Shown: piece by piece, positions 1 through 35,223 of the stretch
How positions within the stretch are numbered: the stretch's first letter is position 1
Layout of the letters: each line of letters begins with the position of its first letter
Source: Gemmatimonadota bacterium
GTDB lineage: Bacteria > Gemmatimonadota > Gemmatimonadetes > Gemmatimonadales > Gemmatimonadaceae
NCBI GenBank assembly: GCA_947471365.1
Contig: CANIWQ010000019.1
Span: 1-35,223 of the forward strand
Reading direction: 5' to 3'
Length of the DNA: 35,223 nt
Position numbers and translations under genes: made by a program
Notes under the pieces: model-generated
Seen by the model: the letters and a program-made list of their open reading frames with translations, nothing else
Database searches by the model: none
Told to the model about the DNA's origin: nothing

Positions 1-444
1 AATTTCTATTTGGTGGGCCAAGACCGGATGCTCGACATTTTCAATCAGCTCTTCGGGGCGATCTTCCTGGTGGGCCTCGCCCTGAGCGGCGTTGGCCTGC
101 TGGTGGGTGGCGTGGGCGTGGTGGCCATTATGATGATCTCGGTCACCGAGCGCACGCGCGAGATTGGCGTGCGTAAGGCACTCGGCGCGACGAGCGGTCT
201 CATTCTTTGGCAATTTCTGATTGAGGCCGCCACACTCACCTGCCTAGGCGCCGCTATTGGGCTGGCCATTGGCGCGGCGATCGCGGCGCTCGTGAAGGCC
301 TACACGCCCATCCCGGCGTCGGTGCCCTTTTCCGCCGTTGTGACGTCACTTGTGGCGGCGGCGCTCACCGGGGTTGTCTTCGGCATGGCGCCAGCGGCGC
401 GCGCCGCGCGACTGGACCCCATCGCCGCGCTCCGGCACGAGTAA
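1..444 (+). CDS. ABC transporter permease, MacB/FtsX type (C-terminal part)
   Basis: The reading frame is open from base 1, so the gene begins before the window; about 147 C-terminal residues are present. They form the FtsX-type permease domain of MacB-like transporters: a first membrane helix (IFLVGLALSGVGLLVGGVG), the cytoplasmic coupling loop with TERTREIGVRKALGA, two more helices, and the typical tail ending in AARLDPIAALRHE. Proteins of this family sit in the inner membrane and, driven by a partner ATPase, act on periplasmic or outer-membrane substrates. Two full-length relatives follow directly, so this is the first visible member of a tandem permease array. The ATPase is not in the window and probably lies upstream. 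The substrate cannot be told. Confidence 0.9.
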   Translation, partial: NFYLVGQDRMLDIFNQLFGAIFLVGLALSGVGLLVGGVGVVAIMMISVTERTREIGVRKALGATSGLILWQFLIEAATLTCLGAAIGLAIGAAIAALVKAYTPIPASVPFSAVVTSLVAAALTGVVFGMAPAARAARLDPIAALRHE

Positions 445-454
445 CGAGCCCTTG

Positions 455-473
455 CGGAGGGCTTTTCCCTCCG
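455..473 (+). other. Intergenic hairpin between permease genes
   Basis: CGGAGGG (455-461) and CCCTCCG (467-473) form a 7-bp stem with a CTTTT loop. It lies between the stop of the first permease gene (444) and the start of the second (490). No T run follows, so it is not a standard terminator. It may stabilise or process the polycistronic message, or mask the purine-rich GGAGGG element. This is structure seen in the sequence only; function is unknown. Confidence 0.4.
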
Positions 474-489
474 AGTGATTTCATGGTGC

Positions 490-1731
490 ATGCGCTTCTC
501 CGACGTCCTTGCCATCGCATTCGGCCAGATTCGCGCCAATAAACTCCGATCGTTTTTCACGCTGCTGGGCGTGATCGTGTCGGTGGCGTTTCTTGTGGCA
601 GTCGTGGCTATCATCCAAGGGATGAATGCGTACGTCAAGGAGAATCTTGCCGACGCGATGGTGGGCACGAACGCATTTCAAGTCCGACGCACGCCTATTC
701 AGATCGGCTTGTTCAACGACGAAATGTGGAAACGCGTGGCGCGGAGGCCACGCATCACCATGGCGGACGCGGCGACGGTGCGAGCCGCGCTCCCCGACGC
801 AGAAGCAATTGCCCTGACCTCGGGCTATCCGCCTCCGCTCTCCGACATTATCTGGCGTGGCCGCACCATCTCCGACGTCATGACGTTCGGCATCACGCCG
901 CCCTACCAGCGCGTGCAAGACTACAAGTTCGAGCGCGGCGTGCCCATCACCGACATCGACATGGACCAGCGCCGCGCCGTCGTCGTCCTTGGGCACGACA
1001 TCGCGAGCAAACTGTTTGAGTCGGTGGACCCGATTGGGCAGGAGGTGCGTCTGGGCGGTGAGCGCCTGACCGTCATCGGCGTGGCCGCGCCCAAGGGACA
1101 AGTGCTGGGACAGTCCTTTGACGCGTTCGCGATGCTCCCCTACTCGCGCTACGAAATGGTGTACGGGCGACGCAACACCACCTCGGTGTCCGTCAAAATG
1201 GCCAATGCGGCCGATGTCGCGTCGGGCATGCAGCGCGCCGAAGAAGCCATGCGGCTCGCCCATCATTTACGGCCGTCGCAAGAGAACAATTTCAGCGTGG
1301 AGACGGCCGACGCGCTCGTCGCATTCTGGAAGAGTCTGACCTCAGTGCTCTTCAGCGTGATTCCCGCCGTGGTCGGCATTGGCGTGGTGGTGGGAGGCAT
1401 CGTGATCATGAACATCATGTTGATGGCGGTCACGGAACGCACGCACGAGATCGGCATTCGCAAAGCGGTCGGTGCGCGCGCGCGAGACATCGAGCGACAG
1501 TTCCTCGCTGAGGCCATCGTGCTCTCGGTGTTAGGCGGAGTGCTGGGCGTGTTGGCCGGATGGGCGTTCGCCGAAGTCGTGGCGGCGGTGTCGCCACTGC
1601 CGGCGCGCATCACTGCTTGGTCGGTGGCGCTCGCCCTCCTGCTCGGCGCCTCCGTGGGCGTGATCTTCGGCGTGTATCCCGCGCGGCGCGCGGCGCGGCT
1701 CGACCCAGTCACCGCCATGCGAGCTGAGTGA
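490..1731 (+). CDS. ABC transporter permease, MacB/FtsX type
   Basis: A 413-residue inner-membrane permease. After a short cytoplasmic N-terminus (NKLRSFFTLLGVIVSV) comes the first membrane helix, then a periplasmic MacB core domain of roughly residues 45-280, then three membrane helices with the coupling motif TERTHEIGIRKAVGA and the tail RAARLDPVTAMRAE. I chose ATG 490 over the in-frame GTG at 475 because the sequence from MRFSDVL onward aligns with the next gene's N-terminus and the five extra residues do not. Neither start has a convincing ribosome binding site. The stop overlaps the start of the next permease gene by one base (TGATG), pointing to coupled translation. Family assignment is secure; substrate unknown. 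Confidence 0.92.
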   Translation: MRFSDVLAIAFGQIRANKLRSFFTLLGVIVSVAFLVAVVAIIQGMNAYVKENLADAMVGTNAFQVRRTPIQIGLFNDEMWKRVARRPRITMADAATVRAALPDAEAIALTSGYPPPLSDIIWRGRTISDVMTFGITPPYQRVQDYKFERGVPITDIDMDQRRAVVVLGHDIASKLFESVDPIGQEVRLGGERLTVIGVAAPKGQVLGQSFDAFAMLPYSRYEMVYGRRNTTSVSVKMANAADVASGMQRAEEAMRLAHHLRPSQENNFSVETADALVAFWKSLTSVLFSVIPAVVGIGVVVGGIVIMNIMLMAVTERTHEIGIRKAVGARARDIERQFLAEAIVLSVLGGVLGVLAGWAFAEVVAAVSPLPARITAWSVALALLLGASVGVIFGVYPARRAARLDPVTAMRAE

Positions 1732-2981
1732 TGCGCCTCGTCAGCGTGGACCAACTGCGCGAGAACGTCGGCATTGCCATTGATGCGCTCCGCGTCAGCA
1801 AAATGCGATCGGCGCTTACCATCCTCGGCGTCGTGATTGGCGTGGCAACGGTTATGACGATGGCGTCGATCGTGCAGGGGGTGCGCGACCAGATCCTCGA
1901 TACCATCAATATCGCCGGCCCCTCCACGTTCTACGTGATGAAGCTGTTCTCCACCACGCTCGTCGATCCGCAGATGCTCCCCAAGTACATCCGCGTGCGT
2001 CCGGATCTCACACAGGGGGACGCGCAACGTATTGCCGAGTTGCCACAGGTCCAATACGCATCGCTCTGGACACAGGTGCTGGGACGGTTGGAATACGCCG
2101 GTACACGAAGCCAAGCCACATCCGTTTTTGGCGCCGACGATCGATTCCCAGAAATTCAAGGCGGCGAACTGCTGCAAGGACGGTGGTTCACCAAGTCCGA
2201 GCTGCGGAGTGGCAAGGCGGTGGTCGTGCTCGATGACGCCCAATCCCGGCGACTCTTTGGCCGAGAGCGTGCCATCGGCAAGACGATGAACGTCGGGGGA
2301 CGCCCGATGGAAGTGATTGGCATCTACACGCCGCCGCTCAACGCCTTTGCGCCGCCGGGGCAGGAAACGGGCGCGATTGTACCGTTCCTGTTCGCGTGGC
2401 ACGCGTACCGGATCGACAAACTGAACGGACTGTTCATTCCGGTGAAACCGCAGCCCGGTGTTACGGCACGCGACGCCGAGGACGCGGTGCGCGTTGCGCT
2501 CAGGGAGTCGCGCCACCTGCGCCCAGCCGAAAAGGACAACTTTGATCTGGTCTCACAGGATCAGTTGCTCAACACGGTCATGTCGATCACCGACATTTTC
2601 TTTCTGGTGATGATCGCGCTCGCATCCGTGGCCCTGATGGTGGGGGGGATTGGCGTGATGGCGATCATGATGGTGTCGGTCACGGCGCGCACGCGAGAGA
2701 TTGGCGTGCGGAAAGCACTCGGGGCCACACGGCGCGACATTCTGCTGCAGTTTCTGATTGAAGCGGCAACATTGACGGGCATCGGTGGCGTGCTGGGGGT
2801 GTTATTCGGTGTTTTGGCAGGGCGGGTTGTCACGGGTTTGCTGAACGTGAAGGCCGACTTTCCGTACGAGTATACGGCGATCGCGGTGGCGGTGAGCGTG
2901 GCGATCGGTTTGGTGTTTGGCGTGGTGCCCGCGCGGCGCGCGGCACGGATGGATCCGATCGAGGCGTTGCGCCACGAGTAG
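1731..2981 (+). CDS. ABC transporter permease, MacB/FtsX type
   Basis: A 416-residue permease with the same plan as its upstream neighbour: N-terminal helix (MRSALTILGVVIGVATVM), large periplasmic MacB core, then helices around VALMVGGIGVMAIMMV and the coupling loop TARTREIGVRKALGA, ending AARMDPIEALRHE. Start is ATG 1731, sharing one base with the previous stop; GTG 1728 is also in frame but adds only one residue. Its C-terminus resembles the partial gene at the window's left edge more than the middle permease does, which suggests duplication within the array. Together the genes look like subunits of one or two heteromeric exporters of the kind that extrude peptides, antibiotics or lipoproteins. 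No ATPase is visible. Confidence 0.92.
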   Translation: MRLVSVDQLRENVGIAIDALRVSKMRSALTILGVVIGVATVMTMASIVQGVRDQILDTINIAGPSTFYVMKLFSTTLVDPQMLPKYIRVRPDLTQGDAQRIAELPQVQYASLWTQVLGRLEYAGTRSQATSVFGADDRFPEIQGGELLQGRWFTKSELRSGKAVVVLDDAQSRRLFGRERAIGKTMNVGGRPMEVIGIYTPPLNAFAPPGQETGAIVPFLFAWHAYRIDKLNGLFIPVKPQPGVTARDAEDAVRVALRESRHLRPAEKDNFDLVSQDQLLNTVMSITDIFFLVMIALASVALMVGGIGVMAIMMVSVTARTREIGVRKALGATRRDILLQFLIEAATLTGIGGVLGVLFGVLAGRVVTGLLNVKADFPYEYTAIAVAVSVAIGLVFGVVPARRAARMDPIEALRHE

Positions 2982-3002
2982 CAGCGCCACAAGCTTGGGG
3001 CG

Positions 3003-3020
3003 CCCCACAGTAGTGTGGGG
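3003..3020 (+). other. Hairpin after the permease operon
   Basis: CCCCACA (3003-3009) pairs with TGTGGGG (3014-3020) across a GTAG loop, 21 bases after the permease stop and 22 bases before the lipoprotein start. There is no T tract, so it is at best a weak terminator; it may separate the permease transcript from the lipoprotein gene. Confidence 0.4.
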
Positions 3021-3042
3021 GCTTCACCAACAGAGGTTTCGT

Positions 3043-3480
3043 ATGAACCGCTCCTTTCTCGCCTGTTCTGCGGCTGCGGCCCTCAGCCTGAGCGCATGCG
3101 CATCGCCGGCGCCCTCCCCTGCTCCGGCGCCTACCGCTGCACCAAGCGCACCGTCGGCCTCCGTGGCTGCTGGAACACCGACCTCCGCGCCAACTGGCGA
3201 ACGCCTCGGCATGGTCGGCATCCGCCGACTCGATGTCCCGTACGTAGCCGAATCCAAGCTCCGGAAATTCTTCGACGGGCTGCAGAAAACCGGCATCATG
3301 GTGCGCGACAAAGAGTGTGGCGGGAATCTCTGGAACGTGGAGATCGTCACGCAGACGTCGGTCACTTTGGGGCAGCAGGGGGAGAGCGCCAGCGGGCACA
3401 AATGCACCATCCAGTTCGGTCGGATTACCGAGGTCTTTGACGAAAACGGTGCGCCAACGATATACCGCCAACGGCGTTAG
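3043..3480 (+). CDS. Small lipoprotein of unknown function
   Basis: A 145-residue protein beginning MNRSFLACSAAAALSLSACA. This is a signal peptide with an LSAC lipobox, so the mature protein should be lipidated at Cys19 and anchored to a membrane. A 30-residue Pro/Ala/Ser linker follows, then a compact domain of about 95 residues with two cysteines (DKECGGN and GHKCTIQF) that could form a disulfide in the periplasm. ATG 3043 is chosen because AGAGG lies 6 bases upstream and the signal peptide starts exactly there; the longer frame back to 2917 reads through the permease gene. I do not recognise the globular domain. It follows the permeases on the same strand but after a hairpin, so a link to the transporter is only possible. 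Confidence 0.8.
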   Translation: MNRSFLACSAAAALSLSACASPAPSPAPAPTAAPSAPSASVAAGTPTSAPTGERLGMVGIRRLDVPYVAESKLRKFFDGLQKTGIMVRDKECGGNLWNVEIVTQTSVTLGQQGESASGHKCTIQFGRITEVFDENGAPTIYRQRR

Positions 3481-3698
3481 CACGTCGGGGTGGAACTTTG
3501 CCCCAGCCCACCGGGGTATGATCGTCAGGCACGGCTGGAGCTCAGGGCGCGTCGGACCAGCGGCAGGCTGGGCGACAAGGGGACGCACCCTCCCATTGGG
3601 AGGCCAAAACCCCTAACGTTTTACTCTAGCTGGGCGTTATCAGGAGGTCGGCGGAAGCTCGCCGCTCCCACTCACGTTGTCATTGGAGGATGGACTCG
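3481..3698 (+). promoter_or_regulatory. 218-base leader/promoter region with a hairpin
   Basis: No gene is seen here. It contains a near-perfect inverted repeat (CCTCCC at 3589-3594, GGGAGG at 3598-3603) and a strong GGAGG ribosome binding site at 3685-3689 for the next gene. A clear -35/-10 pair is not apparent. I looked for known riboswitch cores and found no convincing match. Confidence 0.35.
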
Positions 3699-4088
3699 AT
3701 GAAGAAGTTCTTTGCGATGGCTGCAATGTTGATGGTGATGGCTGGTTCCGCGGCTGCCCAGGGCGGCGGCGGAATGGGCGGCGGCCAGCAGATGGATCCG
3801 GCTCAGATGGCTGAGCGCACCATCGGCGGTCTGTTCAAGGACATCACCGTGACGGACGCGCAGAAGAAGTCGGCCACGGACATCATCGTCAAGGCGATGA
3901 CGGACTCGCGCGCGATTGACCGCGCGGCCCCGGACGCGCAGGAAAAGCGCGCCGCGGTCACGAAGAAGCGCAACGACGACCTCAAGGCGCTGCTCACGAG
4001 CGATGCCGACAAGAAGAAGTTCGATGACAACCTCGCTGCGATGCCGGCCGGTGGCCGTCGTGGCGGTGGCCCGCCGCCGACGCTCTAA
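3699..4088 (+). CDS. Small secreted protein, possibly Spy/CpxP-like
   Basis: A 129-residue protein with a clear Sec signal peptide (KKFFAMAAMLMVMAGSAAAQ, cleavage after AAA). A Gly/Met-rich stretch follows, then a helical, highly charged core (about residues 40-115) and a Gly/Pro-rich tail (GGRRGGGPPPTL). The helical core with ITVTDAQKK near its start and many Lys/Asp/Glu recalls periplasmic Spy/CpxP chaperone-like proteins, but their LTxxQ motif is not clear, so this is a loose guess. ATG 3699 is preferred over ATG 3690 because GGAGG ends at 3689, giving 9 bases of spacing; the earlier ATG would abut the ribosome binding site. A strong terminator follows, so it is probably transcribed alone or as the last gene of its unit. 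Confidence 0.8.
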   Translation: MKKFFAMAAMLMVMAGSAAAQGGGGMGGGQQMDPAQMAERTIGGLFKDITVTDAQKKSATDIIVKAMTDSRAIDRAAPDAQEKRAAVTKKRNDDLKALLTSDADKKKFDDNLAAMPAGGRRGGGPPPTL

Positions 4089-4134
4089 CGCTCGGCAGGC
4101 ACGCTCGGCGGCAGGCTCGCCAAGCAACGAAGAG

Positions 4135-4169
4135 AAAGCGGGCTGACGGATTTTCCGTCAGCCCGCTTT
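4135..4169. terminator. Bidirectional rho-independent terminator
   Basis: A perfect 16-bp stem: 4135-4150 pairs with 4154-4169 around a 3-base T loop. On the + strand the stem ends in CTTT followed by GTTGT; on the - strand it ends in GCTTT followed by CTC. It lies between two convergent genes (stop at 4088 on +, stop at 4225 on -) and probably ends both transcripts. Confidence 0.9.
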
Positions 4170-4224
4170 GTTGTATCGGTCGAGGTGCACGCGACCGCCG
4201 TGTTTTTCCGGCGTGACGTCCGCG

Positions 4225-5043
4225 TTACTTCCCGCGCGAAATCGCCTTCGCGGCGATGCGGTCAATGAGGCTCGGCGCAATCATCTTGAGCCACATCCCA
4301 ATCTTCCCGCGCGCAGTCATTACCAGCTCGCGTTTGCGCGCCGCCGCCGCCTGCAGCACCTGTACGGCGCACGCGGCTGGCGTCATCGCGGCATTGAGGT
4401 CGATCGGCACGAAGCCCAACGGCACGCCGCTCGCATTGAGGTTGCGTCCCTGCACGCCGGTGCCAACAAAGCCCGGGTTCACGATGGTGACGGTCACGCC
4501 GGTCCCCTCCAGTTCGATGCGCAGGGAATCAAAGAAGCCATTCATCGCGTGCTTGCTCGCCGCGTAGCCGCTACGCATGGGGACGCCGGTACGTCCCGCT
4601 AAACTCGATACGCACACAATGCGACCGCGCCGCGCGCGGAGGTGCGGCAACGCCGCCGCCGTGGTGTAGACGGCACCGAAGTAATTGACCTGCATCACTC
4701 GCTGGAACACGGAAAGGTCTTGCACCTCATCTACGCGCGCCCACATCCCGAGTCCCGCGTTGTTGACGAGGGTATCGAGCCGTCCGTAGTGAGCGACGGT
4801 CGTAGCCACGGCCGCCGCGCAGGCGTTCGGATCGGTGAGGTCCGCTGGTACGGCAATGGCGGTTCCTCCGGTGGAGGCCCCAGCGGTTTGACAGGCAAGG
4901 ACGACGCGCGCGAGTTCGTCGGCGCGGCGCGCAACGAGCGCCAGCTTGGCGCCCTGCCCCGCCAACTGCACCGCCACCTGTTCGCCAATCCCGCTGGAGG
5001 CGCCGGTGACCATCACGACGTTATCGCGGAACTCACCGTTCAT
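4225..5043 (-). CDS. Short-chain dehydrogenase/reductase (SDR)
   Basis: A 272-residue classical SDR. The nucleotide-binding motif TGASSGIG is near residue 12, NNAG follows in the middle, and the catalytic Ser (CVSSLAGR) and YxxxK (YAASKHA) are all present, so the enzyme should be active with NAD(P)H. The extended C-terminal half (KIGMWLKMIAPSLIDRIAAKAI) is typical of the DltE/YqjQ-like SDRs that sit at membranes and reduce ketones or acyl groups. The substrate cannot be predicted. ATG 5043 gives the standard N-terminus MNGEFRDNVVMVTGA; the longer frame to 5100 runs into the RidA gene. It lies 10 bases after the RidA-family stop, so the two are probably co-transcribed. Confidence 0.93.
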   Translation of the reverse strand: MNGEFRDNVVMVTGASSGIGEQVAVQLAGQGAKLALVARRADELARVVLACQTAGASTGGTAIAVPADLTDPNACAAAVATTVAHYGRLDTLVNNAGLGMWARVDEVQDLSVFQRVMQVNYFGAVYTTAAALPHLRARRGRIVCVSSLAGRTGVPMRSGYAASKHAMNGFFDSLRIELEGTGVTVTIVNPGFVGTGVQGRNLNASGVPLGFVPIDLNAAMTPAACAVQVLQAAAARKRELVMTARGKIGMWLKMIAPSLIDRIAAKAISRGK

Positions 5044-5053
5044 CGCGCCGTCC

Positions 5054-5434
5054 TCACTCGGTGACCGCACCGATGGCTTGCACTTCAATCTGATACCCAA
5101 AGTGCAGGTCGTTCACTGGCACGACCGCGCGCGCTGGCCGATGGTCCCCCATCACTTTGGCGTACGCCACATTCACTCGGCCCCACAGTTCCATGTCGGA
5201 CACGTAGATGGTCATCTGCACCACCTGGTCCAGCGAACTCCCCGCGGCCTTCAGCACGGCCTCGATGTTGCGGAGCACCTGTTCGGTCTGCTCTTCGATG
5301 GAGCCCGCCACGTGCGTGGTGGCACCCGGCACCATCGGGAGCTGCCCCGCCACGAAGGCGAAGCCGTTGTGGACAATGGCCTGTGAGTAGTGGCCACCAG
5401 GGATGGGCGCGTTCGGCGTTTCAATAATCTGCAT
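5054..5434 (-). CDS. RidA/YjgF-family protein
   Basis: 126 residues, the normal size for this trimeric family. RidA members hydrolyse reactive 2-aminoacrylate and other enamine/imine intermediates made by PLP enzymes. Diagnostic features are the N-terminal GGHYSQAIVHNGFAFVAGQ, the middle EQTEQVLRNIEAVL with SLDQVVQMTIYV, and the substrate-binding arginine region HRPARAVVPV. The C-terminus (GYQIEVQAIGAVTE) replaces the usual 'P...EIEAIA' but keeps the pattern. It is cytoplasmic and is the first gene of a two-gene unit with the SDR. Some family members are not imine deaminases, so the exact substrate is open. A hairpin sits just upstream of its ATG. Confidence 0.93.
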   Translation of the reverse strand: MQIIETPNAPIPGGHYSQAIVHNGFAFVAGQLPMVPGATTHVAGSIEEQTEQVLRNIEAVLKAAGSSLDQVVQMTIYVSDMELWGRVNVAYAKVMGDHRPARAVVPVNDLHFGYQIEVQAIGAVTE

Positions 5435-5437
5435 GGG

Positions 5438-5457
5438 GAGGGGTTTGAGGACCCCTC
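5438..5457 (-). promoter_or_regulatory. Hairpin at the RidA start codon
   Basis: GAGGGGT (5438-5444) and ACCCCTC (5451-5457) form a 7-bp stem ending three bases upstream of the RidA ATG on the - strand. No Shine-Dalgarno sequence is visible in front of that gene, so the hairpin could influence ribosome access. Seen in sequence; role not known. Confidence 0.35.
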
Positions 5458-5534
5458 AACTTACGAGATTGGGCGCCCTGCCGTGATAGCCACCCGCCTC
5501 GCCCCGCACCCGGTGTGTGCCCTATCTTTCACGG

Positions 5535-6254
5535 ATGACCACCGTTGACGCCCTTGCCATTTTTGCCCATCGGGACGACGCCGAACTCTGCTGCGGCGGC
5601 ACGCTCGCCAAGCTGGTGCGGCTCGGGCACCGCGTGGGCATCGTCGATCTCACACAGGGCGAGATGGGCTCGCGCGGGTCGGCGGCCACGCGCGCCGCTG
5701 AAGCGACGACTGCTGCGGCCGTCCTCGGGGTTCAGGTGCGCGAGAATCTCGCGCTACCCGACGCCGCCATTACCAACACCCCCGAGACGCGCGCGGCGCT
5801 CGCTAACGTGATTCGTCGGCTCGCCCCGCGTATCGTGATCACGCATGCCCCGGCGGGGCGGCATCCCGACCATCGCGTCACCGCACAGCTCGTGCGCGAT
5901 GCCTGCTTTGTGGGCGGGTTGGCCAAAGTTGCTCCGGAGCTCCCGCCCCACCGTCCGCTCAAGATTCTGCACGCTATTGCCTACCGCGAAGATCAGGAGA
6001 AGCCGACGTTCGTCGTGGATATCTCCGACGACTTCGACACCAAGCTGCGCGCCATTCAGTGCTATGGCTCGCAGTTCGACGGCGCCACACAAGCCGGCGA
6101 AGTGTACCCTACGGGCGAACCGCTGTACGACGTGATCCGCCATCAGAGTGCGCACTACGGGTCGCTCATCCGCCGCCAATACGGGGAGCCTTTTTTCACC
6201 TTCGAGACCATGCTCGTCGACAACCCGCTCACGCTCGACGTCTTCTCGATGTAA
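5535..6254 (+). CDS. bshB1: BshB1-like deacetylase (bacillithiol biosynthesis)
   Basis: A 239-residue LmbE/PIG-L-family zinc deacetylase. The closest type I recognise is BshB1, which removes acetate from N-acetylglucosaminyl-malate in bacillithiol synthesis. Supporting features are AHRDDAELCCGGTL near the N-terminus, TQGEMGSRGSAATRAAEA, the second zinc-ligand region GRHPDHR (His110, His113) and the late YGSQFDG / YGSLIRRQYGEPFF segments. Zinc ligands would be His12, Asp15 and His113. The usual AHPDD is AHRDD here, a Pro-to-Arg change beside the metal site. ATG 5535 is chosen because the conserved domain begins at once; no ribosome binding site is seen, but TATCTT lies 6 bases upstream, so the mRNA may be leaderless. 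The other bsh genes are not in the window. Confidence 0.85.
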   Translation: MTTVDALAIFAHRDDAELCCGGTLAKLVRLGHRVGIVDLTQGEMGSRGSAATRAAEATTAAAVLGVQVRENLALPDAAITNTPETRAALANVIRRLAPRIVITHAPAGRHPDHRVTAQLVRDACFVGGLAKVAPELPPHRPLKILHAIAYREDQEKPTFVVDISDDFDTKLRAIQCYGSQFDGATQAGEVYPTGEPLYDVIRHQSAHYGSLIRRQYGEPFFTFETMLVDNPLTLDVFSM

Positions 6255-6292
6255 CGGTCGCGCGCCCCCAGCGCGCGTATATTTCAGGACCT

Positions 6293-7450
6293 ATGACAGC
6301 CCCGATTTATCTCGATCACGCCGCCTCCACGCCGGTGCGCCAGGAAGTCCTCGACGCCATGGCGCCGTTTTTTGATATGCGCTTTGGCAATGCCTCCAGC
6401 ACGCACCGCTGGGGCCGCGAGTCGCGCGCCGCGCTCGACGATGCCCGCGACCGCATTGCGGCCTGCCTCGGCGCGCACCCAGACGAAGTCTGCCTCACCT
6501 CCGGCGGCACGGAAGGCGACAACCTCGCCATCCTCGGCGCGTGGCGTGCCCTGCGTGGTGCCGGACGCATCGCGGTCGCCACGTCGGTGATCGAGCACAA
6601 GGCCGTGCTGGCCGCCATGCATCACTGCGCGGCCGAAGGGGCCTCGGAACGCATGATTCCGGTGGACGCCACTGGCATCGTGTCGCTCTCGCACGCCCGC
6701 GAGATGATTGCACCCGACACCGCGCTCGCGAGCGTGATGTGGGTGAGCAATGAGATTGGCACCATTCAGCCCATACAGGCGCTCGCCGAGCACGCGAAGT
6801 CGGTGGGGGCATTGTTTCATACCGATGCGGTGCAGGCGTTCGGCAAGGTGGAAGTCGATGCGCGCAAGACACCGTTCGACTATCTCTGCATTAGCGGACA
6901 CAAGTTCGGCGCGCCCAAGGGCTCGGGCGCAATGTTCATTCGGCGTGGCACGCCGCTCGAGCCGCTGTTCTTTGGCGGCTCACAGGATCGTGGCCGACGC
7001 CCCGGCACAGAAAACGTGGCCTTTGCCGTGGGGCTCGCCACGGCCTGCGAACTCACACTCAGCGCGCACGTGCGCGAGCATGCGCGCCTCACCGCGCTCC
7101 GTGACCGACTGCAGGCCGCCATCGTGGCCGCAATTCCCGATGCCGTGGTGCATGGACGCGACGCACAACGGGCGGCGCATATTCTCAATATATCGATTCC
7201 GGGCACCGACAGTGAGTCACTGCTCATTGCGCTCGACCTCCAAGGCATTGCCTGCTCCGGCGGCTCCGCGTGCCAGAGCGGAAGCGTGATGCCGTCGCAC
7301 GTGATTAGCGCGCTTGGCGTTCCCTCCACCATTGCGGCCGGTGCGATTCGCATGAGCGTAGGCTCGCTCACCACCGATGCCGCGATTGACCGTGTTGCTG
7401 AACTGTTTCCCAAACTCGCGCTACGGGCGCGGGGCCATGCGGCGGCATAG
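6293..7450 (+). CDS. iscS: Cysteine desulfurase (IscS/NifS family)
   Basis: A 385-residue PLP enzyme that takes sulfur from cysteine as an enzyme-bound persulfide for Fe-S clusters and tRNA thiolation. It has YLDHAAST at the N-terminus, TSGGTEGDN, the HTDAVQAFGK segment, the PLP lysine in SGHKFGAPKG (Lys204) and the sulfur-carrying cysteine in CSGGSACQSG (Cys327). ATG 6293 has CAGGA just upstream and starts the conserved core; the longer frame to 6059 lies inside the bshB1 gene. A possible -10 (TATATT) is just before it. The next gene, mnmA, starts 3 bases after its stop, so this desulfurase most likely feeds sulfur to MnmA; a separate role in Fe-S assembly is possible. Confidence 0.95.
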   Translation: MTAPIYLDHAASTPVRQEVLDAMAPFFDMRFGNASSTHRWGRESRAALDDARDRIAACLGAHPDEVCLTSGGTEGDNLAILGAWRALRGAGRIAVATSVIEHKAVLAAMHHCAAEGASERMIPVDATGIVSLSHAREMIAPDTALASVMWVSNEIGTIQPIQALAEHAKSVGALFHTDAVQAFGKVEVDARKTPFDYLCISGHKFGAPKGSGAMFIRRGTPLEPLFFGGSQDRGRRPGTENVAFAVGLATACELTLSAHVREHARLTALRDRLQAAIVAAIPDAVVHGRDAQRAAHILNISIPGTDSESLLIALDLQGIACSGGSACQSGSVMPSHVISALGVPSTIAAGAIRMSVGSLTTDAAIDRVAELFPKLALRARGHAAA

Positions 7451-7453
7451 CGA

Positions 7454-8551
7454 GTGAGCACCAAGCCTCGTGTGCTCGTTGCGATGAGCGGCGGCGTCGA
7501 CTCCAGCGTCGCGGCCGCGTTGCTCGTGCGCGATGGCTACGACGTCGTGGGCGTGACGATGAAGTTGTTTGACGACGGCAACGAACTCCCCGACCGCCCC
7601 TGTTGCTCGCTCGACAGCACCAGCGATGCGCGCCGAGTCTGCGAACGCCTCGGGGTGCCGCATTACGTGCTCAACATGGTGGATCATTTTAGCCGCGATG
7701 TGATCACGGACTTTGTGGCGGAGTACGCACGCGGCCGCACGCCCATCCCCTGCGTGCGTTGTAACACCTTCACGAAGTTCAGCGATCTCGTGGCCAAGGC
7801 CGACGGCATCGATGCGCCACTCGTGGCCACCGGCCATTACGCACGCGTGATGGACGGCGCCCTGCATCGCGGCGCGGATGACAACAAGGACCAAACGTAT
7901 TTCCTCTGGGGCATTAACCGCAGCGTGCTCCCCCGCCTGTTGCTCCCCGTGGGGAACATGACGAAGGTGGAGACGCGGGCGATTGCGCGTGAACTTGGCT
8001 TCGCTCGTGTCGCGGATAAGCCGGAGAGTCAGGAAATTTGTTTTGTTCCCGACGGTGATTACGTCAAGATTCTGCGCCGCGAACTGCCGGCCGACGCTCC
8101 GGCGTTGTCGCGTGGCGCGATCGTCACCCTCACCGGCGAGGTGATCGGCGAGCACGACGGCTTTGCGCAATTCACCATCGGACAGCGTCGCGGGCTTCCC
8201 GGCGGGTCGGCGGAGCCGCTGTTTGTCGTCGCGTTGCGGCCGGACACGCGCGACGTGGTGGTGGGACCGCGCGAGGCGCTGCTGGGATTCGGCGTTGTGG
8301 CCACCGAAATCAACTGGCTCGTGGCGGATGCGCCGCACGTGGGCAGCGAGGTGCAGGTGCGCGTGCGGCATCGCGCGCCACTTGTCGGGGCGCGCGTGAC
8401 GCGCCTAGCGGGTTCCGAAATTGAGTTGGCGCTCGATGCGCCGATCAGCGCCATTGCGCCAGGCCAGTCGCTGGTGCTCTACAATGGCACGCGCGTGCTC
8501 GGCGGCGGGTTTATTGAGTCGTCGCGGTCAGCGACGATCACTCGCGCATAG
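7454..8551 (+). CDS. mnmA: tRNA-specific 2-thiouridylase MnmA
   Basis: A 365-residue ATP-dependent enzyme that puts the 2-thio group on the wobble uridine of Lys, Glu and Gln tRNAs. The PP-loop SGGVDSS is at residues 12-18, the catalytic cysteine is in PCVRCN (Cys103) and the second, persulfide-receiving cysteine in ESQEICFV (Cys196). GHYARV and DDNKDQTYFLWG are conserved tRNA/ATP-site motifs, and the C-terminal beta-barrel domain is complete. The start is GTG 7454, with no obvious ribosome binding site but only 3 bases after the desulfurase stop, consistent with coupled translation. It is convergent with a membrane-protein gene at 8575. Confidence 0.97.
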   Translation: MSTKPRVLVAMSGGVDSSVAAALLVRDGYDVVGVTMKLFDDGNELPDRPCCSLDSTSDARRVCERLGVPHYVLNMVDHFSRDVITDFVAEYARGRTPIPCVRCNTFTKFSDLVAKADGIDAPLVATGHYARVMDGALHRGADDNKDQTYFLWGINRSVLPRLLLPVGNMTKVETRAIARELGFARVADKPESQEICFVPDGDYVKILRRELPADAPALSRGAIVTLTGEVIGEHDGFAQFTIGQRRGLPGGSAEPLFVVALRPDTRDVVVGPREALLGFGVVATEINWLVADAPHVGSEVQVRVRHRAPLVGARVTRLAGSEIELALDAPISAIAPGQSLVLYNGTRVLGGGFIESSRSATITRA

Positions 8552-8574
8552 CCGTCGCACGGCGGAGGGCGATG

Positions 8575-8913
8575 TCAGCGGTCGGTGGTCGATGCTCCGA
8601 CTCCATGTACGCCCTTTCGGTAAAGCACAAACGTCTCAGCGGCCCGCACGAGTAGGTACAGCACGAACGAGAACGCGCCGTAGATAGCGAACCCGATGGG
8701 CCACAGGTTGGCGGCTGTGGCATCTTTCGAAAGGGCCCAGCCGGTCGTTCCCGAGACGACGACCATCGGCAGCGCCGGCACGAAATGCAGCAGGCGGAAG
8801 ACTCCGCGGGCTCGCGTCGAGCGTCGCCACGCCGGAAGAAGCACCGCCGCGCTCGTGACCACAAACAACAAAACCGCGAACGCGAACTCCCATATGGTTG
8901 GTGGACGGCTCAT
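8575..8913 (-). CDS. Small integral membrane protein, unknown
   Basis: 112 residues with about three membrane helices: FAFAVLLFVVTSAAVLL, a middle hydrophobic stretch (FVPALPMVVVSG) and LWPIGFAIYGAFSFVLYLLV. There is a basic loop (WRRSTRARG) and a short C-terminal tail. I do not recognise a family. ATG 8913 is used because GGAG lies 5 bases upstream; the alternative GTG at 8919 overlaps that site. It starts 29 bases after dnaJ on the same strand, so it is probably the last gene of the grpE-dnaJ transcript, perhaps with a role in envelope stress, although that is only inferred from position. Confidence 0.7.
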   Translation of the reverse strand: MSRPPTIWEFAFAVLLFVVTSAAVLLPAWRRSTRARGVFRLLHFVPALPMVVVSGTTGWALSKDATAANLWPIGFAIYGAFSFVLYLLVRAAETFVLYRKGVHGVGASTTDR

Positions 8914-8942
8914 CGGCACTCCAATCGAGCGGTGGACGACCC

Positions 8943-10064
8943 TCAGTACTCCAACCCAGCCGACTTCGCGAAGTCCTGCATCAGCTTTTCCTGCTCTGCA
9001 CTGAGCTTGGCCGGCACCACCAGTTCGATCTCGACAATGAGATCGCCATGCTTGCCGTCTTTTTTGATGCCATGCCCGCGCACGCGGAATCGTTTTCCAC
9101 CCGCCGTCCCCGCGGGCACTTTGATCGAGACGCGTTTATCGTCGAGCGTTTCGACGCTGACTTTGGAACCGAGCGTCGCTTGGGCAATGTTGACGGTCGC
9201 GATGGCCACGAGATCGAGCCCTTCGCGCGACCACGTCGTGTCGTCCTTCACCTGAAAGGTGATGACGATGTCGCCGTTGCGGCCGCCGTGCAGGCCGCGG
9301 CCGCCTTGCCCCTTGAGACGAATCTTCGCGCCCGTATCCGTGCCTTCCGGCACATTGATGAGCAACTTCTTACGACTGCGCGCCTCGCCAGCACCGCGAC
9401 AGGTGGCACAGGGACTTGAGGGCAGACTTCCCTTGCCCAAGCAGGCCGGACAGGGACGATTGACGGCAAAACCGCCCTGACCAAACGAGATAGAGCCACG
9501 CCCAGCGCATTCATGGCAGACGGCGATCCTCGCGCCCTTGGCCGCACCAGACCCGAGACACGTCGCACACTCTTCCGTGATGTCGAGCTCAATGGGCACC
9601 TTCCCACCGAGCGCGGCCGTGCGGAATGGCACCTCGAGCGTGGTCTCCACACTCTGCCCTTGCTCCGGCTCACTCGCCTTGGGGCCCTTCGCACCGCCAC
9701 CGAACATCGAACTGAAGATATCGCCCAACCCACCGAGGCCACCGACATCGAACTCGTCGTAGCGATAACTCTGTCCTGGAGCACCGGGCGGCGCGCCCGC
9801 CGGACGGCCGCCTCCGCGCGGACCGCGTGGGATGTTATCAAACGCGCCCAGCCGACGCATTTCGTCGTACTGCTCACGTTTCTTTTTGTCACCGAGCACC
9901 TGATACGCTTCGGAAATTTCCTTGAAGCGATCGGCCGACTTGGTGGCGCCCTTGTTGGAGTCGGGATGGTGCTCTTTGGCGAGACGGCGGTATTGTTTTT
10001 TTATGTCTTCCGCCGTCGCCGACGAAGAGACGCCGAGGACGCTGTAATAGTCTTTCTGAGCCAT
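8943..10064 (-). CDS. dnaJ: Chaperone protein DnaJ
   Basis: A 373-residue type I (full-length) Hsp40. The J domain carries HPD at residues 33-35 for stimulating DnaK's ATPase. A Gly-rich linker (GRPAGAPPGAPG, FGGGAKG) follows, then a zinc-binding domain with all four CxxCxGxG repeats (CATCLGSG, CHECAGRG, CPACLGKG, CATCRGAG), and the client-binding C-terminal domains. It delivers unfolded proteins to DnaK; dnaK itself is not in this window. It lies 15 bases after grpE and is surely in the same operon. ATG 10064 gives the canonical MAQKDYYSVLGV N-terminus. Confidence 0.97.
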   Translation of the reverse strand: MAQKDYYSVLGVSSSATAEDIKKQYRRLAKEHHPDSNKGATKSADRFKEISEAYQVLGDKKKREQYDEMRRLGAFDNIPRGPRGGGRPAGAPPGAPGQSYRYDEFDVGGLGGLGDIFSSMFGGGAKGPKASEPEQGQSVETTLEVPFRTAALGGKVPIELDITEECATCLGSGAAKGARIAVCHECAGRGSISFGQGGFAVNRPCPACLGKGSLPSSPCATCRGAGEARSRKKLLINVPEGTDTGAKIRLKGQGGRGLHGGRNGDIVITFQVKDDTTWSREGLDLVAIATVNIAQATLGSKVSVETLDDKRVSIKVPAGTAGGKRFRVRGHGIKKDGKHGDLIVEIELVVPAKLSAEQEKLMQDFAKSAGLEY

Positions 10065-10079
10065 CGGCGGTGGCGCCTA

Positions 10080-10679
10080 CTACTCGACGTCGGCGTCAGC
10101 CGGCGCCGACCACTGTTTGACCACCACGCGCGCGGCGCGCAGTAGCTGCCCGTTGAACAGGTAGCCCACCTGATACACCATCCCCACGAACTGATCTTCG
10201 TCGGGGCTCCCTGCCGGCATCGTGGTCAGCGCTTCGTGCACCGCGGGATCAAAGGGGACGTCCACCGGATTCACGATTTCCAGCCCGTGGCCGGCGAGCG
10301 ACTTGAACAATTTCTTCTCCACCATCTCGGCGCCCTGCACCACCGCGGCTGCCTCCACCTGATCGGGATCGAGGTGTGCAAAGCGGCCGAGGTCATCGAG
10401 CGCATCGAGAATACCGCGAATCAACAGGCCCATGCCCTTGAGCTCCGCTTCCTGCCGCTCGCGCACGGTGCGCTTGCGGTAGTTGTCGTACTCGGCGAGC
10501 AGGCGCAGGTGTTTGTCGCGCTGCTCGTTGAGCTGCGCGGACAGCGTCGCGATCATGGCGTCGGTGTCCGATTCCCCGTGCAGGCTGGGGGCGGCATTCG
10601 CGGAGGCGGCATCATCAGCGGCGTCAGGGGCGTCGCCTTCTGGGGCTGTTTGTTCGGAGGTATCGGAATAATCAGTCAT
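10080..10679 (-). CDS. grpE: Nucleotide exchange factor GrpE
   Basis: 199 residues. The first 40 are acidic and disordered (EGDAPDAADDAASANAAP); then comes the long dimerising coiled coil (LNEQRDKHLRLLAEYDNYRKRTVRE) and the C-terminal beta domain with the family signature around VNPVDVPFDPAVHEAL and GMVYQVGYLFNGQLLRAARVVV. GrpE releases ADP from DnaK. No Shine-Dalgarno sequence stands before ATG 10679. It is the first gene of grpE-dnaJ-membrane protein, and a perfect sigma-54 promoter consensus lies 37-52 bases upstream. No CIRCE element (HrcA operator) is present. Confidence 0.96.
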   Translation of the reverse strand: MTDYSDTSEQTAPEGDAPDAADDAASANAAPSLHGESDTDAMIATLSAQLNEQRDKHLRLLAEYDNYRKRTVRERQEAELKGMGLLIRGILDALDDLGRFAHLDPDQVEAAAVVQGAEMVEKKLFKSLAGHGLEIVNPVDVPFDPAVHEALTTMPAGSPDEDQFVGMVYQVGYLFNGQLLRAARVVVKQWSAPADADVE

Positions 10680-10715
10680 TGGGTGTTTTGAATTTCGCGT
10701 CTGGAAGGACGTCGT

Positions 10716-10731
10716 TGCAACGGCCGTGCCA
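10716..10731 (-). promoter_or_regulatory. Sigma-54 (-24/-12) promoter in front of grpE
   Basis: On the - strand the sequence reads TGGCACG-GCCG-TTGCA, an exact match to the known RpoN consensus TGGCACG-N4-TTGCW, with GG and GC separated by exactly 10 bases. Transcription would start about 12 bases downstream, near 10705, leaving an untranslated leader of about 26 bases before the grpE ATG at 10679. It sits in the 179-base gap between cinA and grpE and points the right way. A sigma-54 promoter needs an enhancer-binding activator; no activator site was identified. Confidence 0.65.
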
Positions 10732-10858
10732 CGCCGGTCTGCCGGAATGCCAGTCCGCGTGGGGGCTCCCTAAACCTACGGGGCGGTCGGGCTTCCGTTT
10801 CGACTTTCGTCGCATTGGGGGCCTCGTCAGTAGGCACCGCCCTTCCCTCGCCGTGGGG

Positions 10859-12115
10859 TCAGGAGTGCTTGGCGAGGGCTCGCCTGAGGGCATTGAGGGC
10901 TGCCTGCGCGGCCCGCTCACGGATTTCGGGCCGATCGCCGTAGAGGTTCGCGGAAAAGGTCTTGACGGTGTCGCCGAGAGCCAGCCCAAAACAGACCATT
11001 CCGACCGGCTTTTCTGGGGTTCCACCACCAGGGCCTGCCACTCCCGTGACGCTGAGCGCGGCTGAGGCCTTGAACCGCTTTTGCGCTCCCAGCGCCATTT
11101 CGCCAGCGGTCGCCTCGCTGACGGCGCCGTGCGCGGCCAGTGTCTCGGGGCGCACCGCGAGATGCGAGACTTTCACTTCATTGGCGTATGCGACCACGCC
11201 GCCCAGCAACACATCGCTGGACCCCGGCACAGCCGTAATCCGCTGACCGAGGAGTCCACCAGTGCAGCTCTCGGCGAGCGCGAGCGTCAATCCGCGTGCG
11301 CGCATTTCGGACAACACGATCGCGGCAAGGTCGTCGTTCCCCTCGCCGTAGATGACGGTGCCAACCTGCGCACGAATCGCCTCCGCGCCCTGCCCGAGCA
11401 ACGCATCGGCATCGCCCGCGCTGAGGTTGCGCGCGGTGAGCCGCAGATCCACTCCCGCCACCCCTGGGAGATAGGCCAGCGAGAGCCCGAACGGCGCCTT
11501 CGCGAGCGGCCCGAGCAGGTCGGCGAGCGCCGACTCCGCGATACCGCTCGTGCGGAGTGTGCGCGAACGAATCACCAGCGGTGTGCCCGTGAGGCGCTGT
11601 TCGATGCGCGGGAGCAAGGCATCCGCGAGCATCCCCCGCATTTCGCGCGGGACCCCCGGCAGCATCGCCACCCAACGGCCGCGATCGTCTTCGAGCCAGA
11701 TGCCGGGCGCCGAGCCGTGATTATTTACGAGAATGTCGCATCCCTCGGGAATCATCGCCTGCTGGTAGTTGGCCTTGGGCAACTCGCCCGGCCACCCACG
11801 GGCCTTCCAGCGTGCTTGGAGATTGTCCACAATGCCGTCGTCGAGGCGCATGGCACGACCAAAGATTGCCGCGATGGATTCCTTGGTGAGGTCGTCGGAG
11901 GTGGGGCCAAGGCCTCCAGTCGTGATGACTGCACCACTCCGGTCGAGTGCGTCGCGAACCGCCGACGCAATTTCGCTGGCACTGTCGCCGCACGTGGTGC
12001 GGCGCACAATCGCCACGCCGCGCGACGCAAGCTCGCGCGCCAGATGCGCGGCATTGGTGTCGATGGTAAAGCCGAGCAGGAGCTCGTCGCCGATAGTGAC
12101 TACTTCGATCTGCAT
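10859..12115 (-). CDS. cinA: CinA: molybdopterin-binding-like / nicotinamide-nucleotide amidase
   Basis: A 418-residue two-domain protein. The N-terminal COG1058/MoaB-like domain (to about residue 170; TIGDELLLGF, TTGGLGPTSDDLTKE, LPGVPREM) is linked to ADP-ribose pyrophosphatase activity in some homologues. The C-terminal PncC domain (ALAESCTGGLLGQRIT, GVVAYANEVK, VTGVAGPGGGTPEKPVG) deamidates nicotinamide mononucleotide, recycling NAD. In other bacteria cinA is often near recA and competence genes; here it lies between pgsA and grpE, and pgsA-cinA adjacency is common. Start ATG 12115 yields MQIEVVTIGDELL. A hairpin touching this start is noted separately. Confidence 0.95.
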   Translation of the reverse strand: MQIEVVTIGDELLLGFTIDTNAAHLARELASRGVAIVRRTTCGDSASEIASAVRDALDRSGAVITTGGLGPTSDDLTKESIAAIFGRAMRLDDGIVDNLQARWKARGWPGELPKANYQQAMIPEGCDILVNNHGSAPGIWLEDDRGRWVAMLPGVPREMRGMLADALLPRIEQRLTGTPLVIRSRTLRTSGIAESALADLLGPLAKAPFGLSLAYLPGVAGVDLRLTARNLSAGDADALLGQGAEAIRAQVGTVIYGEGNDDLAAIVLSEMRARGLTLALAESCTGGLLGQRITAVPGSSDVLLGGVVAYANEVKVSHLAVRPETLAAHGAVSEATAGEMALGAQKRFKASAALSVTGVAGPGGGTPEKPVGMVCFGLALGDTVKTFSANLYGDRPEIRERAAQAALNALRRALAKHS

Positions 12116-12130
12116 AGTGGCCCTGCCACT
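12116..12130 (-). promoter_or_regulatory. Hairpin abutting the cinA start codon
   Basis: On the - strand AGTGGC-AGG-GCCACT runs directly into the cinA ATG. The 6-bp stem presents AGG, the only Shine-Dalgarno-like bases, in its loop. It may set translation efficiency. Structure is seen in the sequence; function is inference. Confidence 0.35.
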
Positions 12131-12224
12131 GCGAGTAAACGGTTGACCGTTCGCCGTTCTCCGTTCACTACGCCGGCGATCGAATTTCTGGCAACGGGAA
12201 CTTCAACGGACAGCGACTGGCGAA

Positions 12225-12935
12225 TTATGGCTTACTCGCTTTGGTCGTAAACACATACCCAAACCGCCACAAGTACACCGCCATCGAGTACACGGTCAGC
12301 GCCACACTCGCGATCATCGTGATGGCTCCAATCACGCCGGCCGCAATGGCGAAGAAGTCCCAACCCAAGCGATCGCGCGTGTCGGCCACGTCGGCGGTGG
12401 CAACAAAAAACCAGAAGTATGCCGACCCAATCCAGATGAGTTGGAAGATGGTTTTGAGCTTGGCCGGCCCGATGGCGGCTATCACGACGCCGCGGCGGGC
12501 GGCCATCTGCCGCATCACCGTCATCGCGAGTTCGCGCCCGAGCACAATGAATACCACCCACCATGGGAACGCGAGCCGCCAATCCATGCTTCCCACGTGA
12601 ATCACAAACGGATAATGCGACATCGCTTCGCGCGCTGAAATAAACGTCGTGAGCCAGCGGAGCAGCGGGTCGGAGGCCGGCGCCTGCAGGTAGAACATCG
12701 GCACGAACGTGCCGAGCAAGAGCAGTTTGTCGGCGAGCGGGTCGAGCATCTTGCCGAGGTCGGTGACCTGACCCCGAGTGCGCGCCAGCATGCCGTCGTA
12801 ATAATCCGTCACCGAGACGGCGAGGTAGAGCACAAACGCCGCGAGCCGATATCCGGGATCGTTCTGCAATGGAAGCCAGACGAGAAGCGGAGTAAAAAAG
12901 ATCCGGCCGACCGTGAGCCAGTTGGGAAGATTCAC
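12225..12935 (-). CDS. pgsA: CDP-diacylglycerol--glycerol-3-phosphate 3-phosphatidyltransferase
   Basis: A 236-residue membrane enzyme making phosphatidylglycerol phosphate from CDP-diacylglycerol. The full CDP-alcohol phosphotransferase motif is present: Asp44, Asp47-Gly48, Ala51-Arg52, Gly61, Asp65 and Asp69 (in TDYYDGMLARTRG and GKMLDPLADK). MNLPNWLTVGRIFFTPLLV is the usual start, here with a GTG codon at 12935. At least four further hydrophobic helices follow. It is a little longer than the common 180-200 residues because of an insertion around residues 85-110 between the motif and the next helix. It lies 18 bases after mglA on the same strand and is probably co-transcribed with it. Confidence 0.93.
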   Translation of the reverse strand: MNLPNWLTVGRIFFTPLLVWLPLQNDPGYRLAAFVLYLAVSVTDYYDGMLARTRGQVTDLGKMLDPLADKLLLLGTFVPMFYLQAPASDPLLRWLTTFISAREAMSHYPFVIHVGSMDWRLAFPWWVVFIVLGRELAMTVMRQMAARRGVVIAAIGPAKLKTIFQLIWIGSAYFWFFVATADVADTRDRLGWDFFAIAAGVIGAITMIASVALTVYSMAVYLWRFGYVFTTKASKP

Positions 12936-12953
12936 ACTTTGCTCGGCTGGAGG

Positions 12954-13631
12954 CTACGCCAACGTCTTGAGAACCAACTTGCTCACCGCTCGCAACGTAT
13001 CGAACACCCCGTCACCCGTCACGGCGACCGCTTCAAAGAAGGGCGCGCGCTCAATCCACTCGCCGGTGGGGAGCTGTTCCACAAGATGCTCGCCAGGGCG
13101 GAACGGATCAGCCGTCACGCGCTGCCGCGAGACGTCCGTGATTTCCCACCCGGGGTTCAACGCGCCCTGCAGATCAGCGAGAGGCGACGCATTGGGGAGG
13201 TCGCGTTTGTTGTACTGAATCACGAACGGCATCTTCGTGAGATCATATCCGTACTCGGCCATGTTGTCGTACAGGTTCTGCATGGCTTCCTGATTCGCTT
13301 CCATGCGCTCGACTTGCGAGTCGGCCACAAAGACGATGCCATCGACCCCTTTCAGGATGAGCTTCCGCGAGGCGTTGTAGTACACCTGCCCCGGCACCGT
13401 GTACAAGTGAAAGCGCGTCTTGAAACCGCGAATCGTGCCGAGGTCGACGGGGAGAAAATCAAAGAACAGGGTGCGTTCGGTTTCCGTAGCGAGCGAGATG
13501 AGCTTGCCGCGGGTATCCGGCTTCACCTTGGCGTACACGTGTTCAAGATTGGTCGTCTTGCCACCCAGCCCAGGGCCGTAGTAGACAATTTTGCAGTTGA
13601 TTTCGCGAGAGGCGTAGTTGATCATCGACAT
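12954..13631 (-). CDS. mglA: MglA-type small GTPase
   Basis: A 225-residue Ras-like GTPase close to Myxococcus MglA, which sets cell polarity for gliding and pilus motility. The N-terminus [20 protein letters not shown], the P-loop [10 protein letters not shown], the switch region [15 protein letters not shown] and the guanine-specificity motif NKRD are all present. It is about 30 residues longer than the usual 195: an extra segment (about residues 158-190, including [19 protein letters not shown] and GEWIERAPF) interrupts the protein just before the last strand ([17 protein letters not shown]). AAGGAG stands 8 bases before ATG 13631. Its partner mglB is 12 bases upstream, the same order as in Myxococcus. 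Confidence 0.93.
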
Positions 13632-13643
13632 GGCTGAGTCTCC

Positions 13644-14132
13644 TTATCCGAACAGCTTGTCGATTTCGTCTTCGGCACCCGCGAGCAATCCCGGCGCCTG
13701 CGGCTGCCCAGACGCATGTCGCGCGAACACTTGTTCGAACTGGCGCGTGAGCTCGTGCACCGTGTCCTTTATTTTGAGGCGCACGAGACCCAGCGTCGTG
13801 CGGTTATCGAACAGCGCCACGAGAATCACTCGGCGGGCAATGTCCGCAAGGTACATCGACTCTTTTTCACCCTGATGGAAGAGCGAGTTGAAGTCGTTTT
13901 CTCCGATGAGTTTCGCCAGCTGGTCGTTGGCGCTGAAGTCGGCGGCCGTCAGTGTGGCAAATGCCGTGGGGTCAAACGAGGGCTGTTCTCCCACCGTGGC
14001 CACGAGCTGACCGGTGCGGTCGACCAGCAGCGCGCAGCGCGCGTTGCTGTTGAAGAGAAACGTCTGGAGCGTGTGGGTAATTGCTCCGAAGTCGTCTTCG
14101 GTAAAGGACCAGCTCCCAGCGCCAACACTCAT
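13644..14132 (-). CDS. mglB: MglB-like roadblock/LC7 protein
   Basis: 162 residues with a roadblock/LC7 fold: alternating helices and strands with ARCALLVDRTGQLVATVGE, FDPTAFATLTAADFSANDQLA, and ESMYLADIARRVILVALFDNRTTLGLVRLKI. MglB proteins are dimers that act as GTPase-activating proteins for MglA and keep it at one cell pole. The C-terminal 35 residues are a charged helix and linker (QVFARHASGQPQAPG...AEDEIDKLFG), which in Myxococcus also influences nucleotide exchange. Position directly before mglA supports the assignment. The start ATG 14132 lacks an evident ribosome binding site. Confidence 0.88.
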   Translation of the reverse strand: MSVGAGSWSFTEDDFGAITHTLQTFLFNSNARCALLVDRTGQLVATVGEQPSFDPTAFATLTAADFSANDQLAKLIGENDFNSLFHQGEKESMYLADIARRVILVALFDNRTTLGLVRLKIKDTVHELTRQFEQVFARHASGQPQAPGLLAGAEDEIDKLFG

Positions 14133-14157
14133 GCGGGTGAAGTCCGGAAAAAGGTGA

Positions 14158-14748
14158 TCATGTCATCGCCCGGCGCGCCGAGAACGCCTGCGCAATGGTG
14201 ACCCCGTCTGCGTATTCGAGGTCGCCGCCCACGGGCATTCCACGTGCCAGCCGAGTGACCGATACGGGAAACGCGGCCAGCTGCTCTTGAACATACAACG
14301 CCGTCGCGTCTCCTTCGAGCTTTGGGTTGGTGGCGAGGATGACTTCCCGCACCCCGCCCGCCCGCACGCGCCCAACCAGCGCCTCCACCGTCAACTGTTC
14401 CGGCCCGATTCCGTCCAGCGGGGACAGGCGGCCGCCCAACACGTGATACACCCCGCGGAACTCACTGGTTCGCTCGATCGCGGCAATATCGCTGGCCTCT
14501 TCCACCACGCAGATCATCGCGGCATCACGACGGGCATCGCGGCAGATCGCGCACCGCGGCTCCTCGGTGAGGTTGAAGCACACTTCACAGGCCCGCACCC
14601 GCTCCACCAGCGTCGCAAGCACCTGCGCCAGTCGCTTGCTCTGTTCCGGCGGCTGTTTGAGCAGGTGAAAGGTGAGCCGCAACGCCGACTTCCTCCCAAT
14701 CGTGGGGAGGCGAGCCAGCTCGGTCACGAGATCGTCAATGGCCGACAT
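14158..14748 (-). CDS. recR: Recombination protein RecR
   Basis: A 196-residue protein of the RecFOR pathway, which loads RecA at gaps and ends. It shows the N-terminal helix-hairpin-helix (LARLPTIGRKSALRLTFHLL), a four-cysteine zinc finger (Cys54, 57, 66, 69), the Toprim domain (ICVVEEASDIAAIE) and the C-terminal Walker-B-like stretch (GVTIAQAFSARR). It is the expected length. Its ATG (14748) directly follows the ybaB TAA, and the pair with dnaX forms the widespread dnaX-ybaB-recR cluster. Confidence 0.97.
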   Translation of the reverse strand: MSAIDDLVTELARLPTIGRKSALRLTFHLLKQPPEQSKRLAQVLATLVERVRACEVCFNLTEEPRCAICRDARRDAAMICVVEEASDIAAIERTSEFRGVYHVLGGRLSPLDGIGPEQLTVEALVGRVRAGGVREVILATNPKLEGDATALYVQEQLAAFPVSVTRLARGMPVGGDLEYADGVTIAQAFSARRAMT

Positions 14749-15069
14749 TTAGAACGGCAGTTTGAAGCCAGCGGGGAGGTTGAGCCCCCCGGTGAGTTTG
14801 CTCATTTCGCCTTTGGCCGCCTCGGCGGCTTTGCGCTGCGCGTCCGACACCGCCGCCGCCACGAGATCTTCGAGGAGCTCAACATCTGCGGGGTTCACGA
14901 CACTCGGGTCAATCATCACCTTGCGCACGTTGCCTTTGCCATCGGCGTCCACGCGCACCATGCCGCCGCCGGACGAACCCGTGACGCTCACGCGTTCCAG
15001 CTCATCCTGCAACTGCTGCATGCGGGACTGCATCTCACCGACCTGCTGCGCCATTTTCAGAAAATCCAT
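14749..15069 (-). CDS. YbaB/EbfC nucleoid-associated protein
   Basis: 106 residues. The helical N-terminal half (KMAQQVGEMQSRMQQLQDELE) and a beta hairpin with GSSGGGMVRVDADGKGNV and KVMIDPSVV are typical of YbaB/EbfC dimers, which bind DNA with little sequence preference. The tail GGLNLPAGFKLPF is the family's usual Gly/Leu/Pro-rich end. It lies between dnaX and recR, the classic position. ATG 15069 or the overlapping GTG 15072 could be the start; neither has a clear ribosome binding site. Confidence 0.94.
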   Translation of the reverse strand: MDFLKMAQQVGEMQSRMQQLQDELERVSVTGSSGGGMVRVDADGKGNVRKVMIDPSVVNPADVELLEDLVAAAVSDAQRKAAEAAKGEMSKLTGGLNLPAGFKLPF

Positions 15070-15129
15070 CACCGGTCCAGTCGTCTGGTCAAAGTCGAAG
15101 GCGCGGGCCCGCGTTGGACCCGCGCGGCA

Positions 15130-16998
15130 TCAGTCGATCAGTCGCAGATCGAGCAACTCGACGGCGGCATCGAGCACGGGATCGCGTTTGCGGAGCATCA
15201 TCACACGATTGGCAATCACATCATCGGCGGTGAGGCGGCTCCCCCGCGTCTCACCGGCCATCTTGATTGCGATCTTCGAGGCGCCGTCAAAAATACTCCG
15301 CACCGCCGCGAGGATCGGTGCCTGGTTGGCCTCGAGGGCCGACGCAATGGCATCGGAGCTCACCCCCACCGTGATCACGCCCTGCGCGGTGACCGCGACC
15401 GGCGTGCCTTCGGCGAGCGCACTGGCAATCACACCACGTCCGGTGGCACGCACCGCTTCGATCACGTCGTCCCAGTGCTCCGAGAGGCGATTGATATCGA
15501 GCGGCTGCATTTTGCGCGCAGCCGGTGCCACATCGGCGAGGGGCGCGGTCTCCGCGACCTTCGCTGGACGCTCGGCGCGTGCGATCGGGGGCGGCGAAAT
15601 GGGACGCCCCTCCGACGGCGCCTCCATCGGCGGCGAGGCCAGTCGTGCCGATGGTGCCGATGGTGCCGATGGTGCCGATGGTGCCGATGGTGCACTCGAC
15701 GGCGCAGCCATTGGCGCAGCCATGGGCGCAGCCATTGGCGCCGAATCAAAAGCGCGTGACGGCGCACGGGACGCTGCGCTGTCGGCCATCATCGGGGCGC
15801 GCACCTCGCTGGGTGCGGCACGACGCGTACCGCCACCGCCCACCGCGGCCGAACTGCTGCCACCGCCGCCCAGCCCTCGGAGCACATCCTCAAGGCCGAG
15901 CGTTTTATCGAGCAAGGCAAAACGCACGAGCAATGTTTCAAATAGCATCTGCGGCTGGCCGCTGCGACGGAAATGCGGTTCGATTTCCACCAGCATCGTC
16001 ATCATGCGCAGCAGGTCGCCACTCGAGAACTTGTCTTTGCGGGCTTCGAGGGCGAGGCGCAAATGGTCCGAGAGATCGGGCACCGCGCCACCGAGGGCGA
16101 TCGCCAACTGCGCGCGCACCACATCACCGAACCCGGCGAGCAGCAGGCCAAAGTCCACGCCGTAATCGCCGAGTCGGGCGGCCGCGCCAAAGACATCGCC
16201 CGCGCGCCGTTCGCCGACGATATCGAGCAACGCCACGTACTCGTCTTCGTGCACCAAGCCGAGCGCCTCGCGCACGCGCTGCGCCGTCACGGTGCCCTCG
16301 CCCAGTGACAGTACTTGGTCGGTGAGCGAGAGTGCGTCGCGCATGGAGCCATCGGCGGCGCGCGCGAGCATACCGAGCGCGTCAGATTCCGCGGTGATCC
16401 CCTCAAGGGCGAGCACGGCGGAAAGCCGTTCGCGCACATCGTGCGGACCAATGCGCTTGAGATCAAACCGCTGCACGCGCGACAGTACGGGCGCGGCGGC
16501 CTGCGCAATCTTCTGCGGCTCGGTGGTGGCAAAGGCAAACACCACGCGTGGCGGCGGCTCTTCGAGAATCTTGAGGAGCGCATTCCACGCTTCGCGCGTG
16601 AGCATGTGCGCTTCATCAATGATGTACACCTTGTACTGATCCGGCCCGCTCGGCGCATACATCGCGCGTTCGCGCAGGTCGCGGGCGTCGTCCACGCCGC
16701 GGTTCGAGGCGGCGTCGATTTCTACCACATCAAGACTCGCCGAGCCCGCCCAGATCCGCGTACACGAGCCACACTCGCCGCACGGTTCGCGGTCTGGGCG
16801 TCGCTGCTCGCAGTTGAGCGCCATAGCGAGCACGCGAGCGAGGGTTGTCTTGCCCGTGCCGCGCGGTCCGCAGAACAGATAGGCGTGCGCCACTCGGTCG
16901 CTGGCAATCGCGTTGCGCAACGTGGTCGCCACGTGCGATTGCACGGCGACATCCGCAAAGCGTTTGGGGCGGTACTTTCGAGCGAGGGCGAGCGACAT
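15130..16998 (-). CDS. dnaX: DNA polymerase III subunit gamma/tau
   Basis: A 622-residue clamp-loader subunit. The AAA+ core has Walker A GPRGTGKTT (residues 44-52), a four-cysteine zinc module (Cys63, 73, 76, 79), Walker B with DEAHML and the sensor region ATTEPQKI. Domain III follows, then a low-complexity linker (about residues 385-490) and a C-terminal domain (SEHWDDVIEAVRATG onward) expected to contact other replisome parts. The linker carries five APS repeats and three MAAP repeats coded by tandem DNA repeats. No A-rich slippery heptamer typical of programmed frameshifting was seen, so a separate short gamma form is not predicted. Upstream, TAATTT lies 6 bases before ATG 16998, suggesting a leaderless message. 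Confidence 0.96.
   Translation of the reverse strand: MSLALARKYRPKRFADVAVQSHVATTLRNAIASDRVAHAYLFCGPRGTGKTTLARVLAMALNCEQRRPDREPCGECGSCTRIWAGSASLDVVEIDAASNRGVDDARDLRERAMYAPSGPDQYKVYIIDEAHMLTREAWNALLKILEEPPPRVVFAFATTEPQKIAQAAAPVLSRVQRFDLKRIGPHDVRERLSAVLALEGITAESDALGMLARAADGSMRDALSLTDQVLSLGEGTVTAQRVREALGLVHEDEYVALLDIVGERRAGDVFGAAARLGDYGVDFGLLLAGFGDVVRAQLAIALGGAVPDLSDHLRLALEARKDKFSSGDLLRMMTMLVEIEPHFRRSGQPQMLFETLLVRFALLDKTLGLEDVLRGLGGGGSSSAAVGGGGTRRAAPSEVRAPMMADSAASRAPSRAFDSAPMAAPMAAPMAAPSSAPSAPSAPSAPSAPSARLASPPMEAPSEGRPISPPPIARAERPAKVAETAPLADVAPAARKMQPLDINRLSEHWDDVIEAVRATGRGVIASALAEGTPVAVTAQGVITVGVSSDAIASALEANQAPILAAVRSIFDGASKIAIKMAGETRGSRLTADDVIANRVMMLRKRDPVLDAAVELLDLRLID
15645..15739 (-). repeat. 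Tandem repeats inside the dnaX linker
   Basis: Five perfect copies of the 9-mer GTGCCGATG (+ strand, 15645-15689) encode Ala-Pro-Ser repeats. Next to them, 15701-15739 has three 12-base units (GGCGCAGCCATT/G) encoding Met-Ala-Ala-Pro. All units are multiples of three, so copy-number change would lengthen or shorten the linker without breaking the frame. Confidence 0.85.
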
Positions 16999-17139
16999 AC
17001 ATAGAAATTAGCGCCGAGCGGGGCGGGAGGTTAGTGACGGCTGAAATAGGTTTTCTTCCCACACATCCACCCTCCCAGCCGTCCCCGCTGCCACAGCCCC
17101 CCAGCCCGGCTCCCGTGTCCGGAAATCTCCCGTTCGCCC

Positions 17140-17169
17140 TTGACCGGAGCGGCACAGGCGGACTAGACT
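17140..17169 (+). promoter_or_regulatory. Promoter of the aromatic amino acid operon
   Basis: TTGACC (17140-17145) and TAGACT (17164-17169) are separated by 18 bases and resemble a sigma-70-type -35/-10 pair (5/6 and 4/6 matches). The rest of the gap from dnaX (17011-17139) shows no gene. Transcription would begin near 17176-17177, at the second ATG of the leader peptide. Confidence 0.5.
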
Positions 17170-17176
17170 GATGTCC

Positions 17177-17251
17177 ATGAACGCCGGCGCCGCCACCTAC
17201 TTTTATTACTACTATCGCACCCCAGTCACGGGTCGCGGCGGTAGGGGTTAG
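17177..17251 (+). CDS. Aromatic leader peptide (Tyr/Phe attenuation)
   Basis: A 24-codon open frame, MNAGAATYFYYYYRTPVTGRG followed by GRG, ending at TAG 17249-17251. It holds six consecutive aromatic codons at 17198-17215 (TAC TTT TAT TAC TAC TAT: five Tyr, one Phe). An upstream in-frame ATG at 17171 would add Met-Ser, but it is only one base after the predicted -10, so 17177 is preferred and the mRNA would be leaderless. There is no strong ribosome binding site for either ATG; GGCGGA is a weak candidate for 17171. The frame ends 36 bases before a rho-independent terminator in front of the DAHP synthase gene. Stalling at these codons when charged Tyr-tRNA is scarce would report on tyrosine supply, as in known phe/trp leaders. 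Confidence 0.75.
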   Translation: MNAGAATYFYYYYRTPVTGRGGRG

Positions 17252-17317
17252 CGCGCACACAGCGCCGTAACAGCTCCCGCAAGCACGAGGCCCGTGGAAA
17301 CTTCCACGGGCCTTTTT
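17226..17317 (+). terminator. Attenuator: terminator with competing antiterminator
   Basis: Terminator: 17288-17299 (AGGCCCGTGGAA) pairs with 17302-17313 (TTCCACGGGCCT), then TTTTT at 17313-17317. Antiterminator: 17226-17234 (TCACGGGTC) can pair with 17289-17297 (GGCCCGTGG) over 9 bp including two G-U pairs, which uses up the left arm of the terminator. The 5' antiterminator arm starts 10 bases after the last Tyr codon, so a ribosome stalled on the Tyr block would leave it free. A ribosome reaching the TAG at 17249 would cover or disturb it. The structure comes from reading the sequence; the mechanism is by analogy with trp/phe attenuators. Confidence 0.75.
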
Positions 17318-17356
17318 CGTTTGCGCCCATCTCTCCCGACTGCCGTTGGAGGCCCC

Positions 17357-18442
17357 GTGATTCTCGTCACCCGAACCCATCTCACCCCCGCTGAACTCGA
17401 CGGTATTCGCGAGTTCATGGAGGCACGTGGATTGCGCACCCACGTCTCCACCGGCGTCGACCGGACCGTCATCGGCTGCATTGGCGATGTCGGGGGCATC
17501 GACGAAGGCGCCGTCCGGGCGCTCTCTGGGGTGGATTCCGTGCACCGCGTGCGCAAACCGTACCGGCTCGCGTCTTGCGAGTTCGTGGCCGCCCGAACCA
17601 CCATCGCGCTCGGCGATGCGGCCGGCACGATCATCGGCGGCCGAGAGATCGTGATCGCGGCTGGCCCGTGCTCGGTCGAAGGGCGCGCGATGCTCATGGA
17701 GACGGCCGACGGGGTGCGGGCCGCCGGTGCCACCGTATTGCGCGGTGGCGCCTTCAAGCCCCGCACCTCACCGTACGCATTCCAAGGACTCGGCGAGGAA
17801 GGGCTCGACCTCCTCGCCGAGGCCCGGGCACGCACCGGCATGCCGATTGTGAGTGAAGTGATGGACCCGCGTCAGGTGGAGATGATGGCCGAACGCGTGG
17901 ACATTTTGCAAATCGGCGCGCGCAACATGCAGAACTATTCGCTGCTCGCCGAGGTGGGACGGGTCCGCCGGCCGGTGTTGCTCAAACGCGGTCTCTCCGC
18001 GACCATCAGCGAGCTGTTGCAGGCGGCGGAGCACATCATGGCGCAGGGGAATCGCCAGGTGATGCTGTGCGAACGCGGCATTCGCACCTTTGAGACTGCG
18101 ACGCGCAACACGTTCGACGTCGCGGCGGTGCCGGTACTCAAAGCCGAGACGCATCTGCCAGTGATTGTGGACCCCAGTCATGCGGCGGGGCGCGCGGATC
18201 TCGTGGCACCGCTCGCATTCGCGGCGATCGCGGCCGGCGCCGATGGATTGATTATTGAGGTACATCCCCGCCCTGCGGAAGCGCAGAGCGATGGTGACCA
18301 ATCGCTCACGATCGACGCCTTCGCTTCGATGATGCGCGCGCTGGCTCCCTTCGCGGCCGCGGCGGGCCGGACACTCGGTGAGCCGGTAGCCCCTGCGTCG
18401 ATCGGCGCTGAGGCGAGCGCGCAGTCAGCGTGGGTCGCATGA
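17357..18442 (+). CDS. aroF: 3-deoxy-7-phosphoheptulonate (DAHP) synthase, type I-beta
   Basis: A 361-residue enzyme that joins phosphoenolpyruvate and erythrose-4-phosphate, the first step to aromatic amino acids. Residues 1-75 form the ferredoxin-like regulatory domain known from Thermotoga DAHP synthase ([31 protein letters not shown]), which in that enzyme mediates tyrosine feedback. The catalytic barrel follows with [51 protein letters not shown] and VDPSHAAGR. About 25 extra residues at the C-terminus are Ala-rich. The start is GTG 17357 with an excellent TTGGAGG 5 bases upstream; the longer frame overlaps the terminator. It is the first structural gene after the attenuator, and its stop overlaps the chorismate mutase start (ATGA). 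Confidence 0.96.
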
Positions 18443-18729
18443 CGCCCGCCGCACCGATCGACGCCGAGTTGAAGGCGTTGCGTGCCCAGGTGGAGGGCAT
18501 TGACGACCAACTCGTGGCACTCATCGCCGCGCGCGTGGCGTTGGCGCGGGCGGTTGGGGAACTCAAGCACGCGCGTGGGCTTCCCCTGCTCGACGCGACG
18601 CGCGAAGCGGCCGTGGTGCGTCGCGCCGGCCTCCGCGCGCGCGACGCCGGCGTGAGCGACGAACCCGTGCGCGCCATCTTCTGGCAACTCATTGAGCTCT
18701 GCCGTCATGCTCAGGAGCGCCCGCGATGA
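18439..18729 (+). CDS. Chorismate mutase, AroQ type
   Basis: A 96-residue all-helical AroQ-class enzyme turning chorismate into prephenate. The pattern [30 protein letters not shown]...[11 protein letters not shown]...[13 protein letters not shown] keeps the expected charged active-site residues (Arg of the first helix, Arg and Lys in [12 protein letters not shown], Arg-Glu in ATREAAV, Gln in FWQLIE). ATG 18439 overlaps the DAHP synthase stop and the gene's own stop overlaps tyrA (ATGA), so all three are translationally coupled. It is cytoplasmic. It may associate with the DAHP synthase, as known for other AroQ/DAHP synthase pairs; that is inference. Confidence 0.93.
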
Positions 18730-19568
18730 TCGCGCAGGAACGTATTGCCATCCTCGGGCTCGGACTCGTCGGTGGCTCTCTGGCCCGCGACCTGTCCGCG
18801 CGCGGCGCACAGGTGATGGGCTATGACATCGACCCGCTGCCGCTGCGCGCAGCGCAGCGGGCCCGTGCCATTCGCGAGATCGTGGACTCGGACTTCACCA
18901 CGCTCGCCACCGCAACGATTGTGGTGCTCTGCGTGCCGGTGGATGCGGCCCCAACGCTGCTCGAGGCCATCGCCCCACACCTCGGAGCCACCACGCTCGT
19001 TACCGATGTGGGAAGTACCAAACTCGCCATCGGCACGCGGGCTGCCGCGCTCGGCGTGCGCACACGCTTTGTGGGCGCACATCCAATGGCCGGTGACCAT
19101 CGGGCCGGATTTGCCGCGTCCACGTTGGGGATGTTTACGGGGGCCCGAGTGTATCTCTGTCCTTCGGCGGAATCTTCAACGGCCGCAAAAACAAAGGCGC
19201 TGGATCTCTGGCACGCCCTCGGCGCCGATGTGCGATGGACCACACCCGAGGCGCATGATGCAGAGGTGGCGTATACGAGCCACCTCCCCCACCTGCTCTC
19301 GGCGGCGCTGGCGCGCACCATCGAGCGTGCGGGACATGACCGCGCCGCGTTGGGCGCGGGCGGACAGTCAATGACGCGTCTCGCCGCTTCCTCGCCTGCG
19401 ATGTGGCAGGCCATTGTCGCCACCAATCACGAGGCCATCGCGCGCGCGCTGGCGGACTGCGCCGCGGAACTCGAGGCGGTGCGCGAAACCGTAGCGCGGG
19501 GCGACGTGGAGGCGATATGCCGGCTATTCACGCACACCGGCCGCTGGCTGGCGGAGCCCACGCCGTAA
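18726..19568 (+). CDS. tyrA: Prephenate dehydrogenase
   Basis: A 280-residue NAD(P)-dependent enzyme converting prephenate to 4-hydroxyphenylpyruvate, the tyrosine-specific step. It has the Rossmann motif LGLGLVGGSLARDL near residue 10, VPVDAAPTLLEAI, TDVGSTK, the substrate motif GAHPMAGDHRAGF and the helical C-terminal domain (SHLPHLLSAALA, RLAASSPAMWQAI). It lacks a C-terminal ACT domain, so tyrosine feedback probably acts at the DAHP synthase and at the attenuator. ATG 18726 overlaps the chorismate mutase stop by four bases. It is the last gene of the operon; the first visible + strand terminator downstream is at 19746-19786, beyond the oppositely oriented SRP RNA gene. Confidence 0.95.
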   Translation: MIAQERIAILGLGLVGGSLARDLSARGAQVMGYDIDPLPLRAAQRARAIREIVDSDFTTLATATIVVLCVPVDAAPTLLEAIAPHLGATTLVTDVGSTKLAIGTRAAALGVRTRFVGAHPMAGDHRAGFAASTLGMFTGARVYLCPSAESSTAAKTKALDLWHALGADVRWTTPEAHDAEVAYTSHLPHLLSAALARTIERAGHDRAALGAGGQSMTRLAASSPAMWQAIVATNHEAIARALADCAAELEAVRETVARGDVEAICRLFTHTGRWLAEPTP

Positions 19569-19585
19569 GTCTCGGCACTCGCAAT

Positions 19586-19631
19586 AAAAAAGCGCGGGGG
19601 GCACCCGATAAAATCGGATAACCCCCCGCGC
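19586..19631 (-). terminator. Terminator of the SRP RNA gene
   Basis: GCGCGGGGGG (19592-19601) pairs with CCCCCCGCGC (19622-19631), with an inner CCGAT/ATCGG stem. On the - strand it is followed by a run of six T (19591-19586). It lies directly 3' of ffs. Confidence 0.85.
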
Positions 19632-19635
19632 CAGT

Positions 19636-19733
19636 GCCCCAGGCCTGACGATGCGACGTACGACATCACGTACCGTTGCTTCCTTTCGGACCTGGCGGGG
19701 TTGGTGCGCGTGCGACCACCGGGACCTGGGACT
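19636..19733 (-). ncRNA. ffs: Signal recognition particle RNA, small bacterial type (4.5S)
   Basis: The - strand contains the highly conserved SRP domain IV: CCAGGTCCGAAAGGAAGCAACGG (split: CCAGGTCC, GAAA tetraloop, GGAAGCA internal loop) near the middle. The ends pair: CCCAGG...CC at the 5' end (19730 downward) with GG...CCTGGG at the 3' end (19643-19638). The total of about 98 bases fits the 4.5S form without an Alu domain. The tetraloop is GAAA rather than GGAA. TACATT at 19744-19739 (- strand) is a good -10, placing the start near 19731. The RNA assembles with Ffh to target membrane proteins. Ends are approximate to a few bases. Confidence 0.9.
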
Positions 19734-19745
19734 CCGGAAATGTAC

Positions 19746-19786
19746 ACAGGGCGAGGCCGGTTTTGCACCGACCCCGCCCTGTTTTT
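19746..19786 (+). terminator. + strand terminator overlapping the ffs promoter
   Basis: 19746-19761 pairs with 19767-19782 (two mismatches in 16 bp) around a TTTGC loop, followed by TTTTT (19782-19786) on the + strand. The only + strand transcription unit that could reach it is the aroF-chorismate mutase-tyrA operon ending at 19568. On the - strand it sits just after the aminotransferase stop (19797), where it may also act weakly. Confidence 0.75.
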
Positions 19787-19796
19787 CTGCCGGTTC

Positions 19797-20951
19797 CTAT
19801 ACCAGGATAGGCTTGAGCGCCTCGGCCGCCCGCTGCATCTCGGACAGGGTGCCAATCGAGATGCGCAGCTGCGTGTTGAGCGGTGGGAACTGACGCCCGA
19901 CGGCCACGCCGCGCTTGAGTGCCTCCGCCTTGAACAGTTTGACGTCCTTGCGGATGTCCACCATCAAGAAGTTGGCGTCAGAGATGCCCACCGCGAATCC
20001 CGCGCTCTCAAAGAATTTGCGCGTGAAGGCCTTGGCCTCGCGATTCTTCTTCTGCTCGGCTGCAATGTGCGCCGTGTCCGTGATGGCCACCGCGGCACCG
20101 GCGAGCGCGAGCTGATTCACGCCGGAGTCGAGGATCCACGGGCTGATTTTATCGAGGGCTTCCGGGAGGCCAATCGCGTAGCCGCAACGCACGCCCGCCA
20201 TGCCGAACACCTTGGACATGGTGCGCGTGACAATCACGTGCGGGTTCTGCATCGCCAACGGAATGGCGGTCGCGTAGGAGGGATCATCCACATACTCGTG
20301 ATACGCCTCATCCACGAGGATGGTAGTCTGCGGGGATGTTTTGCCGACCTGCTCGACGAACGCTGCCACGGCGGCTTTGCCATGCACCGTCGCCGTGGGA
20401 TTGTTGGGATTGCAGAAGTACACGAGCCCAGCGCCCTTGGACGCTTCGGCCATGGGCTGAAGGTCGAGCCGTAACTTCGCGTCCACTGGCACCGAGCGCA
20501 CGGACGCGCCGAGGAATTTCGCAAAGTTCGCGGAGGTCTCGAAGGTGGGCGACGCGACGACCAGCGCGCGCTCCTTCGATGTGAGCGCCTGCACCGTCAC
20601 CCGTAGCAGTTCACCGCTGCCGCAGCTGAGCAAAACGTTCTCACTCTTCACGCCGTGGAGCTTGGCGATGGCCGCGCGAAGGTCTTCTTCAAACTTAAAC
20701 GGATAGCGATTGGCCTCGGCGAACGCGCCGTGCATCGCCTGAAAGACTTTTTCGCCGGCGCCGTTTGGGTTTTCGTTGCTATCAATGCGGATGATGCCGT
20801 TCGCGGCTGCCGCCATGCGGTCGGCGCGTCGCCCGGTACTCGACTGCGCGTAGAGCGCCTCGCGGCCGCGACCTTGGATCAGCGGAAGGGCGAGCACACC
20901 CGCACCACCGGCGCCGATGGAGGTGAGAAACGCACGACGAGACACCGACAT
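19797..20951 (-). CDS. Tat-exported HisC-like aminotransferase
   Basis: A 384-residue fold-type I PLP aminotransferase of the histidinol-phosphate/aromatic class. It has DSNENPNGAGEKV, SCGSGELLRV, NPNNPTATVHG, VDEAYHEYVDD (Asp214), the PLP lysine in RTMSKVFGMAGVRCGY (Lys247) and the terminal LRISIGT arginine. Unusually it begins with a twin-arginine signal, MSVSRRAFLTSIGAGGAG followed by VLALPL, with likely cleavage near LYAQ. The Tat pathway exports folded, cofactor-loaded proteins, so the enzyme probably works outside the cytoplasm. ATG 20951 is chosen because the Tat motif starts there. The substrate (aromatic amino acid, histidinol phosphate or other) is unknown. It is the last gene of a run starting at 25227 and lies 23 bases after the upstream gene. 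Confidence 0.9.
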   Translation of the reverse strand: MSVSRRAFLTSIGAGGAGVLALPLIQGRGREALYAQSSTGRRADRMAAAANGIIRIDSNENPNGAGEKVFQAMHGAFAEANRYPFKFEEDLRAAIAKLHGVKSENVLLSCGSGELLRVTVQALTSKERALVVASPTFETSANFAKFLGASVRSVPVDAKLRLDLQPMAEASKGAGLVYFCNPNNPTATVHGKAAVAAFVEQVGKTSPQTTILVDEAYHEYVDDPSYATAIPLAMQNPHVIVTRTMSKVFGMAGVRCGYAIGLPEALDKISPWILDSGVNQLALAGAAVAITDTAHIAAEQKKNREAKAFTRKFFESAGFAVGISDANFLMVDIRKDVKLFKAEALKRGVAVGRQFPPLNTQLRISIGTLSEMQRAAEALKPILV

Positions 20952-20974
20952 CAGCGACTCCGGGAAGAGGGGGA

Positions 20975-21442
20975 CTACGCCGAAGGGGTGAGCCCCGGCC
21001 ACGACGCTAAGTTGTAGGTCGCAATGGTAAAGAGATAGTGCGCACCGTCTTCGCCATGGGCGGCACGCACCGCATCGGCGGCGCGCTTCACCGCCGCCTC
21101 GGTGGCAAAGGGCGGCTCCAGCGACTCTTCGATCACCCCGTTCGCGTGCTTCACGCCAGCGGCGTCGAGGAAGGTGATCTGAATAGCCGGCTCAAACTCT
21201 ACATACAGAAGGTGCAACAGGTCGAGTTCGTCTTGATTGCTTTCGGCGTTCATGCGCACGATTTCACGCGCGAGCCGGTCCACCGGCCACGACATCAGCG
21301 TTGCCGCGCGGAAACCGCCACCGCGCGACACGAGGCGCTGGACGAATCCGGCGCGGACATCACGATGCGCGGTCATGGCCTTGGTCACGAGGGCCAAGCG
21401 GCGGGCGGGCGGGAGCGAACGATACGGGGTTGGATTTGCCAT
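20975..21442 (-). CDS. Conserved-looking protein of unknown function
   Basis: 155 residues, soluble, with no signal peptide or membrane segment. The N-terminal half is basic and helical (SLPPARRLALVTKAMTAHRDVRAGFVQRLVSRGGGFR); the C-terminal half is acidic with DELDLLHLLYVEFEPAIQITFLDAAGVKHANG and a helix ending in DAVRAAHGEDGAHYLFTIATYN. I do not recognise a family. ATG 21442 is used; it lies 12 bases after the thioesterase stop, and the aminotransferase follows 23 bases downstream, so it is in the same unit. Codon pattern and GC match its neighbours. Confidence 0.75.
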   Translation of the reverse strand: MANPTPYRSLPPARRLALVTKAMTAHRDVRAGFVQRLVSRGGGFRAATLMSWPVDRLAREIVRMNAESNQDELDLLHLLYVEFEPAIQITFLDAAGVKHANGVIEESLEPPFATEAAVKRAADAVRAAHGEDGAHYLFTIATYNLASWPGLTPSA

Positions 21443-21454
21443 ACTGAAAGCTAG

Positions 21455-21964
21455 CTAATCGGCGAGCCCGCGTCCCTGCACCGTCATCATGGTGCCAAGG
21501 AGCTCGAGGAGCTGGGTTTCGGCCCCGTCAGCCGCGATGGCCGAAAAAGTGCCGCGTACCACGCTCACATTGCGCCCTTGGCGCACGACCTCGCCCCGCG
21601 CGATAAACCGCGCCCCCTTGGCCGGCGCGAGAAGATTCACCTTGAACTCAATGCTCAGCACCGCCGCGTCATCCGGCATCAGGGTGAGCGCGGCATAGCC
21701 GCAGGCGGAATCGGTAACTGAGGCGCCGACCCCGGCGTGCAGAAAGCCATGTTGCTGTACAAGCTCGTTCCGAAACGGGAGCGTAATCTCGACGCGTCCT
21801 GGAGCGACGCTGCCGAGCGACGCTCCCAGCAGTTGAAGGAACGCTTGTTTGTCGAAGCTCGTGCGAATGCGCGACTCGAGCGCTGCCTGCAACGCGTCGG
21901 CGCCGGGAGCATCGGCGCCGAGAGCCCCGGCGCCGGACGTACCCTCGGCGTGAGCTCCGCTCAC
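21455..21964 (-). CDS. Hotdog-fold thioesterase (PaaI-like)
   Basis: 169 residues. From about residue 30 it is a typical PaaI/YbdB hotdog domain: RVEITLPFRNELVQQHGFLHAGVGASVTDSACGYAAL with the conserved HG...HAG, then LSIEFKVNLLAPAKGARFIARGEVVRQGRNVSVVRGTF. Such enzymes hydrolyse acyl-CoA thioesters. The first 25 residues are Ala/Gly-rich with a GADAPGADAL duplication and are probably disordered. GTG 21964 is chosen because it forms a GTGA overlap with the rhodanese stop; a later start just before the domain is possible. The acyl substrate is unknown. Confidence 0.85.
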   Translation of the reverse strand: MSGAHAEGTSGAGALGADAPGADALQAALESRIRTSFDKQAFLQLLGASLGSVAPGRVEITLPFRNELVQQHGFLHAGVGASVTDSACGYAALTLMPDDAAVLSIEFKVNLLAPAKGARFIARGEVVRQGRNVSVVRGTFSAIAADGAETQLLELLGTMMTVQGRGLAD

Positions 21965-22335
21965 GGCAAGGTGACAGGAGCGCCAGCGGCGGTCCACGCG
22001 CGCCAGCCACCGTCCATCGACACGACGTTCGTGTAGCCCATCTTCTGCAAGACGTCACCCGCGAGTGCAGAGCGGAACCCGCCGCCACAATACAGAATGA
22101 TCTCGGCGTCCTTGTTCGGAATGGCCACCTCGACATCCCGCTCAATCACGCCCTTGCCGAGATGAATCGCCCCCTCGGCGAAGCCCATGTTCCATTCGCG
22201 ATCTTCGCGCACGTCGACGAGCACGACGTCGGGATTTGCGAGCTGACGCGCCAGTGTCTGCGGTACGTTCAACTCACGCACGCGGGATTTGGCGTCGTCT
22301 ACCAGAACGAGGAAACCACCGGCATGCTGCGTCAT
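21961..22335 (-). CDS. Single-domain rhodanese
   Basis: 124 residues forming one rhodanese domain: NPDVVLVDVREDREWNMGFAEGAIHLGKG, the active-site loop YCGGGFRSA with catalytic Cys83, and NVVSMDGGWRAW. It is expected to accept sulfane sulfur and pass it on, for example to thiols or tRNA/Fe-S pathways. ATG 22335 has GAGGTGG upstream; the longer frame to 22413 overlaps the threonine aldolase gene. It is cytoplasmic. It starts 13 bases after the aldolase stop and overlaps the thioesterase start by four bases. Confidence 0.93.
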   Translation of the reverse strand: MTQHAGGFLVLVDDAKSRVRELNVPQTLARQLANPDVVLVDVREDREWNMGFAEGAIHLGKGVIERDVEVAIPNKDAEIILYCGGGFRSALAGDVLQKMGYTNVVSMDGGWRAWTAAGAPVTLP

Positions 22336-22348
22336 AGCCACCTCACGT

Positions 22349-23377
22349 TTAGGATTGTTGGATAATGTCGCGAAGAATGATTGCCGCGCGTTCCACATCG
22401 GCGGCAGAGGCATCGAGATGCATCACCGCGCGAATTCTTGAAGAGCTCCACACCGAGAATCTGACGCCCTGTTCCTGTGCCCGCTGCGCCACGGTGGAGC
22501 CGTCGAGATGCGACGGGAGGTCGGTCATCACGATGTTGGTATCTGGTGGCACCACGCGCGCCGCCGGCGCCTCCGCCACAATGCTGGCGAAGCGTTTGGC
22601 ATTTCGGTGATCCTCGGCCAGCCCGTCGTAGTGATGGTCGAGGCCGTAGATCGCGGCAGCGGCCAAAATTCCAGATTGGCGCATACCGCCACCAAACCGC
22701 TTGCGCGCCTCCCACGCGGCCTCCATCACGGCAGCGGAACCCGCCAGGGCGGAGCCAACCGGCGCCCCGAGCCCCTTGGAGAACGACACCATCGTCGCGT
22801 CGGCACAACGTGTGAAGTCCGTGAGCGGTGTACCGGTGGCCACGTGGGCATTCCACAGACGAGCGCCGTCGAGAAAGACGGCGAGTTTCATGGAGCGACC
22901 CACCGCCGCGAGCGCCGCCAACTCATCGGCCGGCGTGACCATACCGCCCGCACCGGCGTGCGTGTTCTCGAGCGCAAGCAACGTACAACGTGGCGCATCC
23001 TGACTGGGCGAGCGCAGCGCGGCGGCGAGCGTGTCGCGCGTGATGCGCGGTGCGCCGCGCACCAATCGCACCTGCACCCCAGCGAGTGCGGCCGCCCCCG
23101 CCATCTCCCAGTTCACGAGATGCGAATCGTCGTGCGCGAGGATTTCCGTCCCAGGGCGCGAGAGCGCCCACACGGCCGCCTGATTGGCCATCGTCCCCGT
23201 CGGAAAAAACAACGCGCGTTCGGTGCCGAGCATCTCGGCCACGCGATGTTCGAGGCGTTGCACGGTCGGATCGCCGTCGAGCACATCGTCGCCGACCTCG
23301 GCGTCGGCCATGGCGCGCCGCATGCCGGGAACGGGCTTGGTGACGGTATCGCTGCGGAGATCGATGACGGAGGACAT
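22349..23377 (-). CDS. ltaE: Low-specificity L-threonine aldolase
   Basis: A 342-residue PLP enzyme splitting L-threonine and L-allo-threonine to glycine and acetaldehyde. Motifs: DLRSDTVTKPVPGMRRAM at the N-terminus, FPTGTMANQAA, AHDDSHLVNWEMAG, FLDGARLWNAHVATG (Asp170) and the PLP lysine in MVSFSKGLGAPVGS (Lys201). The length is normal. Its ATG shares one base with the stop of the YihY/BrkB gene (TGATG). Closely related beta-hydroxy amino acids may also be substrates. Confidence 0.95.
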   Translation of the reverse strand: MSSVIDLRSDTVTKPVPGMRRAMADAEVGDDVLDGDPTVQRLEHRVAEMLGTERALFFPTGTMANQAAVWALSRPGTEILAHDDSHLVNWEMAGAAALAGVQVRLVRGAPRITRDTLAAALRSPSQDAPRCTLLALENTHAGAGGMVTPADELAALAAVGRSMKLAVFLDGARLWNAHVATGTPLTDFTRCADATMVSFSKGLGAPVGSALAGSAAVMEAAWEARKRFGGGMRQSGILAAAAIYGLDHHYDGLAEDHRNAKRFASIVAEAPAARVVPPDTNIVMTDLPSHLDGSTVAQRAQEQGVRFSVWSSSRIRAVMHLDASAADVERAAIILRDIIQQS

Positions 23378-24312
23378 CAGGCCCAGGGAGTGAGGCGTTC
23401 GTTGCGACGGTGTTCATGCACCTGCGACACCAGCGCGCCGACAATAAAGATAAGGGCCGCATAGTACACCCAGAACACCACGACGACGATGGCCGATACG
23501 GTGGAGGTGTAGAGCGATCCGGGATTGACTTCGTGAATGACAACCGCAAAAAGGCTGCGGGCGATTTCAAACAACACGCCGCTCGTCACGGCGCCGATGG
23601 CCGCTTGCTGCCACCGCATTTTTCGCGCGGGGAGTGTTTTGTACACGGCAAAGAACGTCGCCGCCAGCAGCCCAAAGGCCGCCACGCGCCCAGTCAAATA
23701 GATGAGCGGCTGCATCACGTTCTGGTTGTGCAGCCCCCACTGATTCAGCACAGCCACGCCGCTCGACCGCGCCAGCGCGATGTAGGCACTGACCGCGACC
23801 CATGCCACCACGAGCGCGGTGGAGACCACGGTGGCACCCACATCGAACAGCTTGCCGAGCACGATGCCGCGCCCGCCGTCCTCGTTGAACACGCGCGTTA
23901 GCACCGACCGCATCGAACCGAAGAGCCGCGTGGAAAACCAGACAAAGGCAAAGGCGCCGATAAAACCGGCCTTCCCCTTGGTGCGCACCACATCGTGCAA
24001 AACCGGATCGAGCATGGATCCGCCACCACGAAACGTGAGCGGAAAGAGTTGCGACACAAAGTCGGACACCGCGGTACTCGAGGCCTTGGCCGATTTGTCG
24101 AGCACAAAGCCAATGGCCGAGGCGAGCAACAGAAAGAACGGCACACCGGCCAGCACGATATTGAACGCGACGCCGCTTGCCAAAAACAGGATGTCATCAT
24201 CGCCGCCCTTTACCCAGATGCGGCGCGCATAATCCCAGGCGACAACCAGCGGCCCCGACGCGCCACGAACGCGCGCCGGGGCCACCGGCGGATGCACGGG
24301 TGAGTCCGGCAA
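23377..24312 (-). CDS. YihY/BrkB-family membrane protein
   Basis: 311 residues with about six membrane helices: ASGVAFNIVLAGVPFFLLLASAI, KAGFIGAFAFVWFSTRLF, VVSTALVVAWVAVSAYIAL, VAAFGLLAATFFAVY, AAIGAVTSGVLFEIARSLFAV and VSAIVVVVFWVYYAALIFIVGALVSQV. This is the Virul_fac_BrkB/YihY family, inner-membrane proteins of unclear function once called ribonuclease BN. The start is uncertain: TTG 24312 follows the upstream lipoprotein stop by 6 bases, with GGAG 12 bases before it; GTG 24297 is an alternative. It is translationally coupled to ltaE downstream. Confidence 0.9.
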   Translation of the reverse strand: MPDSPVHPPVAPARVRGASGPLVVAWDYARRIWVKGGDDDILFLASGVAFNIVLAGVPFFLLLASAIGFVLDKSAKASSTAVSDFVSQLFPLTFRGGGSMLDPVLHDVVRTKGKAGFIGAFAFVWFSTRLFGSMRSVLTRVFNEDGGRGIVLGKLFDVGATVVSTALVVAWVAVSAYIALARSSGVAVLNQWGLHNQNVMQPLIYLTGRVAAFGLLAATFFAVYKTLPARKMRWQQAAIGAVTSGVLFEIARSLFAVVIHEVNPGSLYTSTVSAIVVVVFWVYYAALIFIVGALVSQVHEHRRNERLTPWA

Positions 24313-24318
24313 GGCCGT

Positions 24319-25227
24319 TTACTGCTCCATCACGATCAGAAATTTCGATGCGGCCCAGAACTTTTCCGCATTCGTGATCTTGAGGCCACCCTTGATACGC
24401 CCGTTCTTGTCGGGCTGCGTCTCGAGCGACGACACATCCTGGAGCGAGATGATGCGGTACGTCTTATCCCCCTTCGGGAACGCGAGCTCGCTCATCTTGG
24501 TCTTGTCCATCGCAAGAAAATCAGCGGGGTTGAGATCACGGGCCGGCACCTGCGACTTGCCGAGTCCGAGAATGCCACCCTTCTGCTCAATGATCTTGCG
24601 CTGAATGAGTTCTTCCTTGGTGCCGAACACGTAGTACACGGTGTTGCGCTCCGTCGTGAGCGCGGTTTTTTCGGTGCTCAGCTGCGTCTTCTCGGTGGTG
24701 AGCACCGCCTTTTCCTGCTTGAGCGTGGTGTTCTCAGCCTTGGCGGCCGCGAGCTGCTCTGTCAGGGCGCTGATCTCCACCTTCTGGTTCTCGATGATCG
24801 AGGTGAACGCCTTGATTGTTGAGTCGTACTGGGCCAGCTGCGTGGTGAGCGAGCTGTTGTTGGCGGTCATGTCCTGCACGCGCTTGCGGCTCGCGGCCAA
24901 ACGGGATTCGCTCTCATTGAGACGGTCGGTGAGTTCCTTGATCTTATTCTTGATCGTCTCGCGCAATTGCGCGGGCGTCTGCGAACTCTCCATTTCGCCG
25001 TTGGCACCCTGAACCGGCTTGCCCGCGTTTCGGCTCCGGACTTCGGCGATCTGCGTGTTGACATCCGCAATGAACTGCGACGTCTGCATCACGTCCTTGA
25101 GAAGCGAGTCCTTCTCCGCCGAAATCGCCTGGATCTGCTTGAGCGACTTCTCAAGCTCCGGCTTCGACCGATCGCACGCGGCAACAAACGCCATGAGGGC
25201 GAACAGCGCGGTTACGTTTTTCAGCAT
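24319..25227 (-). CDS. Coiled-coil lipoprotein
   Basis: 302 residues. The signal peptide MLKNVTALFALMAFVAAC gives a lipobox (VAAC, Cys18), so it is a membrane-anchored lipoprotein. Residues 25-195 are mostly coiled coil; the end of this stretch has three near-identical heptads (VLTTEKT, QLSTEKT, ALTTERN). The C-terminal domain (NTVYYVFGTKEELIQRKII...KGGILGLGKSQV...KFWAASKFLIV) resembles one I recall in Bacteroidota lipoproteins of unknown role. GGGAGGT upstream of ATG 25227 is a good ribosome binding site. It is the first gene of a seven-gene run on this strand, and it may span the periplasm as a tether or scaffold. Confidence 0.85.
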   Translation of the reverse strand: MLKNVTALFALMAFVAACDRSKPELEKSLKQIQAISAEKDSLLKDVMQTSQFIADVNTQIAEVRSRNAGKPVQGANGEMESSQTPAQLRETIKNKIKELTDRLNESESRLAASRKRVQDMTANNSSLTTQLAQYDSTIKAFTSIIENQKVEISALTEQLAAAKAENTTLKQEKAVLTTEKTQLSTEKTALTTERNTVYYVFGTKEELIQRKIIEQKGGILGLGKSQVPARDLNPADFLAMDKTKMSELAFPKGDKTYRIISLQDVSSLETQPDKNGRIKGGLKITNAEKFWAASKFLIVMEQ

Positions 25228-25295
25228 ACAGTCTTACCTCCCAAGTGATACAAGATGGCGCCGTCCACAATGGCGTCGCCGAGGGTTGTGAACGC

Positions 25296-26714
25296 CTACT
25301 CGCCGGCGTCCGGGTCGTCGGGTGCGGCCACGAGTCCGTGACCGCCATCCGCCGGCGCCGTGCGATGCATCGGCGCCACCTTCACATACTGCTCCACAAT
25401 CGCCGCCGTTCCACCGATGCCAAGCTGGTCAAAAAGGAAGCGGAACTTGGCGTCGTACGCCGTGTCCAACGCCGCCGCTGTCGAGGCGTCCAGCGACCAG
25501 AGCTGCCGCTTGAACGGACCAATCGCCTTTTTACGTGCCTTATAGTAAAACTGCTCGTCGGAATCCTTTGGTTTGCGCTCGTCGGCGGCGTTGGCGCGAA
25601 GCCACGCATACATCTCGTCGCGCAGCGACGCGGGCAGATGCTCGTAGAGCATCGTCTGAAAACCCGTGGCCAAGTGAATCTCCGCCGTCTCCGCACGGGG
25701 GAACGCGTCGAAGGCGCTGTCGGGGAGCGTGCTTGCGCCATGCTGTACGGCGCCGCTCATCCCATACTCCGCGCGTGCGACCTTACCGAGCGCCTCGAGC
25801 GTGTCGATGTCGAGCGACACGGCGGCGATCGAACCATCGGGGAGCACAATACCGCCGTGCGACGTCCCGCTCTGCACGCTGATCTTCGACAACCCCGTCA
25901 CCCCCGGCGCTTCGTGCGCCAGGGTGCGATTATAGCCATCCATGAAAGCGCGGAGTTCCGCGACGGTGGAGTTGGAGGTCCCGACTTCGCCAATCTCTCC
26001 GCCCAGCGAGATGGTGACCCCCGCCGGCTCGAGCGCGCGCACGTGTTGTGTGAGTTCGACGCCGACCTCAAAGTTCAGCCGCTGCTGCGCGTCGAGCGTG
26101 TCGTGCGCGAGATCGACCAGCGTCGACGTGTCGAGATCGATGTTATAGAACCCGGCCTGCACCCCTTCGCTGGCGAGCAGCTTCACATTCTGCACCTCGT
26201 CCCCCGCATTCACCGCATACTTCTTGGCGTTCACCTGAAAGTGATCGCCCTGCACGAACACGGGGCCGCGGTATCCCTCGCGCAGCGCGGCCGCGAGAAT
26301 CACGGCGACGTATTCCGCGGGCCGCTGATCGGTATAGGCAATTTCGGAGCGGGCAATTTCAAAAATAAAGGCGCCCGCCTTGGTGGCGAGCGCGGTCCGA
26401 AACACGGCGCGCGCCGTGTGATAGGTGCGTCCACGCACATTGATGGCTGGCACCGTAAAGCCGTGGCACAGCCCCTTGCCACGCGCGACGTAGAGATCGT
26501 GAATCGATGCCGAGCGCACGCCCACGGCCTGCCCGATTTCCCAGATCGCCCAGCGCGCCCAGTCCTTGGACTCGGCGTCGCCGAACACCGCGCGTTCTAC
26601 GAGTGTGTCCATGAGCGGGCCGCGCAGCGCGTCCGCGTCGCGTACATGGATCGTGTGCCCTTCAATCGTAGCGGCGGGCGTGAGGAGCGCCTGTAGCGCG
26701 TCGTGATGCGTCAT
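25296..26714 (-). CDS. Class II (zinc) fructose-bisphosphate aldolase-like, long form
   Basis: A 472-residue protein of the class II ketose-bisphosphate aldolase family. Typical metal- and phosphate-binding segments are FVQGDHFQVN, ISLGGEIGEVGTSNST, SVQSGTSHGGIVLPDG and GAVQHGASTLPD. It is clearly longer than the common 300-360 residues: there is an N-terminal extension of about 80 residues and an extra helical C-terminus (about residues 370-472). The likely reaction is reversible cleavage of fructose-1,6-bisphosphate or a related sugar bisphosphate. It lies 125 bases after pgi on the same strand, fitting glycolysis, but the gap suggests its own promoter. Nothing recognisable was seen in that gap. 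Tagatose-bisphosphate or another ketose could be the true substrate. Confidence 0.85.
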   Translation of the reverse strand: MTHHDALQALLTPAATIEGHTIHVRDADALRGPLMDTLVERAVFGDAESKDWARWAIWEIGQAVGVRSASIHDLYVARGKGLCHGFTVPAINVRGRTYHTARAVFRTALATKAGAFIFEIARSEIAYTDQRPAEYVAVILAAALREGYRGPVFVQGDHFQVNAKKYAVNAGDEVQNVKLLASEGVQAGFYNIDLDTSTLVDLAHDTLDAQQRLNFEVGVELTQHVRALEPAGVTISLGGEIGEVGTSNSTVAELRAFMDGYNRTLAHEAPGVTGLSKISVQSGTSHGGIVLPDGSIAAVSLDIDTLEALGKVARAEYGMSGAVQHGASTLPDSAFDAFPRAETAEIHLATGFQTMLYEHLPASLRDEMYAWLRANAADERKPKDSDEQFYYKARKKAIGPFKRQLWSLDASTAAALDTAYDAKFRFLFDQLGIGGTAAIVEQYVKVAPMHRTAPADGGHGLVAAPDDPDAGE

Positions 26715-26839
26715 TGCAGCGGGCGTGGGAGTGGAGCAGCAACGGCCGCGTGCCGGCCAAGAGTGGAGCCGGACGCGTGCAATATCAATAGATGAATCTG
26801 CCCCCGCGCCAAGGCCGAATCAACGGTCCAATAACTGTT

Positions 26840-28195
26840 TCAGACGGCCCAGCGGCCCGATCCCAGCGACCTAACCCCATCAGCGAGTTCTGCCCGCGCT
26901 AACAGCTTCCCGGCTTCCACCCCTGGCTGGTTGAGCGGGTCGACGCGGTACAGGGCGCCGGCGTACACGGTGGCGTACATCAGGAACATCAGGAGTCCGC
27001 CCACGGCGCGTGCGTCTGTCTGGTCGACCGACAACGTCTGGTTGGGGCGACCGGCATGGGCCAGCGCCGCAGCCGTCGCGCGCTGTTCGGCGTCCAGCAA
27101 ATCGCCAAAGCTTCGTCCGCTCAGATACCCGAGCTCGCCTGCCAACCCTGGTGGTGGCTCCGGAATCGCGAGATCGGTCGCACGCGACCGCTCCACCAAA
27201 AAGGTCACCGTCTTGTCGGCCGGGCCCTGCATATACAGCTGGAGTTGGCTGTGCTGATCGGTGGCACCAAGGGCGGCCACGGGGGTCGGACCGACGGCCG
27301 TGCCGTCGGCGTCAGCCTTACCGAGACTCTCCGCCCACAACTGCGCAAACCAGGGCGCGATGTCGCGCAACGCGTCGCTGTACGGCATCATCACGTGAAT
27401 GCCGTGCCCGTGGCGCGTATGCGCGCGCCACTGCAGGAGCGCAAACACCGCAGCGCCGTTGACCGCGAGATTTTGCGACGCGGCCCGCTGCACCACTTCG
27501 CGTGCACCGGCGAGCAGCGCCGCGGTATCTATCCCCACGAGCGCCGCAGGGAGCATCCCGACCGGCGTGAAGACACTGTAGCGACCACCAACATTCGCCG
27601 GCACGCTGAACACCGGGATCCCCTCACGATCAGCGATCGGACGCAAGAGCCCGCGCGTCGGGTCGGTGACGAATGCCACATGGCGCGCGAGCGGGAGCCC
27701 GGCGGCTTCGAGGCGCGCACGCACGAGGAGATACTGCGCCATCGTCTCGGCCGTGCCGCCTGACTTGGAGATCACAAGAAAGAGCGTCCGCGCGAATTCC
27801 ACCGAGTCGAGGCGCGCGGCGATGCTGCGCGGATCAACATTCTCATACACATGCAAGCGTGGCTGCCCCGCCCGAGCGGCCGCGGTGCGCGCATTCCAAT
27901 CCGTGTCACAGAGCGCGGTGCGCAGCGCGGTGGCCCCGAGCGCCGAGCCGCCAATGCCGAGGACCACCACGTCGTCGAACGCGCCACGCACCGATTCCGC
28001 ATACGCCACCACACGCGCCTGCTCCGCGGCCTGCGCGTCGAGCTCGGCAAATCCATACCGGCCGCTCAGCGCATCACGCTCCACGGCCTGATGCACCGAC
28101 TCAAAGCGCGAGGCGAGCGCGCGCCATTCGTCTTCCGTCGGACCGGTGGGCACCGCGGGCGCCATCATATTGGTGAAATCGAGATGCAGCGTCAT
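26840..28195 (-). CDS. pgi: Glucose-6-phosphate isomerase
   Basis: A 451-residue sugar isomerase interconverting glucose-6-phosphate and fructose-6-phosphate. It has two SIS subdomains: VVVLGIGGSALGATAL, VISKSGGTAETMAQY, NVGGRYSVFTPVGMLPAAL, LWAESLGK (catalytic Glu), ATDQHSQLQLYMQGP (catalytic His) and the C-terminal lysine in NQPGVEAGKLLAR. It belongs to the shorter bacterial form. ATG 28195 overlaps the MBL hydrolase stop by four bases (ATGA), so it is coupled to tal-pyk-MBL. Confidence 0.96.
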   Translation of the reverse strand: MTLHLDFTNMMAPAVPTGPTEDEWRALASRFESVHQAVERDALSGRYGFAELDAQAAEQARVVAYAESVRGAFDDVVVLGIGGSALGATALRTALCDTDWNARTAAARAGQPRLHVYENVDPRSIAARLDSVEFARTLFLVISKSGGTAETMAQYLLVRARLEAAGLPLARHVAFVTDPTRGLLRPIADREGIPVFSVPANVGGRYSVFTPVGMLPAALVGIDTAALLAGAREVVQRAASQNLAVNGAAVFALLQWRAHTRHGHGIHVMMPYSDALRDIAPWFAQLWAESLGKADADGTAVGPTPVAALGATDQHSQLQLYMQGPADKTVTFLVERSRATDLAIPEPPPGLAGELGYLSGRSFGDLLDAEQRATAAALAHAGRPNQTLSVDQTDARAVGGLLMFLMYATVYAGALYRVDPLNQPGVEAGKLLARAELADGVRSLGSGRWAV

Positions 28196-28971
28196 GCGTC
28201 CACCGTCACTTGGAGTCCGTCGAACGCCGGCGCAATACCGGCCGGGAGCTCCGCTTCGAGCTCGGCGTGCGAATTGTTGTGCGTGAGGTGCGTCAAATAC
28301 GTGCGCTCCGCGCCAATGCGGCGCGCTGTGTCAATCGCCTCGGCAAAACTCAAGTGCGTCGGATGTGCTTCATGAAACAAGGCGTTCAGCGCCAGCACCT
28401 TGACCCCACGCAACTGTTCAATCGCGACGTCGGGCACTGCCTTGGCGTCGGTCACGTACGCAATAGGACCCACCCGATATCCGAACACGCGCACCCAGCC
28501 GTGCGGCACTTCCACTGGGAGGACATCCAAGTTGCCAATGCGGGCGACGCGCCCAGGCTCCAGCACATGCGTGGCGCCCTCAGGTTTTGCGGTCCCAGCA
28601 ATCACCTGAATGGCGTCATCAAAAATATACGGAAAACGGTGCACGAGGCTCGCGAGCGTCTCCGCCGGCCCGTAAAACGGCAACTTGCCCCCACGCCGCA
28701 CGGAGATCGCGCGAAGGTCGTCCACGCCATGCGTGTGATCCGCGTGATCGTGCGTAAAGAGCACCGCATCCACATTCGCCACGCCGCTCCCGACGAGCTG
28801 GAGCCGGAGTTCGGGCGGCGCGTCGATGAGCAACGTGGTGCCGGCTCCCTCGATCACGGCGCCTACACGCATCCGTTTATCGCGCGGGTCGCCCGAGTGA
28901 CACACGGCGCACGCGCAGCCAATCTGCGGAACGCCAAAACTCGTGCCGGTTCCGAGAAAGGTGAGCTTCAC
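28192..28971 (-). CDS. MBL-fold metallo-hydrolase, PhnP-like
   Basis: A 259-residue metallo-beta-lactamase-fold hydrolase of the PhnP/COG1235 type. MKLTFLGTGTSFGVPQIGC starts the fold; a CACAVC cysteine cluster near residue 20 resembles PhnP's structural zinc site; THDHADH (His74, His76, Asp78, His79) binds the catalytic metals; further ligands are in VEVPHG, YVTDAK and the LTHLTHNNSH end. PhnP cleaves cyclic ribose phosphates, so a phosphodiesterase on a small sugar phosphate is plausible. The gene is coupled by 4-base overlaps to pyk upstream (GTGA; GTG start at 28971) and pgi downstream (ATGA), which suggests a job in central carbon metabolism. The true substrate is unknown. Confidence 0.9.
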   Translation of the reverse strand: MKLTFLGTGTSFGVPQIGCACAVCHSGDPRDKRMRVGAVIEGAGTTLLIDAPPELRLQLVGSGVANVDAVLFTHDHADHTHGVDDLRAISVRRGGKLPFYGPAETLASLVHRFPYIFDDAIQVIAGTAKPEGATHVLEPGRVARIGNLDVLPVEVPHGWVRVFGYRVGPIAYVTDAKAVPDVAIEQLRGVKVLALNALFHEAHPTHLSFAEAIDTARRIGAERTYLTHLTHNNSHAELEAELPAGIAPAFDGLQVTVDA

Positions 28972-30371
28972 ACGACTTCGATCTTGAGCTGATTGGTGCT
29001 CCCCGGCACATCAAACGGAACGCCCGCGGTCACCACCAGACGGTCGCCCGCATGCGCGAGTCCACGCTCGACGATCAGCTGCTTGGCCAGCGCCGCCATC
29101 GCTTCGTATGTCGTGCAGTGCGGCACGAGCACTGGCACCACGCCCCACACCAGCGCCAGTTGCCGGTAAGTGCGCGCCTGATCGGTGAGCACCACAATCG
29201 GCACCGTGGGGCGGCGTGCGGCCACAATGCGAGCACTGAAGCCGCTCTTGGTGAACACGACCACCGTGGAAGCCCCAATCAACCGCACCGCCGTGACCGA
29301 CGCCGAGGCGATGGTTTCCTCGGTACTCGCCGTTCCTGCTTCGAGGCGGTCGAGCCCCACACCGCGCGTCACCGGCAATGTCTCGGCGGCGCTGATGATG
29401 CGGTGCATGGCCTGCACCGCCAGCACCGGCCACGCGCCGGCGGCGGTTTCGGCGGAGAGCATCACGGCATCGGTGCCGTCGAGCACCGCGTTCGCCACGT
29501 CGTTGGCTTCCGCGCGCGTGGGGCGCGGGTTCTCAATCATCGACTCCAACATCTGCGTGGCGGTAATCACCGGCCGGCCGTAGCGGTTGGCCAGACCAAT
29601 AATGCGCTTCTGCGCGAGCGGCACCGCTTCGTACGGGAGTTCCACGCCGAGATCACCACGCGCGACCATCACCGCGTCGGAGGCTTCGAGAATTTCCTCG
29701 AGCCGTTCGAGGGCGCTGTCTTTTTCGATTTTTGCCACGACGAGCATCGTCTTGGGCAGACGGGCGCGGAGCGCGGTGATGTCCTCCGCGCGCCGCACAA
29801 AACTCAGCGCGAGGTAATCGAGATCCTGCTCCACCGCAAAGGCAATGTCGACAATGTCTTTTTCCGTGAGCGAGGGCGCCGACACATCAATACCGGGAAG
29901 ATTCATCCCCTTGTGCGACTTCATCTGTCCGCCGTGCTCCGTGCGCACGCGCACACGAGCGCCGTCCACAGCGGTCACGACGAACTCGAGCAATCCGTCG
30001 TTCACCAGAATGCGCCCACCGACCTGCACATCCTGCGCGATATGATCGTAGGTCACCGGAATCTCACCGGCCGCGGCCAGCGATTCGTAGACGAAGGTGT
30101 GCTCCGATCCGTCGGCAATCTCCAGCGGCGCCGGCAGGTCGCCGATGCGAATGCGCGGACCCTGCAGGTCACCCAGAATCGCAACGGGGCGGCCCGCTTC
30201 ATCGGCGAGCGAACGGACCAGCGCGATGGTCGCGGCATGCTGCGCGTGCGTGCCATGCGAGAAGTTGATGCGCGCCACATTCAACCCCGCGGCAATCAAC
30301 GCCCGCAAGACCTCGGGCGACGACGACGCCGGCCCGAGCGTCGCGACAATCTTTGTTTTGAGATCGGTCAC
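28968..30371 (-). CDS. pyk: Pyruvate kinase
   Basis: A 467-residue enzyme transferring phosphate from phosphoenolpyruvate to ADP. It shows TKIVATLGPASSSPEVL, RINFSHGTHAQH, ILGDLQGPRIRIG, the LALSFVRRAEDI strand, VAKIEKDSALE (catalytic Lys), MVARGDLGVELPYEAVP and the signature MSAETAAGAWP-like MLSAETAAG. The C-terminal allosteric domain is present to residue 467. The start is GTG 30371, overlapping the transaldolase stop (GTGA). The length and domains are standard. Confidence 0.97.
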   Translation of the reverse strand: MTDLKTKIVATLGPASSSPEVLRALIAAGLNVARINFSHGTHAQHAATIALVRSLADEAGRPVAILGDLQGPRIRIGDLPAPLEIADGSEHTFVYESLAAAGEIPVTYDHIAQDVQVGGRILVNDGLLEFVVTAVDGARVRVRTEHGGQMKSHKGMNLPGIDVSAPSLTEKDIVDIAFAVEQDLDYLALSFVRRAEDITALRARLPKTMLVVAKIEKDSALERLEEILEASDAVMVARGDLGVELPYEAVPLAQKRIIGLANRYGRPVITATQMLESMIENPRPTRAEANDVANAVLDGTDAVMLSAETAAGAWPVLAVQAMHRIISAAETLPVTRGVGLDRLEAGTASTEETIASASVTAVRLIGASTVVVFTKSGFSARIVAARRPTVPIVVLTDQARTYRQLALVWGVVPVLVPHCTTYEAMAALAKQLIVERGLAHAGDRLVVTAGVPFDVPGSTNQLKIEVV

Positions 30372-31483
30372 GCGCGCACCGAACGCCCCAGCGCCTTGGC
30401 CTTGCCTTCGAGCCCAGCGATGAGCGTGTCAAAACTCTTCTGAAATGAGGCGAGCCCTTCGGTCAGCAACTGATCGGTGACCGCGTTGAGATCGATCCCC
30501 AGCGCCGCAATGGCCGCCAACTGCGCGCGCGCCTCGGCCACATGGACGTCCACCGTGCGCGCGACCTTGCCGTGGTCACGAAATGCGTCGAGCGTGGCCG
30601 GCGGTAGCGTGTTCACGGTATCGGCGCCGATCAACGTCTCGACGTACTTCACGTCGGAGTATGCCGGGTTCTTGGTGCCCGTGCTCGCCCAGAGCGGGCG
30701 CTGCACCCGCGCGCCCTTGGCCGCGAGCGCGTCCCAACGCGGCCCAGCAAACCGCTCGCGGAACAGCGCGTAGGCCAACTTCGCATTGGCAATCGCGGCC
30801 GTGCCGAGCAACGCGGTGGCTGCGGGCGACCCCAGCTGTCCGAGGCGCTTGTCGATTTCGTTGTCCACGCGGCTCACAAAGAAACTCGCCACGCTCGCAA
30901 TCGACGACACATCACCACCCGCCGCGACGCGGTCTTCGAGTCCGCCAAGGTAGGCCTCGATCACACGGGCGTGGGCGTCCACGGCGAAGAGCAGCGTGAC
31001 GTTCACATTGATGCCATCGGCAATCAGGCGACGGAGGGCAATGCATCCCTCCGGCGTGCCCGGCACTTTGATCATGACGTTCGGCCGGGCGACGTTCGCC
31101 CAGAGGCGATGCGCTTCGGCGACCGTCGCCGCTGCATCATGTGCCGACGCCGGACTCACTTCAATCGAGACGTAGCCGTCGCCGCCCGACGTGGCGTCGT
31201 ACACGCCGCGAAAAATGTCGCAGGCGTTGCGCACATCATCTGTTTCGACGAGTTCAAAGAGCTCCCACGCCGTGGCACCCGCCGGCGCACTGGTGAGCTG
31301 CGCGTCGTACGCGGTGCCCTGCGCGAGCGCCTTCTCAAAAATCGTCGGGTTCGACGTCATGCCCGTGAGCGACTCCTCGCGAATGCGACGGACGAGCTCG
31401 CCGTTGTGCAGCATGGTGCGATCGATGTAGTCGAGCCAAGCGGACTGACCGGCGGCGAGCAGCGCATGCAATGGAGTGGGCAT
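30368..31483 (-). CDS. tal: Transaldolase
   Basis: A 371-residue pentose-phosphate enzyme moving a dihydroxyacetone unit between sugar phosphates. TSNPTIFEKAL, YVSIEVSP, NVMIKVPGTPEG (Schiff-base Lys139), INVNVTLLFAVDAH, ASFFVSRVDNEIDKRL and LWASTGTKNPAYSDV place it in the longer bacterial family often seen beside or fused to pgi. ATG 31483 is used; the longer frame would read back through the terminator at 31536-31569. No ribosome binding site is obvious. It is the first gene of a unit whose four genes overlap by four bases each: tal, pyk, MBL hydrolase, pgi. Confidence 0.95.
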   Translation of the reverse strand: MPTPLHALLAAGQSAWLDYIDRTMLHNGELVRRIREESLTGMTSNPTIFEKALAQGTAYDAQLTSAPAGATAWELFELVETDDVRNACDIFRGVYDATSGGDGYVSIEVSPASAHDAAATVAEAHRLWANVARPNVMIKVPGTPEGCIALRRLIADGINVNVTLLFAVDAHARVIEAYLGGLEDRVAAGGDVSSIASVASFFVSRVDNEIDKRLGQLGSPAATALLGTAAIANAKLAYALFRERFAGPRWDALAAKGARVQRPLWASTGTKNPAYSDVKYVETLIGADTVNTLPPATLDAFRDHGKVARTVDVHVAEARAQLAAIAALGIDLNAVTDQLLTEGLASFQKSFDTLIAGLEGKAKALGRSVRA

Positions 31484-31535
31484 CGGCGGAGAATGGCGGG
31501 AGTGGCACGGCAGGGTGAGCCAACCAGGGAAAGAT

Positions 31536-31569
31536 AACAAAACGGGCGGCGGATTCGCTCCGCCGCCCG
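31536..31569 (-). terminator. Terminator of the DUF2911 gene
   Basis: CGGGCGGCGGA (31543-31553) pairs with TCCGCCGCCCG (31559-31569) around TTCGC. On the - strand it is followed by TTTTGTTATCTTT. It lies about 40 bases after the DUF2911 stop and separates that gene from tal. Confidence 0.88.
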
Positions 31570-31609
31570 CCCGAGGCGCCCCCACCGGCGCGTCACATGG
31601 TTCGCCCTG

Positions 31610-32818
31610 TTACTTGGCCTTGACCTTCACGCCATATCCGGCTTTGTCCCAGTGCAGCATGAGCAGGTCGCCCTGGAAAAACACATGAAACCGCTCCTCC
31701 AGCTCGGCGAGCCCGCTGTGGTGCGCCAGCGGAATGCGGGCGAGGTCCTGTGACGGATCGTACCCCGTGCCCCAAAGCGGCGTGCCGCGCTCGTCCACGG
31801 TCTTTTTGCTGATCACGAGGAGCGACGTTCCCTTGGTGGGGAGGAGCCATACCGTGTAGGCACCCGCCGGCACGGTGGTGCCGCCAATGTCGATATCCTT
31901 ATCGGTTTTGAGCTGTGCGGCCGCGTTGGCACCAAAGCGCCACACCGTATCGAACGGCACGAGTGCACCCCAAATCTCGCGCCCGCGCTTCGCCGGGCGG
32001 CCGTAGTCGAGCGTCACCGTCGCGCCGCCGAGCGTGGCGCGCGCGGTGTCGCGCGTGGACGCCACGCCCACGCCCTGCCCCGCCGCATCGCGCGCCGCCC
32101 AACCCTTGGCGAGCGCGTCGGCGTCGATGTCACCCGCCGCCACGCCAATGAGTTTCTGCGTGGTGAGCGAGCCATCGCCGCGCACAATGCGTCCGTTCTT
32201 ATCGAGCTTGTATCCCGTGCGGAATCCTTGCTGCACCACTTCCACCGAATCCGCGCTCACCAGTACAAGATCGACGGTGCTCGGATTGTCCTGCGCCGAG
32301 GTGGCGGAGATAAGCTTGTAACTCGTGGCACCTGCCGCGCGGGCGGCCGCGATACCCATTTCGACCATCAGGTACGAGCCGCCGATACTCGGGAGCGTTC
32401 CCTTGGGCACGGCGTGATGGCGCGACACCGGCTGGCCATTTGCCGTCCACGACCGTGTGACACTATCCGACGCGAAGACGATGCGAATCCCCGTCGCCTG
32501 CACCCCCTGCGGCGAGTTCGGCGCGGGCGTGCCGTCGCCCCGATACGAGCCTTGCTCGTAGCTCGCCACGGTGCCGTCTGCATTCAGCGTGATGGCGTAC
32601 TTGAGCACGGACGTACTCGGGAGATGACTGACCACGGTGCCGTCGATCGTATTGCCCGTGCGGACAATCTTCTCGATACGCGACGTGTCGGCGCCCAGGC
32701 GCACTACAAACGCACGGGATTGCGCATGGACAGCGGTCGGCACGACGCTCAAGGCCAGGGCCACCAGCGCGGGCATCGCGAGCGAGCGCACGCGGTTCAA
32801 GCGGAGGACATGCACCAT
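31610..32818 (-). CDS. Secreted DUF2911-domain protein
   Basis: 402 residues. The Sec signal peptide ends in VPTAVHAQ. The N-terminal half (about 30-240) is a beta-rich domain I do not recognise (RAFVVRLGADTSRIEKIVRTG..., DGTVASYEQGSYRGDG). The C-terminal part (about 255-400) is DUF2911: ATLGGATVTLDYGRPAKRGR, LVPFDTVWRFGANAAA, VPAGAYTVWLLPTKG and the HVFFQGDLLMLHWD end. DUF2911 proteins are common in Bacteroidota and Gemmatimonadota and have no known role. CAGGAG precedes ATG 32818. It follows the GNAT gene by 36 bases on the same strand and may be co-transcribed with it. Confidence 0.9.
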   Translation of the reverse strand: MVHVLRLNRVRSLAMPALVALALSVVPTAVHAQSRAFVVRLGADTSRIEKIVRTGNTIDGTVVSHLPSTSVLKYAITLNADGTVASYEQGSYRGDGTPAPNSPQGVQATGIRIVFASDSVTRSWTANGQPVSRHHAVPKGTLPSIGGSYLMVEMGIAAARAAGATSYKLISATSAQDNPSTVDLVLVSADSVEVVQQGFRTGYKLDKNGRIVRGDGSLTTQKLIGVAAGDIDADALAKGWAARDAAGQGVGVASTRDTARATLGGATVTLDYGRPAKRGREIWGALVPFDTVWRFGANAAAQLKTDKDIDIGGTTVPAGAYTVWLLPTKGTSLLVISKKTVDERGTPLWGTGYDPSQDLARIPLAHHSGLAELEERFHVFFQGDLLMLHWDKAGYGVKVKAK

Positions 32819-32854
32819 CGAAACTCCTGCGAGTGGGGGGACGGCGTACGATCA

Positions 32855-33382
32855 CTACGGAAGGGTACGCGCCATGAGGGTGTCGAGTTCCATCTCGCCA
32901 CCAAAGAGAAACTCAATTCGGCCAGCCCGCGCGAAGCCCGCCTTTTCGTAAAAACGAATCGCGCGCGCATTGTCGCGCCACACACTGAGCCAGACGGCGT
33001 CGTGCCCGTTGGCCGTCGCGCGCGCGAGGGCGGTGTTCATCAGACGCATGGCCAGCCCAGCGCCGTGATGCGCCTCGCCCACATAGAAGCGCTCGACCTC
33101 CACGGGACGAGCGCCCACCACTTCGGGCGGCGTGTCGCTGCGGTGCATCACCACAAATCCTGCCATCGCGCCGTCGTCGGTGTAGACGCCGATCGACGTC
33201 CGACGCGCATCCAGCAGTTCCTGCCGCTGCGCGGCCTCACTGAAGGCGGCGCCGACGTGCCGATCGAGCCGAGCCGCCGGATAGTGCGGGCCGTAGGTGG
33301 CCACAAAAATGTCGCGGGCAAAGCGCGAATACACCGCCGCCTCGTCCGGGCCAATGTCCCGAAATTGGAATGCCTCTGTCAT
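32855..33382 (-). CDS. GNAT-family N-acetyltransferase
   Basis: A 175-residue acetyltransferase. The acetyl-CoA motif is VERFYVGEAHHGAGLAMRLMNTA, followed by DAVWLSVWRDNARAIRFYEKAGFARAGRIEF, typical of the RimI-like/SSAT group. The N-terminal RDIGPDEAAVYSRFARDIFVATYG is the usual helix region. The acceptor (amine, amino acid, protein end or antibiotic) cannot be told. ATG 33382 is used. The gene is divergent from the HAD phosphatase, with a hexamer microsatellite in the gap. Confidence 0.93.
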   Translation of the reverse strand: MTEAFQFRDIGPDEAAVYSRFARDIFVATYGPHYPAARLDRHVGAAFSEAAQRQELLDARRTSIGVYTDDGAMAGFVVMHRSDTPPEVVGARPVEVERFYVGEAHHGAGLAMRLMNTALARATANGHDAVWLSVWRDNARAIRFYEKAGFARAGRIEFLFGGEMELDTLMARTLP

Positions 33383-33453
33383 TGCGCCGAAAGGTAGTGC
33401 GATCGCGCCCGCGGTTCCTCCCCCCCAGCCACCACATCGGAACGCGCCACGCG

Positions 33454-33513
33454 GATGTCGATGTCGATGTCGATGTCGATGTCGATGTCGATGTCGATGT
33501 CGATGTCGATGTC
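33454..33513. repeat. Hexanucleotide microsatellite (GATGTC)x10
   Basis: Ten perfect tandem copies of GATGTC, 60 bases, followed by one degenerate unit (AATGTG). The tract lies in the 201-base divergent gap between the GNAT gene (-, start 33382) and the HAD phosphatase gene (+, start 33584). Copy-number change would shift promoter spacing in 6-base steps. Confidence 0.97.
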
Positions 33514-33583
33514 AATGTGAGACGCGGGCGATACCTTTCAGAGGCACCGCCCGTTCTTCCCACGCCAAACTCCCGGCTACGCT

Positions 33584-34246
33584 ATGACCCCGCGCTTTGC
33601 TTCGGTCATTCTGGATGTGGACTCGACCCTCTCGGGCATTGAAGGGATCGACTGGCTGGCCGCGCACCGGAGCGAGGCGCTGCGAGTGCGCGTGACCCAA
33701 CTCACCGACGACGCGATGTCGGGCCGCGTGACACTCGACAGCGTCTACCGCGAGCGACTCGATGCCGTGGCGCCGACGCTCGCGGAATGCCAGACACTGG
33801 GGCTCGCGTACCGCATGAAGGTGGCAGCTGGCGCCGCCGATACCGTGCGCGCCTTCCTCGACGCCGGCGTGCGTGTGGCGGTGGTGAGCGGCGGCCTGTA
33901 TGAAGCGATTCTCCCGCTCGCCGAATCGCTGGGCATTGACGAGGCCGACGTGCACGCCGTGCGCACCTTTCACGACGAGCGCGGCTACTACGACGGCTAC
34001 GACCTTCGGACGGCGCTGGCCACGGAAAGCGGAAAGGTGACGATGGCGCAACTCATTGCCCTCCCGCGACCCCTGCTCGCCGTGGGCGACGGTAGCACCG
34101 ATCTCGCCATGCGCACGGCGGGCGAAGCCGATGCCTTTGCCGCCTTCACCGGATTTATTACGCGTGACGCCGTCGTGGCGGGCGCCGATCACGTCGTGTC
34201 ATCATTCGCCGAACTGCGCGCCCTCGTTCTCGGCGACGCTAGCTGA
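33584..34246 (+). CDS. HAD-family phosphatase, phosphoserine phosphatase-like
   Basis: A 220-residue haloacid dehalogenase-type phosphatase. Motif I is ILDVDSTLSGIEGIDWLAA with nucleophile Asp11 and acid/base Asp13; motif II is AVVSGGLYEAI; the motif III lysine lies in ATESGKVTMAQ; motif IV is AVGDGSTDLAM. The small helical cap after motif I and the order of motifs match SerB, the last step of serine synthesis, but the family also holds phosphatases for other small phosphates, so SerB is only the best guess. ATG 33584 starts the fold; the ribosome binding site is weak. Its end overlaps the convergent SRPBCC gene by 8 bases. Confidence 0.88.
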   Translation: MTPRFASVILDVDSTLSGIEGIDWLAAHRSEALRVRVTQLTDDAMSGRVTLDSVYRERLDAVAPTLAECQTLGLAYRMKVAAGAADTVRAFLDAGVRVAVVSGGLYEAILPLAESLGIDEADVHAVRTFHDERGYYDGYDLRTALATESGKVTMAQLIALPRPLLAVGDGSTDLAMRTAGEADAFAAFTGFITRDAVVAGADHVVSSFAELRALVLGDAS

Positions 34247-34730
34247 AGCGGACCGGCGCAATCGTGGCGAGGTGCGCCCGAGCGCCGAGCAACAGTGACG
34301 CCACCGTCTCCTGACGGAAGGTGAAGATCCGTCGCAACTGCCGCCGCACAAGCGGATGCACCACGGCTGACAGCGGCCAAAGCGGCAACGCGTAGCGGAC
34401 CGTGTCATCAATCCGCACGCCGCCTGGAACCTCGGTCAACCGATGCGTGTGTACCCACTGCGCATACGGTCCCTTCAACTGCTCGTCCACAAACACGTCC
34501 GGCGGCTCCCACGCCGCAATGCGCGTACGCCAGCGCATCGGCACGCCGTGCAGCCGAATCGTGTAGTCAATCAGCGTGCCCTCGGCCATCGGCACCGGGG
34601 TCGGCGAGTCGATACGGAACGAAAGTTCAGGCGGCGTGACGCGACCGAGATTCTCGGCATTTGCAAAGAAGTCAAAGACTTCAGCGCGACCGAGCGGGAC
34701 GGTAATAGATGTGGACAAGATGCTTTCCAT
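34239..34730 (-). CDS. SRPBCC-family protein
   Basis: A 163-residue START/Bet v1-like (SRPBCC) protein. ITVPLGRAEVFDFFANAENLGRVTPPELSFRI at the start, IDYTIRLHGVPMRWRTRIAAWEPPDVFVDEQLKGPYAQWVHTH in the middle and VRIDDTVRYALPLWPL are typical of the 'cyclase-like' group found beside TIGR01777 epimerases and in light-regulated clusters. It probably binds a hydrophobic ligand. ATG 34730 is chosen: a -35/-10 pair (TGGACA, 17 bases, TATTGT) ends 7 bases before it, so the mRNA may be leaderless. The longer frame to 34868 would cross that promoter. It is divergent from the MerR regulator gene. Confidence 0.85.
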   Translation of the reverse strand: MESILSTSITVPLGRAEVFDFFANAENLGRVTPPELSFRIDSPTPVPMAEGTLIDYTIRLHGVPMRWRTRIAAWEPPDVFVDEQLKGPYAQWVHTHRLTEVPGGVRIDDTVRYALPLWPLSAVVHPLVRRQLRRIFTFRQETVASLLLGARAHLATIAPVRFS

Positions 34731-34802
34731 AATCTTGACAATATCTGCCGGGATTCCATTTGTCCAGCTTTCCCATTGCCAAATATTTGGACAATATGTA
34801 CA
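34712..34802. promoter_or_regulatory. Repeated TnnACA sites in the divergent promoter
   Basis: The core T-n-n-A-C-A occurs five times: TGGACA 34712-34717 (+), TTGACA 34735-34740 (+), TGGACA 34766-34761 (-), TGGACA 34788-34793 (+) and TGTACA 34797-34802 (+). TTGTCCA at 34760-34766 and TGGACAA at 34788-34794 form a perfect 7-base inverted repeat 21 bases apart. The sites overlap the -35 and -10 elements of both promoters, so they are good operator candidates for the MerR protein encoded next door. Confidence 0.5.
34738..34766 (-). promoter_or_regulatory. Promoter of the SRPBCC gene
   Basis: On the - strand TGGACA (34766-34761), a 17-base spacer and TATTGT (34743-34738) form a sigma-70-like pair (5/6 and 4/6 matches). 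The -10 ends 7 bases before ATG 34730, so transcription would start at or next to the start codon. Confidence 0.55.
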
Positions 34803-34804
34803 TT
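34776..34804 (+). promoter_or_regulatory. Promoter of the MerR regulator gene
   Basis: TTGCCA (34776-34781), 17 bases, TACATT (34799-34804): a plausible -35/-10 pair. Start near 34811; GGAG at 34829-34832 then serves ATG 34840. Confidence 0.5.
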
Positions 34805-34839
34805 TTCCGGACGCTCCGCCCCCCAATTGGAGACTACTT

Positions 34840-35223
34840 ATGATTTCGGAACTCCCCAGCACCGACACACTGCATCCAGTTCGTGCCGTGGTGGACCGTA
34901 CCGGATTGAGTCCTGATCTCCTGCGCGCGTGGGAGCGCCGCTACAACGCGGTGACTCCGTCGCGGTCATCGGGGCGGCAGCGACTCTACTCCGGTGCCGA
35001 CATCACCCGGCTCAATCTGTTGCGGAAGGCTGTGGACGCCGGATGGCCGATCAGCCACGTCTCGCCCTACACCACCCAAGCGCTGCAGGCGCTCGTTGAA
35101 AAAGAAACAAGAACGCTGAAGATGGCGAGCGACTTGAGCAACACCGCCCTCTCAACGTCATCGGGCGACTCCGTACTCGCGGTCGCGCTCCAGGCGGTCG
35201 AAAACTACGATGCCCGCGCGCTC
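34840..35223 (+). CDS. MerR-family regulator, possibly B12-binding (partial)
   Basis: The frame is open to the end of the window; 128 residues are present. Residues 12-75 are a MerR winged helix: PVRAVVDRTGLSPDLLRAWERRYNA, the SGRQRLYSGADITRLNLL turn and RKAVDAGWPISHV. A linker follows, then a helical start of a second domain (DSVLAVALQAVENYDARAL). This looks like the four-helix cap found before the cobalamin-binding domain in CarH/LitR-type light regulators, but the diagnostic B12 motif would lie beyond the window. GGAG stands 7 bases before ATG 34840. It is divergent from the SRPBCC gene, with shared repeats in the promoter. If the C-terminus is B12-binding it would be a light- or cobalamin-responsive repressor. 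Confidence 0.85.
   Translation, partial: MISELPSTDTLHPVRAVVDRTGLSPDLLRAWERRYNAVTPSRSSGRQRLYSGADITRLNLLRKAVDAGWPISHVSPYTTQALQALVEKETRTLKMASDLSNTALSTSSGDSVLAVALQAVENYDARAL

Follow-up and report, generated by a model that had tools for sequence, protein, structure and literature searches.

A sigma-54-type promoter before grpE-dnaJ and a predicted family-wide heat-shock regulon in Gemmatimonadota

Introduction

The main chaperones in a family of Gemmatimonadota are probably switched on by sigma-54 and not by the usual heat-shock sigma factor, as judged from the upstream regions compared in this study. The textbook control of bacterial heat-shock genes relies on sigma-32, or on repressors such as HrcA. 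The window, i.e. the whole stretch of 35,223 nucleotides that was analysed, is one contig of a 3.31-Mb genome and carries a -24/-12 sequence in front of grpE-dnaJ. We consider it likely that this sequence serves a sigma-54 promoter as its -24/-12 and forms part of a family-wide heat-shock regulon comprising dnaK, grpE-dnaJ, clpB, and hsp20, with secA added in one genus. The original prediction, which had placed GrpE and DnaJ under sigma-54 control, was largely right in substance and understated the scope.

Results

The grpE-dnaJ locus. Four relatives were found through GrpE in named genomes, all of them Gemmatimonadota. The features of the locus and its upstream neighbour are listed below. Elsewhere in the window, an MglB-like gene (13644-14132, minus strand) adjoins recR and dnaX.

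12115-10859, minus strand: cinA, the upstream neighbour, followed by a 179-bp gap and then grpE
10753-10739, minus strand: CTGGCATTCCGGCAG, a degenerate version of CTGCC-N5-GGCAG, the palindrome described below, with its right half preserved and its left half altered; consensus from the dnaK and grpE regions of relatives
10731-10717, minus strand: -24/-12 element TGGCACG GCCG TTGC (TGGCACGGCCGTTGC; GG-N10-GC), a sequence match conserved before grpE in relatives
About 10705, minus strand: transcription start predicted for sigma-54, 12 nt past GC and 26 nt before the grpE ATG, placed by the -24/-12 geometry, with which clpB start codons agree
10696-10691, minus strand: GAAATT (conserved GAnATT), phased with TTGC at a distance of 20 bp; it might serve an overlapping sigma-70-type promoter as its -10
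10679-10080, minus strand: grpE, an open reading frame matched by GrpE profiles (best E 3e-28)
10064-8943, minus strand: dnaJ (TIGR02349, E 1.5e-101), second gene of a presumed operon with grpE

The -24/-12 element is located inside the cinA-grpE gap, 37 nt ahead of the grpE ATG. On the minus strand, 10731-10716 has the sequence TGGCACG GCCG TTGCA, without a mismatch to TGGCACGNNNNTTGCW; it is the sole such match in the window, and the claimed fit to all fixed RpoN positions was reproduced. At one softer position the site departs from the consensus, with G where Y is expected ahead of TGG. Recomputing the geometry gave the same orientation toward grpE and the same predicted start as the original prediction.

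Chance and conservation before grpE. A full match had been called very unlikely by chance, a claim that fails for the match taken by itself. Five perfect matches to TGGCACGNNNNTTGC occur in the 3.31-Mb genome: one precedes grpE, another precedes a flgF-like flagellar gene, a third lies 143 nt ahead of a long ORF, and two fall within long ORFs. Allowing up to one mismatch, 115 matches were counted in the genome versus 151 for the reversed pattern, so that near-matches are not enriched. Because of the five perfect matches, two of them in coding sequence, and the lack of enrichment, the bare -24/-12 match at grpE proves little alone; on these comparisons, it gains meaning only from conservation in relatives. 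The flgF-like site (L003 1501-1515, minus strand) lies after a fliA-like gene, its perfect -24/-12 being part of an 11-bp tandem repeat (TGGCACGGACG TGGCACGGACG TTGC). Flagellar genes are a classical kind of sigma-54 target.

For the comparison, 99 genomes of the genus and family with readable DNA upstream of grpE were used. Matches with up to one mismatch were found upstream of grpE in 26 of these 99 relatives, compared to 1 with the reversed and 2 with the complemented pattern. With up to two mismatches the number rose to 56 of 99, versus 8 (reversed) and 5 (complemented). A spacing scan for GGYNY...TTGC before grpE bore out the conservation of GG-N10-GC, which was present in 57 of the 99 genomes (18 genera), any other spacing being found in at most five. 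Approximately 40% of the relatives are without GG-N10-GC before grpE, and several genera retain only TTGC and GAnATT. The T preceding GG is not conserved at the grpE and dnaK sites of relatives.

The dnaK element and the shared palindrome. A full dnaK gene was not found in the window's own assembly (G000), probably owing to an assembly gap; a near relative (G011) has one. Upstream of dnaK, GG(C/T)NC-N5-TTGC was found in 96 of 97 genomes, mostly 55-160 nt from the ATG. The GG-N10-GC spacing was shared by 96 genomes from 32 genera, with other spacings in at most 8 genomes, and both GG and TTGC were ~98% constant in the dnaK upstream profile. Around the dnaK site, the upstream regions of relatives revealed no further conserved promoter element, neither a -35/-10 pair nor GAnATT.

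An NtrC-like palindrome, CTGCC-N5-GGCAG, sits 10-11 bp upstream of GG before dnaK. Many genera have it at the corresponding position ahead of grpE; in the window's own genus, the grpE copy has a degenerate left half. We take the CC-N5-GG geometry of this shared box to be that of NtrC sites, and treat the likeness as a lead. The position of the box is constant and proximal to the promoter, which is unusual for enhancer sites. Box and element combined, the composite GYC-N5-GRC-N10/11-GG-N8-TTGC was present in 97 of 97 dnaK regions and 34 of 99 grpE regions, with practically no occurrence in shuffled sequence. A second copy of the palindrome was observed ~60-70 bp upstream of the dnaK GG in 11 of the 97 genomes and at ~90-100 bp in 7.

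Regulon search. When 118 genomes of the family were scanned with a tightened version of the composite, 159 matches were obtained versus 98 for a reversed control. Matches outside the known dnaK and grpE sites were fetched first and annotated afterwards, hence the gene identity was unknown when they were chosen; recurring sequences were favoured in picking them, so the proportions of genes are not unbiased. The composite was found before clpB at 21 loci, including the window's own genome and its nearest relative, and before hsp20-type genes at 7 loci. Two genomes of a single genus (L332 and L333) also have it ~220 nt ahead of secA. A few unrelated genes were also among the matches, as chance would give. 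Profile matches at example loci verified the ClpB, Hsp20, and SecA identities. The composite promoter sequence thus precedes several heat-shock genes (dnaK, grpE, clpB, and hsp20), plus secA in one genus.

The clpB loci share GG-N10-GC and the box with dnaK, and are without GAnATT. The nearest clpB ATGs lie at +13/+14 after TTGC, none being closer. These distances exclude TTGC as the -35 of those clpB genes and fit a sigma-54 start at about +12.

GAnATT and a possible second promoter at grpE. In most relatives, GAnATT keeps a constant 20-bp distance from the preceding TTGC at grpE, also where another 50 nt separate it from the ATG; in many genomes of several genera, the ATG follows GAnATT by 5-13 nt. 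TTGC/GAnATT was matched without GG in 23 genomes, and TTGT takes the place of TTGC in a few. All of this would suit a grpE promoter of the sigma-70 family with TTGC as -35 and GAnATT as -10, giving a leaderless or short-leader mRNA, in which GG and the box form a regulator site and sigma-54 has no role. TTGC/GAnATT as the only promoter of grpE was once our leading candidate; it was dropped since dnaK and clpB have the -24/-12 and the box without GAnATT and the clpB ATGs are too near. Furthermore, GAnATT is without the usual T of a -10.

The joint loss of GG and box points in the same direction, as it is expected of a separate promoter. Of the 79 genomes with TTGC/GAnATT, 45 have GG as well as the box or the right half of it, 21 have neither, and 13 are mixed. 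Counted by genus, both were present in 11, both absent in 8, and mixed in 5 and 1 (Fisher p 0.011, a guide only, as genera are not independent samples). That sigma-54 has no role at grpE, with TTGC/GAnATT as its only promoter, is unlikely in our view. The co-loss fits, perhaps, two superposed promoters that share TTGC, namely a sigma-54 promoter (box, GG, and GC) and a sigma-70-type promoter (TTGC and GAnATT). Across the window's own genome, GTTGC-N19-21-GANATT gave 5 matches versus 6 in the control, and no general promoter class was apparent there.

rpoN and candidate activators. The checks proposed with the original prediction turned up both rpoN and enhancer-binding-protein genes in the window's own genome. 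Its RpoN is complete, with all three domains. As all 85 good genomes of the family possess rpoN, its presence or absence is of no use as a test within the family. Only two strong enhancer-binding proteins were found in a relative whose genome measures 1.8 Mb and which retains the composite at grpE; orthologues of these two were found in 9 of the 9 genomes compared. In the window's own genome, the two candidate activators are:

G000 C1:6638: candidate activator 1, adjoining a histidine kinase gene
G000 C51:3244: candidate activator 2, resembling an orphan response regulator

No link to heat shock was seen in the gene neighbourhoods of the two.

CIRCE and groES. That no CIRCE is seen before grpE was confirmed, TTAGCACTC-N9-GAGTGCTAA being absent from the 179-bp gap; nevertheless, CIRCE control exists in the genus, on groES. 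The groES upstream regions of the window's genus (L140-L154) carry a clear CIRCE in most loci, together with sigma-A-like -10 sequences. CIRCE was not found at dnaK in the sequences examined. In this genus, to judge from these motifs, one part of chaperone control appears to lie with CIRCE and another with the sigma-54-type composite.

Discussion

Control of the chaperones by sigma-54 is favoured because of the -24/-12 sequence with its exact spacing, the lack of any other conserved promoter element at dnaK, and the distances of the clpB ATGs. The sigma-54 reading of grpE-dnaJ is supported and reaches beyond this operon to dnaK, clpB, and hsp20; GAnATT suggests a second promoter at grpE, whose control need not be exclusively by sigma-54. 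What the sequences show directly is the element with its spacing, the common box, the range of genes that carry them, and the genes for RpoN and activators; binding of sigma-54, the function of the box, the response to heat or other stress, and the second promoter are inferred from these.

Box and GG...TTGC might also form one long operator for a heat-shock repressor or activator that works with a sigma-70-type polymerase at all these genes. The constant distance of 10-11 bp between box and GG looks more like a single composite protein site than like a promoter with an enhancer, and the unconserved T ahead of GG would be in line with this. However, the second part of such an operator is a -24/-12 in sequence and exact spacing, a conserved -35/-10 pair is lacking near dnaK, and the clpB ATG distances fit a sigma-54 start, which makes the operator improbable. 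A chance consensus match without function, which the genome-wide counts and the two perfect matches within coding sequence would allow, was rejected on account of the conservation before grpE at an equal place and spacing in relatives and, with the composite common to other heat-shock genes, has a negligible probability.

Under the preferred reading, sigma-54 polymerase would bind GGYNC-N5-TTGC and remain inactive there; ATP-driven remodelling by an NtrC-type enhancer-binding protein would then activate it, presumably in response to heat or a different stress. The best candidate for the binding site of this activator is CTGCC-N5-GGCAG, the palindrome centred near -41 and 10-11 bp ahead of GG. 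At grpE, an overlapping promoter for basal supply probably makes use of TTGC too, as its -35, together with GAnATT as its -10; groESL would remain under CIRCE (HrcA-type) control. We offer only tentatively, and with some doubt, the more specific picture in which the core heat-shock response of the whole family, with DnaK, GrpE-DnaJ, ClpB, and Hsp20, starts from sigma-54 promoters, with an NtrC-type activator acting from a fixed box beside the polymerase (~-41), no DNA looping, and a second sigma-70-type promoter within the bases of the grpE promoter.

The putative regulon overlaps in its targets (dnaK, grpE, dnaJ, clpB, and small Hsps) with the sigma-32 regulon of Escherichia coli. It differs from it in the -24/-12 with GG-N10-GC and in the missing -10 element at dnaK. 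The HrcA/CIRCE regulon is represented in the window's genus by the control of groES; in the sequences examined, neither grpE nor dnaK had a CIRCE. In Myxococcus xanthus, the HsfA/HsfB two-component system controls lonD. The likeness lies in an NtrC-type regulator that switches a heat-shock gene; there it is one protease gene, whereas here it would be the DnaK-GrpE-DnaJ-ClpB set.

A text search of a study on the Desulfovibrio sigma-54 regulon (PMC4641369) showed no chaperone targets, and our literature search found no earlier report on Gemmatimonadota. Using position-specific matrices, sigma-54 control of GrpE, DnaK, DnaJ, GroES/EL, and IbpA has been predicted in Bacteroidota and Planctomycetota (PMC12316311, 2025). 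As here, a sigma-54 promoter class stands before chaperone genes in those predictions. Gemmatimonadota are absent from its main text, and no shared box is described in the passages considered; in our genomes, moreover, groES has CIRCE instead. We regard the system found here as a further variant of sigma-54 chaperone control, a kind already predicted in Bacteroidota and Planctomycetota (PMC12316311).

The idea lends itself to direct testing, as the composite motif is defined and two candidate activators are conserved. If the sigma-54 regulon is true, the main chaperones of these bacteria would not be transcribed from that promoter until an ATP-driven activator receives its signal, which would be a different control logic. 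Together with the predictions in Bacteroidota and Planctomycetota, this suggests that sigma-54 control of the heat-shock response may be common outside Proteobacteria.
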